From assembly GCF_003014555.1 (NCBI RefSeq), contig NZ_PYGE01000005.1, forward strand, positions 124,001 through 188,000: a stretch of 64,000 nucleotides of DNA. Reading direction: 5' to 3'. Shown here piece after piece: positions 1 through 64,000 of this stretch. Position 1 is the stretch's first letter. Each line of letters begins with the position of its first letter. The translations under genes and the position numbers were made by a program. The stretch is from Haloactinopolyspora alba. GTDB lineage: Bacteria > Actinomycetota > Actinomycetes > Jiangellales > Jiangellaceae. The notes beneath the pieces are model-generated. The model searched no databases, was not told where the DNA came from, and worked only from the letters and a program-made list of their open reading frames with translations.

Positions 1-715
1 TTGGCGACGGTGTCACGGTGCAGTCCGGAGTCGTTGGCGAGATCGGCGAGGACGAGCTCGTGACAGTTCCGCGCGGCCAGGAGTGACAGCACGTGCCGCA
101 GCTCGTTCTCCATCCGTACTTCCGCCATCGGGCGCAGCGCCTCCCGAGACACGACGTCCTGGAGGTAGGCCGTGAACCAGTCACGGCGGCACGCCCGGTC
201 AACTCGTCCAGAACGACTGGAGGATAGCCACCCTGTAGCACCCACTCGGCGATGTCGTCCCGGCTGAGCACGTCCCCATGCGGCGCGGGCCACGAGCCGG
301 CGGCGAAAAGGTGGTCGATGAACGTCTCGTGGTGCTGCCCACGGACCTCGCCGGCCGAGAGCGGCCAGAGCGTCAGGCGCCCGGTGCGTCCGGCCAGCGT
401 CTCGGAGACAGCGCGATCTGCCAGATAGTTCGCCGAACCCGTGAGCAGCAGTTGGCCTCGTGTCCTGTCCAGGTCGGCGCGTCGCTTCACGGCGAGGAGG
501 AAGCTCTCGCCGGCACGTTGGAACTCGTCGACCACCGCAGGGCGCGGCAGGCTCTGGACGAAGGCCACGGGGTCGTCCGTCGCGCTCGCCAGTGCGGCGC
601 CGTCGTCCATCGTGAACCTGTTCTGGGCAGGGATGCCGAGCAGGTCTTGAGCCAGCGTCGTCTTGCCGACCTGACGAGCTCCACCGATCATGACGACTCG
701 GAAAACTCGGAGCAT
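1..715 (-). pseudogene. AAA+ ATPase with DUF4143, frameshifted and cut by window edge
   Basis: Reading on the minus strand, the protein has a P-loop (GGARQVGKTT), a Walker-B-like VVDEFQRAG stretch, a sensor-like LLLTGSANYLAD segment and a WPLSAGE motif, the usual order in the AAA_14/DUF4143 ATPases. After a GGYPPVVLDEL segment (about position 200) the frame is lost. The expected continuation (DWFTAYLQDVVSREAL, then MENELRHVL) is present in another frame down to base 1, so one indel near 185-205 breaks the gene. Family-like residues (YPLARNLTSRVDEM) are encoded upstream of the first in-frame ATG at 715 and no ATG, GTG or TTG precedes them in frame, so the true start may also be lost. Members are often toxin-antitoxin-like or mobile. 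A sequencing error cannot be excluded. Confidence 0.7.
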
Positions 716-780
716 CTCGTCGACCCTGCTGGTGAGGTTTCGTGCGAGCGGGTAACCAAGGTCGACTCCTTGCTGACCGG

Positions 781-834
781 CAAAACGCAGTAGTCCTACT
801 AGGCAGAACGCAGTACCTCTACTGGGCAGAACGC
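781..834. repeat. 23-bp tandem operator-like repeats upstream of the ATPase
   Basis: Two full 23-bp units (781-803 and 804-826) and the first 8 bases of a third (827-834). Each unit begins CARAACGC and is followed by a 12-bp near-palindrome, AGTAGTCCTACT in the first and AGTACCTCTACT in the second. The array lies just upstream of the minus-strand ATPase, a natural place for an autoregulatory operator. The repeat is seen directly; the regulatory role is inferred. Confidence 0.6.
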
Positions 835-912
835 CACCAGCCATGAGCTGTGCCCGCAGCAGGAGTCCGCTGTTTCGGGAGGTCGCGGGGCGCGTGAGAC
901 CATGGGAGCAAC

Positions 913-2640
<1,728 letters not shown>

Positions 2641-2661
<21 letters not shown>

Positions 2662-2711
2662 CGACTGGCCGACGGAGTCGGTTGACGACTGGCCGACGGG
2701 GTCGGTTGACG
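2641..2711 (+). repeat. 24-bp tandem repeat spanning the ABC-F stop codon
   Basis: Units at 2653-2676 and 2677-2700 plus an 11-base partial at 2701-2711, with a degenerate lead-in from 2641. Each unit starts GTCGGTTGACGACTGG. Because 24 is divisible by three, the ABC-F stop (2659-2661) recurs in frame at 2683 and 2707, as if the C-terminal codons and stop had been duplicated twice. Confidence 0.85.
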
Positions 2712-2715
2712 CCCC

Positions 2716-3150
2716 TCAGCCGAGGCAGAACTCGTTGCCCTCGATGTCCTGCATGACGATGCACGACTCGTTGTCGTCGTCGGCAGGCAGTAGTCGTACG
2801 CGTGTCGCGCCGAGCGCGACCAGCCGTGCGCATTCGGCCTCGAGGGTGGCGAGGCGCTGTTCGCCCACGAGTCCGGTGCCGACCCGCACGTCGAGGTGCA
2901 GCCGATTCTTGACGGTCTTGCCTTCGGGGACGCGCTGGAAGAACAGTCGCGGGCCAACGCCTGACGGATCGATGCAGGCGAACGCTGAGCCCTGATCTTC
3001 GGGCGGTAGTGAGCTGTTGAACTCGTCCCAGGTGGCGAACCCGTCGGGCGGCGGCGGTACGACGTAGCCGAGCACCTCGCACCAGAAGCGAGCGACGCGC
3101 TCCGGCTCTGCGCAGTCGAAGGTGACTTGGAACTGCTTGACCGATGCCAT
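2716..3150 (-). CDS. VOC (glyoxalase/bleomycin-resistance-like) family protein
   Basis: A 144-residue single-domain protein of the vicinal-oxygen-chelate superfamily, glyoxalase-like subgroup: N-terminal QVTFDCAEPERVARFWCEVLGY, central RLFFQRVPEGKTVKNRLHLDV, and a C-terminal DIEGNEFCLG metal-site strand. Such proteins bind a divalent metal and small ligands; the substrate is unknown. The start at 3150 gives the usual MASVKQFQVTFDC N-terminus; an in-frame ATG at 3159 is an alternative. It converges with the ABC-F gene, ending only 54 bases after it with the tandem repeat between them. Confidence 0.85.
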   Translation of the reverse strand: MASVKQFQVTFDCAEPERVARFWCEVLGYVVPPPPDGFATWDEFNSSLPPEDQGSAFACIDPSGVGPRLFFQRVPEGKTVKNRLHLDVRVGTGLVGEQRLATLEAECARLVALGATRVRLLPADDDNESCIVMQDIEGNEFCLG

Positions 3151-3218
3151 CGAGTTCATCGTAAAGGTGCGTGCTTTTCGCCGAGCACCCGCGGTCGTGG
3201 CCGTGCGGGGCTCAGCTG

Positions 3219-3617
3219 TCAGGCTCGAGCCACGGCGAGGCCATTGCGCGGCGAGTGCGACCTGCGGCGTGGACTCGATGCCACCACGAGCAGGATGCAC
3301 GAGGCCGTGCACGCGAGCGCTCGGACGTGGTTGGCCGGGACCCACTCGTCGAGGACGGTCGGCCAGAACGTCTCCGAGTCCGCCAGCCTCCGGCTGCGCG
3401 GGTCGATGTAGGCGGCGGTGAGCAGGAAGTTTCCGAGCACGAAGAGCGTCCCGCCGCTCAGGCGCAGCCACGGCGAGCCCTGGCCCCACGTCCATGCGGT
3501 GGCGATCGCCACGGCTGCTGCGACCGTCGTGGCTGCCACGAACACGAGGATGACTGTGCCCGAATCCGGCGCTGCGGCGGTATCGCGTGCTGATGAGCAC
3601 GCCCAGCCGGCAGCCAC
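3219..3617 (-). pseudogene. DUF1772-like membrane protein remnant
   Basis: A minus-strand reading frame whose middle and end resemble the C-terminal half of small DUF1772 (anthrone-oxygenase-like) membrane proteins: GTVILVFVAATTVAAAVAIA, then LFVLGNFLLTAAYIDPRSR, then DEWVPANHVRALAC. The usual first half, with its first membrane helix, is absent and the upstream residues overlap a TetR remnant on the other strand. I read it as a decayed fragment. It could instead be an unrelated short membrane protein of 132 residues. Confidence 0.45.
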
Positions 3618-3835
3618 AGCGTCTCGAGTACTTCCACGGCATCGAGACCGCGATGGCCGAGATGACGACGACCCGGCGCCAGCGGCCGCTCGACGACCTC
3701 TCCACGTGCCTTCTCGCCGCGACCGTCACCGCCGCGTTCCGCCTCGTGTTCGAGCGGTGGATCGCCGAAGGCACCACGCCGGACCGGCTGTGGCCGGAGG
3801 TCGACGAGGCGATGAGGCTAGTACTCCAGCTGTAG
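3572..3835 (+). pseudogene. TetR regulator C-terminal remnant
   Basis: The translated stretch from about 3572 (LRRYRVLMSTPSRQPQRLEYF, then ETAMAEMTTTRR, then LLAATVTAAFRLVFERWIAE) matches the ligand-binding C-terminal half typical of TetR-family regulators. No helix-turn-helix precedes it; the upstream bases instead encode the DUF1772-like remnant on the opposite strand. TetR and DUF1772 genes may once have been neighbours here and been joined by a deletion. Confidence 0.55.
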
Positions 3836-4337
3836 ATCGTGATCATGGTCGTGTCGGTGCTGGATATGGGGCGGCCACCGCTTGGTGATCTTGGTTTGTG
3901 ACACAGGAACACGTCACGGTGGCCGCCGGGCGTTGCTGGACGATCGCCGAGAAGTCCGGGGCGCGTCGCCGGCAGGGTTGCAGCATCTGCTTTGTCGGAG
4001 GGCCGGTGGGCGTCGACGGGCACCGGCACGGCAGCGTCGTTGGCCGACCTCACCTCGGGGACCTGAACGCACCTCGGTGAGAAATGTGACGCGTCGCAGC
4101 GAGAAACGGGCGCCGTCCGTCGGTTTTCTCACCGAGGTGCGTTCACATCCCCGCCGTTGCCGCCATCAGACGGACGAACATGAAACATCACGAACTACAG
4201 CTGTAGTACTAGTGAGCCGCGCCTTCGCCGCGCTGGAACCGGGTGCCGGAACCTGAGCCAGGGCCCCGGTGGTGGGTGCCCGAGCCGGTAACCGGGCGGG
4301 CAGGGGTACGGCCCGGGTGGTGATCAGCGGGTGCTGA
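3836..4337. other. Intergenic stretch without convincing gene
   Basis: About 500 bases between the TetR remnant and the convergent M23 peptidase gene. Short reading frames on both strands have no recognisable family or ribosome binding site. The only clear structure is the inverted repeat at 4065-4144. Confidence 0.6.
4065..4144. terminator. 20-bp perfect inverted repeat, possible bidirectional terminator
   Basis: Arms 4065-4084 and 4125-4144 are exact reverse complements (GAACGCACCTCGGTGAGAAA and its complement) separated by 40 bases. It lies between converging genes, where a two-way terminator is expected. There is no long T tract and the spacer is long, so a mobile-element remnant is the alternative. 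Confidence 0.5.
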
Positions 4338-5078
4338 TCAGACGGAGACGCCCTGCTCTTCCAGCCAGGTACGGGGGTTGACCGGCCCGCCGCCGTCGGG
4401 GTGCACCTCGAGGTGCAGATGCGGCCCGGTGGAGTTGCCGGTCGAGCCGACCTGGCCGATGACCTCGCCCGGGGAGACCTCGCCGGAGCGCTGCACGAAC
4501 CGGGAGAGATGGCAGTACCAGGTCTCGGTGCCGTCCCAGTGCTCGATGACGATCTTGTTGCCGTAGGGCCCGTCGTAACCGGCGAACACGATCTCGCCGG
4601 AGGACATCGAGTAGACCTCGGTGCCGGTCGATGCGGCGAAGTCGAGGCCGGTGTGTGTGCTGGACCACATCGAGCCGCCGGAGCCGAAGCCCGCGGTGAT
4701 GCGGTACGTCGAGATCGGGAGCAGCCAGCGCTTGGCCTCGCGTGCGGCGCGGGCGGCGGCCTCGGCCGCCAGCTGGCGCTGGTGCTCGGCGATGCGTGTG
4801 TGCGCTACCTGGGCGGTCTCGCTGGTCTGCGCGGTCAGCGACTCACCGGCGGCGGCGACCGTCTCGAGAGCGTCGGCGTCGCCGCTGCCGGTCTGCTGGG
4901 GGCGCTGCGGAATGGCTCCGAGTGAGCCGTCGGAGTCGTTGTTGGTCGTACCGGCTGCCTGAGGCATCGCCAGGGCGCCCGATGCTGCTGCGGCCACTGC
5001 CACCGAGCCGACCACCGACGGGACACTGACGTGTCTACGGCGGCTACGGTGACGCCCGCTGCCGGAGCGTTGCGACAC
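4338..5078 (-). CDS. M23 family secreted metallopeptidase (LytM domain)
   Basis: Peptidoglycan endopeptidase-type protein. After a basic N-terminus (RSGSGRHRSRRRH) comes a hydrophobic export segment, an alanine/glutamine-rich helical stretch (IAEHQRQLAAEAAARAAREA), then the zinc peptidase domain with the HxxxD-type motif THTGLDFA and the HLHLEVH motif near the C-terminus. The GTG at 5078 is chosen because GAAAGG precedes it by about 9 bases; a TTG at 5144 would add 22 residues. It should act in the cell envelope, cleaving peptide cross-bridges. The divergent upstream region carries a consensus CRP-type site, a plausible control point for wall-remodelling genes. Confidence 0.88.
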   Translation of the reverse strand: MSQRSGSGRHRSRRRHVSVPSVVGSVAVAAAASGALAMPQAAGTTNNDSDGSLGAIPQRPQQTGSGDADALETVAAAGESLTAQTSETAQVAHTRIAEHQRQLAAEAAARAAREAKRWLLPISTYRITAGFGSGGSMWSSTHTGLDFAASTGTEVYSMSSGEIVFAGYDGPYGNKIVIEHWDGTETWYCHLSRFVQRSGEVSPGEVIGQVGSTGNSTGPHLHLEVHPDGGGPVNPRTWLEEQGVSV

Positions 5079-5442
5079 GCCAGGAACCTTTCGTCGGGAA
5101 CAACGACTCGCAGGACCATAGCGGCCCCTTAGGGGGGATGCCAAACGTCTAGACCAAGGTGTCTGTGCAGGCGTTCACGATGAGTGATCATTCCGTTCGA
5201 GGCCCGCTGTTCGTGATGTAGCCGTGACCTGCCGGGACGATCGAACGTGCGGATGCATACGCAGCGTCACGATCATGACGCTCTGTGACATGTGATCTGC
5301 GTCACATTGCGCTCCGGATCATCCGTCCGGCGGATTCGTCCGGGCGAACGGGCGACCGCGGTCGGCGGATCGGCCCAGCTGCAGGCGCCGGGTAAGCTGC
5401 AACGACAGCCGTGGGATCAGCGTCGCTCCTGGGAGGTACGTC
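5079..5442. promoter_or_regulatory. Divergent regulatory region of M23 peptidase and B12-binding gene
   Basis: No gene is visible in these 364 bases. They hold the perfect CRP-type palindrome described separately and a second inverted repeat, AGCGTCA (5263-5269) and TGACGCT (5276-5282). I looked for a c-di-AMP (ydaO) riboswitch, common upstream of actinobacterial wall hydrolases, and saw none of its conserved core. Confidence 0.5.
5291..5306. promoter_or_regulatory. CRP/GlxR-type binding site
   Basis: The 16-mer TGTGATCTGCGTCACA fits the TGTGA-N6-TCACA consensus of Crp-family regulators exactly. It is 213 bases upstream of the M23 start and 137 bases upstream of the B12-binding gene, so either or both could be controlled by cAMP-Crp (GlxR-like). 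Confidence 0.65.
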
Positions 5443-5859
5443 GTGATGGCAGACAGGCACCACTTGCGGGTCGTGGTGGCCAAGCCCGGGTTGGACGGTC
5501 ACGACCGCGGGGCGAAGGTCGTGGCGCGCGCCCTGCGCGATGCCGGCGTCGAGGTGGTCTACACGGGCCTGCACCAGACGCCCGAGCAGATCGTCGAGGC
5601 GGCCATCCAGGAGGACGCCGACGCGATCGGGCTGTCCATACTCTCGGGCGCGCACATGACGTTGTTCGCCCGCGTCCTGGAGCTGCTGTCCGAGCGCGAC
5701 GCGTCCGACATCGTCGTCTTCGGCGGCGGGATCATCCCCGACGCGGACATCCCGCCACTGGAAGAGATGGGCGTGGCCAAGGTGTTCACCCCCGGCGCGT
5801 CGACGCACGACATCATCGCCTGGGTCGACACCCTGTCCGACCGCGCGCAGGCGTCCTGA
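5443..5859 (+). CDS. Stand-alone cobalamin-binding domain protein (mutase small-domain type)
   Basis: A 138-residue protein equal to the C-terminal B12-binding domain of methylmalonyl-CoA-type mutases, without the TIM-barrel substrate domain. The base-off/His-on signature is complete: [10 protein letters not shown] (DxHxxG), SILSGAH (SxL) and VVFGGGIIP (GG). Such proteins work as the small subunit or a B12 carrier for a separately encoded acyl-CoA mutase. No mutase large subunit is in this window, so the partner is elsewhere. GGGAGG at 5431-5436 supports the GTG at 5443 or the adjacent ATG at 5446. Confidence 0.9.
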
Positions 5860-6059
5860 GTACGCCGGCGGCACGTACGCGTGGGGCCGTGGGGTAGCGC
5901 GGTCCACTCCGAGACGGCGACCGCCCCCGCGTCCGCCGGACGAAAATCATTCGCGGATCTATCCCGAATTCGGCCTTGATCGGTACAGTTTGCCGGAAAT
6001 TCACCGATCTGCGGCATGGTGCTCGGGGGCCGGCCGCTCGTCCGCGATGAGGTGGCCGG

Positions 6060-9000
6060 GTGTTGACACGACGAGATCACGTAATCGGAAAAGTCACTGT
6101 CGCGGCGGTACTGATCGGCGGCGCGGCCCTCGTCGCCCCGGCCGCCGCCACCGCGGAGCCCGCGAGCACGGAACGCGGAACGGCCGCTGACGGACTGCAG
6201 CCGGGCGATCTGACCCGTGAGGGCGAGTCGGTGCTGGTCGACATGGACCAGAAGGCGATCGCGCCCGGCATGGAGCTCACCACGTTCTCCCGCCTGGAAC
6301 AGGACGGATGGAACGCCGGTTCGGTGCTCGAGGTCGACCTGTCCGCCGGAGTGACGCTGGACTACCAGTACTCCGGGACGGTGACCGAGCGGAAGACCGT
6401 CGGATCGATGGCCGAGGACAGCGGAGCGACCGCCGCGATCAACGGTGACTTCTTCGACATCAACGAGTCCGACGCGCCCCTGGGCGTCGGCGTCAGCCGC
6501 GACGAAGGCCTGGTCACGACACCCGTCGCCGGGCACGACAACGCGTTCACGGTTTCCGAGGACGGCTCGGTCCGGATGGCGCGGGTCTTTCTCGAAGGTG
6601 AGATCGCCGTCGGCGACGGGACCACGTTGGACCTCGCGGGTGTCAACACCTTCCGGATCCCGGCCGGCGGCATCGGCGTGTACACGTCCGCGTGGGGCGA
6701 CTACACCCGTGCCGACGCCGTGCAGGGCGCGGCGACGACGGCCGAGGTCGTCGTGGTCGACGGTGAGGTGACCGAGGTCGGCGCCACGCCCGGCGCCGGG
6801 TCGATCGCCGACGACGCCGTGGTGCTCGTGGGCCGCGGCGCCGGCGCCGAGTCGCTGCTCGGTCTCGAGAAGGGCCAGACCGTCGACGTGACCTACGCGC
6901 CCCGGTCGGACTTCGGCGAGGTGGCCGTTGCCCTGGGCGGCAACCAGGTGCTGATGTCGGACGGCGAGCCGCGCGACTTCGGCAGCCGGGCCCAGCACCC
7001 CCGTTCGGCGCTGGGGATCTCCGCCGACGGCTCGCGGATGTACATGGTGACCATCGACGGCCGGCAGGCGCACGCGCACGGCATGACGCTCACCGAGACC
7101 GCCGAGTTCATGGACGACATCGGCGCGTACGACGCGCTCAACATCGACGGCGGCGGCTCGTCCACGATGGTGGTCCGCGACCCGGCGACGGACGACCGCA
7201 GCGTGGTCAACAGCCCTTCGGACGGCAGCCAGCGTCCGGTTGCCAACGGGCTCGGCCTGTTCGCCACCGAGGGATCGGGCGAGCTGTCCGGGTTCCGCGT
7301 GCGGACCGAATCCGACAGCGAGCACGCCGGGCGCGTCTTCCCGGGACTGACGCGCAGCATCGACGCGCTGGGCCACGACGAGTCCCTGGCGCCGGTCGAG
7401 GCGCGCCCGCGCTGGCACACCTCCGACCATCGGGTGGCGCGAGTGAGCCGGGACGCGGACGCGGCGACGGTGACCGGCGTCGCTCCGGGGCAGGCGGACA
7501 TCAGCGCGCGGCTGCGCGGGTCGACCGGTGAGCTGGGCATCACTGTCCTCGGCGAACTGCGCCGGATCGAGCCGAACGAGACCCTGGTGGCACTGGGCGG
7601 CGCCGACGACACCGGCCGTATCGAGCTGACCGGCTACGACATCGACGGCTACCGCGCTCCGATCGAGCCCGCCGACGTCGACGTCAGTGGTGGCGGTGAC
7701 GTCGTCGACCTGGTCACGGACGGCGACGGCCTGCGGGTTCGTCCGTTGCGCGACAGCGGTTCGGCGCTGCTCACGTTGTCGGCCGGCGGGGTCGAGACGA
7801 AGGTGGCCGTCACCATCGGACTGGAAGAGGTGTCGGTGGCCGACTTCTCCGACGCCGCCGACTGGGACATCGCCTTCGCCCGTGCCACCGGCGCGATCGA
7901 GCCGACCGAGGGGCCGGACGGGCGCGACGGGGTGCGGATGAGCTACGACTTCACCGGTCCCAACACCCGGGCCGCCTACGCCAAGCCGCCGCAGCAGTTC
8001 GAACTGCCGGGCCAGCCGCAGTCGGTCAACGCGTGGGTCCGCGGAGACGGAAACGGCACCTGGATCCGGATGCGGGTGTACGACCGCAACGGCACGCTGC
8101 TGACACTCAACGGCGGCTACACCACCTTCACCGGCTGGCGGAAGGTCGAGTTCGCGGTCCCGGCCGGGACGGAGTACCCGCTGACCTTCCGCGACGTCTA
8201 CGCGGTCGAGCCGCGCGGCGACGCACGCTACGAGGGCGAGACGGCGTTCAGCGACATCACCGTCGAGGTTGCTCCGGACGTCCAGCTGCCCGAGACCGAG
8301 CGGTTCGAGGACCCGGTGATCGTCACGGACGGCACCGCGGACGGCGCGCAGCAGCGCATCGCCGTCATGAGCGACTCGCAGTTCGTCGGGCGCGACCCGG
8401 ACAGTGACGTCGTCGCCGCCGCCCGCCGCACGCTGCGCGAGATCGTCGCGGCGCAGCCGGACGCGCTGGTCATCAACGGCGACTTCGTGGACGAGGCCGC
8501 GCCCGAGGACTTCGACCTGGCTCGGCGCATCCTGGACGAGGAGCTGGCCGGCGTCGACTTCCCCTGGTACTACGTGCCAGGCAACCACGAGGTGCAGGGC
8601 GGCCCGATCAGCAACTTCACCGACGAGTTCGGGCCGACGCAGCGCACCGTCGACCTTCCCGGCTCGGGTGGCACCACCCGGATCATCACGCTGAGCTCGG
8701 CGTTCGGCACGCTGCGCGCCGGTGGCGACGAGTTCGACCAGATCGCACAGCTGCGCAGCGACCTGAACGAGGCGGCGGCGGACCCGTCGATCAGCGGTGT
8801 GCTCGTGTTCGCCCACCATCCGACCGACGACCCGCTGCCGACCGCGAACAGTCAGCTGGTCGACCGCCGCGAGGCGGACATGGTGGAGCGCTGGCTGGCC
8901 GAGTTCGAGGCCGGTAGCGGCAAGTCCGCGGCCTATGTCGGCGCGCACGTCGGCGTGTTCGACGCGACGTCCGTCGACGGCGTCCCGTACGTGATCAACG

Positions 9001-9422
9001 GCAACTCCGGGAAGACGCCGTCGAGCACGGCGGACAACGGCGGCTTCACCGGGTGGACGATGCTCGGTGTGGAACCGCCGCACGGGCGCGGCGAGTCCGG
9101 CTCGTGGCTGACCGCCGAGGTTCACGCCCGGGTGGACGCGATCGAGCTGACCGCGCCGGCCGAGCTCGCCGTCGACGGCAGCGGTGACGTCGCCGCCACG
9201 GTGGCCCAGGACGACACCCGTGTGGTGCCGGTGGACTGGCCGGTGTCGGCGCAATGGGGCGGCGACCGCGTGTTCGTCGGCCCCGCCGCCGACGCTCCGG
9301 CCGACGCCGTCGTCGCCGTCGACCCGGATGCGGGAACTGTCGTCGGGCTCCGCGCGGGGACGGCGTCGCTGAGCGTGACCGTCAACGGTGAGACCGCCAC
9401 GAAGGACATCACCGTCAGCTGA
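6060..9422 (+). CDS. Secreted phosphodiester glycosidase / metallophosphatase fusion
   Basis: A 1120-residue exported protein with a signal peptide (residues 1 to about 33, ending APAAATAEP). A phosphodiester-glycosidase (NAGPA-type) domain follows, with AINGDFFDI near 127, ALGISADG near 315 and NIDGGGSSTMVVR near 360. Middle regions look like bacterial Ig-like and carbohydrate-binding sandwiches. A calcineurin-like metallophosphatase domain spans roughly 765-970: MSDSQF, NGDFVD, GNHE, FAHHP and GAHVG. A final Ig-like domain ends near GLRAGTASLSVTV. NAGPA enzymes remove sugars from phosphodiesters and metallophosphatases hydrolyse phosphoesters, so the pair could act stepwise on a phosphate-linked glycan such as teichoic acid; that pairing is inference. 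The start codon is GTG with GAGGTG upstream. A strong terminator hairpin follows. Confidence 0.85.
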   Translation: MLTRRDHVIGKVTVAAVLIGGAALVAPAAATAEPASTERGTAADGLQPGDLTREGESVLVDMDQKAIAPGMELTTFSRLEQDGWNAGSVLEVDLSAGVTLDYQYSGTVTERKTVGSMAEDSGATAAINGDFFDINESDAPLGVGVSRDEGLVTTPVAGHDNAFTVSEDGSVRMARVFLEGEIAVGDGTTLDLAGVNTFRIPAGGIGVYTSAWGDYTRADAVQGAATTAEVVVVDGEVTEVGATPGAGSIADDAVVLVGRGAGAESLLGLEKGQTVDVTYAPRSDFGEVAVALGGNQVLMSDGEPRDFGSRAQHPRSALGISADGSRMYMVTIDGRQAHAHGMTLTETAEFMDDIGAYDALNIDGGGSSTMVVRDPATDDRSVVNSPSDGSQRPVANGLGLFATEGSGELSGFRVRTESDSEHAGRVFPGLTRSIDALGHDESLAPVEARPRWHTSDHRVARVSRDADAATVTGVAPGQADISARLRGSTGELGITVLGELRRIEPNETLVALGGADDTGRIELTGYDIDGYRAPIEPADVDVSGGGDVVDLVTDGDGLRVRPLRDSGSALLTLSAGGVETKVAVTIGLEEVSVADFSDAADWDIAFARATGAIEPTEGPDGRDGVRMSYDFTGPNTRAAYAKPPQQFELPGQPQSVNAWVRGDGNGTWIRMRVYDRNGTLLTLNGGYTTFTGWRKVEFAVPAGTEYPLTFRDVYAVEPRGDARYEGETAFSDITVEVAPDVQLPETERFEDPVIVTDGTADGAQQRIAVMSDSQFVGRDPDSDVVAAARRTLREIVAAQPDALVINGDFVDEAAPEDFDLARRILDEELAGVDFPWYYVPGNHEVQGGPISNFTDEFGPTQRTVDLPGSGGTTRIITLSSAFGTLRAGGDEFDQIAQLRSDLNEAAADPSISGVLVFAHHPTDDPLPTANSQLVDRREADMVERWLAEFEAGSGKSAAYVGAHVGVFDATSVDGVPYVINGNSGKTPSSTADNGGFTGWTMLGVEPPHGRGESGSWLTAEVHARVDAIELTAPAELAVDGSGDVAATVAQDDTRVVPVDWPVSAQWGGDRVFVGPAADAPADAVVAVDPDAGTVVGLRAGTASLSVTVNGETATKDITVS

Positions 9423-9435
9423 CCGACTCCAGTGA

Positions 9436-9479
9436 TCATCGACGATCCTCCGTGTCATGGCACGGAGGATCGTCGATGA
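9436..9479 (+). terminator. 19-bp perfect hairpin terminator
   Basis: Arms 9436-9454 and 9461-9479 are exact reverse complements around a 6-base loop (TCATGG). It begins 14 bases after the glycosidase stop and precedes the sucC promoter region, so it most likely ends the upstream transcript. Confidence 0.75.
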
Positions 9480-9630
9480 CCACGAGCGGGAGCATGGGCG
9501 GGGCGGACCCGTCGACGCGGCCGTTCACCGGCGCGGATAGGCTGCTCACGGCTGTGCGTGACACTGGCCGAGTCCGGCGGGGCGCACCGCCACACAGCCG
9601 AACGCGACCGAAGACAAAGGATGGATTCGC

Positions 9631-10815
9631 GTGGACCTGATGGAGTATCAGGCGAAGGAGCTCTTCGCCGCACACGAGGTCCCGGTGCTGCCGGGATCCG
9701 TGGCCGAGACCGCTGAGCAGGCACGTCGGACCGCCGAGACGATCGGCGGGCAGGTCGTCGTCAAGGCTCAGGTGAAAACCGGAGGCCGGGGCAAGGCCGG
9801 CGGCGTCAAGCTCGCCGAGGACCCCGCCGAGGCCGGTGCCAAGGCCGAGGCGATCCTCGGCATGGACATCAAGGGCCACACGGTCCACCGTGTCCTGGTC
9901 ACGCAGGCCAGCGACATCGCCGAGGAGTACTACGTCTCGTTCCTGCTCGACCGCACGAACCGCACCTTCCTGGCCATGGCCAGCGTCGAGGGCGGCGTCG
10001 AGATCGAGCAGCTGGCCGTCGAGCGGCCCGAGGCGCTGGCCCGGATCCCGATCGACCCGCTGGCCGGGGTCGACGCCGCCAAGGCCGCGGAGATCGCCGA
10101 AGCCGCCGGGTTCGGCCCGGACGTGCGTGACCAGGTCGTGGGCGTCCTGCAGCAGCTGTGGACCGTGTTCACCGCCGAGGACGCCACGCTGGTCGAGGTC
10201 AACCCGCTGGTGAAGACACCGGACGGCCGCGTCGTCGCGCTCGACGGCAAGGTCAGCCTGGACGAGAACGCCGGGTACCGGCACGAGGACCACGCCCGGT
10301 TCGAGGACTCCGCGGCTGCCGACCCGCTGGAGGCCCGCGCCAAGGAGAAGGACCTCAACTACGTCAAACTGTCGGGCGAGGTCGGCATCATCGGTAACGG
10401 TGCCGGCCTGGTCATGTCGACTCTGGACGTGGTCGCCTACGCCGGCGAGGAGCTCGGCGTCAAGCCGGCGAACTTCCTCGACATCGGCGGCGGCGCCTCG
10501 GCCGAGGTCATGGCCAACGGCCTCGAGATCATCCTCTCCGACGCCGAGGTCACCAGCGTCTTCGTCAACGTGTTCGGCGGCATCACCGCCTGCGACGCGG
10601 TGGCCAACGGCATCGTGCACGCGTTCGAGCTGCTGAAGAGCCGCGGCGACGAGGTCACCAAGCCGCTCGTCGTCCGCCTGGACGGCAACAACGCCGAGGA
10701 GGGCCGGCGCATCCTGCAGGAGTTTGCTGCGACGGCACCGCCCGGAACGCTCGAACAGGTCGACACGATGGACGGCGCCGCGCGCCGCGCCGCCGAGCTC
10801 GCGGCCGGGAAGTGA
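9631..10815 (+). CDS. sucC: Succinate-CoA ligase, beta subunit
   Basis: Beta subunit of succinyl-CoA synthetase (TCA cycle, substrate-level phosphorylation; cytoplasmic heteromer with SucD). The 394-residue length is standard. The ATP-grasp fold is visible from the [10 protein letters not shown]-terminus, the [18 protein letters not shown] loop and the VEVNPLV motif; the C-terminal CoA-ligase domain carries [10 protein letters not shown] and [10 protein letters not shown]. The GTG at 9631 is preceded by AAAGG at a normal distance. sucD follows after 10 bases, so the two form an operon. Confidence 0.97.
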
Positions 10816-10825
10816 GGACGTAACG

Positions 10826-11737
10826 ATGGCAATCTTCCTCGACCAGAACAGCAAGGTCATCGTCCAGGGCATCACCGGCGCCGAGGGCACCAAGCACACT
10901 CAACGGATGCTGCGCTCGGGCACCAACGTGGTCGGCGGCGTGAACGCCCGTAAGGCCGGCCAGGAGCTCGACTTCACCGAGTTCGCGCCGGACGCCGTGC
11001 TCAGCGTGTTCGGCTCGGTCTCCGAGGCGATGGAGAAGACGGGCGCGAGCGTGTCGGTCGTCTTCGTCCCGCCGAAGTTCACCAAGGAAGCGGTGAACGA
11101 GGCCGTCGACGCCGGCATCGAGCTGCTCGTCGTGATCACCGAGGGCATCCCGGTGCACGACACCGCGCAGTTCTGGGCCTACGCGCAGGATGCGGCCGCC
11201 AAGCGTGGCAACACGACGCGCATCGTCGGCCCCAACTGCCCGGGCGTCATCAGCCCGGGCCAGTCCAACGCCGGTATCATCCCGGCCGACATCACCGGCG
11301 GCGGGCCCATCGGCCTGGTCAGCAAGTCCGGCACGCTGACATACCAGATGATGTACGAACTGCGTGACATCGGCTTCTCCACCTGCGTCGGCATCGGCGG
11401 CGACCCGGTCATCGGCACCACCCACATCGACGCGCTCGAGGCGTTCGAGGCCGACCCGGACACCCGCGGCATCGTCATGATCGGCGAGATCGGCGGCGAC
11501 GCCGAGGAGCGCGCGGCGGCCTACATCAAGGAGCACGTGACGAAACCGGTCGTCGGCTACGTCGCCGGTTTCACCGCTCCCGAGGGCAAGACCATGGGCC
11601 ACGCCGGCGCCATCGTCTCCGGGTCGTCCGGCACCGCCCTGGCGAAGAAGGAGGCCCTCGAGGCGGCCGGCGTCCGCGTCGGCAAGACGCCGAGTGAGAC
11701 GGCCCGGCTGATGCGTGAGGTCTTCCAGGGCGGCTGA
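10826..11737 (+). CDS. sucD: Succinate-CoA ligase, alpha subunit
   Basis: Alpha subunit of succinyl-CoA synthetase, 303 residues. The CoA-binding Rossmann domain begins with [20 protein letters not shown]; the [11 protein letters not shown] loop and the phosphohistidine motif GHAGAIVSG (His near 258) are intact. GAGG precedes the ATG. It is co-transcribed with sucC. About 20 bases after the stop the DNA enters two copies of repeat family A, the first with inverted-repeat flanks that could end the transcript. Confidence 0.97.
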
Positions 11738-11760
11738 GTCGTGTGAAGTCTCGGTTGGAA

Positions 11761-11833
11761 TGGTCCGCGTCCTCGCCCGCGGCTCGTTCGTGCCTCGCTC
11801 GCCGATGCCCGTCCGCGCCATGGACGCGGACCA
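11761..11833. repeat. Dispersed repeat family A, copy 1
   Basis: A 49-bp core (11773-11821) with perfect 12-bp inverted-repeat flanks TGGTCCGCGTCC (11761-11772) and its complement (11822-11833). The core matches copy 3 near 23.1 kb at 45 of 49 positions by eye. It sits between sucD and the convergent kynU, so it could also end transcription. Confidence 0.75.
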
Positions 11834-11849
11834 CCCTACCGAGACCGGG

Positions 11850-11912
11850 CTCGCCCGCGGCTCGCTCGTGCCTCGCTCGCCGATGCCCGTCCGCACCATG
11901 GCCGCAGACCAC
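11850..11912. repeat. Dispersed repeat family A, copy 2
   Basis: The same 49-bp core at 11851-11899, only 17 bases after copy 1. It lacks its own matching left flank. Its right flank (GGCCGCAGACCA, 11900-11911) pairs imperfectly with the left flank of copy 1, so copies 1 and 2 may form one compound element made by tandem duplication of the core and right flank. Confidence 0.7.
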
Positions 11913-11927
11913 CTGCGACAAGCACCA

Positions 11928-13163
11928 TCACGTCACGGCGGCGCGGGCGGTGTTCTCGGGGCGCTCGTGCTCGCCGGACTCCAGCACCGTCACCATGCGC
12001 TCGACGGCGTCGTGCACGTTCACGAAGCGGGTGTACAGCGGAGCGAAGCCGAACCGGGCGAGATCGGGCTCGCGGAAGTCGCCCACCACCTGCCGGCGGA
12101 TCAACGCCTGGACGAAGCCGTAGGCCTCGGGCAGCCGCAGGCACACCTGTGAGCCGCGGCGCGCATGCTCACGCGGCGCCTCCGCGGCTACCCCGTGGGC
12201 TGCGAGCCGCTCTTCGACCAAGGTGAGGAACAGGTCGGTCAGCGCCAGCGACTTCGCTCGTACGTCGGCCATCGCGACGCCGTCGAACGCTTCCAGTGCG
12301 GCGCTGAGCGCGCCCACCCCGAGCAGCGAGACGCTCCCGGCCTGAACCCGCAAGGCCGCGGTCGCGGGACGGTAGTCGCGTTCGAGCGCGAACGGGTCGG
12401 CGTGCCCGTGCCACCCGGCGATCGGCTGGTCGAGGGTGTCGTGCCAGCGCGGGTGCACATAGGCAAAGGCCGGCGCGCCGGGGCCGCCGTTGAGGTACTT
12501 GTAGCCGCAGCCGACGGCGAGGTCGGTGTCCCAGCCGTCGAGGTCGACGTCGACGGCGCCGGCGGAGTGGCACACGTCCCACAGCATCAGGGCGCCGGCA
12601 TCGTGCACAGCGGCGGTGACGCCCGCGCCGTCGTGCATCCGCCCCAGCCGGTAGTCGACGTGACACAGCGACACCACGGCGACGTCGTCGTCGAGCACGT
12701 CGCGGATGTCAGGGGTCTCCTCGGCCGACCACCAGCGCACCGTCAGGCCGAGTGTCCGGGCGACGCTGGAGACGATGTAGGAGTCGGTGGGGAAGTTGCC
12801 CGGCTCGGTGACGATCGTCCGACGGCCGGGGCGCAATCGCGCGGCGGCGACGAGCAGCTTGAACAGCTGCACACTCGTGGAGTCGCCGACCGACACCGAA
12901 GCAGGACCGGCGCCGACCAGCGGCGCCAGCGTGGCGCCGACGGCAGCGGGCAGGTCCCACCATCCGTGCGTGTTCCACGACGCGACCAGGTCTCGCCCCC
13001 ACTCGTCGTCGATCATGGCGTGGACCCGGCTCCGCACCCCGCGCGGCAACGCGCCGAGTGAGTTCCCATCCAGGTAGATCAGCCCGTCCGGCAGTTCGAA
13101 CCGGTCGCGTAGGTGCCGGAGCGGGTCCGAGCGGTCGAGGTCCTCGGCGTGCGTGCGGTCCAT
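11928..13163 (-). CDS. kynU: Kynureninase
   Basis: PLP-dependent hydrolase that cleaves kynurenine to anthranilate and alanine in tryptophan breakdown. At 411 residues it is full length. Seen: YLDGNSLGALP near the N-terminus, the substrate/cofactor loop NTHGWWDLP, SLCHVDYRLGRMHD, the aspartate WDVCHSAGAV, and the Schiff-base lysine in GCGYKYLNGGPGAPAF (near 221). The other kynurenine-pathway genes (dioxygenase, formamidase) are not adjacent, so it is isolated here. It lies downstream of the sigma-factor pair on the same strand, 43 bases after the partner gene, and may share its transcript. It converges with sucD across the family A repeats. Confidence 0.95.
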   Translation of the reverse strand: MDRTHAEDLDRSDPLRHLRDRFELPDGLIYLDGNSLGALPRGVRSRVHAMIDDEWGRDLVASWNTHGWWDLPAAVGATLAPLVGAGPASVSVGDSTSVQLFKLLVAAARLRPGRRTIVTEPGNFPTDSYIVSSVARTLGLTVRWWSAEETPDIRDVLDDDVAVVSLCHVDYRLGRMHDGAGVTAAVHDAGALMLWDVCHSAGAVDVDLDGWDTDLAVGCGYKYLNGGPGAPAFAYVHPRWHDTLDQPIAGWHGHADPFALERDYRPATAALRVQAGSVSLLGVGALSAALEAFDGVAMADVRAKSLALTDLFLTLVEERLAAHGVAAEAPREHARRGSQVCLRLPEAYGFVQALIRRQVVGDFREPDLARFGFAPLYTRFVNVHDAVERMVTVLESGEHERPENTARAAVT

Positions 13164-13206
13164 GCCGGCAGGTTACGCGCCGCGCCGGCCGGTGTTCGGG
13201 CTCGCG

Positions 13207-14670
13207 TCACTCGCCGAGAGCCTGACCGGCACGGTCGAGCAGGTCGGTCATCTGCTCGTCGGTGAGATCTCCGGCGTGGGTCACGGCCGCTACCCGGTCG
13301 TCGCGGACCACTGCCCCGTACACGGACACCGTGTCGTACTCGGGGTCCTCCATCCGCCACGTCGTGCCCTCGTACTCGTCCGTCTCGACCGTGCCGGTCC
13401 GGGTGACGTCGCTGCCCTCCTGCTCGAACGCGTTCGCTGCCGCGACCAGTTCGGTGTAGTGGGTGCTCGCGGATTCGGCGTCCGGGAACCGCGCGATCTT
13501 CTCGTCGACGACCACGCCGTGGAACGTGTCGGAGAACATGCGTCTCCGCAGCGACTGCGCGCCGTCGTCCATCGGGTGCCTCGGCAGGCCGACGTGCGCC
13601 CATCCGCCCGGCCCGCCCTCCGGTACGTCGGACGGGCTGGTCGCGTTGTTGATCCTGTCCAGGCCTGTCGCGGCCAGGACGTCGTCGATCGTGAGCCACA
13701 TGGTGACGTCGCCGTCCGGCACGGGGTAGATCTGCTCCTGCGTGACCGCGCCGGTGCAGTCGTCCCCCGACTCTGCACACATGCGCTCGACGGCAGCAAC
13801 GGCGAGTCCGGTACGCGGAGCACCGATGTAGTCCTGGCCGGTGTACGCGTCGAAGATGGACGTGACTCGATCGCCGGAGCGGATCAGGGTCGCCGTGACA
13901 TAGGTCTGCGTATCTTCGTCGCGTGGCGGACCGCCGTACGCCATCGTGTACGCCTCGTCTCCCACACCGGCGAGCGACCAGACCCCGCTGAGCTCCGCGT
14001 CGTTCTGCTCGGTGCACTCCTCGACGGCCCGGCGCACGGCGTCCAGCCGAGCCCGCGCCTGGTCGGCGGCCGTCTCCTCGACGAACTGGTCGACTCGTGC
14101 CGGATCGCCGGACGTCTCCGCCGTCGGCTCGAAACTTCGAGCCTGCGCGTTGTCGGGCATGGCGGGGACGCACGGCAGCCAGGTGTCCGTCGTCGTGCGT
14201 TCCCATTCGTACGGACTCTCCCCGTCTTCGCCACCCGCCTCGAGGTCGTCCGTCGTGAGGAACACGGAGTCGGGGATCGACTGGGTGGGGTCGTTCTCGT
14301 CGTCGTCCGGTGCCGACGGCGTGTCGGACGAGTCGGGTCCGGTGTCGGGATCAGGCGGGGGTGACTGCACCGTGGGAGCCCCGGTCGGCGTGGGCGAGTC
14401 GGTCGGCGTCGTGGGGACGGCGGTCGGGGTCGACGTGTCGGGGGCCGGGCCGACCGGCTCCGGCGAGGTGGTGTAGGTCGGCTGGGTCACTCCGAGGACA
14501 CCGATCGCGATCACCGCGAAGCCGCCGACGACACCGGTCGCGATCTGGTGCCGGGTGCGCTGTGCGGCGCGTCGACGTGCGGCGGCGGCGCCGGGCATCC
14601 GGGTCGAGTCACTGCCGGACTCCAAGGAGGCCAACCTCCGGGCCAGCTCGTCGTCGAAGCTGTCACTCAT
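13207..14670 (-). CDS. Membrane-anchored partner of ECF sigma factor (putative anti-sigma/sensor)
   Basis: A 487-residue protein with a short cytoplasmic N-terminus (MSDSFDDELARRLASLESG), an Arg-rich patch, one membrane helix (about 45-65, GVVGGFAVIAIGVLGV), a long Pro/Thr/Ser/Asp-rich linker and an extracytoplasmic region that seems to contain two related domains of about 150 residues with conserved cysteines (WLPCVPAMP, RRAVEEC, ERMCAESGDDC). Its ATG overlaps the sigma-factor stop by 8 bases, so the two are translationally coupled. Position and topology suggest a signal-sensing anti-sigma factor. No canonical zinc anti-sigma motif is visible, so that role is inferred. Confidence 0.7.
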   Translation of the reverse strand: MSDSFDDELARRLASLESGSDSTRMPGAAAARRRAAQRTRHQIATGVVGGFAVIAIGVLGVTQPTYTTSPEPVGPAPDTSTPTAVPTTPTDSPTPTGAPTVQSPPPDPDTGPDSSDTPSAPDDDENDPTQSIPDSVFLTTDDLEAGGEDGESPYEWERTTTDTWLPCVPAMPDNAQARSFEPTAETSGDPARVDQFVEETAADQARARLDAVRRAVEECTEQNDAELSGVWSLAGVGDEAYTMAYGGPPRDEDTQTYVTATLIRSGDRVTSIFDAYTGQDYIGAPRTGLAVAAVERMCAESGDDCTGAVTQEQIYPVPDGDVTMWLTIDDVLAATGLDRINNATSPSDVPEGGPGGWAHVGLPRHPMDDGAQSLRRRMFSDTFHGVVVDEKIARFPDAESASTHYTELVAAANAFEQEGSDVTRTGTVETDEYEGTTWRMEDPEYDTVSVYGAVVRDDRVAAVTHAGDLTDEQMTDLLDRAGQALGE

Positions 14671-15175
14671 GGCTGTCACCTCCAGCGGTGATGTCGGCTT
14701 CGGTGTCGGTGAGCAGGGCCGCGAGAGCAGCGCGGCCGCGGGAGAGGCGAGCCTTGACGGTGCCCGCGGATGCGTGCGTCTCCGCAGCGATGTCGTTGAC
14801 GCTCATACCGACGAGGTGGTGCAGCACGATGGTGCGGCGCTGGCTCTCGGGGAGCTCCTTGAGCGCGGTGACCAGCGCGACGTGGTCGGGGTCCGGTGGT
14901 GGGGCGGGGTCCGGAGTGCCGTGCCGGGCGAAGGCGGTGACGGAGTTCTTCGCCTTGCGCCAGCGGCTCGCGGCGACGCGCCAGGCGACGGTGCGGATCC
15001 AGGCTTCAGGGTTGGCCGCCTGGCTGACGTGCTTCCAGCGCTGCCATGCGCGTGCGTAGGCTTCCTGGGTCACCTCCTGGGCGTCGGCCAGGTTGCCGGT
15101 CATGGCATACATCTGGTGCAGCACGCGGCGGTTCGTCGCGTCGTAGAACGCGTCGAAGTCCTCGTCGTCGGCCAT
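14663..15175 (-). CDS. ECF RNA polymerase sigma factor (SigE-like family)
   Basis: A 170-residue extracytoplasmic-function sigma factor. Region 2 is seen in DFDAFYDATNRRVLHQMYAM and AQEVTQEAYARAWQRW with PEAWIRTVAWRVAASRWRK; region 4 in ALKELPESQRRTIVLHHLVG and the helix-turn-helix SVNDIAAETHASAGTVKARL. The ATG at 15175 is preceded by GAGGGGG. It overlaps its membrane partner by 8 bases, the standard sigma/anti-sigma arrangement. Its regulon and signal are unknown. Confidence 0.92.
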   Translation of the reverse strand: MADDEDFDAFYDATNRRVLHQMYAMTGNLADAQEVTQEAYARAWQRWKHVSQAANPEAWIRTVAWRVAASRWRKAKNSVTAFARHGTPDPAPPPDPDHVALVTALKELPESQRRTIVLHHLVGMSVNDIAAETHASAGTVKARLSRGRAALAALLTDTEADITAGGDSHE

Positions 15176-15308
15176 GCTGCCCCCTCGGTCGTGCTCGCTG
15201 GTCGTGCCTCGTCGCCGAGCTGTCATCAAGGACGACCCGCGAGTGGCCCCCACGGTTGCACCCCGGCTGCATTTGATGATGCCCATGCCCCGCCCGCGGC
15301 GCCCCGAA

Positions 15309-15385
15309 ATTGACCACGTTCACCATGGAATTCCCTGCGTCACCACCCCTGCATGCCTGGTGATGCGAGCGAAAGCCTCGTGATG
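15309..15385 (+). repeat. Dispersed repeat family B, copy 1
   Basis: Starts ATTGACCACGTTCACCATGG and ends CTCGTGATG. It contains a hairpin with arms GCGTCACCA and TGGTGATGC. It is clearly related to copies at 30482 (same strand) and 58575 (opposite strand). Confidence 0.8.
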
Positions 15386-15491
15386 ACCCGGCCCGCGCCG
15401 ACGGAGACGTGACCCCCTCGCCGCTCGACGAGGTCGGGCCGTCGGAGCGCACCGCACACGACCATCGCCGCCGACGCTCGGCAGACAACTC

Positions 15492-15569
15492 AGCGCTGGA
15501 TATACAACTGAGCGCCGGACACGGCCCCGACAGCGCCTCCATCCGGCGCTCAGTTGTATATCCAGCGCT
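15492..15569. repeat. 28-bp perfect inverted repeat
   Basis: Arms 15492-15519 and 15542-15569 are exact reverse complements; the left arm begins AGCGCTGGATATACAACTGA. The spacer is 22 bases. Unlike most palindromes in this window it lies between divergent genes, so a simple terminator role is less likely. Confidence 0.85.
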
Positions 15570-15749
15570 CCCGTGTACCCCGGCAGTACGTCCACGCCCC
15601 GGCCTCCGCAACACAGACGCCACCGAACCCCAGGGACGCCCGGCCCGAGCGATCCCTCGAACCCGCATCCGTCGCCGATACGCGCCGAGCCGCCCGCTCG
15701 TCGGCGTGGTGTCACCGGGTTCGGGGCCCGTTGCGGCGACCATGGGAGC

Positions 15750-17165
15750 GTGCCCGACCTGTTGACCCGCCCGCTGCTCCGCCGGGACGAACCGGCCTGG
15801 GGCTCGCGGGTGCCCTGGTTGGCGGCCATCGCCGCCGCGGGGTGGGCCCTGGTGGCGACGTTCGCGATGAGCGTGCTGCCGGCCATGGCGATCTGGATCA
15901 GCGAGGGCGCCGGAGCGCCGATGGGCGATCCGCTGCGGTTCGGCGCCCGGGTCTGGCTGGCGGCGCACCGCACCGGCCAGGACGTCGCGGGTGCGGACTT
16001 CACCATCGCGCCGCTGGGGCTGACGATCGTCTTCGTGCTGCTCATGTACCGGTCGGCTCGCTGGGCGGCGCACTCGGCCGGGGTCTCGGGACGGCGCGGC
16101 ACCATCGCCGTCGTGCTGCCGGCGGTGCTGACCTACGCGCTCGGTGCCGGGATCATCGCGGGCATGGGCGCCACGGCCGAGGTGTCGGCGGTGCCGCTCG
16201 AGGCGGTGTGCTGGGCCGGGGCCTGGTCGTGCGCGGCGGCGGTCGTCGGCGTCGCGCACGAGGCGGACCTGCTGCCGCGGTGGTACGGACGGTTGCCCCT
16301 CCTGGTCCGTGCGGCGTTGGCCGGCGCGGCAGCGGCGTTGGCCGGGCTGATCGCCGTGGGCGCCGTGCTCGCCACGGTGAGCGCCGTCGCCAACTCCGGC
16401 CAGGTCGGCGCGCTCGCCAGGGCCCTGGACGCGGGGGTGCTCGGTGGCGCCGTCCTCGCTGTCGGTGGTGCGCTGATCATGCCGAACGCCGTCATCTGGG
16501 CGATGTCGTTCGCCCTAGGACCGGGTTTCGCCGTGGGAACGGGCACGTCGGTCGCACCGGGCGGGGTGGAGCTCGGCCCGGTCCCGGCCGTTCCGGCTCT
16601 CGGCGCGTTACCGGCGGACCTGCCCGGACCGGCCATCTGGCTCGTCCTGGCCGGCCCGGTCCTGGCGGGTGTGCTCGCCGGGCTGGTGAGCTACGCACGT
16701 CTCGCACCCGGAGACGACGGACGGCCGGCGCTGGTGCCCGTGCTCGGTACCGCGGCCGGCGCAGGAGTCGCCGCCGCGATCGGCGCGGGAACACTCGCGT
16801 TGCTGTCCGGCGGCACGGCGGGCGCGGCACGGCTCACCGAGATCGGCCCGGTGCCCTGGCAGACGGCCGCCGCCACCCTGGGATTCGTCAGCGTCACGGC
16901 CACCGTCACGGTTCTCCTGCTGCGCTGGCAGGGCGGCAGCGCGGCACGTCGCGCGGCAGGAGCGAGCGGCGCCGACGACGCCGTCACGGTGACAGCAGCC
17001 GACGGCTCGTCCACGCCGGACACCACGGGCGACGGCACGACGGGCGGCGCCGCGAAGACGGTGACGACCGGCGACGGTGCCAGCGAGGGTTCCGGCGGCG
17101 GATCCGACGACGGGTCCGGCGGCACGACCGGCGCATCGGGCGCCGGACCCACCGGCACCGACTGA
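15750..17165 (+). CDS. DUF6350 family polytopic membrane protein
   Basis: A 471-residue integral membrane protein with about ten hydrophobic helices, for example VPWLAAIAAAGWALVATFAM, IVVL-type segments around TIAVVLPAVLTYALGAG, and LVLAGPVLAGVLAGLVSYA. Long Ala/Gly-rich helices and a soluble Ser/Thr/Gly/Asp-rich tail (GASEGSGGGSDDGSGGTTGA) fit the actinobacterial DUF6350 family, commonly found just upstream of purN as here. The function is not established; a cell-division or envelope role has been proposed for relatives. The GTG at 15750 is the best start, although no strong ribosome binding site is seen. Confidence 0.75.
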   Translation: MPDLLTRPLLRRDEPAWGSRVPWLAAIAAAGWALVATFAMSVLPAMAIWISEGAGAPMGDPLRFGARVWLAAHRTGQDVAGADFTIAPLGLTIVFVLLMYRSARWAAHSAGVSGRRGTIAVVLPAVLTYALGAGIIAGMGATAEVSAVPLEAVCWAGAWSCAAAVVGVAHEADLLPRWYGRLPLLVRAALAGAAAALAGLIAVGAVLATVSAVANSGQVGALARALDAGVLGGAVLAVGGALIMPNAVIWAMSFALGPGFAVGTGTSVAPGGVELGPVPAVPALGALPADLPGPAIWLVLAGPVLAGVLAGLVSYARLAPGDDGRPALVPVLGTAAGAGVAAAIGAGTLALLSGGTAGAARLTEIGPVPWQTAAATLGFVSVTATVTVLLLRWQGGSAARRAAGASGADDAVTVTAADGSSTPDTTGDGTTGGAAKTVTTGDGASEGSGGGSDDGSGGTTGASGAGPTGTD

Positions 17166-17196
17166 GCCGGCTCACGCGCCGCGGCCGCACGGCCGG

Positions 17197-17202
17197 TATC
17201 CT
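17197..17202 (+). promoter_or_regulatory. Possible -10 element of purN-purH
   Basis: TATCCT about 70 bases upstream of the purN start, in the gap after the DUF6350 gene, fits the actinobacterial TANNNT pattern. No good -35 hexamer is visible, so this is only a candidate. Confidence 0.3.
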
Positions 17203-17272
17203 CGCCGACGGCCGTCTCGTCGCGCACCGGCGCGAGCATCGCCGCGGCCGCGATCCACGAGGGAGTTGTCTG

Positions 17273-17905
17273 TTGGCCCACGACCACGACGCCGGGCGAG
17301 TGTGCCGCGTCGCCGTCCTGGCCTCCGGGACCGGCAGCAACCTGGCCGCGCTTCTCGGGGCCTGCGCGGACGAGTCCTACGGTGCGCAGGTGGTCGCCGT
17401 CGGCGCCGACCGTGACGGCATCGGCGCGCTCGACATCGCGCGTGACGCCGGCGTGCCCACGTTCGTCGAACGGGTGGCCGACCACGAGCGCCGCGCCGAC
17501 TGGGACCGCGCGCTGACCGAGCGGACTGCGGCACACGAGCCGGACCTGGTCGTGTCCGCCGGCTTCCTCAAGCTCGTCGGGCCGCGGTTCCTCGAGCGTT
17601 TCGGTGACCGGTACGTCAACACGCACAACTCGCTGCTCCCTGCGTTCCCGGGAATGCACGGTCCCCGCGACGCCCTCGCCTACGGTGTCAAGGTCACCGG
17701 TGCCACGCTGTTCTTCGTCGACGAGGGTGTCGACACCGGGCCGATCATCGCGCAGGTGACGGTTCCGGTGCTGGACGACGACACCGAGGCGACGCTCACC
17801 GAGCGGATCAAGGATGCCGAGCGTGCCCAGCTCGTCGAGTACGTCGGCCGACTGGCCCGGAAGGGCTGGACGATCAACGAGAGAAAGGTCACCATCCGTG
17901 ACTGA
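17273..17905 (+). CDS. purN: Phosphoribosylglycinamide formyltransferase
   Basis: Transfers a formyl group from 10-formyl-THF to GAR, step 3 of purine synthesis. The 210-residue length is normal. Motifs: [17 protein letters not shown] (phosphate loop), [10 protein letters not shown], catalytic Asn/His in [14 protein letters not shown] and Asp in [12 protein letters not shown]. The start is TTG at 17273, seven bases after GGGAG. The stop overlaps the purH start by 8 bases, so the two steps that use 10-formyl-THF are coupled; folD, which makes that cofactor, follows purH. Confidence 0.95.
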
Positions 17906-19466
17906 CGCACGTACGCCTGTCCGGCGGGCGCTCATCAGCGTGTACGACAAGACCGGCCTGGACGATCTGGCCCGCGGCCTGGCGCAGGCCGGCGTCGAGA
18001 TCGTCTCCACCGGGTCGACGGCGGCGCGGATCGCCGACGCCGGTGTTCCCGTCACGCGGGTCGAGGAGCTGACCGGGTTCCCCGAGTGCCTCGACGGCCG
18101 GGTGAAGACGCTGCACCCGGCGGTGCACGCGGGACTGCTGGCGGACCTGCGTCACGACGCGCACCGCGACCAGCTCGCCGAGCTCGGTATCGAGCCGTTC
18201 ACGCTGCTGGTCAGCAATCTCTACCCGTTCGCCGAGACCGTCGCGTCCGGAGCGGGCGCCGAGGACGTGGTCGAGAAGATCGACATCGGCGGGCCGTCGA
18301 TGGTCCGCGGCGCGGCGAAGAACCACGCCAACGTCGCCGTCGTCACCGACCCGGCGAGCTACGACGACGTGCTGGCGGCGGTGCGCGCCGGCGGGTTCAC
18401 CCTCGCCGAGCGGCAGCGGCTGGCCGCCGCGGCGTTCGTGCACACGGCCACCTACGACGTGCACGTCGCGTCCTGGATGGGCAGCGAGCAGGCGCCGTCC
18501 GACGACCCGGTGTTCCCGGCCTGGATCGGCGGCACGTGGGACCGCACGTCGGTGCTGCGTTACGGCGAGAACCCGCACCAGGCGGCGGCGTTGTACCGGT
18601 CGGGGCAGGGTGCTCCGGGCCTCGCGGGCGCCGAGCAGCTGCACGGCAAGGAGATGTCGTACAACAACTTCGTCGACGCGGACGCGGCCTGGCGCTGCGC
18701 CCACGACTTCGACCAACCGGCCGTCGCGGTGATCAAGCACGCGAACCCCTGCGGCATCGCCGTCGGCACCGGCATCGCCGAGGCGCACCGCAAGGCGAAC
18801 GCGACGGATCCGGTGTCGGCCTACGGCGGGGTCATCGCCGCGAACAGCGCGGTCACCGAGGAGGCGGCGCAGCAGATCGCGAAGATCTTCACCGAGGTCG
18901 TGGTCGCGCCGGACTTCGAGCCGGCGGCGGTGGAGATCCTGACGCAGAAGAAGAACATCCGCCTGCTGCGGGTGGCCCCGTCCGACACCGCCGACGCGGA
19001 GGCCGTCGAGACCCGCCGGATCAGCGGTGGCCTGCTGGTTCAGCAGGTCGACCGGGTGGACGCGCCGGGCGACGACCCCTCGGCGTGGACCCTGGCGGCG
19101 GGTGAGCCCGCGGACGAGGCGACCCTGGCCGACCTGGTGTTCGCGTGGCGGGCGTCGCGCTCGGTCAAGAGCAACGCGATCCTGCTGGCCGCGGACGGCG
19201 CCGCCGTCGGCGTCGGCATGGGCCAGGTCAACCGGGTGGACGCGGCGCGGCTCGCGGTGGCGCGGGCGGCGGAGCGCGCGGCGGGTTCGGTGGCGGCGTC
19301 GGACGCGTACTTCCCGTTCGACGACGGTGCGCGGGTCCTGCTCGAGGCGGGCGTGCGCGCGCTGGTCCAGCCGGGCGGCTCGGTCCGTGACGACGACGTG
19401 GTCGCGGCGGCACGTGAATACGGCGTGCCCATGTACTTCACCGGGTCGAGGCACTTCTTCCACTGA
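17898..19466 (+). CDS. purH: Bifunctional AICAR formyltransferase / IMP cyclohydrolase
   Basis: Catalyses the last two steps of IMP synthesis. The N-terminal cyclohydrolase domain (MGS-like) shows [29 protein letters not shown] and [16 protein letters not shown]. The C-terminal transformylase domain shows [39 protein letters not shown] and the end [15 protein letters not shown] with TGSRHFFH. It has 522 residues. GAGAAAGG lies nine bases before the GTG at 17898, inside the purN end. Confidence 0.97.
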
Positions 19467-19549
19467 CGCTCACCGCTGATCGCCGGCGCGTCCGGTGCCG
19501 TCCACACGGCTGATGCCGATGATCGGCGCAGCGTGCGAGAATCAGCGCC

Positions 19550-20410
19550 GTGAACGCGACGATTCTCGACGGCAAGGCGACCGCAGCGGCCATCCGTTCC
19601 GAGCTCACGGAACGGGTCGCGGCGCTACGCGCCCGCGGCGTGGCGCCGGGGCTCGGCACCGTGCTCGTCGGCGACGACCCCGGCAGCCATGCGTACGTGG
19701 CCGGCAAGCACCGCGACTGCGCCGAGGTTGGTGTCGAGTCGCTGCAGGTCGAGCTGCCCGCGACGGCCGGGCAGGACGACGTCGAGGCCGCGGTGGCGAA
19801 GCTGAACGAGTCGCGCGAGTGCCACGGCTTCATCGTCCAGCTTCCGCTGCCACGCGGGCTGGACGAGCAGCGGGTGCTGTCCATGATCGACCCGGCCAAG
19901 GACGCCGACGGCCTGCACCCGGTCAACCTCGGCCACCTGGTGCTGATGCGACCGGCGCCGCTGCCGTGTACACCGCGGGGGTGTCTCGAGCTGTTGCGCC
20001 GCTACGACGTGCCTCTCGACGGCGCGGATGTCGTGGTCGTGGGCCGCGGCGTCACCGCCGGGCGCCCGATGGGCCTGCTGTTCTCGCGCCGCAGCGAGAA
20101 CGCCACCGTCACCATGTGCCACACCGGCACCCGTGACCTGGCCGCTCACCTCGGCCGGGCCGACATCGTCATCGCGGCGGCGGGCGTGCCGGGCCTGGTC
20201 ACCGCCGACCTGGTGAAGCCGGGGGCGACCGTGCTGGACGTCGGCATCACCCGGGTCGTCGGCGACGACGGCAAGGGCCGCTACACAGGCGACGTGGCGC
20301 ACGAGGTCCGCGACGTCGCCGGACACGTGGCGCCCATGCCCGGGGGCATCGGCCCGATGACCCGTGCGATGCTGCTGGCCAACGTCGTGGAGGCCGCCGA
20401 ACGGCTCTAG
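19550..20410 (+). CDS. folD: Bifunctional methylene-THF dehydrogenase / cyclohydrolase
   Basis: Interconverts 5,10-methylene-THF and 10-formyl-THF using NADP. It has 286 residues. Seen: the catalytic Tyr/Lys signature [16 protein letters not shown], the [19 protein letters not shown] motif, [11 protein letters not shown], the dinucleotide loop [15 protein letters not shown] and the end [17 protein letters not shown]. It starts with GTG 83 bases after purH, supplying the one-carbon donor used by PurN and PurH. Confidence 0.96.
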
Positions 20411-20512
20411 CCGGAGATGCCCGCCGGTCCCACTGCGCGGGCCGGAGCCCGTGGTGTCACCAACAGTCGGTAGGGTGGCGCGGACTCGCTCAGGACGAGG
20501 AGGTCCCCTTTC

Positions 20513-21640
20513 ATGGCCGAAAAGTCTCCGCGCGGCCTCGCGGACGTGGTGGCCGCTTCCACGTCGATCTCGGACATCGACGGCCGAGAAGGCCGGCTTT
20601 TCTATCGTGGTTACGACATCAACGACATCGCCGGGCGTACCTCTTTCGAGGAGTGCGTCCATCTGCTGCAGCGCGGCTCACTGCCGAACCGGTCCCAGCT
20701 CGACCAACTGCGCTCCGAACTGACCGGCGACCGGCGCATCGGCCGGACCGCCGACGCACTGGTGCCCGAGGTCGGCAGCAGCGGCTCTCCGATGGAGGCG
20801 CTGCGCACGCTGGTCTCGGCGCTGTCGGTCGACGATCCGGACGCGGCCGACTCCTCCATCGAGGCCGAGCGGCGCAAGGCGACCAGGCTGGTGGCGCAGC
20901 TTCCGGTCCTGGTCGCCCGCTACGAGGCCGAACGCCGCGGCACCCGCGTACCCGAGCCGGAGGCCGACCTCGGCATCGCGGGTAACTTCCTGCTGCAGAT
21001 CACCGGCGAGCGGCCGTCGCCGCGGGCCGCGGAGATCTTCGACACCTGCCTCGTCCTGCACGCCGACCACACCATGAACGCCTCGACGTTCGCCGCGCGG
21101 GTCATCGCGGCGACGCTGTCCGACATCCACTCCGCGGTGACCGGCGCGATGGGCGCGCTGCGCGGTCCGCTGCACGGCGGGGCGAACGAGGCGGTCATGA
21201 AGACGCTGAGCTCCATCGAGGGCGACGTCGATGACGTCGACGCTTTCGTGCGCGCCGAACTGGACGCCGGGCGCAAGCTGATGGGTTTCGGGCACCGCGT
21301 GTACAAGACCGAGGACCCGCGCGCCACCCACCTGCGCGAGATGAGCAAGGAACTCGCCGACATGACCGGCAACTCGCGCTACTACGAGTTCTCCCGGCGC
21401 ATGGAGCAGGTCGTGCTCGACAGCAAGGGGCTGTACCCCAACGTCGACTTCTTCGCCGCCAGCGTCTACAGCGCCCTGGGCATTCCGACCGACCTGTTCA
21501 CGCCGGTGTTCGCCGTCTCCCGGATGAGCGGCTGGACGGCGCACGTCATCGAGCAGCACGAGGACAACCGCCTGATCCGCCCGGACAGCGACTACATCGG
21601 CCCCCGCGATCAGCGGTGGGTGGACATCGACCAGCGGTGA
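20513..21640 (+). CDS. Citrate synthase (short type II-like; possibly 2-methylcitrate synthase)
   Basis: Condenses acetyl-CoA (or propionyl-CoA) with oxaloacetate. The 375-residue length and N-terminus (DVVAASTSISDIDGREGRLF, YRGYDI) are those of the short citrate/2-methylcitrate synthases. The catalytic triad is visible: His in LHGGANEAVM, His in GFGHRVYK and Asp in NVDFFAASVYSALG. Sequence alone does not decide between acetyl- and propionyl-CoA; the neighbouring mdh and icd genes favour TCA use. The ATG follows a GAGGAGG site. The stop overlaps the next gene. Confidence 0.92.
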   Translation: MAEKSPRGLADVVAASTSISDIDGREGRLFYRGYDINDIAGRTSFEECVHLLQRGSLPNRSQLDQLRSELTGDRRIGRTADALVPEVGSSGSPMEALRTLVSALSVDDPDAADSSIEAERRKATRLVAQLPVLVARYEAERRGTRVPEPEADLGIAGNFLLQITGERPSPRAAEIFDTCLVLHADHTMNASTFAARVIAATLSDIHSAVTGAMGALRGPLHGGANEAVMKTLSSIEGDVDDVDAFVRAELDAGRKLMGFGHRVYKTEDPRATHLREMSKELADMTGNSRYYEFSRRMEQVVLDSKGLYPNVDFFAASVYSALGIPTDLFTPVFAVSRMSGWTAHVIEQHEDNRLIRPDSDYIGPRDQRWVDIDQR

Positions 21641-21987
21641 ACGCACCGTCCGATCGCGAGCGGCCGCTCCGTGTCCGGTGGGCACAGGCCGCCGAACGCC
21701 GGCTGACCCCGCGGAGCTGGTTCCAAGGGGTGTTCCGGCAGTGGCCGCTGCTCCTCGTGCTCGCCGTCATCGCGGTCGGTATCGGCATCGTCGCCGACGA
21801 TCACTTCCGTCGTGGGACGTTCATCATCGCCGGCGGGGTGTGTCTCGCCGCGTTCCTGCGCGCCGTGCTGCCGAACGGCCGTGCGGGCCTGCTGAATGTC
21901 CGGTCGCGGTTCCTGGACATCCTGACGCTCGGGTTCCTCGGTGGTGGCACCCTGATCGCCTCGCTCATCGTGCCGCCGCCGTCGTGA
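21637..21987 (+). CDS. DUF3017 family membrane protein
   Basis: A small protein of 116 residues with three hydrophobic helices: QWPLLLVLAVIAVGIGIVAD, GTFIIAGGVCLAAFLRAVLP and ILTLGFLGGGTLIASLIV. It fits the actinobacteria-specific DUF3017 family, often near folD or mdh. No function is known. The GTG at 21637 overlaps the citrate-synthase stop by 4 bases (GTGA), implying coupled translation; a GTG at 21616 is a weaker alternative. Confidence 0.8.
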   Translation: MNAPSDRERPLRVRWAQAAERRLTPRSWFQGVFRQWPLLLVLAVIAVGIGIVADDHFRRGTFIIAGGVCLAAFLRAVLPNGRAGLLNVRSRFLDILTLGFLGGGTLIASLIVPPPS

Positions 21988-22016
21988 CCGCGTCACCGGG
22001 ACGACCCTGCGGCTGA

Positions 22017-23072
<1,056 letters not shown>

Positions 23073-23088
23073 CCGCTGTGTTCGTCTT

Positions 23089-23179
23089 CGACGCGGGTGG
23101 CCCGCGTCCTTGTCCGCGGCTCGTTCGTGCCTCACTCGCCGATGCCCGTCCGCACCATGGACGCAGGCCACCCGCGTCG
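23089..23179. repeat. Dispersed repeat family A, copy 3
   Basis: The 49-bp core (23110-23158) is bounded by 21-bp inverted repeats (23089-23109 and 23159-23179) that pair at 20 of 21 positions. The flanks differ from those of copy 1 outside the shared GCGTCC/GGACGC, yet remain self-complementary. It lies between the mdh stop and the icd start. Confidence 0.8.
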
Positions 23180-23241
23180 AGGACGCCGCACCGGTCTGGT
23201 ATCTTGACGTCGAGAAAACTCACCTTCCAGGAGCGCTGACC

Positions 23242-24453
23242 ATGGCGAAGATCAAGGTTGCCGGCCCCGTCGTCGAGCTCGACGGCGACGAGATGACGCG
23301 GATCATCTGGTCGTTCATCAAGGATCGGCTCGTTCATCCGTACCTCGACGTCGATCTGCGGTACTACGACCTGTCCGTCCAGAACCGCGACGCGACCGAC
23401 GACCAGGTGACCGTCGACGCCGCCAACGCCATCAACGAGCACGGCGTCGGCGTGAAGTGCGCGACCATCACGCCGGACGAGGCCAGGGTCGAGGAGTTCG
23501 GCCTGAAGAAGATGTGGCGCTCGCCCAACGGCACCATCCGGAACATTCTCGGCGGTGTCGTCTTCCGCGAGCCCATCATCATCAGCAACATCCCGCGGCT
23601 GGTGCCGGGGTGGACCAAGCCGATCATCATCGGCCGCCACGCACACGCCGACCAGTACCGCGCGAGCGACTTCGTCGTGCCCGGCCCGGGCTCGGTCACC
23701 ATCACCTACACGCCGGACGACGGTGGCGAGCCCATCGAGATGCGGGTCGCCAACTTCAGCGGCGGCGGTGTCGCCATGGGCATGTACAACTACGACGAGT
23801 CCATCCGCGACTTCGCCCGTGCGTCGTTCCGCTACGGCCTGGAGCGCAAGTTCCCGGTCTACATGTCCACCAAGAACACCATCCTCAAGGCCTACGACGG
23901 GCGGTTCAAGGACCTGTTCGCCGAGGTCTTCGAGACAGAGTTCAAGGCCGAGTTCGACGCTGCCGGCATCACCTACGAGCACCGGCTCATTGACGACATG
24001 GTGGCCGCGGCGCTCAAGTGGGAGGGCGGCTACGTCTGGGCCTGCAAGAACTACGACGGCGACGTCCAGTCGGACACCGTCGCGCAGGGCTTCGGTTCGC
24101 TCGGCCTGATGACGTCGGTGCTCATGACGCCGGACGGCAAGGTCGAGGCGGAGGCCGCGCACGGCACCGTCACCCGTCACTACCGCCAGCACCAGGCCGG
24201 CAAGCCCACGTCGACGAACCCGATCGCGTCGATCTTCGCCTGGACGCGCGGTCTCGAGCACCGCGGCAAGCTGGACAACACCCCCGAGGTCGTCGGGTTC
24301 GCCGAGACGCTGGAAGACGTGGTCATCAAGACCGTCGAGTCCGGCATCATGACCAAGGACCTCGCCCTGCTGGTCGGCGGCGACCAGGAGTGGAAGACCA
24401 CCGAGGAGTTCCTGGCGGCGCTGGACGAGAACCTCGCTGCCCGGCTCGCCTGA
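23242..24453 (+). CDS. icd: NADP-dependent isocitrate dehydrogenase (homodimeric type)
   Basis: Oxidative decarboxylation of isocitrate to 2-oxoglutarate with NADP. The 403-residue protein is of the eukaryote-like dimeric subfamily: [18 protein letters not shown] at the N-terminus, the substrate loop [66 protein letters not shown] and [21 protein letters not shown] precedes the ATG. A cluster of CACCTGATC-type repeats starts just after its stop. Confidence 0.97.
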
Positions 24454-24456
24454 CAC

Positions 24457-24642
24457 CTGATCGTCGTTTGGGCACCTGATCGTCGCGAGTCCGGCGATCA
24501 AGTGCGGACGTGACCGTCATCGAGGCGCTGAGCTGCCGCGACGTGGCGGGCAATCACCTGATCATGTCCGGCATGCGGGCGTCGGATGATCAGGTGACGT
24601 TGTGCCGGACAGCGACGCACATATGTCACCTGATCATCATGA
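24457..24642. repeat. Cluster of CACCTGATC-type inverted repeats
   Basis: Between icd and the convergent macrodomain gene, the motif CACCTGATCRT occurs at about 24457, 24473, 24555 and 24627, and inverted at about 24487 and 24586. The clearest hairpin pairs TCACCTGATCAT (24554-24565) with ATGATCAGGTGA (24586-24597). Probably a compound bidirectional terminator; the number of copies is unusual. Confidence 0.6.
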
Positions 24643-24691
24643 GCCGACGTGCACCGTCGGCGGCCGGCCAACTGACGGCGGCCGAACGTCG

Positions 24692-25240
24692 TCAGCGGGC
24701 GGCGTCTCCGCTGACGTCGGCGAGCGCCGCTTGGTGGGCGTCGAGCGCTCGCTGGTCGAACAGGACGAAACGGACCGTCGACACCGAGGTCAGGTCCGGC
24801 GCCGCGCGCGCCACCGTTCTCAGTGCGACCGCGGCCGCGTCGCGGACCGGGTAGCCGAAGACGCCGGTCGAGATCGCCGGGAACGCCACGACTCCCAGGT
24901 CGGCCTCGTCGGCCAGCCGTAGCGCGGTGCGGTAGCACGACGCCAGCAGTTCCGCGCTCGGCTCGTCACTGCCGTACACCGGCCCCAGGCAGTGGATGAC
25001 GTGCCGGTTCGGCAGCCCGTGTGCGCCGGTGATCACCGCCTGGCCGGGGCTGATCGGCGCCAGGGGCGCGCACTCGTCGGCGAGGCCGGGCCCGGCGGCC
25101 CGGTGGATCGCTCCGGCCACGCCGCCGCCGGTGCGCAGCTGCGCGTTGGCGGCGTTCACGACGGCGTCGGCGTCCGGCTGTGCGGTGATGTCGCCGACGG
25201 TCAGTTCGACGGTGACGCCGGAGAATTCATGATGGCTCAT
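24692..25240 (-). CDS. Macrodomain protein (O-acetyl-ADP-ribose deacetylase type)
   Basis: A 182-residue single macrodomain. Seen: VTVELTVGDITAQPDADAVV, NAANAQLRTGGGVAGAIHRA (the ADP-ribose and catalytic loop), HVIHCLGPVYG, and the phosphate-binding loop FPAISTGVFGYPVRDAA. The family binds ADP-ribose and often hydrolyses O-acetyl-ADP-ribose or ADP-ribosyl esters on protein. GAGGTG precedes the ATG at 25240. Nothing nearby marks a specific ADP-ribosylation system. Confidence 0.92.
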   Translation of the reverse strand: MSHHEFSGVTVELTVGDITAQPDADAVVNAANAQLRTGGGVAGAIHRAAGPGLADECAPLAPISPGQAVITGAHGLPNRHVIHCLGPVYGSDEPSAELLASCYRTALRLADEADLGVVAFPAISTGVFGYPVRDAAAVALRTVARAAPDLTSVSTVRFVLFDQRALDAHQAALADVSGDAAR

Positions 25241-25290
25241 GGCTGCACCTCACGCTGCCGACGGTACGCCCGTGGAGTTACTGTCGGCAC

Positions 25291-26128
25291 GTGGACGTGG
25301 ACACCTTCCGCGCGCTCGCGCGCTCGTCGCCGTGGTTGTGGTCCTCGATGCGGCTGACCCGCACGACGGTCGGCGTGACCGGCGGCCCGAGCGACGCCGG
25401 CGGCCCGGGCGAGGCAGGTGGCCCGGGCGCTCCCGGCGGGCCGGGAGAGGTGGTGGGCGCGTGGATCCGCCGCCCGGGGCGGATGCGCATCGAGGAGCCG
25501 GACGGCCGCGTCCACACGGTCGGCGACAACCGGCACCGCGGCGCGACCGTCCCGGGTCAGCGTTCTGACGGACGACGACCCGGACGCGCGGCCGGCGGCA
25601 CTGCCGCCCCGGCCGGAGTACTGCTTTCCGCTGGACCCGTGGGCGCCGCAGCCGCTGCGCCGGCCGGACGGCCTCGTCTCCGAGCGGCCGGACGACGCGG
25701 AGCTCGTCTACGACGACCCGATGTACGACAACTACCGCTGGGTCGCGATGCTCGACCCGGTCGAACTGGCAGACGGGACGGCGGCCGACGGTCCCGTGCA
25801 CGACCCCTCGGTCCGGGGTGTCGACGTTGTCGATCTGGTCGGGACGTCGCGGGCGGGGCGCGAGACGGTCGAGGCCACGGTGCGCCCGACGGCCGACTAC
25901 GACCCGCGGTGTTCGTGCTGTCCGCTGCTGTTCGACCGGGTGGCGGCCGGCATCCTGCTCGACGAGGGCGGTCCGTCACCGGCGCGGCAGGCATACCCGG
26001 AGGCGTTCCGGGTGGCGTTGGACGTCGCGACCGGCATCGTCGTCAGCGTCCGCGATCTCGGCGGGGACGAGGACGGCTCGGGCTTCGACGTGACCATCCA
26101 CGACGCCGATTTGGTCGCCGGCCGCTGA
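25291..26128 (+). pseudogene. Uncharacterised protein gene with internal frameshift and Gly/Pro-rich insert
   Basis: Two consecutive reading frames belong together. The first (from GTG 25291: VDVDTFRALARSSPWLWSSM, later WIRRPGRMRIEEPDGRVHTV) runs to about 25550. The second continues one frame over with RVSVLTDDDPDARPAALPPR, PMYDNYRWVAMLDPVELADG, CSCCPLLFDRVAAGILLDEG and an end in GFDVTIHDADLVAGR. No protein family is recognised with certainty. A Gly/Pro-rich tract of about 23 residues (GGPSDAGGPGEAGGPG and on) sits in the N-terminal half. The shift near 25540-25560 is either a true mutation or a sequencing slip in a GC-rich run. Confidence 0.6.
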
Positions 26129-26190
26129 CACCGCGGGCGGGTTCCGACGGCTGTCCTGGTCCGGCGCACAGCGGCCCGGGCGACTCCGGT

Positions 26191-26198
26191 AATCGATT
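26191..26198. promoter_or_regulatory. AATCGATT motif downstream of lacI, possible second operator
   Basis: The palindrome AATCGATT, within the longer match AATCGATTTC, repeats the motif found in front of the isomerase gene at 27381. It lies beyond the 3' end of the lacI gene, 1190 bases away. It could be a secondary LacI operator allowing a DNA loop, or a chance match. Confidence 0.35.
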
Positions 26199-26215
26199 TC
26201 CTAGCGCGGCACTCG

Positions 26216-26269
26216 GTGATCGTCAGGGATCCATTACTGCTGGAGCGACAGTGGATCCCTGACGATCAC
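26216..26269. terminator. 18-bp inverted repeat between convergent genes
   Basis: Arms GTGATCGTCAGGGATCCA (26216-26233) and its exact complement (26252-26269) surround an 18-base spacer that contains a further short complementary stretch. It lies between the frameshifted gene and the lacI stop, so a two-way terminator is likely. Confidence 0.65.
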
Positions 26270-26289
26270 GCCGGTGGCCGCCGCCGGCC

Positions 26290-27285
26290 TCACCGGGTCG
26301 AACTGCCGCGTACCTGCAGCGACGTGGGCAGGACGACCCGCTCTGCCGGGCCGTCCGGCGTGCTGGAACGCCGGGCCAGCAACTGTGCCGCGCGCCGGCC
26401 GACCTCGTAGGTGGGTTGCGCGACCGTCGTCAGGGTGGGGCGGATCAGGTCCGCCCACGGGATGGAGTCGAACCCGACGATGGCGACGTCGGACGGGACC
26501 GCGAGGCCGCGCTGGACCAGGCACTCCATGGCGCCGATGGTCATCAGGTTGTTCGCCGCGAACACGGCCTGTGGTGCCGCGCCCTCGTCGAGCAGCGAGG
26601 ACATCGCGTCGTAGCCGCCGCGCTCGCGGAAGTCGGCGTAGCGGATGAGATCGTCGTCGACGGCCAGCCCGGCCTGGGTGAGCGCATGCGCGTACCCGTC
26701 GAGACGCTGGGTGGCGGTGCTGAGCCAGCGCGGCCCGGCGATGCAGGCGATCCGGGTGTTGCCCTGCTCGATCAGGTGCGTGGTGGCGAGGTCGGCGCCG
26801 TGCGCGTTGTCGACCAGGACCGTGTCGGCGTCGACCCCCTGCAGCTCGCGGTCGATGACCACGACCGGGCACTCCGACTCGAGCAGCAGGTTGACGTCGT
26901 CGACGTGGTTCGACGACGGCGAGATGACGACCCCGGCCATCTGCTCGGTCAGCGCCGCCGCGATGTAGTTCGACTCCTTCTCCGGGTTCTCGTCGCTGTT
27001 GCACAGCACCACCGAGAAGCCGGCCGAGGACGCGACGTCCTCGATCCCGCGGACCATCGAGGTGAAGAACGGGTTCTCGATGTCGGAGACGATGACGGCC
27101 CAGAGGCTGGTCTGGCTGGTGCGCAGGTTGCGGGCGACGGCGTTGCGCCGGTATCCGAGCTGGGCGACGGCTGCGGTGACCCGTTCGGCGAGCGCAGGGT
27201 CGACCTTGACGTGCCCGTTGAGTACACGTGACACCGTCGCCGCGGATACACCAGCATGCCGCGCCACATCGTAGATCGTGGCCAC
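26290..27285 (-). CDS. LacI family transcriptional regulator (isomerase-kinase locus)
   Basis: A 331-residue repressor. The N-terminal DNA-binding domain is textbook: ATIYDVARHAGVSAATVSRV followed by the hinge helix (NAVARNLRTSQT). The periplasmic-binding-like core includes VIVSDIENPFFTSMVRGIED, VVIDRELQGVDADTVLVDNA and IVGFDSIPWADLIRPTLTTV. The GTG at 27285 has AAAGGGG seven bases upstream. It is divergent from the isomerase-kinase pair, with an AATCGATT operator in between, and probably represses that unit until a sugar effector binds. Confidence 0.92.
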   Translation of the reverse strand: MATIYDVARHAGVSAATVSRVLNGHVKVDPALAERVTAAVAQLGYRRNAVARNLRTSQTSLWAVIVSDIENPFFTSMVRGIEDVASSAGFSVVLCNSDENPEKESNYIAAALTEQMAGVVISPSSNHVDDVNLLLESECPVVVIDRELQGVDADTVLVDNAHGADLATTHLIEQGNTRIACIAGPRWLSTATQRLDGYAHALTQAGLAVDDDLIRYADFRERGGYDAMSSLLDEGAAPQAVFAANNLMTIGAMECLVQRGLAVPSDVAIVGFDSIPWADLIRPTLTTVAQPTYEVGRRAAQLLARRSSTPDGPAERVVLPTSLQVRGSSTR

Positions 27286-27380
27286 GTATCGCCCCTTTCT
27301 TTCCCCCCGCATTGGATACCACGCCGTGCGGTGGGTCACCGGCGTTGACATCCGTCCAGCGGTCATCTTAGCGTGTGTGC

Positions 27381-27388
27381 AATCGATT
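27381..27388. promoter_or_regulatory. LacI-type operator upstream of isomerase gene
   Basis: AATCGATT, the central palindrome typical of many LacI-family operators (surrounding GCAATCGATTTC), lies between the divergent lacI gene and the isomerase gene, 36 bases before the latter's start. Confidence 0.6.
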
Positions 27389-27423
27389 TCTCATCAGGAT
27401 ACCGACTGAGACGGGAGAAGACC

Positions 27424-28845
27424 GTGGCGCGTATCGGCCTGTTGACCATCTCCGACGGACGTGACTTCGTCCACCGCGACATCGAGGCGCTGGCCCGTTC
27501 GACGGAGGCGGACGTCGCCACGGCGTTGGAGCGCGCGGGACACGAAGTCGTCCGCGCACCCGAGCCCGTCTCGACGAACGAGCTGGCCTCCAGCCAGGCA
27601 CGGCTGGTGGCCGAGTCCCGTCCGGACGTGACCATCTTCAACTACCCGGTGTGGGCGTTCCCGCACTTCTCGATGCTGGCCGCCGACGCGACACCGGGGC
27701 CGCTGGTGCTGCTCGCCAGCATCGACCCGGTGCAGCCGGGCATGGTCGGCATGCTCGCCGCGGGCGGCTCGCTCGACCAGGTCGGCCGGGTCCACGGCCG
27801 GGTGTGGGGCGACGTCGGCGACCCCGCGACGCTGGAGCGGCTGCTCGTGCACGTGCGCGCGGCACAGGCCGTGGGCGGGCTGCGCGGCAGCACCTTCGGC
27901 CGCTTCGGCGGGCGCCCGATGGGCATGTACACCGCCGTGGCCAACACCGACCAGTGGTTGTCGACGTTCGGCGTGGACGTCGAGGAGATCGACCAGTGGG
28001 AGATCGTCCGCCGTTCCGAGCTGGTGCCCGAGTCGCGGGCGCGGGCCGGCCGGGAGTGGCTCGAGGCGCACGCGAACGTCCACTACGACGGCAAGCAGCT
28101 CACCCCCGAGATCCTGGAGCGCCAGATCCGCTCGTACCACGCGGTGCGCGAGCTGATCGACGAGTGGAACCTCGACTTCTCCGGCATCAAGGGCCAGCCG
28201 GAGCTGACGACGCACTTCACCACCATGGACATCACCGAGGCCTTCCTCAACGATCCCTACGACTGGGAGGGCCCGAAGCCGACGCACGTCACGGCCACCG
28301 AGTCGGACATGGACGCGGCGTTGACCATGCAGGTGCTCAAGCTGATCTCCGGCGATCCGGTGCTGTTCGCGGACGTGCGGCACTACAACGCCGAACGCGA
28401 CATGTGGGACATGTGCAACTCCGGGCAGCACGCGACCTGGTACGCCGCGCGCAGCGACGACCCGGCCGAGAACCTGCGGCGGGTGAACCTCTACCCGGAG
28501 GTGTTCTTCTTCCCGGCCGGCGGCGCGTCGGTGCAGCACGTGGCGGCGCCGGGAGAGATGACGCTGGCACGGCTGACCCGGTACGACGGGCGGTACCGGA
28601 TGCAGGTCGTGCGGGGTGCCTTCGAGGACTACGGCGACGAGATCAACGAGAAGCTGGCGCGCGAGTCGACGTTCGAGTGGCCGCACGCGTTCACCCGGAT
28701 GCAGGTGCCGGCCGACGAGTTCCTGTCCCGGTTCGGCGCGAACCACATCCACGCGGTGCCCGGTGACCACGTCGCCGAGCTCGAGCAGGTGTGCCGCCTG
28801 CTCGACGTCGAGTTCCAGCCGCTGGGGCCCGGCTCGGCAGGCTGA
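27424..28845 (+). CDS. L-fucose/L-arabinose isomerase family protein
   Basis: A 473-residue member of the FucI/AraA aldose-ketose isomerase fold. Seen: an N-terminal Rossmann-like part (ARIGLLTISDGRDFVHRDIE, RPDVTIFNYPVWAFPHFSML), the central FGRFGGRPMGMYTAVANTD, and metal/substrate residues such as IKGQPELTTHFTTMDITEAF, DVRHYNAERDMWDMCNSGQH and FGANHIHAVPGDH. It would interconvert an aldose and its ketose using a divalent metal; the sugar is not decided by sequence. The GTG at 27424 follows GGGAGAAG. The FGGY kinase gene follows, so the pair is an isomerase-kinase sugar pathway under the divergent LacI regulator. Confidence 0.85.
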   Translation: MARIGLLTISDGRDFVHRDIEALARSTEADVATALERAGHEVVRAPEPVSTNELASSQARLVAESRPDVTIFNYPVWAFPHFSMLAADATPGPLVLLASIDPVQPGMVGMLAAGGSLDQVGRVHGRVWGDVGDPATLERLLVHVRAAQAVGGLRGSTFGRFGGRPMGMYTAVANTDQWLSTFGVDVEEIDQWEIVRRSELVPESRARAGREWLEAHANVHYDGKQLTPEILERQIRSYHAVRELIDEWNLDFSGIKGQPELTTHFTTMDITEAFLNDPYDWEGPKPTHVTATESDMDAALTMQVLKLISGDPVLFADVRHYNAERDMWDMCNSGQHATWYAARSDDPAENLRRVNLYPEVFFFPAGGASVQHVAAPGEMTLARLTRYDGRYRMQVVRGAFEDYGDEINEKLARESTFEWPHAFTRMQVPADEFLSRFGANHIHAVPGDHVAELEQVCRLLDVEFQPLGPGSAG

Positions 28846-29005
28846 GCAGCGGTCTGACGGCGGCGACTGCCCCGGACGTGGCACGTGTCACGTCCGGGGT
28901 ATGTTGGTCGCCGCTGACGTGGAACGTGTGGTGCGGCTCGTGTCGCGGCGAGTCGCGCTCGCAGCACTGACTCGATCCGGAGCGCGACCAGGAGGGTGGA
29001 GATCG

Positions 29006-30481
29006 ATGACCGATCTCGTTCTCGGCATCGACATCGGCACGGCGAGCAGCAAGGCCGTCCTGGCGTCCACGGACGGTGAGGTCGTCGCGGTCCACGTCGT
29101 CGAGCACGACGTGCAGCGGCCGCAGCCGGGCTGGGTCGAGCAGGACGCCGACGCGGTGTGGTGGGGCGACGTGTGCGCGCTGGCACGGCGGATGGTCGCG
29201 GAGGTCGACGCGTACCGGATTGGCGCGGTGTGCGTCAGCGGCATCGGCCCGACGGTGCTCGTCGGCGACGATGCCGGGCGGCCGCTGCGACCGGCGATCC
29301 TGTACGGCGTCGACACCCGCGCCGTCGGCGTGGCCGCCGAGCTCGAGGCCGAGCTGGGTGCGGACGAGGTGCTGCGGCGGTGCGGTTCGCGGCTGTCGTC
29401 GCAGTCGGCCGGCCCGAAGGTCGAGTGGGTCCGCCGGCACGAGCCGGAGGTGTGGCAGCGCACCCGCCACCTGTTCATGGCGAACAGCTACGTCGTCTAC
29501 CGGCTCACCGGCGCGTACGTTCTCGATCACCACTCGGCGAACCAGTGCCAGCCGATGTACGACCGTGCTCGCTGCGCGTGGATCCCGGAGTGGAGCGACC
29601 GGGTCGCGCCCGGGCTCGAGCTGCCGGAGCTGCGCTGGCCCGCCGAGGTCGCCGGGCACATCACGGCCGAGGCGGCCGAACAGACCGGGCTGCGTGCCGG
29701 AACCGCGGTGGCGGTCGGCACCATCGACGCGTGGGCCGAGGCCGAGAGCGTGGACGTGCGCCACCCCGGCGACGTCATGGTCATGTACGGCTCGACGATG
29801 TTCTTCATCGCGGTCACCAGCGAGCCGGTCGTGCACTCGCAGCTGTGGGGCACCGTCGGCCAGCACGCGGGACTGCACACGCTGGCCGGGGGGATGGCCA
29901 GCTCCGGCTCGATCACCGGGTGGTTCCGGCATCTGGTCGGCGACCGCCCGTACGAGGAGCTGGTGGCCGACGCGGGCGACGTCCGTGCCGGGGCGGACGG
30001 CCTGCTGGCGCTGCCGTACTTCGACGGCGAGCGCACGCCGTTCGCCGACCCGGACGCGCGGGGCGTCGTCGCCGGGCTGTCGCTGCGGCACGGCGCCGGG
30101 CACGTCTATCGCGCGTTGCTCGAGGCGACCGCGTTCGGCGTCCGGCACAACCTCGAGGCGTTCGGCGAGGCGGGGGTACCGGTGGAGCGGATCGTCGCGG
30201 TGGGCGGCGGAACGAAGGGCGACCTGTGGACCCGCATCGTCAGCAGCGCCGCGGGCATCGATCAGGAGGTGCCGCCGGTGACGGTGGGCGCGGCCTACGG
30301 CGACGCCAAGTTCGCCGCCGTCGCGGTCGGTGCGGCCGACCGCGACGACCGGTGGAGCCAGGGCGGCCATACGGTGCAGCCGGTCCCGGCGGAGTCCGAG
30401 GTCTACGACCGCCTGTACCCGATGTACCGGTCCCTGTACGAGCAGACCCGCGACATCCAGCACGCTCTCGCCGTGTCCTGA
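29006..30481 (+). CDS. FGGY-family carbohydrate kinase
   Basis: A 491-residue sugar kinase with the two actin-like lobes. Seen: the phosphate-1 motif LVLGIDIGTASSKAVLAS, GWVEQDADAVWWGDV, the substrate loop AILYGVDTRAVGVA, GTIDAWAEA, the FGGY hinge region ALPYFDGERTPFADPDARG and the adenosine loop VAVGGGTKGDLWTRIVSSAA. It phosphorylates a ketose, presumably the product of the upstream isomerase (fuculokinase, xylulokinase or ribulokinase type; undecided). AGGAGGG precedes the ATG. A 160-base gap separates it from the isomerase gene, and family B repeat copy 2 starts right after its stop. Confidence 0.9.
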   Translation: MTDLVLGIDIGTASSKAVLASTDGEVVAVHVVEHDVQRPQPGWVEQDADAVWWGDVCALARRMVAEVDAYRIGAVCVSGIGPTVLVGDDAGRPLRPAILYGVDTRAVGVAAELEAELGADEVLRRCGSRLSSQSAGPKVEWVRRHEPEVWQRTRHLFMANSYVVYRLTGAYVLDHHSANQCQPMYDRARCAWIPEWSDRVAPGLELPELRWPAEVAGHITAEAAEQTGLRAGTAVAVGTIDAWAEAESVDVRHPGDVMVMYGSTMFFIAVTSEPVVHSQLWGTVGQHAGLHTLAGGMASSGSITGWFRHLVGDRPYEELVADAGDVRAGADGLLALPYFDGERTPFADPDARGVVAGLSLRHGAGHVYRALLEATAFGVRHNLEAFGEAGVPVERIVAVGGGTKGDLWTRIVSSAAGIDQEVPPVTVGAAYGDAKFAAVAVGAADRDDRWSQGGHTVQPVPAESEVYDRLYPMYRSLYEQTRDIQHALAVS

Positions 30482-30557
30482 ATGATCACGTTCGCCATGG
30501 AATTCCATGCGTCACCACCCGTACAGCCCTGGTGACGCGTGCAATCGCCTGGTGATG
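30482..30557 (+). repeat. Dispersed repeat family B, copy 2
   Basis: A 76-bp element beginning ATGATCACGTTCGCCATGG and ending CCTGGTGATG. An internal hairpin has perfect 9-bp arms GCGTCACCA and TGGTGACGC. By eye it matches copy 3 (58575-58650, inverted) at about 68 of 76 positions with no gap. It fills most of the space between the convergent kinase and siderophore-reductase genes. Confidence 0.85.
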
Positions 30558-30572
30558 CAGGGCAGCGCCGCG

Positions 30573-31520
30573 TCAGCACTCAGCGCGGCCGGTACGCCAG
30601 TAACCCATGAACGTGACGGCGCCCTTGTCGATGCCGCGATCGCCCACGAGGTGCCGCCGGATCGTCTTGACCGCGCCGGCCTCACCCGCGACCCACGCGT
30701 ACACCGGGCTGCCGGCTCCGGCGGCGACCTCCCACAGCACCTCGAGGTCGATGTCCACCGTGTCGACGGCGCTGGCGTCGGCCGACGCCGCATGTGGGCC
30801 GGTCCCGAAGTCGGAGGCGAGCACCGCGTCGACCAGCAGGGCACCGTTGGCCGCGGCCGATCCGTCGGGGCGGCGCCGGCACAGCCAGGTCACCTCGGCG
30901 TGCTCCGGCGCCGGCAGGTCGAGGACGTCGCCGTCGTCGGGAACCTCCAGCAGGACACGGACCCGCCGCGGGCAGGCCGGCGAGTCGCGCAGCGACTCGA
31001 GGATGCCGGCGACGGCAGGCAGGGCGGTCTCGTCGCCGGCGACGAGCACGTCGCGCGCGTCGACGGGCGGGTTCCACTCGTGCCCCTGGCAGTCGGTGCC
31101 GTAGGCACGGTTGGGCCCGATCAGCGCCACCTCGTCGCCTACCGCGGCGCGCGACGCCCAGGCCGACGCGGGACCGTGGTCGCCGTGCAGCGCGAAGTCG
31201 ATGTCGACTTCGCGCCGGTCCGGCCGGACCGCACGGATGGTGTACGTGCGCAGGAACCCGCGGGTCTCCGGGTCGGCGGCGCGGTACTCCCGGTACCACT
31301 CGGTGGGCGACAGCTCGGGTACGTGGCGGCCGTCCCGGGACAGGTAGAGCTTGACCCGCTGGTCCGGGCCGTCGTGTCCGAACTCGTGCAGGTCGTCGCC
31401 GGTGAACGTGATGCGCACGAACGACGGACTGAGCGTGTGAGTCCCAGCCACGGTCACCCGGAACGGTCGCCAGGGGGTGGCCGGGGTGGTCTGGCCCGCG
31501 TGTTCGGTCGTGACGGTCAT
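30573..31520 (-). CDS. Siderophore-interacting protein (FAD-dependent ferric reductase)
   Basis: A 315-residue cytoplasmic reductase of the SIP family, which releases iron from ferric siderophores with NAD(P)H. Seen: the FAD-binding beta barrel (PSFVRITFTGDDLHEFG, RVKLYLSR), the FAD motif FLRTYTIRAVRPDRREVDID, ASAWASRAAVGDEVALIGPN, and the SIP domain DVLVAGDETALPAVAGILES with the end VYAWVAGEAGAVKTIRRHL and FMGYWRTGRA. An iron box lies just upstream of the start, so induction in iron shortage is expected. Confidence 0.93.
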   Translation of the reverse strand: MTVTTEHAGQTTPATPWRPFRVTVAGTHTLSPSFVRITFTGDDLHEFGHDGPDQRVKLYLSRDGRHVPELSPTEWYREYRAADPETRGFLRTYTIRAVRPDRREVDIDFALHGDHGPASAWASRAAVGDEVALIGPNRAYGTDCQGHEWNPPVDARDVLVAGDETALPAVAGILESLRDSPACPRRVRVLLEVPDDGDVLDLPAPEHAEVTWLCRRRPDGSAAANGALLVDAVLASDFGTGPHAASADASAVDTVDIDLEVLWEVAAGAGSPVYAWVAGEAGAVKTIRRHLVGDRGIDKGAVTFMGYWRTGRAEC

Positions 31521-31554
31521 CGATATCCCTGTCGGAAAGATTGCTTCACCTTAT

Positions 31555-31573
31555 TTAGGCGAGGCTAACCGAC
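31555..31573. promoter_or_regulatory. DtxR/IdeR-type iron box
   Basis: TTAGGCGAGGCTAACCGAC fits the actinobacterial 19-bp iron box (TTAGGTTAGGCTAACCTAA) at 14 of 19 positions, with the TTAGG and AGGCTAACC cores intact. It is 35-53 bases upstream of the siderophore-interacting protein start, the right place for iron-dependent repression. Confidence 0.8.
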
Positions 31574-31622
31574 GAACCGCGCGGGCGCACGCCCCGGGGG
31601 AGGGACAGGTCGCAGAACCTTG

Positions 31623-32089
31623 TCAAACACTCGAGGAAAGCCGAACGGACTCCTCCTCGAAGCCCAGCCGAGCGTAGAAGGAACGTGCCCGGTGGTTGGC
31701 GACACCGGTGTCCAGCATGATCCGGTGTGCGCCACGGTCCCGGGACCAGGCCTTCAACCGCTCGACGAGGGCACGCCCGATACCTCTGCCCTCCTCCTGC
31801 TCGGTTACCGCAACCAGCCCGACGTAGACCTGACGCTGCCCGGTCCAGTGGACTGCACCTGAGCAGTTGCGAATCCGGCGACATCGCCCTGGGAGGACTC
31901 GGCCACCAACACGACCGCTTCGTCGGAAGCCGGCCGGTCGACGTCATGTTCCGCGAAGCCGACAAACGCACCGACGACGTCGTCGTGGTCCAGCCACGGC
32001 GCGACTCCCTCCGAGATCCTTGGCGTGAACCGGAGGACGACGTCACGGTCGCTCGCTTCGTACGGTCGAATCACGAAGTCCATGAGCAT
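31623..32089 (-). pseudogene. GNAT acetyltransferase, frameshifted
   Basis: The first part (MLMDFVIRPYEASDRDVVLR, then GDVAGFATAQV) reads in one frame to about 31865. The rest (QRQVYVGLVAVTEQEEGRG, IGRALVERLKAWSRDRGAHR, ANHRARSFYARLGFEEES) continues in another frame to a TGA at 31623-31625. The acetyl-CoA loop QEEGRGIGRALV and the C-terminal SFYARLGF motif are intact, so one indel near 31845-31870 is the only visible defect. It is either a recent pseudogene or a base-calling error. Confidence 0.75.
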
Positions 32090-32144
32090 CAGGCTGTCAC
32101 GGCCCACCCGTGAGCCTCACCCGCGCCGGCGTTAGTCTGTTTCG

Positions 32145-32912
32145 GTGCTGTCGACGTCGTTGATCGAACTCCACGACCACGATGCACTGGTGGCTTTCAC
32201 CGACGGCCACCCGGTGGCCCGGTGGAACCATTCGGCGAGGCGGTTCCAGCAGGCCTGGGGTCTGGGCCGAGCCGCGTGCTTCACCGCCGGCGGCAGGTTC
32301 GGGCGCATCCTCATGGTGTTCGGCGACCATGAGGACGCGGAGCGGCTGACGTCGACCGCGCTGACTGTCGTGAACACCGGCGACGATGTCGCGCTCGACA
32401 TGGTGGTGGTGCCGCGTGGGGCGGCCGGTCCGGGCCGCGAACGGTTCGTACCGCGGCACGAGTGGGAATGGTTCTGGACCACCGAGGTACCGGCGCACCG
32501 GCCGGGCGAAGCAGCTGTCGAACAGCTGGATACCGACGACGTAGCCGTTGCGGACGAGCTCACCGAACTCCTACGGGCCTCGTCGCCCGCGACGTCGGCT
32601 CTGCCTGGCGACCCGACAGTGGATTCCTGGTACGGCGTACGGGATACAGCGGGCGCGCTCGTCGCCTGCGCCGCAGAGTCCGAGCGCTCGTCGGAGGTTC
32701 CGAACCTGCGGGCGATCGCCGTACGCCCCGACCTGCGTGGCCGCGGGGTCGGCGCGGATGTGACGGCGCGTGTGATGCGCGTCGGCTTCGACGCTGGCGC
32801 GCCCGCAGTCACGCTGGGCATGTATTCCGACAACGACACTGCACGCGGCATGTACGAACGCTTGGGCTTCCGGATGGGCCAGGCGTTCACCACGTGGATC
32901 GCTCGGGCGTGA
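32145..32912 (+). CDS. GNAT family N-acetyltransferase
   Basis: A 255-residue protein. The N-terminal half (LSTSLIELHDHDALVAFTDG, WNHSARRFQQAWGLGRAACF) is a non-catalytic GNAT-like region; the C-terminal half is a clear acetyltransferase domain with the acetyl-CoA loop RPDLRGRGVGADVTARVMRV and the motif DNDTARGMYERLGFRMGQ. The acceptor is unknown. The GTG at 32145 lacks a clear ribosome binding site and may be leaderless. It diverges from the frameshifted GNAT gene just upstream. Confidence 0.85.
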   Translation: MLSTSLIELHDHDALVAFTDGHPVARWNHSARRFQQAWGLGRAACFTAGGRFGRILMVFGDHEDAERLTSTALTVVNTGDDVALDMVVVPRGAAGPGRERFVPRHEWEWFWTTEVPAHRPGEAAVEQLDTDDVAVADELTELLRASSPATSALPGDPTVDSWYGVRDTAGALVACAAESERSSEVPNLRAIAVRPDLRGRGVGADVTARVMRVGFDAGAPAVTLGMYSDNDTARGMYERLGFRMGQAFTTWIARA

Positions 32913-32971
32913 CGGCGACAGCCCCAGGTCGTGAGCTGTCAGCCGATGGTCATGAGCGCGTCGAAGCGGGG

Positions 32972-34039
32972 TCAGCGGTCCCAACCGGCGGGAAGGACGA
33001 TCGATGCCGGTCGCGGGGAGGGCCAGTCGTGTGGTTGCGGCTCGACGGGGCCGGTGTCGGGGTCGTGCTTCCACCACCGGATCGGCTCGTGGCGTGGTGG
33101 GTTGTCGCGTAGCAGGGCCGTGAACCGGCGGGCGAGTTCTGCCCGGTCGCGGCTGGCGAGGTCCCAGTCGTAACGGGCGAGGTCGAGTCCGAGCCTGCGT
33201 AGGCGCCATTCCCGTTCGCTCTGGCGGGCGACGATCTGGGACGCATCCGGGCGGTTGTCGTACTTGATCGCGCCGTCGGCCTCGCTGGCCACCCCGTGGT
33301 GGGGCCACAGCCCGTCGACCCGGAACTCGGGGCGCTCGGCGCCGACCCAGGCGTTGGAGACCGGCATCGGCAGGTCGAACTCGATGCAGGTGAACCGGCC
33401 GAGGGTCTCGATGGGCGACTCCGCCAGCGGGTCGGCGTGCGCGGCGACCCACCGCGCCCGATGGACGCCTACCCAGCCGGACATGTGCGCGGCACCCTCG
33501 TGGAGGTCCGCGCCGGTGCTAGCGGCAGCGTCGGCGACAACCAGAGCGTGCGGGATCGGACCGGTCCTGGCGACCTCGGCCACGGCCCACTCCCGGCTCA
33601 TCACCCCCACCCGCCCGACCCGCCGCGCCTGACCGAACGGAATGTATACGGATCGTATTACTCCCTGGGCAGTGCGCCGGCCGGTGCATCCGGTGGCCGT
33701 ACTCCTCACCGCCTGCGGAACCTGCGGTGGTCTCCCGATAGTCGGCATTTCCCACACGACCACGGCCGACCAACCAGTGAGGAAGATCAAAGGTCCACGG
33801 CTGGCGGCGAACGCCCGCGCCCGCATCAGGTGTCGCTCCCACGGCGTCGCTGTGCGGTAGGCCTCGGCCGAGGCATAACACCCCGGTGCGACCCGATTCA
33901 GGAGGCCAGCCTGGTGCATCCGCCGTAGGCGTCGTTCGCCCACCCCGGCTGCAGCGGCCGTGGCGATGTCGACCACGCCGTGTTCGCGATGGAGCAGTTC
34001 GGTGATGTCGCGGGGCAGGGAGCGTAACCGTGCGGGCAT
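32972..34039 (-). CDS. AbiEi-like antitoxin-domain protein with DUF559-type C-terminus
   Basis: A 355-residue protein. The N-terminus has the winged-helix found in type IV antitoxin AbiEi-like proteins (ELLHREHGVVDIATAAAAGV, RRLRRMHQAGLLNRVAPGCY). The C-terminal part resembles the nuclease-fold DUF559 region seen in many actinobacterial relatives (DLPMPVSNAWVGAERPEFRV, DGLWPHHGVASEADGAIKYD, QSEREWRLRRLGLDLARYDW). These are abundant in actinobacteria and usually solitary; no AbiEii toxin is next to it, so a working toxin-antitoxin pair is not supported. The ATG at 34039 lacks a ribosome binding site; a start at 34156 would add 39 residues. Confidence 0.65.
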   Translation of the reverse strand: MPARLRSLPRDITELLHREHGVVDIATAAAAGVGERRLRRMHQAGLLNRVAPGCYASAEAYRTATPWERHLMRARAFAASRGPLIFLTGWSAVVVWEMPTIGRPPQVPQAVRSTATGCTGRRTAQGVIRSVYIPFGQARRVGRVGVMSREWAVAEVARTGPIPHALVVADAAASTGADLHEGAAHMSGWVGVHRARWVAAHADPLAESPIETLGRFTCIEFDLPMPVSNAWVGAERPEFRVDGLWPHHGVASEADGAIKYDNRPDASQIVARQSEREWRLRRLGLDLARYDWDLASRDRAELARRFTALLRDNPPRHEPIRWWKHDPDTGPVEPQPHDWPSPRPASIVLPAGWDR

Positions 34040-34177
34040 GCCGACACGATGCGTGATGCGCTGCTGGTGCGGGAGGTGGAGAGCGAGTTCTGTGGACAAC
34101 GTGCGGTTGCCCTCTGCATCCGCCCCGCCCTCTGCGCCCGAGTGGGTTGTGCGCACGGAGGTAGCCGAGAGGCTCTC

Positions 34178-34255
34178 ACAGTCGTATGCGCGAATTCCGG
34201 ACGGATAGCGGCCCTAGGAGGCGGCCATTCGTCCGGAATTCGCGCATACGACTGT
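34178..34255 (-). terminator. 26-bp perfect inverted repeat at end of gal operon
   Basis: Arms 34178-34203 and 34230-34255 are exact reverse complements (left arm begins ACAGTCGTATGCGCGAATTC). The 26-base spacer contains a smaller complementary pair (GCGGCC, GGCGGCC). It lies about 70 bases after the last gal gene and before the AbiEi-like gene, so it most likely ends the gal transcript. Confidence 0.7.
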
Positions 34256-34326
34256 CAGCGCACGGAACTCCGTGCCGACCTGGGGCGATGCGTCCGGGTG
34301 CGAGCCTCGTCGAACCGCGGTGACCG

Positions 34327-35253
34327 TCAGTGCGAGGACGGCGAGAGGGCGGAAATGGTCCAGGTGGCCTGGTGCGAGGCGCCGGGTGCGAGGGCGACCA
34401 CGTCGGTGCCGGAGTTGAACGCGTCCGGCGGGCAGGTCATCGGCTCGACGGCCATCCCGGCCCGGTGGGCGGCCTCGCCGGGCCGGTCGCCGGTGTGGAT
34501 CTGGATCCACGGGCACCGCGTCGCGTCCCAGGACATCTCGACGCCTTGTCCGGTGCCGTCACGCAGCCGGGCGCGGCTGCGTCCGTCCGGGTCGTGGCCC
34601 AGCGCCGTGAACGCGTGATCGACGAACGTGTCGCCGACCCGTCGTCCGTCGCGGAAGTCCAGTGCCGTCCCGTCGACCGACGCCCGTTCCACGGGTAGCA
34701 GCCGGTCGGGGGTCACCTCCAGGTACTCCGACGCGGGCAGCTCCAGCGTCCAGTCGTCGACCCGGCCGTCGCCTGCCACCAGATACGGATGCGGCGCGCA
34801 GCCGTACGGTGCCGCGCTGTCCCCGGTGTTGCTCGCCTCGACGCTCCAGTGCAGCCCGTCGTCGTCGAGCCGGTAGCGCACCGTCAGCTCCAGCGGGTGC
34901 GGGTAGCCGGGCTGGGGGACGAGCCGGTGCCGCAGCACCGCGTGGCCGGCCTCGTGCTCGACGACCTGCCAGCGCACCCACGTGACCAGGCCGTGCAGCG
35001 CGTTGCCGCGGGCCGGCTCGGTGACGGGAAGCTGGCGCGAGACGCCGCCGAACGAGTACCGACCGTCGGCGATCCGGTTGGGCCACGGGGCGAGCACGGC
35101 ACCTCGATGCGCCGGCCGGATCTCGTCCGGCCCGAAGCCGACGACCAGCGGCCGGGTCTCGACCCGCAGTTCACGCAGCGTCGCGCCGACCTCCGTGACG
35201 ACGGCGGTGTAGTCACCGTGGTGCAGTTCGAGCTGGCTGCCGCTGGGGCTCAC
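34327..35253 (-). CDS. galM: Aldose 1-epimerase family protein
   Basis: Interconverts alpha and beta anomers of galactose, feeding galactokinase. The 308-residue protein has the galactose-mutarotase fold: RGAVLAPWPNRIADGRYSFG, ARGNALHGLVTWVRWQVVEH (catalytic His), NTGDSAAPYGCAPHPYLVAG (second His) and TFVDHAFTALG. The GTG at 35253 overlaps the galK stop by four bases and GGAGG precedes it. It is the last gene of the five-gene gal operon, before the large hairpin at 34178. Confidence 0.9.
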   Translation of the reverse strand: MSPSGSQLELHHGDYTAVVTEVGATLRELRVETRPLVVGFGPDEIRPAHRGAVLAPWPNRIADGRYSFGGVSRQLPVTEPARGNALHGLVTWVRWQVVEHEAGHAVLRHRLVPQPGYPHPLELTVRYRLDDDGLHWSVEASNTGDSAAPYGCAPHPYLVAGDGRVDDWTLELPASEYLEVTPDRLLPVERASVDGTALDFRDGRRVGDTFVDHAFTALGHDPDGRSRARLRDGTGQGVEMSWDATRCPWIQIHTGDRPGEAAHRAGMAVEPMTCPPDAFNSGTDVVALAPGASHQATWTISALSPSSH

Positions 35254-36356
35254 TGGTCCTCCTGAACACCGGCGCCGACGGCCGGGACGACGACGAACGT
35301 GTGCGGTTCGGTGAACCCGTTCCGCTCGAACGCGGTGCGGGCGCCTTCGGCCACCGCGTCGCTGCGTTCGCGGTCCACCAGGGCGATGACCGAGCCGCCG
35401 AAGCCGCCGCCGGTCATCCGGGCGCCGAGGGCGCCGGCCTGCATCGCGGCCTCGACGGCCACGTCCACCTCCGGGGCGCTGATCTCGTAGTCGTCGCGCA
35501 TGGATGCGTGCGACTCGGTGAGCAGCGGCGCGATGTCGGGCACCTTGCCGGCGCGCAGCAGGTCGACGGTGCGCAGTACCCGCGCGTTCTCGGTCAGGAT
35601 GTGCCGGACCCGCCGCCGGAGCACGTCGTCGCCGAGCCGGTCCACGACCGCGTCGACCTGCTGTTCCTGCAGCGCACGCAGCGTGGACACGCCCAGCTGG
35701 GCCGCGGCTTCCTCGCAGGAGGCGCGCCGCGCGCCGTACTCGCCGTCGGCGTGGCTGTGTGCGGCGCGAGTGTCGATGATCAGCAGGGCGAGCCCGGCCG
35801 CGTCGAGGTCGCAGGGGATCGGCTGAGCGCTGACGGCGCGGGCGTCGAAGAGGACCACCTGCCCGTCCCCGCCGTGCATCGCGGCCATCTGGTCCATGGC
35901 TCCGGTGGGCGCGCCGACGTAGTCGTTCTCGGCCCGCTGCGCGATCAGCGCCATGCCGGTCCGGTCGAGGCCCAGACCGGCGACCCGGTCGAGGGCCACC
36001 AGCACCGCGCACTCGAGCGCCGCGGACGACGACAGGCCCGCTCCGCGGGGCACGTCGCTGTCGACGACGACGTCGGCGCCGGGCACCTCGTGCCCGCTCT
36101 CGCGCAGCGACCAGAAGACGCCGGCGACGTAGGCGGCCCAGCCGTCGACGTCACCGGGCTGGGTGGCCCGGTCGAACGTGACGGTCGACGATCCCGGAGC
36201 GGACGACGAGGCGGTGACGACGCCGTCGGCGCGCGGTTGCACCCGGGCGCGGGTACGGTGCGGCAGGGCCAGCGGCAGCGCGAACCCGCCGTTGTAGTCG
36301 GTGTGCTCGCCGATCAGGTTGACCCGGCCGGGAGCGGAACCGGTGACCGTGTTCAT
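35250..36356 (-). CDS. galK: Galactokinase
   Basis: Phosphorylates alpha-D-galactose at C1, the first committed Leloir step. It has 368 residues. GHMP-kinase motifs: the galactokinase signature GRVNLIGEHTDYNGGFALPL at the N-terminus, the ATP loop DVPRGAGLSSSAALECAVLV, GAPTGAMDQMAAMHGGDGQV and the C-terminal ARMTGGGFGGSVIALV. The ATG at 36356 overlaps the galE stop and its own stop overlaps the galM start, so translation is coupled on both sides. Confidence 0.96.
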   Translation of the reverse strand: MNTVTGSAPGRVNLIGEHTDYNGGFALPLALPHRTRARVQPRADGVVTASSSAPGSSTVTFDRATQPGDVDGWAAYVAGVFWSLRESGHEVPGADVVVDSDVPRGAGLSSSAALECAVLVALDRVAGLGLDRTGMALIAQRAENDYVGAPTGAMDQMAAMHGGDGQVVLFDARAVSAQPIPCDLDAAGLALLIIDTRAAHSHADGEYGARRASCEEAAAQLGVSTLRALQEQQVDAVVDRLGDDVLRRRVRHILTENARVLRTVDLLRAGKVPDIAPLLTESHASMRDDYEISAPEVDVAVEAAMQAGALGARMTGGGFGGSVIALVDRERSDAVAEGARTAFERNGFTEPHTFVVVPAVGAGVQEDQ

Positions 36357-37339
36357 CGGGTGATCGTCTCCGGGTGTGTGGTCGTGAACCGCCAGGCGTC
36401 GGCGACGATGCGGTCCAGGTCGTGTTGCGGGTGCCAGCCGAGCTCGGTGCCGATGCGCTCGGCCGAGGCGACGAGCACCGGCGGGTCGCCGGCGCGGCGG
36501 TCGCGCTCGCGTGTCGGGACCGGGTGGCCGGTGACGCGCCGCACGGACTCGACGACCTCGCGCACGGTGTAGCCGGTGCCGGTGCCGAGGTTGTAGATCC
36601 TGTGCGAGCCGTGCGTGCCGACGGACTCGGCCGAGCCGGTGGCGTCGAGCGCCAGCTCGTGTGCCCGGGCGAGGTCGTCGACGTGCAGGTAGTCGCGGAC
36701 CGCGGTGCCGTCGCGGGTGGGGTAGTCGGTACCGAAGACGTCCACCGCGTCGCGGTGACCGGCCGGAACGTCGAGGATGTTCGGGATCAGGTGCGTCTCC
36801 GGGTCGTGCCGCTCGCCGTGCCGGCCGACGGCGCCGGCGACGTTGAAGTACCGCAGGCTCATCGCGGCCAACCCGCGAGCCGAGGCCGTGCCCGCGAGCA
36901 GGTGGTCGACGGCGAGCTTGCTGTGCCCGTACGGGTTGATCGGCGCCGCCGGCGCGTCCTCGGTGATCGGCGTGCGATCCGGCCGGCCGTAGGCCGCCGC
37001 CGTGGACGAGAACACCAGCCGCCGCACCCGCGCGGCCGTCATCGCCTCGACCAGGCGCAGCGTGCCGGCGACGTTGTTCCACCAGTACCGCTCCGGCTCC
37101 GCCACCGACTCGCCGACCAGCGATTTCGCGGCGAAGTGCAGGACGGCGTCGAACGACGCGTCGAGCAGGTCAGTGGCGTCGGCGATGCCGGCGTGGACGA
37201 ACCCGGCGCCGTCCGGCACGGCGTCCCGGTGGCCGGTGGAGAGGTCGTCGAGGACGACGACGGTGTGCCCGGCGGTCAGCAGCCGCGCCGCGACGACCGA
37301 GCCGATGTACCCGGCCCCACCGGTGACCAGAAGTTTCAC
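36353..37339 (-). CDS. galE: UDP-glucose 4-epimerase
   Basis: Interconverts UDP-galactose and UDP-glucose. A 328-residue short-chain dehydrogenase-type enzyme: NAD loop LLVTGGAGYIGSVVAARLL, VLHFAAKSLVGESVAEPERY, catalytic Ser/Tyr/Lys in FSSTAAAYG and PYGHSKLAVD, SLRYFNVAGAVGRHGE and VRDYLHVDDLARAH. The GTG at 37339 has GAGGAGGAG upstream and overlaps the galT stop by four bases. Confidence 0.95.
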   Translation of the reverse strand: MKLLVTGGAGYIGSVVAARLLTAGHTVVVLDDLSTGHRDAVPDGAGFVHAGIADATDLLDASFDAVLHFAAKSLVGESVAEPERYWWNNVAGTLRLVEAMTAARVRRLVFSSTAAAYGRPDRTPITEDAPAAPINPYGHSKLAVDHLLAGTASARGLAAMSLRYFNVAGAVGRHGERHDPETHLIPNILDVPAGHRDAVDVFGTDYPTRDGTAVRDYLHVDDLARAHELALDATGSAESVGTHGSHRIYNLGTGTGYTVREVVESVRRVTGHPVPTRERDRRAGDPPVLVASAERIGTELGWHPQHDLDRIVADAWRFTTTHPETITR

Positions 37340-38433
37340 GACTCCTCCTCGGTGGGTTCGGTGCCGGCCGCGCGCAACCGGGCGGCCACGTCCTCGGGCA
37401 GCACGTCCGTGACGAACGCGCCCATGCCCGACTCGGAGCCGGCCAGGTACTTCAGCTTGGCCGGCGCGCGCTTGGTCGACGACAGCTGCAGGTGCAGGTA
37501 CGCGAGGTCGTGCCCGGTGCTGACCGGAGCCTGGTGCCACGCCGCGACGTAGGGCAGCGGCCGGTCGTACAGCCGGTCGAACCGGCGCAGCACGTCGAGG
37601 TAGAGCCGGGCGAAGTCGTCGCGCTCGTGGTCGTCGAGCTCGGGGATGCTGGTGACCTGCCGGTGCGGATACAGGTGCACCTCGACCGGCCAGCGCGCGA
37701 ACGCCGGGACGAAGGCCGTCCAGTGCGCCGACGACGCGACGACGCGTTCGCCTGCGGCGCGTTCCTCCGCGAGCACGTCGGCGAACAGGTTCCGCCCGGT
37801 GCGGTCGTGGTGGCGACGCGCCGAGTCGAGCATGGTCGCGGTGCGCGGTGTGACGAACGGGTAGGCGTAGATCTGCCCGTGCGGGTGTGACAGCGTCACG
37901 CCGATCTCCTCGCCCCGGTTCTCGAAGCAGAACACCTGCTCGACCGCTGGATGCTCGGACAGGGCGGCGGTCCGGTCGGCCCAGGCGTCGACGACCAGCC
38001 GGGCCTGCTCCGGGCTGAGCGTGGCGAACGATCCGTCGTGGTCACTGCTGAAACAGACCACCTCGCAGCGTCCGCGGCCGGGGGCGCGCGGCACCAGAGC
38101 GGTGCCGTCGTTCGGTTGCTCGGCCGCGGCGGACAGGCTGGGGAAGCGGTTCTCGAAGACGACGACCCGGTAGTCCGGCGCCGGGACCTCGGTCCGCCGA
38201 TCGCCGCGGGACGGGCACAGCGGGCACTGGGCGGCCTGCGGCAGGTGGGTGCGGTCCTGCCGGTGCGAGGCCAGGACGACCCACTCGTTCAGCAGCGGGT
38301 CGTGGCGCAGCTGGGAGGTGGTGCTGACGGGGGGCAGGTCCCGCAGGTCGGGATGGTGGTCGCGACCGTCGTCGTCGGCGTCGAAGTAGATGATCTCGCG
38401 ACCGTCGCTGAGGTGATCGGTGGTCTTCTTCAC
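37336..38433 (-). CDS. galT: Galactose-1-phosphate uridylyltransferase
   Basis: Swaps UMP between UDP-glucose and galactose-1-phosphate. A 365-residue HIT-superfamily enzyme. Seen: LLNEWVVLASHRQDRTHLP, the zinc-site cysteines CPLCPSRGD, FENRFPSL, the active-site HPHGQIYAYPF preceded by ENRGEEIGVTLS, and the second zinc-ligand region WPVEVHLYPHRQVTSIPEL. The GTG at 38433 overlaps the deoR stop. Confidence 0.95.
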   Translation of the reverse strand: MKKTTDHLSDGREIIYFDADDDGRDHHPDLRDLPPVSTTSQLRHDPLLNEWVVLASHRQDRTHLPQAAQCPLCPSRGDRRTEVPAPDYRVVVFENRFPSLSAAAEQPNDGTALVPRAPGRGRCEVVCFSSDHDGSFATLSPEQARLVVDAWADRTAALSEHPAVEQVFCFENRGEEIGVTLSHPHGQIYAYPFVTPRTATMLDSARRHHDRTGRNLFADVLAEERAAGERVVASSAHWTAFVPAFARWPVEVHLYPHRQVTSIPELDDHERDDFARLYLDVLRRFDRLYDRPLPYVAAWHQAPVSTGHDLAYLHLQLSSTKRAPAKLKYLAGSESGMGAFVTDVLPEDVAARLRAAGTEPTEEES

Positions 38434-39242
38434 GATGGCGTGTCCGCGGTCCCGGTGGTCGTGGTGGGCTCGGATGGCGCGATGACGAGCTTGCCGACGT
38501 GCTCGTTCAGCACGTCGTGCGCCTCGGGTGGCAGGCCCTCGTCGCTGATGACGACGTCGGCCTCGTCCAGCGCGGCGATGGTGCTGATGCCGATCGTGTC
38601 CCACTTGGTGTGGTCGGCGAGGACCACGAGCCGTTTGCCCGCGGCGACGAGCGCGCGGTCGGTGTCGGCTTCGAGCAGGTTCGGCGTGGTGAACCCGGCG
38701 CTCGGGTCGATGCCGTGCACGCCGAGGAACACCACGTCGAGGTGCAGCTGGCGCAGCGACGACACGGCGATCGGACCGACCAGCGCGTCCGACGGCGTGC
38801 GGACGCCGCCGGTGAGCACCACGTTCAGGTCCGAGTCGTCGTCGGCGCGCAGCACGTCGGCCACCCGCATCGAGTTCGTCACGACGGTGAGCCCGGGGAT
38901 GTTGCGCAGGTGTTGTGCGAGGGTCCAGGTGGTCGTGCCGGCGGAGACGCCGACGGCGGAGCCGGGGGTGACCTGATCGGCCGCGGCGCGCGCGATGGCG
39001 TCCTTCTCGTCCTGCTGGCGCAGCCACTTCACCTCGAACCCGGGTTCCTCGGTGCTCGGTGTGCGCTTGGACGTGGCGCCGCCGTGCACCTTGTCGAGGG
39101 CGCCTCGCGCGACCAGCGCGTCGAGATCGCGCCGGATCGTCATGTCCGAGACACCGAACTGGGCCGCCAGTTCGGCCACCCGGACGGCCCCTCGCCGGCG
39201 CACTTCGTCCAGGATGTGTCCCTGTCGTTCGGCTGCCAGCAT
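38430..39242 (-). CDS. DeoR/GlpR family regulator of the gal operon
   Basis: A 270-residue sugar-phosphate-sensing regulator. The N-terminal HTH is ERQGHILDEVRRRGAVRVAE followed by QFGVSDMTIRRDLDALVARG. The DeoR C-terminal sensor domain shows VGVSAGTTTWTLAQHLRNI, LTVVTNSMRVADVL, GIDPSAGFTTPNLLEADTD and VLADHTKWD. It is the first gene of the operon and overlaps galT by four bases, so it probably autoregulates the gal genes in response to a phosphorylated sugar such as galactose-1-phosphate. It may also control the divergent glycosidase genes. Confidence 0.93.
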   Translation of the reverse strand: MLAAERQGHILDEVRRRGAVRVAELAAQFGVSDMTIRRDLDALVARGALDKVHGGATSKRTPSTEEPGFEVKWLRQQDEKDAIARAAADQVTPGSAVGVSAGTTTWTLAQHLRNIPGLTVVTNSMRVADVLRADDDSDLNVVLTGGVRTPSDALVGPIAVSSLRQLHLDVVFLGVHGIDPSAGFTTPNLLEADTDRALVAAGKRLVVLADHTKWDTIGISTIAALDEADVVISDEGLPPEAHDVLNEHVGKLVIAPSEPTTTTGTADTPS

Positions 39243-39602
39243 CCGTTGCCCCCTGTCTCAGCCGGGTGGAGTCGGCGGTGTGTCGCGTCTGCGTGGTCGA
39301 TCACGACCGATCGCGCCACGTCGTAGCGAGCGTTCAATTGTGTCCGGTCCTTGCGTGTCGAGCATACATCGCGGCGTCGATCCCGCGTCCGCAGGTGCGC
39401 CCGGCGTGCCTGATGGGCACCGAGATCGCAGGTGAGACCGGGATGGACGGTAGCGTGTCGAGCCCGAATCGTGATCTGAGTGTTTCCGATGGAACATGTT
39501 TGATTCGGTTGACATCTGAGGGTGACAACGATGGACTAGGCCCACTCGCATGCCCGTTCTGCGCCGTGATGTCCCGGCGCGCAACGCGAAAGGGGTACGG
39601 CA
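39243..39602. promoter_or_regulatory. Divergent control region between gal operon and glycosidase genes
   Basis: These 360 bases hold no gene. Near the glycosidase side are two related boxes, AGTGTTTCCGATGG (about 39479) and CATGTTTGATTCGG (about 39495), the direct-repeat style used by DeoR-type repressors, and a TTGACA hexamer at 39509-39514 that could be a -35 element. No convincing -10 partner is visible. The shared region makes joint control of both directions plausible. Confidence 0.4.
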
Positions 39603-42164
39603 GTGAAGCTGATTGATGCACCGACGCGTGGCCGATGGCGCCGTGGACTGACGCTCGCGGCAGTAGGCGTGCTGGGGGTGTCCGTCATGACGGTCCCGGC
39701 GGGCGCGGCCGACGACGCCGCGCAGGGCCCGCCCGGCACCGGCCCGGAGGCGGCCGACGGCTGGACGCCGGGCGAGCCGCCGCTGACGACGCCGTGGACC
39801 GACGAGGTCGGCCCGGACAACGCCCTGCCCGAGTACCCGCGGCCGCAGCTCGTCCGGCGGGACTGGGAGAACCTGAACGGCGTGTGGCAGTTCGCTGCGG
39901 CGGCCGAGGGTGAACAGCCGCCGTTCGGCGAGACGCTGGACGAACGGGTGCTGGTGCCGTACCCGATCGAGTCCGCGCTGTCCGGGATCCAGCGACACGA
40001 GGACCGGATGTGGTACCGGCGGACCTTCGAGGTGCCGCCGAACTGGCACGTCGGCCGGGGTGAACGCCTGATCCTCAACTTCGGCGCCGTGGACTACGAC
40101 GCGCGGGTCTGGGTGAACGGCGAGGAGGTGACCTCGCACCGCGGCGGCTACGACAAGTTCTCCGTCGACATCACCGACGCGCTGACCGGCGACGGTCCGC
40201 AGGAGCTCATCGTCTGGGCCGAGGACCTGACCGACGCCACGCAGCAGCCGGTCGGCAAGCAGCGGCTGGTGCCCGACCGCGGCATCTTCTACGAGGCCAG
40301 CTCCGGCATCTGGCAGACGGTCTGGATGGAGCCGGTGCCCGAGGCGCACGTGACCGGGCTGAACATGACGCCGGACATCGACACCGACACGCTCACACTC
40401 GGCGTCGAGGCCGCAGCGGCCGAGGGCATGTCGGTGCAGGCCATCGCGTACGACGACCACCGGCCGGTGGCGCGCGCCACGGGCGCCGCCGACGAGAAGC
40501 TCGAGCTGGAGATCCCGGACGCGAAGCTCTGGTCGCCCGACAACCCGCACCTGTACGACCTCAAGGTCTACCTGATGGACGGCAACCGCCGCGTCGACCG
40601 GGTGGAGTCGTACTTCGGCATGCGCGAGGTCGGCATGGCCAAGGGTGAGGACGGCAAGCAGCGGCTGACGCTCAACGGCGAGATCCTGTTCCAGATGTCG
40701 ACCCTGGACCAGGGGTACTGGCCGGACGGGCTGCACACCGCGCCGACCGACGAGGCGCTGCGCTTCGATCTCGAGAAGCACAAGGAGATGGGGTTCAACA
40801 CCGTCCGCAAGCACATCAAGGTCGAACCGGATCGGTGGTTCTACCACGCCGACCGGCTCGGGCTGCTCGTGTGGCAGGACATGCCCTCCGCGCGGCCGGA
40901 CCCGATCCAGGGCCAGTGGCGCGACCAGTTCGAGTCCGAGCTGTTCGAGATGGTCGAGGAGCACGATCACTGGACGTCGGTGGTCGCGTGGGTGCCGTTC
41001 AACGAGGGCTGGGGCGAGTGGAGCCAGGAGCGCACCGGTGAGCTCGCCGAGCGGATCAAGGAGATGGACCCCACTCGACTCGTCAACGCGCACAGCGGTG
41101 TGAACTGCTGCGACTCGCTCGGCGACTCCGGCAAGGGCGACATGATCGACTGGCACGACTACGTCGGGCCGGCCACGCCGATGCCGGACGAGAACCGGGT
41201 GGCCGTCGACGGCGAGCACGGCGGGTTCGGCCTCGAGGTCGAGGGCCACATGTGGTTCGGCGAGGGGCACGCGTACGAGATGACGCCGAACAAGGAGGCG
41301 CTGACCAGGCGCTACGTCGAGAACCAGCAGGACGTGCTGGAAGCGGCGAAGACCTGCGGCATCTCGGCGGCGGTCTACACCCAGATCACCGACGTCGAGC
41401 ACGAGGTCAACGGACTTCTGACCTACGACCGCAAGGTCGAGAAGATGGACTTCGACCGGGTGCGGGCGATCAACGAGAAGATCATCGCCGAAGCCGACGG
41501 ATCCGGTGAGGGTGTGCCCGATCCCGACCCGGGCACACCCGGTCTCGACGGCATCTCGTTCTACCCGTTCAGCGAGGGCTCGGGCACGACGACCGCCGAC
41601 GCGGTGGGCGAGCACGACGCGACGCTCGTCGGCGGCCCGTCCTGGACCACCGGCGTCGACGGTTCCGCGGTGGAGTTCAACGGCGACGGCCAGTTCGCCG
41701 ACACCGGCGCGAGCATCCTCGACACCACCGGCAACTACAGCGTGTCCGCGTGGGTGAAGCTGAACGAGGCGGGCGGCCGGTTCCAGACCGCCGTGTCGCA
41801 GGACGGCGACGGCACCAGCGGGTTCTTCCTGCAGTACTCCGGCGCGGATCAGCGGTTCGCGTTCTCGTTCGCCGGCCTGCGTGCGTTGTCGCCGGAGAAG
41901 CCGGAGACGGGGCGCTGGTACCACCTGGTCGGCGTCCGTGACGCGGCCGCCGGGACGATCGAGCTCTACCTGGACGGTGAGCGCGTGGCCACGCGCGACG
42001 CCTGCGTCGCCGACGACGCCACCGGCAACACCGTCATCGGCCGCGCACAGTTCGGCGGCAACCAGGTCGACTTCCTGAACGGTGCGGTCGACCAGGTGCG
42101 GCTGTTCGACCGGGCCCTGGACGCCGGTGAGGTCGGCACGCTGTACGGCTCCGGCCAGAACTGA
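39603..42164 (+). CDS. Secreted family-2 glycoside hydrolase with LamG-type C-terminal domain
   Basis: An 853-residue exported enzyme. Signal peptide 1 to about 35 (TLAAVGVLGVSVMTVPAGAA). The GH2 sugar-binding domain follows (RRDWENLNGVWQF, MWYRRTFEVPPNWHVG, VWVNGEEVTSHRGGYDKFSV), then an Ig-like domain and a TIM barrel (EMGFNTVRKHIKVEPDRWFY). The acid/base glutamate is in VPFNEGWGEW (near 468) and the likely nucleophile in VDGEHGGFG (near 536). The last 200 residues form a LamG/concanavalin-like lectin domain (GISFYPFSEGSGTTTADAVG, WYHLVGVRDAAAGTIELYLD). Beside the gal operon, beta-galactosidase-like activity is the natural guess, but GH2 also includes mannosidases, glucuronidases and arabinosidases. 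Confidence 0.88.
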   Translation: MKLIDAPTRGRWRRGLTLAAVGVLGVSVMTVPAGAADDAAQGPPGTGPEAADGWTPGEPPLTTPWTDEVGPDNALPEYPRPQLVRRDWENLNGVWQFAAAAEGEQPPFGETLDERVLVPYPIESALSGIQRHEDRMWYRRTFEVPPNWHVGRGERLILNFGAVDYDARVWVNGEEVTSHRGGYDKFSVDITDALTGDGPQELIVWAEDLTDATQQPVGKQRLVPDRGIFYEASSGIWQTVWMEPVPEAHVTGLNMTPDIDTDTLTLGVEAAAAEGMSVQAIAYDDHRPVARATGAADEKLELEIPDAKLWSPDNPHLYDLKVYLMDGNRRVDRVESYFGMREVGMAKGEDGKQRLTLNGEILFQMSTLDQGYWPDGLHTAPTDEALRFDLEKHKEMGFNTVRKHIKVEPDRWFYHADRLGLLVWQDMPSARPDPIQGQWRDQFESELFEMVEEHDHWTSVVAWVPFNEGWGEWSQERTGELAERIKEMDPTRLVNAHSGVNCCDSLGDSGKGDMIDWHDYVGPATPMPDENRVAVDGEHGGFGLEVEGHMWFGEGHAYEMTPNKEALTRRYVENQQDVLEAAKTCGISAAVYTQITDVEHEVNGLLTYDRKVEKMDFDRVRAINEKIIAEADGSGEGVPDPDPGTPGLDGISFYPFSEGSGTTTADAVGEHDATLVGGPSWTTGVDGSAVEFNGDGQFADTGASILDTTGNYSVSAWVKLNEAGGRFQTAVSQDGDGTSGFFLQYSGADQRFAFSFAGLRALSPEKPETGRWYHLVGVRDAAAGTIELYLDGERVATRDACVADDATGNTVIGRAQFGGNQVDFLNGAVDQVRLFDRALDAGEVGTLYGSGQN

Positions 42165-42249
42165 CGGACGAAACCCCGACGTGGTGCGGGTGCGGCCGAC
42201 GCCGCGCCCGCACCACCGGCGAAACCCGAACTGTCGAGGTGAGGCGACG

Positions 42250-45200
42250 ATGACACTCGAGAACCGGCGTGGCCGCCATGCCGTCGGTACTGTCCGCGGG
42301 CGAGGCGTTCTCGCCGTCACCGGCGTGCTCGCCATGACGGCTCTGACCGCGACGGCGACTCCGGTCGCCGAGCGTGCGGCGGCGCAGCCGCACGGGTCGG
42401 ACGCGGCGCAGCCCGCGCCCCGGACCGGCACCGGGCCGTACCCGGAGGTCGGCGCGGGAACCTCGGTGCTCGACCACGGCGCGCTGCTCGGCGACGTCGT
42501 CGAACCGGCCTGGTACGAGGCGAACGTCCCGTTCGTCGACCTCCCGGACGAGCAGATCGAGGACACCTACTACTACCGCTGGCGGGTGGTGAAGGAGGCG
42601 CTGAAGTACACCGGTCCCGAGGACGGCTGGATCGTGTCGGAGTTCCTCGGACCGGTCGGGTACTCGGCGCCCAACGGCGGCATCGTCGCCGCGGCGGCGC
42701 ACCATATCCGCGAGGGCCGCTGGCTACGCGACCACCGCTATCTCGACGACTACGTCGACTACTGGCTGCGCGGTTCCGGGTCCGGCCCCAAGCCCGCGAC
42801 GGACTTCCTGAACGAGAACACCACCGACTGGGCGCATCAGTACTCGTTCTGGGCCGCCGACGCCGTGCTCGCGCGGGCCCGCGTCGACGGCCGGCTCGAC
42901 CACGCGATCGACCGGCTACCCGAGCTGGAGAAGCAGTGGAAGGGGTGGTCCGGGCAGTTCGACGACGAGGTCGGGCTCTACTGGCAGACGCCGGTGTGGG
43001 ACGCGATGGAGTACACGGCGAGTTCGTACCAGAGCGACGACCCCTACCACGGCGGTGCGGGGTTCCGGCCGACGTTGAACTCCTACCAGTACGGCGACGC
43101 GCGGGCGATCGCGCACCTGCTGCGGCTACGCGGCGATGAGGGCGACGCGGCGGCGGCCGAACGCTACGAGCAGCGCGCCCGGCAGTTGAAGCGGAACCAG
43201 GAGCGGTGGCTGTGGGACCCGGCCGACGAGTTCTACAAGCACGTCATGCGCGACGACAACCCGGACCGGTCCCGGCTGGCCGACCGCGAGCAGATCGGGT
43301 TCATCCCGTGGTACTTCCACATGGCGCCGCCGGAGAACGCCGCCGCCTGGTCGCAGCTGACTGATCCTCAGGGCTTCGCCGCGCCGTACGGCCCGACGAC
43401 GGTCGAGCGGCGCAGCCCGTGGTTCATGCACGAGGCGAGCGACGGATGCTGCCGCTGGAACGGCCCCAGCTGGCCGTACTCGACGAGCCAGACGCTGACG
43501 GCCCTGGCCAACCTGCTGATCGACTACCCGGACCAGCCGCACGTCGACCGTGCCGACTACTACGACTCGCTGCGCAAGTACGCCCTCACCCAGCGCAAGG
43601 ACGGCGAGCCGTACGTGGCCGAGGCGCACCATCCGGACGAGGACCGCTGGCTCTACGACAGCGCCGGACACAGCGAGGACTACAACCACTCGACATTCAA
43701 CGACCTGGTGCTGTCCGGGCTGCTCGGCGTCCGCCCGCGGACCGGTGACAGCGTCGAGATCGCGCCGCTGGCGCCGCGGGACTGGGACCATTTCGCCCTC
43801 GAGAACCTCGCCTACCACGGCCGTAACCTGACCGTGCTGTGGGACCGGGACGGCTCGGCCTACCGGAAGGGCGCGGGCCTGTCGGTGTGGCTGGACGGCG
43901 AGCCGGTGCACCGACAGGATGACCTCTCGCCGGTGACCGTCGACGTGCCCTCCGGGACGGACGAGCCGTTGCCCGAGGTCGTCGACGATCTCGCCAACGT
44001 CGACGGGACCGGGTACCCGTCGGCGAGCGCCACCTACACCTTCGGCACCGACAGTGCGGCCAACGCGATCGACGGCCAGGACCTGCACATCGACACACCG
44101 TCGTCGCGGTGGACGAACTACGCGAGCCCGAACGACGAGGACCGGCTCACGCTCGACCTGGGCGTGCCGACACCGGTATCGGACATCCGGCTGTCGTTCT
44201 ACGACGACGGCGGCGGCGTGCGCACCCCGGACGCGTACCGGCTGGAGTACCGGACGGATGCGGGCGACTGGCGCGACCTGCCGGACGGGCGCCGGAGTCC
44301 GGCTTCGCCGCGGCGTGGCGTCCTGAACCGGGTGCTGCTCGACGAGCCGGTGCTCACCGACGGGCTTCGGCTGACCGCGACCCGCGAGGACGGTGGAGCG
44401 GTCGGCGTCAGCGCCTGGCAGGCGTGGCGGGCCGAGGACCCCCGGCTGACCGTCGGTGTCGACACCGGCGCCGAGGACGTCCTCGCTGTGCGGGCGGGCG
44501 AGACCGCCGAGGTCGCCACCACGGTGACCGTCGACGACGGGGCCCGCGCGGTTGTGGTGAGGCCGAAGCTGCTGGTGCCGCGCGGCTGGGAGGTCTCATC
44601 CCTGGGGCGGACCAGGCCGACTCCGGTGCGAGCCGGCGAGACACTGCGGACCCGGTGGGAGGTGACGCCGCCGGACGACCTGGCGCTCGGGTCGACGGCG
44701 CCGCTGCGGGCCATGGCCAAGTCGCGGCTGCCGGGAGGGGCGCGGCGAAGCACCGGCGCTGTCGCCGAGACCGAGTCCGTCTTCGACCCCGCCGACTTCC
44801 CGGAGACCGCATGGGTGGACGACTTCACCGACGACCGGGTCGCCCGCTACCGGGTGGACCGCCCGTTCGGTGAGGCGGCCGCGGAGCTGACGGTCGCGGA
44901 CGGCGCGCTGACCGCCACGTCGGAAGGGCGGTCGGGGTTCGTGCTGGCGGCGCCGGTGGACGCGTCGCCGCACGGGACGGCCGTGATCGTCGAACCGCGT
45001 AGCTTCGCCGGCACGTCGCCGGAGGACAGCATCTTCGCCGGGCTGTCCGGCGGGGACGGCGACAGTGTGCTGGCCTGGTACAACAACCACCACGGCACGT
45101 CGGCAGTCGACATCAGGGCGGGTGGGAGCAGCCACGGCCCGCCGGCCAACGGCGGCTGTTGCGCCGACGTCACCTGGGAGCCCGGCGACCGTTTCGCCGC

Positions 45201-45384
45201 CGTCATCCAGGACGGTTCCCTGACCAGCTGGATCGAGCATGACGGACGGTGGCGGCGGATCCACACGGCACCGTTCTCGGTCGCCGTCGACCGCGACGTC
45301 GTGCACGGATGGTCGCCGGCCATGGGCCTGCGGCTCGAGACCGGGGAGCTCTCCCTCGAGCGGTTCACGGTGCGCACCCGCTAG
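42250..45384 (+). CDS. Secreted MGH1/GH63-like (alpha/alpha)6 glycoside hydrolase, multidomain
   Basis: A 1044-residue exported protein. After a signal peptide (LAVTGVLAMTALTATATPVA) comes an (alpha/alpha)6 toroid: TYYYRWRVVKEALKYTG, DWAHQYSFWAADAVLARARV, QFDDEVGLYWQTPVWDAMEY, IGFIPWYFHMAPPENAAAW, and the hallmark CCRWNGPSWPYSTSQTLTAL. C-terminal parts look like an F5/8-type carbohydrate-binding module (about 590-740, YASPNDEDRLTLDLG), an NEW3-like region (LLVPRGWEVSSLG) and a laminin-G-like end (VDDFTDDRVARYRVDRPFG). The substrate is unknown; relatives act on alpha-linked oligosaccharides. GGTGAGG lies before the ATG. Only 85 bases separate it from the GH2 gene. Confidence 0.8.
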   Translation: MTLENRRGRHAVGTVRGRGVLAVTGVLAMTALTATATPVAERAAAQPHGSDAAQPAPRTGTGPYPEVGAGTSVLDHGALLGDVVEPAWYEANVPFVDLPDEQIEDTYYYRWRVVKEALKYTGPEDGWIVSEFLGPVGYSAPNGGIVAAAAHHIREGRWLRDHRYLDDYVDYWLRGSGSGPKPATDFLNENTTDWAHQYSFWAADAVLARARVDGRLDHAIDRLPELEKQWKGWSGQFDDEVGLYWQTPVWDAMEYTASSYQSDDPYHGGAGFRPTLNSYQYGDARAIAHLLRLRGDEGDAAAAERYEQRARQLKRNQERWLWDPADEFYKHVMRDDNPDRSRLADREQIGFIPWYFHMAPPENAAAWSQLTDPQGFAAPYGPTTVERRSPWFMHEASDGCCRWNGPSWPYSTSQTLTALANLLIDYPDQPHVDRADYYDSLRKYALTQRKDGEPYVAEAHHPDEDRWLYDSAGHSEDYNHSTFNDLVLSGLLGVRPRTGDSVEIAPLAPRDWDHFALENLAYHGRNLTVLWDRDGSAYRKGAGLSVWLDGEPVHRQDDLSPVTVDVPSGTDEPLPEVVDDLANVDGTGYPSASATYTFGTDSAANAIDGQDLHIDTPSSRWTNYASPNDEDRLTLDLGVPTPVSDIRLSFYDDGGGVRTPDAYRLEYRTDAGDWRDLPDGRRSPASPRRGVLNRVLLDEPVLTDGLRLTATREDGGAVGVSAWQAWRAEDPRLTVGVDTGAEDVLAVRAGETAEVATTVTVDDGARAVVVRPKLLVPRGWEVSSLGRTRPTPVRAGETLRTRWEVTPPDDLALGSTAPLRAMAKSRLPGGARRSTGAVAETESVFDPADFPETAWVDDFTDDRVARYRVDRPFGEAAAELTVADGALTATSEGRSGFVLAAPVDASPHGTAVIVEPRSFAGTSPEDSIFAGLSGGDGDSVLAWYNNHHGTSAVDIRAGGSSHGPPANGGCCADVTWEPGDRFAAVIQDGSLTSWIEHDGRWRRIHTAPFSVAVDRDVVHGWSPAMGLRLETGELSLERFTVRTR

Positions 45385-45431
45385 CGGCCGTCGCCGTCCA
45401 TCCGACCAGCACACGACCCCCCAGTTGCACT

Positions 45432-45451
45432 CCCGTGCCGCGCGGCACGGG
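45432..45451 (+). terminator. Intra-operon hairpin before binding-protein gene
   Basis: CCCGTGCC (45432-45439) and GGCACGGG (45444-45451) pair perfectly around GCGC, 26 bases before the binding-protein start. It may act as an attenuator, or as an mRNA-stabilising 5' hairpin raising binding-protein expression over its neighbours. Confidence 0.5.
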
Positions 45452-45477
45452 TGGAAACCCAGTGAAGGAGACAGGAA

Positions 45478-46590
45478 ATGTCGGGTAACACCAGATCGCG
45501 CCGGACCGTCCGGCTGCTGAGCCTGACGGCGGCCGGCGCACTCGCCTTCGCCGCCTGCACCAACACCGGCGGGGAGGACGGCTCCGGCTCCGACACCACC
45601 GCGGCCGCCGGCGAAGGTGACGCGCAGGTCGTCCGCGAACCGACGGAGGAGCCGACGGGCACGGGCTGCACCATCGACAGCTACGGCAACGGCAACGTCG
45701 AAGGGGTGCCGCTCGCGGAGGCCACCGTCGGGTTCTCCCAGTCCGAGCCGGACACGGCGGCGTTCCGGGCAGCCGAGACCAAGTCGATCAAGGACGAGGC
45801 CAAGAACATCGGTGTCGCCGAGCTGATCGTCACCAACGCCAACGGCGAGCTGCCCAAGCAGATCTCCGACATCCAGGACATGCTCAACCAGGGCGTCGAC
45901 TACCTCGTCGTCGCGCCGGTGAACTCCGACGGGCTCGACCCCGCGCTGGACGCCGCACGCGAGAAAGGCGTCCCGGTGCTGACGATCGACCGCAAGGTCA
46001 CCAACGAGCACTGCACCGACTACATCTCGTTCCTCGGCTCGGACTTCTACCAGCAGGGCACCCGCGCAGCGGACGCGATGAACGAGGTGACCGGCGGCGA
46101 GGCGAACGTGGCGATTCTGCGCGGCTCGTCGGGCAACAACGTCACCGAGGAGCGCAACGCCGGGTTCGTCGAGCATGCCGAAGCCGAGTACCCGGGCCTG
46201 AAGATCGTCGCGGAACAGACCGCCAACTTCGCCCGGGACGAGGGACAGGCCGTCACCGAGCAGCTGCTGCAGTCCAACCCGGAGATCGACGCCATCTACG
46301 CGCACAACGACGAGATGGGCCTCGGCGCGATGACCGCCATCTCCGCCGCCGGCCGGGCGCCCGGTCAGGACGTGAAGATCGTGTCGATCGACGGCACCCG
46401 CAACGCCGTCCAGGCGATCGTCGACGGCCGCTACAACGTCGTCATCGAGTCGAACCCGCGGTTCGGGCCGCTGGCCTTCCAGACGCTGCAGCGGTTCATC
46501 GACGGCGAGTCGATCCGCGAGGACATCGTCATCGAGGACGGCATGTACGACAGCAGCAACGCCGAAGCGGACCTGAGCAAGGCGTTCTGA
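45478..46590 (+). CDS. Sugar ABC transporter substrate-binding lipoprotein (YtfQ-like)
   Basis: A 370-residue binding protein anchored as a lipoprotein: basic start, hydrophobic segment and lipobox LAFAAC (Cys near 27). The mature part is a type-1 periplasmic-binding fold: ATVGFSQSEPDTAAFRAAET, KQISDIQDMLNQGVDYLVVA, VPVLTIDRKVTNEHCTDYIS, DAIYAHNDEMGLGAMTAI and IVSIDGTRNAVQAIVDGRYN. It resembles YtfQ, the galactofuranose-binding protein, which fits the galactose context; specificity is inferred. AAGGAGA precedes the ATG. Confidence 0.9.
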   Translation: MSGNTRSRRTVRLLSLTAAGALAFAACTNTGGEDGSGSDTTAAAGEGDAQVVREPTEEPTGTGCTIDSYGNGNVEGVPLAEATVGFSQSEPDTAAFRAAETKSIKDEAKNIGVAELIVTNANGELPKQISDIQDMLNQGVDYLVVAPVNSDGLDPALDAAREKGVPVLTIDRKVTNEHCTDYISFLGSDFYQQGTRAADAMNEVTGGEANVAILRGSSGNNVTEERNAGFVEHAEAEYPGLKIVAEQTANFARDEGQAVTEQLLQSNPEIDAIYAHNDEMGLGAMTAISAAGRAPGQDVKIVSIDGTRNAVQAIVDGRYNVVIESNPRFGPLAFQTLQRFIDGESIREDIVIEDGMYDSSNAEADLSKAF

Positions 46591-46613
46591 GCCACGGATC
46601 GGGGGTGGATGCG

Positions 46614-48344
46614 ATGACGGAGGAGACGACGGTGGCCGACGACGACGTGAGTGGCCCGGGCACGCTGCGACCGCCGGGCGCGGCGCCGCTGGTGCAGGTG
46701 CGCGGCGCCACGAAGTCCTTCGGGGGCGTGCAGGCGCTGCGCGGTGTCGACCTGACCCTGCTGCCCGGCGAGATCCACGCGCTCGTCGGTGAGAACGGCG
46801 CCGGGAAGTCCACCCTGATCAAGGTGCTCACCGGCGTGTACGCGCCGGACGGCGGAGAGTTCCGCTACGGCGGCGAACCGGTGCGCTTCGCCCGGCCCGC
46901 GGACGCGCAGCGTGCCGGGATCTCCACCATCTACCAGGAGGTCAACCTCGTCCCGCTGCTGTCCGTGGCCCGCAACATCTACCTCGGGCGGGAGCCGCGC
47001 ACCCGGTGGGGCACCGTCGACGTCGGCGCCATGAACCGGCGCGCCGCACAGCTCGTCGGTGACCTCGGCATCGACGTCGACGTCACCGGCGAACTCGGCC
47101 GCCTCGGGCTGGGCGCGCAGCAGATGGTGGCGCTCGCCCGCGCCGTCTCGGTGGAGAGCCGCGTGGTGATCATGGACGAGCCGACCTCGTCGCTCGAGCC
47201 GGCCGAGGTGGAGACGCTGTTCGGGGTGGCGCGGAACCTGCGCCGCTCCGGCACCGCGCTGGTGTTCGTGTCGCACCGCCTGGACGAGCTGTGGCAGCTG
47301 TGCGACCGCGTCACCGTGCTGCGCGACGGGCACCACGTGCACACCGGGCCGATGGCCGAGCTGGACCGGGTGACGCTCGTGTCGCACATGCTGGGCAAGG
47401 ACGCCTCGGAGGTGGGCGCGCAGGGCGTGACCGAGTTCGCGGGCAAGCACCGCCACGGCGACGCGCCCGTGCTGGACGCGTCCGGAATCGCCGTGCGCAG
47501 CCGGCTGAGTGACGTCGCCTTACAGGTCCGGCCGGGTGAGGTCGTGGGTCTCGGCGGACTGCTGGGGTCCGGGCGCAGCGAGACCGTCAAGGCGATCTAC
47601 GGTGACCTCCCGGTGGAGTCCGGGCGCGTCTCCGTGGCCGGGCGCAACCTGCGTGCCGGCTCGGTGCGGCACGCGTTGAAGGCAGGGGTCGCGCTGCTGT
47701 CCGAGGACCGCAAGGCGGAGGGGATCATCCCGGACCTGTCGGTGCGCGACAACATCGCGCTGGCGGTGCTGCCCAGGATGGCCCGCGGCGGCATCGTGGT
47801 GGAGTCCCGGATCGACGCGCTCGTCGAGACGTTCATGACCCGGCTGAAGATCAAGGCCGCCGACACCGGACAGAAGGTGCGTGAGCTGTCCGGCGGCAAC
47901 CAGCAGAAGGTGCTGATCGCGCGCTGGCTGTGCACCGAACCCACGGTGTTCCTGCTGGACGAGCCCACCCGCGGCATCGACGTCGGGGCCAAGCAGGAGG
48001 TTCAGGCGCTCATTGACGAGCTGGCCGGGCACGGTCTCGCCGTCGTGCTGATCTCGAGCGAGATGGAGGAGCTCGTCGAGGGCGCGGACCGGGTGGTGGT
48101 GCTGCACGCGGGCCGGGTCGAGGCGGAGCTGTCCGGATCGGAGCTCAGCCATTCGCGGCTGCTGACGGCGCTCGCGGGTGAGAGCGCGGATCCGGCCGAC
48201 GACGGGCAACCGGCTGGCGACGACGGGCAACCGACCGACGGTGCCGGGCAACCGGCGGACGGCTCCGGGCCCTCCGCCGGCACCGGGCAGCCGACCGCTG
48301 CCGTGCGGACGGCCGCGAAGGAAGAGGAGGACGGACGTGGCTGA
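46614..48344 (+). CDS. Sugar ABC transporter ATP-binding protein, double ABC domain (YtfR-like)
   Basis: About 576 residues with two ABC domains, the carbohydrate-uptake type 2 pattern. Domain 1: LVGENGAGKSTLIKVLTGVY, the Q-loop in STIYQEVNLVP, a weak signature RLGLGAQQMVALARA, and VIMDEPTSSLEP. Domain 2: LGGLLGSGRSETVKAIYG (degenerate Walker A, normal in this family), LSEDRKAEGIIPDLSVRDNI, RELSGGNQQKVLIARWL and FLLDEPTRGIDVGAKQE. The tail is a low-complexity stretch with five near-repeats of DDGQP or GTGQP type. The ATG at 46614 fits a GGGGG site; a GTG at 46605 is an alternative. The stop overlaps the first permease gene by 8 bases. Confidence 0.93.
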   Translation: MTEETTVADDDVSGPGTLRPPGAAPLVQVRGATKSFGGVQALRGVDLTLLPGEIHALVGENGAGKSTLIKVLTGVYAPDGGEFRYGGEPVRFARPADAQRAGISTIYQEVNLVPLLSVARNIYLGREPRTRWGTVDVGAMNRRAAQLVGDLGIDVDVTGELGRLGLGAQQMVALARAVSVESRVVIMDEPTSSLEPAEVETLFGVARNLRRSGTALVFVSHRLDELWQLCDRVTVLRDGHHVHTGPMAELDRVTLVSHMLGKDASEVGAQGVTEFAGKHRHGDAPVLDASGIAVRSRLSDVALQVRPGEVVGLGGLLGSGRSETVKAIYGDLPVESGRVSVAGRNLRAGSVRHALKAGVALLSEDRKAEGIIPDLSVRDNIALAVLPRMARGGIVVESRIDALVETFMTRLKIKAADTGQKVRELSGGNQQKVLIARWLCTEPTVFLLDEPTRGIDVGAKQEVQALIDELAGHGLAVVLISSEMEELVEGADRVVVLHAGRVEAELSGSELSHSRLLTALAGESADPADDGQPAGDDGQPTDGAGQPADGSGPSAGTGQPTAAVRTAAKEEEDGRG

Positions 48345-49356
48345 TCACCGAGCACCGGTGCGTGAGCATGCGGACGGCGCCGCCGACGTGACCGCCGCGG
48401 ACGGCGCGGACGGCCGGCGATCGTGGCGCCGCTTCGACATCCAATGGATCCGGCGCAACGGCGTCTACGTCGCCCTGGCGGCGCTGATCATGGTGAACAT
48501 CGTGATCACGCCGAACTTCGTCAACGTGGCGACGTTACGGCTGCAGCTGATCCAGGTCGTCCCGGTGCTGATCGTGGCGCTGGGGATGGCCGTCGTGATC
48601 GCCACCAAGGGTATCGACCTGTCGGTGGGCGCGGTCATGGCGCTCGCCGCCGCCGTCATCCCGCTGTACATCGGCTACGGGGCCGCGCTGGCGATACTCG
48701 TCGCCCTGCTGGCCGGTGCGCTGAGCGGGGCGGTCGCCGGCAGCCTGGTCGCCCGGATCGGGGTGCAGCCGATCGTGGCCACCCTGGGATTGATGGTCGC
48801 CGGCCGCGGCCTCGCCAATCTGCTCGGCGGCGAGATCAAGAGCATCCGCGACCCGGGCATGAGAGCCCTGGGCACCGGCAGCGTGCTCGGCGTGCCGTAC
48901 GTCGTGCTGGTGGCGATCGTGGTGACGGTGCTCGTGTGGTTCCTGGTCGCGCGGACCACGCTGGGCCGCCAGATCGTGGCCATCGGCGGTAACGCCCGTG
49001 CCTCGGTGCTGGCCGGGCTTCCGGTGGGCCGCGTGCTGCTGACCGCGTACGTCGTGTGCGCGCTGCTCGCAGCGGTCGCCGGTGTCCTGCTGACCGCCCG
49101 CTCGCAGGCCAGCGACCCGACCAGGCTCGGGCTGCTGATGGAGCTGAGCGCGATCACGGCGGTGGTGATCGGAGGTACGCCGCTCACCGGCGGTCAGATC
49201 CGCGTCGCCGGGACGGTGGCCGGTGCGCTGCTGTTGCAGCTGATCACCGCGACCATGATCGCCCACGACATTCCGGATTCCGTCGCGCAGATGGCGCAGG
49301 CCGTCATCGTCGTCGGCGCGGTGTACCTGCAGTTGGGACGGAGGGGACGCAGATGA
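48337..49356 (+). CDS. Sugar ABC transporter permease (YtfT-like)
   Basis: A 339-residue inner-membrane protein of the RbsC/YtfT type with about eight helices. It includes LIQVVPVLIVALGMAVVIAT, the conserved KGIDLSVGAVMALAAAVIPL loop, VARIGVQPIVATLGLMVAGR and NARASVLAGLPVGRVLLTAY (the ATPase-coupling helix). An N-terminal soluble extension of about 45 residues is Asp/Ala-rich. GTG at 48337 has GAGGAGG upstream and starts within the ATPase gene; its stop overlaps the second permease start (ATGA). Confidence 0.92.
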   Translation: MADHRAPVREHADGAADVTAADGADGRRSWRRFDIQWIRRNGVYVALAALIMVNIVITPNFVNVATLRLQLIQVVPVLIVALGMAVVIATKGIDLSVGAVMALAAAVIPLYIGYGAALAILVALLAGALSGAVAGSLVARIGVQPIVATLGLMVAGRGLANLLGGEIKSIRDPGMRALGTGSVLGVPYVVLVAIVVTVLVWFLVARTTLGRQIVAIGGNARASVLAGLPVGRVLLTAYVVCALLAAVAGVLLTARSQASDPTRLGLLMELSAITAVVIGGTPLTGGQIRVAGTVAGALLLQLITATMIAHDIPDSVAQMAQAVIVVGAVYLQLGRRGRR

Positions 49357-50417
49357 GCGGGCCGACCATGGAGCGAGCGGGCGCGGCGCCGGACCGGGAC
49401 CCTGCGAAGGGTGCCTCGGCCGGATCGCCGGGACCGGGCCCGCAGCCGGGTTCGGTCCGGCTGGGCCTGGGGATGCGCATCGCCGAGCTCGCGCAGCGGC
49501 AGGGTGCGCTCGTCCTGCTGATCGTGCTCTGCGCGGTCGCCTCCGTCGTCTTCCCGTCGTTCGCGACCGGGGCGAACCTGAGCAGCATCGCGGTGCAGGC
49601 GTCCTTCATGGCGGTCGTGGCGCTGGGCATGACGTTCGTCATCCTCGGCGGCGGTATCGACCTCTCGGTCGGCTCGGTGTTCGCGCTCGGCGGCGTCCTC
49701 GCGGCCTGGGCGTCGCAGTACGGGTTCGTGCCGGCGTTGCTGGTGCCGCTGGCCGTCTGCGGGTTCATCGGCCTGGTGCAGGGACTGATCATCGCCAAGG
49801 GCGGGCTCGCCCCGTTCATCGTGACGCTCGCCGGGCTGTTGTTCGCCCGTGGCCTGCTCCTTTTCATCACCGACGAGGGCACGACGACGTACAAGGTGCC
49901 CGAGGGCTCGGCGTTCCTGCAGCTCGCGCAAGGTGAGCTGCTCGGAGTCGGCTATTCGGTGTGGCTGCTGGTCGTCCTGTTCGCGATCGGTGCGCTGGTG
50001 CTGCACCGCACGTCCTACGGGACGACCGTGCTGGCCATCGGCGGCCAGGAGGACGCGGCCGAGCTGATGGGCCTGCCGGTCGTGCGCACCAAGGTGATCA
50101 CCTACCTGGTCAACGGGCTGCTGGCCGGGCTCGGCGGCGCGCTGATCGCGTCGTACACCTCGTCCGGCGTGACGGTGCTGGGCGTGGGCATGGAGCTCGA
50201 GGTGATCTCGGCGGTCGTGCTCGGAGGAACGCTGCTGACCGGCGGCGCGGGGACGATCCTCGGGACCCTCGTGGGCGCGCTGCTGCTACAGGTGATCAAG
50301 AACGTCATCAACCAGGTCGGTTCGCTGAACTCGAACTGGCAGGCGGTGGTCAGCGGCACGATCCTGCTCATGGTGGTGAGCATCCAGAGCTACCTGGCCC
50401 GATCCCGGAGAGGTTGA
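49353..50417 (+). CDS. Sugar ABC transporter permease (YjfF-like)
   Basis: A 354-residue permease, the second half of the heterodimeric channel. Seen: ALGMTFVILGGGIDLSVGSV, AKGGLAPFIVTLAGLLFARG, EDAAELMGLPVVRTKVITYL (coupling helix), LLAGLGGALIASYTSSGVTV and VVLGGTLLTGGAGTILGTLV. The N-terminus has a Pro/Gly-rich cytoplasmic extension. It ends the transporter operon; a 25-bp palindrome follows 13 bases after its stop. Confidence 0.92.
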   Translation: MSGPTMERAGAAPDRDPAKGASAGSPGPGPQPGSVRLGLGMRIAELAQRQGALVLLIVLCAVASVVFPSFATGANLSSIAVQASFMAVVALGMTFVILGGGIDLSVGSVFALGGVLAAWASQYGFVPALLVPLAVCGFIGLVQGLIIAKGGLAPFIVTLAGLLFARGLLLFITDEGTTTYKVPEGSAFLQLAQGELLGVGYSVWLLVVLFAIGALVLHRTSYGTTVLAIGGQEDAAELMGLPVVRTKVITYLVNGLLAGLGGALIASYTSSGVTVLGVGMELEVISAVVLGGTLLTGGAGTILGTLVGALLLQVIKNVINQVGSLNSNWQAVVSGTILLMVVSIQSYLARSRRG

Positions 50418-50430
50418 CGCCGCCGCTTCT

Positions 50431-50489
50431 TCTCATGATCATCGGCACTTTCCGGGCTATGTGGCCGGAAAGTGCCGATGATCATGAGA
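50431..50489. terminator. 25-bp perfect hairpin, bidirectional terminator
   Basis: Arms 50431-50455 and 50465-50489 are exact reverse complements (left arm begins TCTCATGATCATCGGCACTT) around a 9-base loop. It sits between the transporter operon and the convergent dioxygenase gene. Confidence 0.8.
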
Positions 50490-50514
50490 GCGTCCGATCG
50501 GGGCGGGGGAGCCG

Positions 50515-51381
50515 TCAGGCGTCGCCCATCATCAGGCCCTCGATCGTGTGCTTCTGCACGATGGGGGTGAGCTCGTCCACGACGGGGCAGGACAGGTGGT
50601 CGCGGACCTCCTGCGGCAGGGTCGCCCAGTAGCCCTTGGTGACGGCGAGGTCGTGGTGCTCGGCGTTGCCGGCGCCGGGAGCGTCGACGCCGAGCACCAG
50701 GACCGGACGCGACTTCTGCGAGTGGTTCTTGGTGCCGCGGTGAATGGTCAGCGCCGAGCGCGCCGAGATGTCACCCATCTGCGGGTACTTGCGCACGCCC
50801 AGTGACTCGTAACGCGGGTAGTGCGGCCGCGGCGGGAACATGTCGTGGCCGAACTCCGCGCTGTCGTCCCACTGCGTGCCCGGCGCGATCTCGAACGGGC
50901 CCATGTCCTCCGACGTGTCGACCGTGGTGACGTTGAACGCCAATGACGTCAGCTTCCCCGTCTGCCTGGTCTCCTCCGGCATCGGGAAGTCGCGGTGCCA
51001 GGGCTGGTTGACCGCCCCGGCGAGCGGGACGTCGAAGCCCACCTCGACGATCTGGTAGTCCGGGCCGAGCACGGCCGCGCACAGCGACGTGACCCACGGA
51101 TGTGACACGAGATCCGCGAACCCGCGCAGCTGCTCCGGATGGATCTCGACGTAGTGGCGCCGTGGCCCGCGCCCGACAGCGCCGCCGGGCCGCGCCAGCG
51201 CGTCCTGGAACGCGGCCTCGACGTCCTCGCCGAGCTCACGCACCCACTCGCGGTCGAAGGCTCCGCGGCAGGCGACGATGCCGTCGCGGTACAGGTCGCC
51301 CACGAGCTCGGTGACCTCCTCGGACGGTTGGCCGAACAGGTGCTCGGGCCGGTTCCCGGCCGCCGTCGTCGGTTGGCTCAT
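50515..51381 (-). CDS. Phytanoyl-CoA dioxygenase (PhyH) family Fe(II)/2OG oxygenase
   Basis: A 288-residue double-stranded beta-helix dioxygenase of the PhyH family. The iron-binding HxD is in NQPWHRDFPMPEETRQ, the distal His in RSALTIHRGTKNHSQKSRPV, which also carries the 2OG-binding region. Substrates in this family vary widely and nothing here points to phytanate. The ATG at 51381 follows GGGGAG. It is divergent from a LacI-type gene with a large palindromic operator between them, so it is probably controlled by that sugar-responsive regulator; it may hydroxylate a sugar-derived or aglycone metabolite released by the neighbouring enzymes. Confidence 0.85.
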   Translation of the reverse strand: MSQPTTAAGNRPEHLFGQPSEEVTELVGDLYRDGIVACRGAFDREWVRELGEDVEAAFQDALARPGGAVGRGPRRHYVEIHPEQLRGFADLVSHPWVTSLCAAVLGPDYQIVEVGFDVPLAGAVNQPWHRDFPMPEETRQTGKLTSLAFNVTTVDTSEDMGPFEIAPGTQWDDSAEFGHDMFPPRPHYPRYESLGVRKYPQMGDISARSALTIHRGTKNHSQKSRPVLVLGVDAPGAGNAEHHDLAVTKGYWATLPQEVRDHLSCPVVDELTPIVQKHTIEGLMMGDA

Positions 51382-51412
51382 GGTGGTTCTCCCCTCCACG
51401 GGTGCGGTCGAT

Positions 51413-51438
51413 TTGCAACGTAGCATGCCACGTTGCAA
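51413..51438. promoter_or_regulatory. Palindromic LacI-type operator
   Basis: TTGCAACGT (51413-51421) and ACGTTGCAA (51430-51438) are perfect 9-bp arms around 8 bases. Located between the divergent dioxygenase and lacI starts (31 and 43 bases away), it is the obvious operator for auto-control and dioxygenase control. Confidence 0.75.
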
Positions 51439-51481
51439 CCCACGGATGGAAGAGCCTGCCGGCGTCTGCGACGATGAGCGG

Positions 51482-52504
51482 GTGAACCGGAGCCGAGGGC
51501 AGGCGCGGCCCAGCCTCAAGGACGTCGCCGCGCGTGCCGGCGTGTCGCCGCGGACGGTGTCCAACGTCGTCAACGACTTCCCGTACGTGGCGGCGGACAC
51601 CCGCGAGCGGGTCCGCACGGTCCTGGACGAGATGGGATACCGGCCCAACGCGGCCGCACGGTCGCTACGGCAGGGCCGATCCGGGCTGATCGGCCTGGTC
51701 GTGCCCGAGCTCGACTCGCCGTACTTCGGCGAGCTCGCCGCGCTGACGGTGCGCGCCGCCGAAACGCGCGGCTGGGTGGTGCTGGCGGACCAGACCGACG
51801 GCGACGCCGAACGCGAGCGGCGGATGCTCGACGGGATGCGGCTGCAGCTCGTCGACGGGCTGATCTTCTCGCCGTGGGCGCTGTCGCCGGCCGAGCTGCG
51901 GGGGCGCGTCGACGCCGTCCCGCTGGTGCTGCTCGGCGAGCGCGAGCCCGGGGGCCTGATGGACCGGGTCGCCGTGGACAACGTCAGCGCGTCGCGCGAG
52001 GCCGTCGAGCACCTGGTCGGGTCCGGCCGCCGGCGGATCGCGCTGATCGGCGCGCAGCCGAACCTGCCCAACAACACCGCCGCCGAGCGCCTCACCGGAT
52101 ACCGCGCGGCGCTGCGCGCCGCCGGCATGACCCCCACGCCGCACCTCGAGATGCCGGTCGAGGCGCTGCACCGCGCCGACGGCGCCACGGCGATGCGGGC
52201 GCTGCTCGACCACGACCCGCCGGACGCGGTGTTCTGCGTCAACGACCAGCTGGCGCTCGGCGCGCTCCGGGTGGCCTACGAGCGTGGCCTGCGCGTCCCG
52301 GACGACCTCGCGATCTGCGGCTTCGACGACATCGAGGACGGCCGGTATTCCACGCCGGCGCTGACCACCGTGGCCCCGGCCAAGGAGCAGATCGCCGAAC
52401 GTGCGCTGGACTGCCTGGCCAAGCGGCTCGGCCCCGCGTCGGTGAGCGACCCGTACCGCGACATCGTCGCCGAGCACCGCCTCGTCGTCCGCGAGACCAC
52501 CTGA
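51482..52504 (+). CDS. LacI family transcriptional regulator (galactoside region)
   Basis: A 340-residue repressor. HTH: RPSLKDVAARAGVSPRTVSN followed by the hinge region (NAAARSLRQGRSG). The effector domain shows LVVPELDSPYFGELAALTVR, ADQTDGDAERERRMLDGMRL, VDNVSASREAVEHLVGSGRR, DAVFCVNDQLALGALRVAYE and ICGFDDIEDGRYSTPALTTV. The GTG at 51482 is chosen because it gives a normal N-terminus. It diverges from the dioxygenase gene across the 26-bp operator, and its stop is only 3 bases from the convergent pgm stop. Confidence 0.92.
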   Translation: MNRSRGQARPSLKDVAARAGVSPRTVSNVVNDFPYVAADTRERVRTVLDEMGYRPNAAARSLRQGRSGLIGLVVPELDSPYFGELAALTVRAAETRGWVVLADQTDGDAERERRMLDGMRLQLVDGLIFSPWALSPAELRGRVDAVPLVLLGEREPGGLMDRVAVDNVSASREAVEHLVGSGRRRIALIGAQPNLPNNTAAERLTGYRAALRAAGMTPTPHLEMPVEALHRADGATAMRALLDHDPPDAVFCVNDQLALGALRVAYERGLRVPDDLAICGFDDIEDGRYSTPALTTVAPAKEQIAERALDCLAKRLGPASVSDPYRDIVAEHRLVVRETT

Positions 52505-52507
52505 CCG

Positions 52508-54178
<1,671 letters not shown>

Positions 54179-54292
54179 CTCGTACCGTCCTCGGGAGTGT
54201 CGTCGCCGGAGAGCCGGGTAGGGAGTCGGGTGGAGGTACCGGGTCGGGAGCCGGTCCCGGACCGGGCCGTGCCTACCCTCCCGGGCGCACTC

Positions 54293-54298
54293 TAGGAT
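54293..54298 (+). promoter_or_regulatory. Possible -10 element upstream of CNNM gene
   Basis: TAGGAT, 54 bases before the CNNM-family start in the 173-base gap after pgm, fits the actinobacterial -10 pattern. The rest of the gap is GC-rich with no other feature. Confidence 0.3.
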
Positions 54299-54351
54299 GC
54301 CCCAATGGGTGATACCAGCGCCGACCCTTGTGATACGCCGGGGCGGCAGCC

Positions 54352-55641
54352 GTGAACCAGGGGACCCTGCTCAACGTCGGGCTGGTGCTGCTGTTCATCC
54401 TGATCGGCGGTCTGTTCGCCGCGACCGAGATCGCCCTCGTGTCGCTGCGCGAGAGCCAGCTCGGCCAGCTCGGGCACAAGGGCAGGCGCGGAGAGCGCGT
54501 GGCGCGGCTGGCGCACAACCCCAACCGGTTCCTCTCCGCGGTGCAGATCGGGGTCACCGTCGCCGGGTTCTTCTCCGCCGCGTACGGGGCGTCGACGCTG
54601 GCGCCCGATCTCGCGCCGGTGCTGGAGGACTGGGGTCTGCCCGAGGGCGCCGCGTCGACGGTCGCGTTCATCGGGATGACGCTGTTCATCGCCTACCTGT
54701 CCCTGGTGCTCGGCGAGCTGGTGCCGAAGAGACTCGCCCTGCAGCGCGCGGCCGGTGTCTCACTGCTGGTGGCGCCGCCGCTCGACCGGTTCGCGACGCT
54801 CATGCGCCCGGTGATCTGGCTGCTGTCGAAGTCCACGGACGTCGTCGTCCGGCTGCTGGGCGGCGACCCGTCGGCGCAGCGTGAGGAGATGAGCGAGGAC
54901 GAGCTGCGCCAGCTGGTCTCCGGGCACGAGAGCCTGGGTGAGGAGGAGCGCCGCATCGTCGAGGACGTGTTCTCCGTCGGCGACCGGCAGGTGCGCGAGG
55001 TGATGCGGCCGCGTACCGAGGTCGACTTCCTCGAGGCCGACCTGCCGGTGTTCAAGGCCGTCAACCGGGCGTCGAGCATGCCGCACTCGCGCTATCCGGT
55101 GGTCGGGGCATCGGCCGACGACGTGGTCGGGTTCGTGCACGTCCGCGACCTGTTCGAGCCGGAGATGTCCCGCCGCAGCATCCGGGTCGGCGATCTGGCG
55201 CGCGACGTTCTGGTGCTGCCCGGGACGAAGCGGGTGCTGCCGGCGATGACGGAGATGCGCCGCGAGGGCTCGCACCTCGCCGTCGTCGTCGACGAGTACG
55301 GCGGGACCGCCGGCATCGTCACGCTGGAGGACCTGGTCGAAGAGCTGGTCGGCGACATCAAGGACGAGTACGACACCGACGAGCAGGACGCCTCGGCGGT
55401 CATCGACGGCGTCGTCGACCTGGACGGTCTCACCAACATCGACGACTTCGCCGACCAGACCGGTGTCCGGCTGCCGGAGGGACCGTACGAGACCGCCGCC
55501 GGGTACGTCGTGGCGCGGCTGGGACGGCTGCCGGTCGTCGGCGACACGGTCGACCACGGCGGGATCCGGATCGAGGTCCTGGCGGTCGAAGGCAGGCGCG
55601 CGGCGCGCGTGCGGGTGCTGCCGGCGGAACCGGGTGGCTGA
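54352..55641 (+). CDS. Hemolysin/CNNM family membrane protein (DUF21-CBS-CorC)
   Basis: A 429-residue membrane protein. DUF21 transmembrane domain at about 1-170 ([60 protein letters not shown]), a CBS pair at about 195-330 ([40 protein letters not shown]) and a C-terminal CorC/HlyC domain ([20 protein letters not shown]). Relatives take part in divalent-cation (Mg/Co) homeostasis. The start is GTG. Confidence 0.92.
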
Positions 55642-56739
<1,098 letters not shown>

Positions 56740-56743
56740 CGTC

Positions 56744-57292
56744 GTGACGACTCCCACAGCCCACGGCCGGACCATCGGCGTGGCCGTGCCGATCCCGGAG
56801 CCGTACGGGTCGGAGTTACAGGACTGGCGGCGCGCCTTTGGCGATCCGCTGGCCGACGCGATCCCCGCGCACATCACGCTGCTCCCGCCGACGGAGATCG
56901 ACGACGCGGACCGGTCGATCGTGCACACCCACCTCAAGGAGATCGCCTCGCGGTTCGCGCCGTTCCGTGTCCACCTGCGGGGTACGGCGACGTTCCTGCC
57001 CGTCTCGCCGGTCGTGTTCGTGGCGCTCGCGCAGGGCATCTCGGGGTGCGAGCGGCTGTCGCAGGCCATCAGGACCGGGCCGCTCGACGTCGAGCTGTCG
57101 TTCCCGTACCACCCGCACGTGACCGTGGCCCATCACGTCTCCGAGGAGGCCATGGACAACGCGTTCGACACGCTCGCCGGCTACGACGCCGGGTTCGACG
57201 TGTCCGCGTTCAGTCTCTACGAGCACGGAGCCGACGGTTTCTGGCGGCGTGAGCGCGATTTCGAGCTCACCGGGAAGGGCACCCGGGTGTGA
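56744..57292 (+). CDS. 2'-5' RNA ligase / 2H phosphoesterase superfamily protein
   Basis: A 182-residue two-histidine protein with both HxT motifs: PAHITLLPPTEI and HPHVTVAHHVS. The 2H superfamily includes tRNA-type 2'-5' ligases and cyclic phosphodiesterases acting on RNA ends or ADP-ribose cyclic phosphates; the substrate here is unknown. It starts with GTG 4 bases after trpS and its stop overlaps the next start (GTGTGA), so trpS, this gene and the YihY gene form an operon. Confidence 0.85.
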   Translation: MTTPTAHGRTIGVAVPIPEPYGSELQDWRRAFGDPLADAIPAHITLLPPTEIDDADRSIVHTHLKEIASRFAPFRVHLRGTATFLPVSPVVFVALAQGISGCERLSQAIRTGPLDVELSFPYHPHVTVAHHVSEEAMDNAFDTLAGYDAGFDVSAFSLYEHGADGFWRRERDFELTGKGTRV

Positions 57293-58569
57293 TCACCTGG
57301 TTCCGTCGCTGGTGGCAGCGGCTGCAACGGGTGTGGCAGCGGCTGCGACGCATCTGGGAGCGGCTCGAGCCGACGCTGCCGGTGCGCAGCTGGCAGCGCT
57401 ACGGCGACCTGCGCGGCGACCGGCTGGCCGGCGCGGCGAGCTTCTACGGTTTCGTGTCGCTGTTCCCGCTGGTGCTGCTCGCGGCGTCGGCGGCCAGTGC
57501 GGTCGCGGGCCAGGCGGGCATCGAGACGGTGCAGGACCTCGTCAACGAGAATCTCCCCGGGTTCGGCAGCGAGTCCGAGTCCGGCATCGACGTGTCGAGC
57601 TTCCACCGCAACTCCGGCACGTTGGGTCTCATCAGCGGTGTCGGTCTGCTCTACACCGGGATGCGCTGGGTGGACTCCATCCGGGCCGCCGTCCGGTCGA
57701 TGTGGCTCATCGAGGACAAGCCGGGCAACATCGTCGTCCGGAAGACGTTCGACCTGCTCGCCCTGGGCGGGCTCGGCGTACTGCTGACACTGTCGTGGGG
57801 CACGAGCGTCATCCTGCGCCGGATGGCCCGCGACCTGGTCGACTGGTTCGGGATCGAGGGTCTCGGCGAGGCCGGAACCCTCGAGGCGATCAGCTGGGTG
57901 CTGTCCATCGGGGTCAACACGCTGCTCTTCTCGTATCTGCTGGCCGGGTTGCCGCGGATCATCGTGCCGGCGCGCAACCTGCTGCTGACGGCTCTGCTGG
58001 GCGCGTTCGCCTTCGAGGTGCTCAAGACGTTCCTGGTGGAGTACGTGGTCGGGCCCGCGTCCAACAGCGCCTACGCCGCGTTCGCGACGCCGCTGGCGAT
58101 GCTGGCGTGGATCTACCTCGTCACCCGGCTGCTGATGCTGCTGGCGGCGTTGACCGTCGAGAGCGCGCTCGACGAACTCGAGGCCGAGGAACGGGCGAAG
58201 GGGATGCACTCGGAACGGCTCGCCAGCGCGGAGCGTGCCGGCACCGACCGCAGACGGGCCCGGGCGGGCGCCGGTGCGGGGACGCCGGCGGCTGGCGCGG
58301 TCACCGAGGGTGGTGCGGGTGCCGAGGGTGGTATGGGCGCCGGGGGTGGCGCAGGTGCCGAGGGTGCCGCGGGCGCCGGGGAAGAGGCGGGCGGCCGGCC
58401 GCGTCCGGCGGCTCGCGGGCCGGTCCTGGAGCCGACCGCACGGCAGGCCCGCGCCGTCGGGATGGCCGCGGGAACCGTCCTTGGAGCCGCTGGCGTGGGA
58501 CTGACACTGCTTGCGGGACGCGCCGCCCGGACCGCTCGGGCGGTCTTCGGCCCGCGTTCCGGCGACTGA
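57289..58569 (+). CDS. YihY/BrkB family membrane protein with Ala/Gly-rich tail
   Basis: A 426-residue membrane protein. The first 285 residues are a YihY (UPF0761) domain with about six helices: RLAGAASFYGFVSLFPLVLL, GTLGLISGVGLLYTGMRWVD, LLALGGLGVLLTLSWGTSVI, VLSIGVNTLLFSYLLAGLPR and PLAMLAWIYLVTRLLMLLAA. The Trp/Arg-rich start (WFRRWWQRLQRVWQRLRRIW) is amphipathic. The last 140 residues are low-complexity Gly/Ala/Glu repeats (GGAGAEGGMGAGGGAGAEGA) and a final Ala-rich hydrophobic segment (GMAAGTVLGAAGVGLTLLAG). The function of the family is unsettled. Confidence 0.85.
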   Translation: MITWFRRWWQRLQRVWQRLRRIWERLEPTLPVRSWQRYGDLRGDRLAGAASFYGFVSLFPLVLLAASAASAVAGQAGIETVQDLVNENLPGFGSESESGIDVSSFHRNSGTLGLISGVGLLYTGMRWVDSIRAAVRSMWLIEDKPGNIVVRKTFDLLALGGLGVLLTLSWGTSVILRRMARDLVDWFGIEGLGEAGTLEAISWVLSIGVNTLLFSYLLAGLPRIIVPARNLLLTALLGAFAFEVLKTFLVEYVVGPASNSAYAAFATPLAMLAWIYLVTRLLMLLAALTVESALDELEAEERAKGMHSERLASAERAGTDRRRARAGAGAGTPAAGAVTEGGAGAEGGMGAGGGAGAEGAAGAGEEAGGRPRPAARGPVLEPTARQARAVGMAAGTVLGAAGVGLTLLAGRAARTARAVFGPRSGD

Positions 58570-58574
58570 CCGTC

Positions 58575-58650
58575 CATCACCAGGACTGTGCACGCATCAC
58601 GAGGGCTGTACGGGTGGTGACGCATGGAATTCCATGGTGAACGTGGTCAT
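58575..58650 (-). repeat. Dispersed repeat family B, copy 3 (inverted)
   Basis: On the minus strand it reads ATGACCACGTTCACCATGG through to CCTGGTGATG, the same length as copy 2. It contains the 16-bp palindrome CCATGGAATTCCATGG. It fills the gap between the convergent YihY and carboxypeptidase genes. Confidence 0.85.
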
Positions 58651-58655
58651 TCCGG

Positions 58656-59918
58656 TCAGCGGCGGGGGGCGTAGCGGCCGCTGCCGCGGCGGGCGTTGCG
58701 GCGCCGGACGACGAAACCCGCGCCGCCGAACGCGGCCGCCGCCGCGAGGCTGAACCAGACCACGCTGGGTACGCCGTCGGACGTCCCGCCGGGACTGCTC
58801 AACGCGTCGCCGTACTCGTCGAACGGATTGCCGGCGGGATCCTCGCCCTCCTGCTCGGCGTCGGCGACCATCGCCGCGACGTCCTCGGTGCTCACCAGCC
58901 GGCCGACGGGTTCGGCCGTGGACGCGCCGAAGCCCCAGTCCAGCAACGCTGCCGCGGCGTTCTCGGCACGTCCCCCGGTTCCGAGGACGACGGCGAGCAG
59001 GGTCCGCCCGTCGCGGGTCGCGGCGCCGACGAAGGTGTGTCCCGCCTGCGACGTGTAGCCGGTCTTCAGGCCCACCGCGCCCTTGTAACTGCCGAGCAGC
59101 CGGTTCTGGTTCTGGATCTGGAACGTCGCGCCGTCGCGCCCGGGGAAGTCGTAGTTACGGGTGCGCGCCAGTTCGGCGAGCCGCTCGTGCTCCAGCACGT
59201 GCCGGCCGATGAGCGCGAGGTCGTAGGCCGAGGTGACCTGGCCGGGCACGTCGAGCCCGTGTGGCGTCAGCGCGTTCGTGTCGAAGGCGCCGAGCCGCTG
59301 CGCCTGCTCGTTCATCAGCTCGAGGGTGGTGCCGACGCCGCCGGCAGCCACGGCGATGGCGTGCGCCGCGTCGTTGCCGGAGGCGAGCAGGAGCCCGTGC
59401 TGCAGTTCGTCGACCGTGTACTCCTGGGCGGGGACGAGGCCGACCCGGCTGCCCTGCACCTCCGCGTCGGCTGCGGTGACGGTGTAGTGCTGCTCGGGCT
59501 CGAGGACCGGGGCCGTGGCCAGCGCGGTGAGCAGCTTGATGGTGCTGGCCGGCGCGCGGCGCGCGTGCGGGCTGTACGCGCCCAGGACGTCACCGGAGTC
59601 GGTCTCGGCCACCAGCCAGGCTCGCGCGTCGACCGTCGGCACCGGAGCCGTACCGTCGCCGGCCAGCACCGCGCCGGCCGTGGCCAGTGTTTCGCCGCCG
59701 ACAGTGTGGTCGACGGGTGAGCCGGGTGGGGGCTCCAGGACGGTGGGGCTGCCGGACGGCGACGGCGTGCGTGTGACCGTGGGTGGTGGAACGGCCGGCG
59801 CGGTGGCCACCGCGGTCGTCACCGTGACCGTGGCCGGGCCCGCGGCGAGGAACGCCAACGCGGCCACCGGCAGAACCCTGCTCCGGCAGCCTGGACGGCG
59901 ACGCGACACGGAACGCAT
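58656..59918 (-). CDS. D-alanyl-D-alanine carboxypeptidase (S11, PBP5-like)
   Basis: A 420-residue wall enzyme that trims the terminal D-Ala of muropeptides. A signal peptide (VLPVAALAFLAAGPATVTVT) and a Pro/Thr-rich linker precede the penicillin-binding domain with all three motifs: SxxK in RRAPASTIKLLTAL, SxN in LLLASGNDAAHAIA and KTG in GAVGLKTGYTSQAG. A C-terminal membrane helix (VVWFSLAAAAAFGGAGFVV) and Arg-rich tail anchor it outside the membrane. The linker includes PSPSGSPTVLEPPPGSP. Confidence 0.93.
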   Translation of the reverse strand: MRSVSRRRPGCRSRVLPVAALAFLAAGPATVTVTTAVATAPAVPPPTVTRTPSPSGSPTVLEPPPGSPVDHTVGGETLATAGAVLAGDGTAPVPTVDARAWLVAETDSGDVLGAYSPHARRAPASTIKLLTALATAPVLEPEQHYTVTAADAEVQGSRVGLVPAQEYTVDELQHGLLLASGNDAAHAIAVAAGGVGTTLELMNEQAQRLGAFDTNALTPHGLDVPGQVTSAYDLALIGRHVLEHERLAELARTRNYDFPGRDGATFQIQNQNRLLGSYKGAVGLKTGYTSQAGHTFVGAATRDGRTLLAVVLGTGGRAENAAAALLDWGFGASTAEPVGRLVSTEDVAAMVADAEQEGEDPAGNPFDEYGDALSSPGGTSDGVPSVVWFSLAAAAAFGGAGFVVRRRNARRGSGRYAPRR

Positions 59919-59952
59919 GATCGCTCTTCAGCGTAGCCACCGCCGGCCCGGG

Positions 59953-60453
59953 TCAGGCGGGCGCATCGTCGAACGGGCGGACGAGTGTCCGCAGCATTCC
60001 GGACAGAAGCTCCCGTTCGGGACCGTCCAGGTCGGCCAGCAGGCTGCGTTCGTGCGCCAGCAGCCCTTCGAGCGCGGCGTCGACGGAGGTCTTGCCGAGC
60101 TCGGTCAGGCTCACTCGGACGGCGCGCCGGTCGTCGGCGTCGCGCCGGCGACTGACCAGCCCGCGCCCGGTCAGTTTGTCGACGCGAGTGGTCATGGTGC
60201 CGCTGGTGACCAGGGTCTGGGCGAGCAGGACTCCGGGCGAGAGCTCGTACGGAGACCCCGCGCGACGCAACGCCGCGAGAACGTCGAACTCCCACGGTTC
60301 GAGGCCGTGCTCGGCGAAGGCCGCTCGTCGTGCCCGGTCGAGGTGTCGCGCGAGCCTGCTGACGCGGGACAGTACCGCCATGGGCGTGACGTCGAGGTCG
60401 GGCCGCTCGCGCTGCCACGCCTGGATCAACCGGTCGACCTCGTCCTGCGCCAT
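59953..60453 (-). CDS. MarR family transcriptional regulator
   Basis: A 166-residue winged-helix regulator: LSRVSRLARHLDRARRAAFA, the recognition region LLAQTLVTSGTMTTRVDKLT and the wing RGLVSRRRDADDRRAVRVSL. It diverges from a methyltransferase/VOC gene pair. Two inverted repeats ATCTTG-N4-CAAGAK in the gap are likely binding sites, giving self-control and control of the neighbours; the inducer is unknown. Confidence 0.92.
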   Translation of the reverse strand: MAQDEVDRLIQAWQRERPDLDVTPMAVLSRVSRLARHLDRARRAAFAEHGLEPWEFDVLAALRRAGSPYELSPGVLLAQTLVTSGTMTTRVDKLTGRGLVSRRRDADDRRAVRVSLTELGKTSVDAALEGLLAHERSLLADLDGPERELLSGMLRTLVRPFDDAPA

Positions 60454-60480
60454 GGCACGACTCTACGGCCTCGCGCAAGC

Positions 60481-60532
60481 ATCTTGACATCAAGAGGACT
60501 CGCTTGATACTCATTTATCTTGTCTTCAAGAT
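60481..60532. promoter_or_regulatory. Two MarR-type operators
   Basis: ATCTTG-ACAT-CAAGAG (60481-60496) and ATCTTG-TCTT-CAAGAT (60517-60532) are two copies of one inverted repeat, the second perfect, with 36 bases from start to start. They lie between the MarR gene and the methyltransferase gene. Confidence 0.75.
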
Positions 60533-60548
60533 ATCGGAGGGCTGGCCG

Positions 60549-61307
60549 ATGTGGGACCCGGTTCGCTACCTGCAGTTCGCCCACCACCGTGACCGGCCGT
60601 TCCACGAGCTGACGGCCCGGGTGGGCGCCACCGAGACAACCGAGATCGTCGACCTCGGCTGCGGTCCGGGAACACTGACGTCCGCGCTGGCCGCACGGTG
60701 GCCCGGTGCGCACGTCGTCGGTGTGGACTCGTCGGCGGAGATGATCGCCGCGACGCCGGACGACGGGGCCGTCGAGTTCGTCCATGCCGACCTGCGCTCC
60801 TACACGCCACAGCGGCCGGTGGACGTGCTGGTGTGCAACGCCACCCTGCAGTGGGTCCCGGGTCACCTGGACCTGCTGCCCGACCTCGCCGGGCACCTCG
60901 CCGCCGACGGCTGGCTGGCGTTCCAGGTGCCGGGCAACTTCGGCGAACCCGCACACGTCCTCCTGCGCGAGCTGGCCGCGTCGTCCCGCTGGAGCGGCCG
61001 GCTCGACATCACCTGGCCGTCCGCGCACCAGCCGTCCGAGTATCTCGACGCCTTGCTCGGTCTCGGCCTCGAGGCCGACGTCTGGGAGACCACGTACCTG
61101 CAGGTGCTCGCGGGCGAGGACGCCGTCTTGGAGTGGATGAGCGGCACGGCGTTGCGCCCGGTGCTCGCCGCGCTCGCCGCCGACGGGGCCGACCAGTTCG
61201 TCGAGGAGTACCGCCGGCTGCTGCGCGCGGCGTACCCGCGCGGGCCTCACGGCACCCTGCTGCCGTACCGCCGGGTCTTCGCCGTCGCGCACCGGAACCG
61301 CGCATGA
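60549..61307 (+). CDS. tam: Trans-aconitate 2-methyltransferase
   Basis: A 252-residue SAM-dependent methyltransferase of the Tam subgroup: MWDPVRYLQFAHHRDRPFHE at the start, the SAM loop IVDLGCGPGTLTSALAARWP, GVDSSAEMIA, VCNATLQWVPGHLDLLPDLA, and FQVPGNFGEPAHVLLRELAA. Tam methylates trans-aconitate, which leaks from the TCA cycle and inhibits aconitase. GGAGG lies nine bases before the ATG. The following VOC gene overlaps by four bases. The MarR operators just upstream suggest inducible expression. Confidence 0.9.
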   Translation: MWDPVRYLQFAHHRDRPFHELTARVGATETTEIVDLGCGPGTLTSALAARWPGAHVVGVDSSAEMIAATPDDGAVEFVHADLRSYTPQRPVDVLVCNATLQWVPGHLDLLPDLAGHLAADGWLAFQVPGNFGEPAHVLLRELAASSRWSGRLDITWPSAHQPSEYLDALLGLGLEADVWETTYLQVLAGEDAVLEWMSGTALRPVLAALAADGADQFVEEYRRLLRAAYPRGPHGTLLPYRRVFAVAHRNRA

Positions 61308-61681
61308 TCGCCGGGCTGCATCACGTGCAGGTGGCCTGTCCGCCCGGTGGCGAACAGGCGGCTCGCGGCTTCTACGGCGACCTGCTCGGCATGACCGAGG
61401 TGGCCAAGCCCGCCGCGCTGGCCGCTCGCGGCGGCGTCTGGTTCCGATCCGGAACGGCCGAAGTGCACGTCGGCATCGAGGAGCCGTTCCGGCCGGCCGA
61501 GAAGGCACATCCGGCGTTCACCGTCGCCGGCGTGGACGGTCTGGACGCGGTGTGCGCACGGTTGCGTTCCGCCGGCGTCCCGGCAGCGCCGGACACGCTG
61601 CTGCCCGGACACCGGCGCGCGTACGTCCACGACCCGTTCGGCAACCGCCTCGAGCTCCTCGAACCGCTCGGACCGGAGTAG
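61304..61681 (+). CDS. VOC family protein (glyoxalase-like)
   Basis: A 125-residue metal-dependent fold: MIAGLHHVQVACPPGGEQAA, ARGFYGDLLGMTEVAKP, GVWFRSGTAEVHVGIEEPFR and the end RAYVHDPFGNRLELLEP. The first His and last Glu are the standard metal ligands. It is coupled to tam by an ATGA overlap, so both belong to the MarR unit. The substrate is unknown. Confidence 0.88.
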   Translation: MIAGLHHVQVACPPGGEQAARGFYGDLLGMTEVAKPAALAARGGVWFRSGTAEVHVGIEEPFRPAEKAHPAFTVAGVDGLDAVCARLRSAGVPAAPDTLLPGHRRAYVHDPFGNRLELLEPLGPE

Positions 61682-61770
61682 GTCCTCCACGCAGGTGGTG
61701 CCAGCCCCAGCAGCGACCCGGGGGGTGGCCGGATTTCGGCTCCGGCCGGCTTGCACTCAGACTCGACGGC

Positions 61771-62808
61771 ATGTCTGCACAGGATGCCTCCACGCTGGAC
61801 GGGTCGCGGAGCCGTCGCGGCGGAAGTGATTTCGCCGCACTGGCCAGGCGCATCAACGCCGAGGGACTGCTCGACCGTCGCCCCGGCTACTACGTCGCGC
61901 GCTTCACCCTCGTCGCCGCGGCCTACGCGGCCGCGTGGGCCGCGCTCGCGGTGCTCGGCGACACCTGGTGGACGCTCGTCGTCGCCGTGGTGCTCGGCGT
62001 GGCGTTCGCCCAGGTGGCACTGGTCGCCCACGACCTGGCCCACCGCCAGGTGTTCCGCACGCGCAAGCCCAGCGAGATCGCGGGCCGGATCGTCGGCAAC
62101 GTCGGCATCGGCATGTCCTATGGCTGGTGGATGGACAAGCACACCAGGCACCACGCCAACCCGAACCACGAGGAGCTCGACCCCGACGTCGCCCCCGACA
62201 TCCTGGTGTGGTCCGAGCGCCAGGCCGAGAACGCCGGCGGCCTGGCCCGGTTCTTCGGCCGACGTCAGGCATTCCTGTTCTTCCCGCTGCTGACACTGGA
62301 AGGGTTCAACCTGCACGTCTCGAGCGTCCGCGCCACGTTGAATCCGGCGACGAAACGGCGTCACCTCGAGCTCGCGCTGCTGCTGGTGCACTTCGCGGGA
62401 TACCTGGGCGCGCTGTTCCTGGTGCTGTCACCGGCGAAGGCGATCGTGTTCCTGCTGCTCAACCAGGCCGTCTTCGGCGTGTACCTCGGGTGCACGTTCG
62501 CGCCGAACCACAAGGGCATGCCGACGCTGACGGCCGAGGACGAGCTGGACTACCTGCGCAAGCAGGTGCTGACCTCGCGCAACGTCCGCGGCGGGCCGAT
62601 GATGGACGTCGCGCTCGGCGGGCTGAACTACCAGATCGAGCACCACCTGTTCCCGAGCATGCCGACGCCGAACCTGCGCCGGGCCAAGCCGATCGTCGAG
62701 CAGTACTGCGCCGACGTCGGAGTCACCTACCAGGAGACCGGGCTGGTGGAGTCGTACCGGATCGCGCTGCGGCACATGCACGACGTCGGCGAGCCGCTGC
62801 GCGCGTGA
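61771..62808 (+). CDS. Membrane fatty acid desaturase (acyl-lipid type)
   Basis: A 345-residue membrane di-iron desaturase with all three histidine boxes: VAHDLAHRQVF (HxxxH), KHTRHHANPNHEE (HxxHH) and YQIEHHLFPSMP (QxxHH). Hydrophobic pairs around FTLVAAAYAAAWAALAVLG and LLLVHFAGYLGALFLVLS fit the four-helix topology. The QxxHH third box without a cytochrome b5 domain points to front-end or linoleoyl-CoA-like desaturases; the double-bond position cannot be read from sequence. It converges with the TetR gene. Confidence 0.9.
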   Translation: MSAQDASTLDGSRSRRGGSDFAALARRINAEGLLDRRPGYYVARFTLVAAAYAAAWAALAVLGDTWWTLVVAVVLGVAFAQVALVAHDLAHRQVFRTRKPSEIAGRIVGNVGIGMSYGWWMDKHTRHHANPNHEELDPDVAPDILVWSERQAENAGGLARFFGRRQAFLFFPLLTLEGFNLHVSSVRATLNPATKRRHLELALLLVHFAGYLGALFLVLSPAKAIVFLLLNQAVFGVYLGCTFAPNHKGMPTLTAEDELDYLRKQVLTSRNVRGGPMMDVALGGLNYQIEHHLFPSMPTPNLRRAKPIVEQYCADVGVTYQETGLVESYRIALRHMHDVGEPLRA

Positions 62809-62841
62809 ATGATCACTCACCGCTCGCCGAGGCGGCGAACG

Positions 62842-63516
62842 TCACGCCGGCTGATCCGTGCCGGGCGCGTCCTGGTCGTCGCCGAGCCGCGGGTGGTGTT
62901 CCAGGCCGGCGAGTCCGTTCCACGCGAGGTTGACGAGGTGGGCGGCGACGTCGGCCTTCGCCGGCGACCGCACGTCCAGCCACCACTGTCCGGTCAGTGC
63001 GACCATGCCCACCAGCATCTGGGCGTACATCGGGGCGTGCTCGGCGGCCAGGCCGCGGGAGGTGAACTCGGCGGCGAGGATGTGCTCGACCTGGCTGGCG
63101 GCGTCCGAGATCAGGCTGGCGAAACTGCCGGTGGAGTGCGCCACCGGGGAGTCGCGGACGAGGATGCGGAATCCGTCGGCCGAGGTCTCGATGTAGTCGA
63201 GCAACGCGAGCGCGGCGCGCTCGAGGACCACCCGCGGATGGGTCGCCGAGCCCAGTGCCGTCGTGATCCGTTCGAGCAGCTCCTCCATCTCGCGGTCGAC
63301 GACGACGGCGTACAGGCCCTCTTTGCCGCCGAAGTGCTCGTACACCACCGGTTTGGACACGCCGCCGCGAGCGGCCACCTCTTCGATCGAGGCGCCGTCG
63401 AAGCCCCGCTCGGCGAACAACGTACGTCCGACGTCGAGGAGCTGTTCGCGTCGTTGCTTTCCGGTCATCCGTACCCGGCTGGGCGTGGCGCGCGGCCTGG
63501 GAGCGACGTCGGTCAC
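62842..63516 (-). CDS. TetR family transcriptional regulator
   Basis: About 224 residues. The N-terminal HTH is clear: GKQRREQLLDVGRTLFAERG, then ASIEEVAARGGVSKPVVYEH and FGGKEGLYAVV. The C-terminal ligand domain includes VLERAALALLDYIETSADGF and YAQMLVGMVALTGQWWLDV. The GTG at 63516 is preferred; a GTG at 63531 adds five residues. It lies 34 bases after the minus-strand desaturase gene, so the pair may be an operon, and it converges with the other desaturase: a regulator of membrane-lipid unsaturation is likely. Confidence 0.88.
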   Translation of the reverse strand: MTDVAPRPRATPSRVRMTGKQRREQLLDVGRTLFAERGFDGASIEEVAARGGVSKPVVYEHFGGKEGLYAVVVDREMEELLERITTALGSATHPRVVLERAALALLDYIETSADGFRILVRDSPVAHSTGSFASLISDAASQVEHILAAEFTSRGLAAEHAPMYAQMLVGMVALTGQWWLDVRSPAKADVAAHLVNLAWNGLAGLEHHPRLGDDQDAPGTDQPA

Positions 63517-63550
63517 CCGCCCATCATGCACGCCGGGCGCCCGTACGTCG

Positions 63551-64000
63551 TCATGGTGCGATCAGTGTCGATTCACCGCCGTAATCGTCCACCTTCTTCG
63601 CCTCGATCCGCTCGGCGCTGGGCCAGCGGACGTCCCACGCCCAGCCGAGCCTCTCGAACGCCCAGATGATGCGCGCCGACGAGTCGATCTGGCCTTTGAG
63701 AACGCCGTGCCGTGCGCACGTGGGGTCGGCGTGGTGCAGGTTGTGCCAGGACTCGCCCATCGACAGCAGCGCCAGCCACCAGACGTTGCCGGACTTGTCG
63801 CGGCTCTCGAACGGGCGCTCGCCGATCGCGTGGCAGATCGAGTTGATGGACCAGGTGACGTGGTGCAACAAGCCGACGCGCACGAGCGTGGCCCAGAAGA
63901 ACGCCGTCAACGCGCCGTGCCAGGACCACGTGGCCAAACCGCCGATGATCGGCGGCAGCAGCAGCGACAGCGCCACCCACAGCGGGAACAGCTTGCTGAC
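63551..64000 (-). CDS. Acyl-CoA desaturase (SCD/OLE1-like), C-terminal part
   Basis: The last 149 or so residues of a membrane desaturase whose start lies beyond the window. Visible: hydrophobic helices (LSLLLPPIIGGLATWSWHGA), the LLHHVTWSINSICHAIGERP segment, and the third histidine box GESWHNLHHADPTCARHG, typical of stearoyl-CoA-type delta-9 desaturases. It differs in type from the desaturase at 61771. The end (AERIEAKKVDDYGG) is intact. Confidence 0.9.
   Translation of the reverse strand, partial: VSKLFPLWVALSLLLPPIIGGLATWSWHGALTAFFWATLVRVGLLHHVTWSINSICHAIGERPFESRDKSGNVWWLALLSMGESWHNLHHADPTCARHGVLKGQIDSSARIIWAFERLGWAWDVRWPSAERIEAKKVDDYGGESTLIAP

What the first reader, a model, noticed from the sequence alone, without database searches (positions are those of the whole stretch)
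30482..30557. Repeat family B: 76-bp palindromic element in three intergenic sites
Copies at 15309-15385, 30482-30557 and 58575-58650 (inverted) share CACGTTC-RCC-ATGGAATTCC, then a hairpin GCGTCACCA / TGGTGAYGC whose changes in copy 1 keep pairing through G-U. Copies 2 and 3 have the same length and about 68 of 76 identical bases. This looks like a REP-type or MITE-like family specific to the lineage; two copies lie between convergent genes.
Basis: seen in the sequence. Interest (0 to 1): 0.6.

Follow-up and report, generated by a model that had tools for sequence, protein, structure and literature searches.

The report
Repeated hairpin punctuating bacterial gene ends
The three 76-base repeats belong to a large family of hairpin-forming DNA elements, not described in any paper I found, that are scattered by the hundred through an actinobacterial family, sit in a fixed orientation at gene ends (often supplying the stop codon), and spread without the enzyme known to move similar repeats.

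Summary
The window holds three 76-77 bp copies; the genome holds at least 147. In the same family (Jiangellaceae, judged from named Jiangella homologues) 18-19 of 22 genomes carry their own sequence variant, usually more than 100 copies each. Related elements occur in a few other Actinomycetes families.

Anatomy: an unpaired tag, RAATGAYCACGT, then one long hairpin whose arms covary across genomes. In about 80% of copies the tag end faces a gene's 3' end, mostly -5 to +26 bp from the stop codon. In about a third of those the tag supplies the stop codon.

Empty sites exist, including for the focal copy. Some gene ends share a copy across genera.

The repeats are landing pads for ISL3-like, IS30-like and IS110 insertion sequences. 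The IS110 carries a guide-like word that matches the tag and changes with it in relatives.

Most likely: a new REP-like superfamily, non-autonomous, mover unknown, tolerated or useful as gene-end punctuation. Mobility is inferred; termination or mRNA protection is untested.

The parts
30481..30557 (+). Focal copy (copy 2) of the tagged hairpin repeat, between convergent genes (carbohydrate kinase-like ORF ending at 30481; siderophore-interacting-protein-like ORF 31520-30573 on the minus strand). Gene functions are my reading of the translations.
   Evidence: empty orthologous site in sister genome G001 (L166:3838-3858)
30480..30491 (+). Unpaired tag (RAATGAYCACGT) of copy 2; its first A completes the stop codon TGA (30479-30481) of the upstream gene
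30492..30555 (+). Hairpin of copy 2: outer stem 30492-30497 with 30550-30555, inner stem 30503-30520 with 30527-30544; palindromic core CATGGAATTCCATG lies in the 5' arm
   Evidence: folding; covariation across genomes
15309..15385 (+). Copy 1, between divergent genes (sigma-factor-like ORF on the minus strand; plus-strand ORF from 15750): one of the minority not placed at a gene 3' end
58575..58651 (-). Copy 3, between convergent genes; tag end next to the stop of a D-alanyl-D-alanine-carboxypeptidase-like gene (59918-58656, minus strand). Genome G010 (another genus) has an element at the end of its orthologue; sister G001 does not.
50436..50484 (.). 49-bp perfect palindrome TGATCATCGGCACTTTCCGG...CCGGAAAGTGCCGATGATCA: a sibling repeat with the same TGATCA ends (copies also at L029:89-137 and L083:544-592)

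Best explanation
The element is a REP-like, non-autonomous palindromic repeat of a superfamily marked by the tag TGAYCACG(T) rather than GTAG or CGTC. Shown: one strand has a 12-nt unpaired conserved tag followed by a long, covarying hairpin; the element is dispersed in more than 100 copies per genome, always intergenic in my sample, with the tag pointing at a gene's 3' end, frequently supplying that gene's stop codon; copies differ in position between relatives yet some gene ends carry one in several genera; within-genome copies are more alike than copies at orthologous positions. Inferred: it spread by a trans-acting recombinase or single-strand/hairpin mechanism that is not a Y1 (RAYT) transposase, with repeated turnover or homogenisation within each genome. 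Copies persist where the tag falls at a gene end because there they are harmless or useful, as translational stop plus a transcript-ending or 3'-protecting hairpin. Secondarily, the repeats serve as safe landing sites for several insertion sequences, one an IS110 whose guide-like word is matched to the tag.
For: Copy number and spread. Structure: in 33 elements from 18 genomes 74.1% of pair cells are paired; 55 cells with double changes against 27.3 +/- 4.3 in shuffles (0/500 reach it), all slid controls lower. Placement: tag faces a gene 3' end in 54/67 (own genome), 31/40 (sister G001), 41/52 (G010); the tag supplies or completes the stop in 22/54, 12/31 and 8/41. Co-directional gaps 54 against 22, p=0.0003; nearby pairs 28 of 29 tag-outward. 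The same placement in other Actinomycetes families, 17 of 21. Empty sites for the focal copy and others in G001. Orthologous gene ends share an element more often than chance, odds ratios 7-11. Within-species identity 86%/80% against 76% for orthologous pairs and 73% for all cross-species pairs. No PF01797 in 22 genomes. Literature: REPs lie within about 20 bp of ORF 3' ends, and CGTC-tagged REPs lack a dedicated transposase (PMC3733652).
Against: No mobilising enzyme was found, no target duplication, and no pair of very close strains was available to catch a fresh insertion, so mobility rests on empty sites and patchy copy number. Shared positions across genera could mean vertical inheritance with gene conversion rather than active transposition. 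No expression data: a stop/terminator/mRNA role is inference, and one copy (L093) follows an existing strong hairpin.
Confidence: 0.72

Rival explanations
1. A functional cis element, chiefly a transcription terminator or 3'-UTR stabiliser kept by selection at particular genes and made uniform by gene conversion; not mobile DNA now.
For: Fixed orientation and short distance to stop codons; hairpin near -30 kcal/mol as RNA; sense-strand stops in all three frames in 76/44/27% of copies in three genomes against 8-16% in shuffles, no such excess on the reverse strand (copies are related, so not independent); shared gene ends across genera.
Against: No U-tract follows the hairpin. A conserved 12-nt tag beyond the stem is not needed for termination. 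About half of the alignable sites are empty in the sister species. Copy number within one genus swings from 0 to at least 150.
Confidence: 0.2
2. A classical MITE, a deleted derivative of a DDE-type insertion sequence moved by its transposase.
For: Short, non-coding, repetitive, dispersed; fully symmetric forms with inverted ends exist (G000 L102; G010 L218, L232).
Against: No target-site duplication. Standard copies have unlike ends. No insertion sequence with the same ends or recurrent transposase beside copies. The ISL3-, IS30- and IS110-like elements found use it as a target and have unrelated ends.
Confidence: 0.06
3. REP element mobilised by a RAYT (Y1 tyrosine) transposase.
For: Tag plus hairpin anatomy, copy number and 3'-end placement are as in REPs.
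Against: PF01797 absent from all 22 family genomes, including 20 that are at least 90% complete, while the control genomes ring. No GTAG tag.
Confidence: 0.04

Closest known systems
GTAG-tagged REPs / RAYT system (REPINs)
   Same: Short tagged hairpins in over 100 intergenic copies, species-specific variants, next to ORF 3' ends, targets of insertion sequences (PMC3733652, PMC1525189, PMC3116915)
   Different: About twice as long; tag is RAATGAYCACGT; no Y1 transposase in any of 22 genomes
CGTC-tagged REPs
   Same: Tagged hairpin repeats for which no dedicated transposase is known, close to ORF 3' ends (PMC3733652)
   Different: CGTC here is inside the stem in this species only, not the unpaired foot; tag and stem sequences differ; that survey's text does not mention Actinobacteria
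Mycobacterial interspersed repetitive units (MIRU); from memory, a lead only
   Same: Repeats that overlap stop codons of flanking genes in an actinobacterium
   Different: MIRUs as I recall them are tandem-forming and not long hairpins; no sequence comparison was made
IS110-family elements with bridge RNA (IS621 in E. coli REPs)
   Same: IS 'D' carries PF01548 and PF02371 and inserts at a fixed place in the repeat; a word in its non-coding end matches the target and changes with it in relatives (PMC11208160)
   Different: This is a parasite of the repeat, not the repeat itself; a bridge RNA was not modelled

Membership tests
REP (GTAG/RAYT) | Over 100 copies of an intergenic palindrome that folds into a hairpin | tested here: met
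REP (GTAG/RAYT) | Unpaired GTAG tag at one foot of the hairpin | tested here: not met
   Tag is RAATGAYCACGT
REP (GTAG/RAYT) | Cognate Y1 tyrosine transposase (RAYT) in the genome | tested here: not met
   0 of 22 genomes, controls ring
REP (broad sense) | Placement next to ORF 3' ends; target of insertion sequences | tested here: met
   24, 29, 49
CGTC-tagged REP | Unpaired CGTC tag | tested here: not met
   CGTC is paired in the stem of G000 copies and absent at that place from most relatives
MITE | Target-site duplication | tested here: not met
   No offset or length gives a clear excess in 67 + 43 copies
MITE | Ends shared with an autonomous insertion sequence in the genome | tested here: inconclusive
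   None found next to copies, but short contigs C42-C49 read as N
Intrinsic terminator | GC-rich hairpin shortly after the stop codon | tested here: met
Intrinsic terminator | U-tract after the hairpin | tested here: not met
   Flank after the 3' end is C/G rich, T about 10%
Integron attC site | GTTRRRY core and array in a cassette platform | tested here: not met
   By inspection: GTTC in the tag, no GTTRRRY core; copies dispersed over contigs
Rfam RNA families | Match above gathering score | tested here: not met

The most novel reading that the evidence does not exclude
A self-spreading gene-end module: a hairpin element in Actinomycetes that inserts, or is retained, in a fixed orientation and reading phase at stop codons (the host gene ends ...RAA TGA inside the tag), replacing the gene's own end with stop plus hairpin, by a mechanism that senses gene ends and needs no known transposase.
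Probability: 0.22. Interest if true: 0.8.

Novelty: new variant of a known kind. Interest (0 to 1): 0.5.

Why it matters
It extends REP-like repeats to Actinomycetes with a new tag and no RAYT, so the open question of what moves transposase-less tagged REPs can be approached in a family where copy number ranges from none to at least 150 between related species. The fixed placement at stop codons offers a natural set of hundreds of altered gene ends for testing effects on termination and mRNA stability. It also gives an example of an IS110 element apparently re-targeted onto a host repeat.

Tried and rejected
RAYT/Y1 transposase: searched in own genus and 22 family genomes, none. Target-site duplication: scanned over offsets and lengths, none. 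Rfam: nothing. Plasmid and phage records: no match to the focal copy at blastn sensitivity. Recurrent transposase next to copies: clustering of 454 neighbouring proteins gave conserved housekeeping neighbours and a DUF559/AbiEi-like family (my reading of the sequence; probably chance or shared position), no transposase cluster. A first, mis-registered stem gave no covariation and was replaced by the register i+j=91. Autonomous parent in short contigs: C42-C49 read as N. Gene-flanking inverted pairs as a composite element: rejected, because the intervening genes are unrelated and the pairs fit each element belonging to its own outer gene. Literature searches on Jiangella repeats and TGATCA palindromes gave nothing relevant.

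Full report
OBSERVATION. The three copies are present as described. Seven near-matches to CCATGGAATTCC occur in the window against 1.5 expected by shuffling. Genome-wide, the 12-mer with one mismatch allowed occurs 106 (forward) and 99 (reverse) times against 2 and 1 for the reversed pattern; many are the same palindromic site read on both strands. Forty BLAST-scored copies have E below 1e-21. Covariance models R1 and R2 each accept 147 of 150 scored candidates, and 150 is a cap.

RELATIVES. The assembly is unnamed. The nearest named homologues of a window protein are Jiangella species at 60-64% identity, so the host is taken to be in or near Jiangellaceae. In the sister genome G001 the family has diverged: mean identity 73% between species against 86% and 80% within G000 and G001. 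R1 finds it in 18 of 22 family genomes and R2 in 19; counts range from 0 (G004, G012, G014) and 1 (G019) to the cap in many, with both extremes inside one genus. Outside the family, R1 hit one genome of 225 others. The structure-aware R2 hit seven of about 275, in three other families, with 7 to 46 matches each. Their sequences share TGAYCACGT plus a long hairpin. E-values of these models are rough.

ANATOMY. Each element has a 12-nt tag, RAATGAYCACGT, unpaired, then one imperfect hairpin: outer stem columns 14-19 with 72-77, inner stem 25-42 with 49-66, ending ...CCTGGTGATG. On 33 elements from 18 genomes 74.1% of cells pair. 55 cells have both sides changed with pairing kept, against 27.3 +/- 4.3 in shuffles (0 of 500 reach it), and every slid control is lower. 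Single-sequence folding is only modestly better than shuffles, so the case for structure rests on covariation. Symmetric forms exist: a 44-bp palindrome in G000 (L102) and full-length forms with the tag at both ends in G010 (L218, L232).

PLACEMENT. With a codon-model gene caller of my own, the tag side faces a gene 3' end in 54/67 copies in G000, 31/40 in G001 and 41/52 in G010; most lie -5 to +26 bp from the stop. The tag's own TGA is the stop in 17, 10 and 8 of these, and it completes a TGA in another 5 and 2 (G000, G001). The other side shows no such tight spacing. In co-directional gaps the natural orientation outnumbers the reverse 54 to 22 (p=0.0003). 28 of 29 neighbouring pairs have tags outward. 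The same holds in other Actinomycetes families: 17 of 21, four using the tag as stop. No copy lay inside a gene in the three genomes sampled. The sense strand carries stops in all three frames in 76%, 44% and 27% of copies against 16%, 11% and 8% in shuffles; copies share descent, so this is descriptive. Of genes that run into an element, nearly all end at the tag's TGA and none at the two later in-element TGAs (distances), which suggests selection for, or targeting of, that reading phase.

DYNAMICS. Synteny with G001 gives clear empty sites for the focal copy (L166:3838-3858) and for L016, L060, L059, L098 and others. It also gives shared sites (L030, L009, L025, L010, L089, L006, L066) where each species has its own sequence type. 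Reciprocal orthologues share an element at the 3' end more often than chance: G000-G001 5 both, 8 and 4 single, 68 neither (p=0.003); G000-G010 3/5/5/57 (p=0.04); G001-G010 3/3/12/115 (p=0.02). Copies at orthologous positions are only slightly more alike (76%) than random cross-species pairs (73%) and less alike than copies within a genome, which implies turnover or homogenisation. No target duplication was found.

WHAT MOVES IT. PF01797 (Y1_Tnp, which includes RAYTs) has no match in any of 22 genomes while control genomes ring. No transposase recurs beside copies. The mover is therefore unknown. Di Nocera et al. describe the same situation for CGTC-tagged REPs and the same 3'-end placement for REPs in general (PMC3733652).

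INSERTION SEQUENCES IN THE REPEAT. Many contigs end inside copies. Two ISL3-like ends (GGCTGTTGTGAC, GGCTCTTGTGACG) follow CCATGGAATTCC, and both sides are seen, giving GGAATTCC duplicated. An IS30-like end (GGCGGTGTCCATCGGTG) sits after CCT, duplicated; family names of these two are my reading of ends and a C-terminal fragment. An IS110-type element (relative's transposase hits PF01548 and PF02371) abuts GATCACGTTC. Its non-coding end contains GCAGATCACGTTCGAGTCACCC. In G015 the word and the target are GATCACGTT as well; in G004 and G011 both change to GATCATGGA. This is the pattern expected of an IS110 bridge RNA target guide (PMC11208160), though the RNA was not modelled. Use of REPs as IS targets is known (PMC1525189).

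WIDER SET. Other TGATCA-ended palindromes occur in these genomes: a 49-bp one at window 50436-50484, several types in G010, and a 57-bp TGATCATGGAGAAGG type with dozens of copies in G005, G008 and G011. The focal family is probably one branch of a TGATCA-tagged set.

LIMITS. Copy samples favour near-consensus copies. Gene calls are mine. The synteny sample is partial. No expression data exist here. Short contigs C42-C49 are withheld.

VERDICT. A real, abundant, structured, REP-like repeat superfamily with a new tag, oriented at gene ends, RAYT-independent as far as tested: a new variant of a known kind.

Noticed in passing
50436-50484: Perfect 49-bp palindrome with TGATCA ends, repeated elsewhere in the genome (L029:89-137, L083:544-592); sibling of the focal family.
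   Followed up: partly
L048:1-100, L003 and L029 ends; relatives L178, L179, L181: IS110-family element whose internal word near the end matches its target tag (GATCACGTT in G000 and G015, GATCATGGA in G004 and G011): looks like a bridge-RNA guide re-targeted onto local repeats.
   Followed up: partly
L044, L045, L088, L197 (ISL3-like A); L046, L082, L205 (ISL3-like B); L043, L047, L066, L081, L097, L199 and L080, L008, L202 (IS30-like): Insertion sequences inserted at fixed places inside the repeat; this breaks the assembly at many contig ends.
   Followed up: partly
L274-L281 (genomes G004, G005, G007, G008 and others): Second palindromic repeat family TGATCATGGAGAAGG-27-CCTTCTCCATGATCA, with dozens of copies in G005, G008 and G011.
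   Followed up: partly
L019, L136, L226 (hemH-like gene next to an inositol-monophosphatase-like gene); L025, L107, L265 (mshC-like gene): Gene ends that carry an element in several genera; good places to test inheritance against repeated insertion.
   Followed up: partly
L173:9400-10150 (G001): Tandem short repeats around GGTCGTGAAGATCGTCGTG in the gap where G000 has copy 3.
   Followed up: no
L098:1910-1993: Inverted dimer of the 3' half of the element without tags.
   Followed up: no
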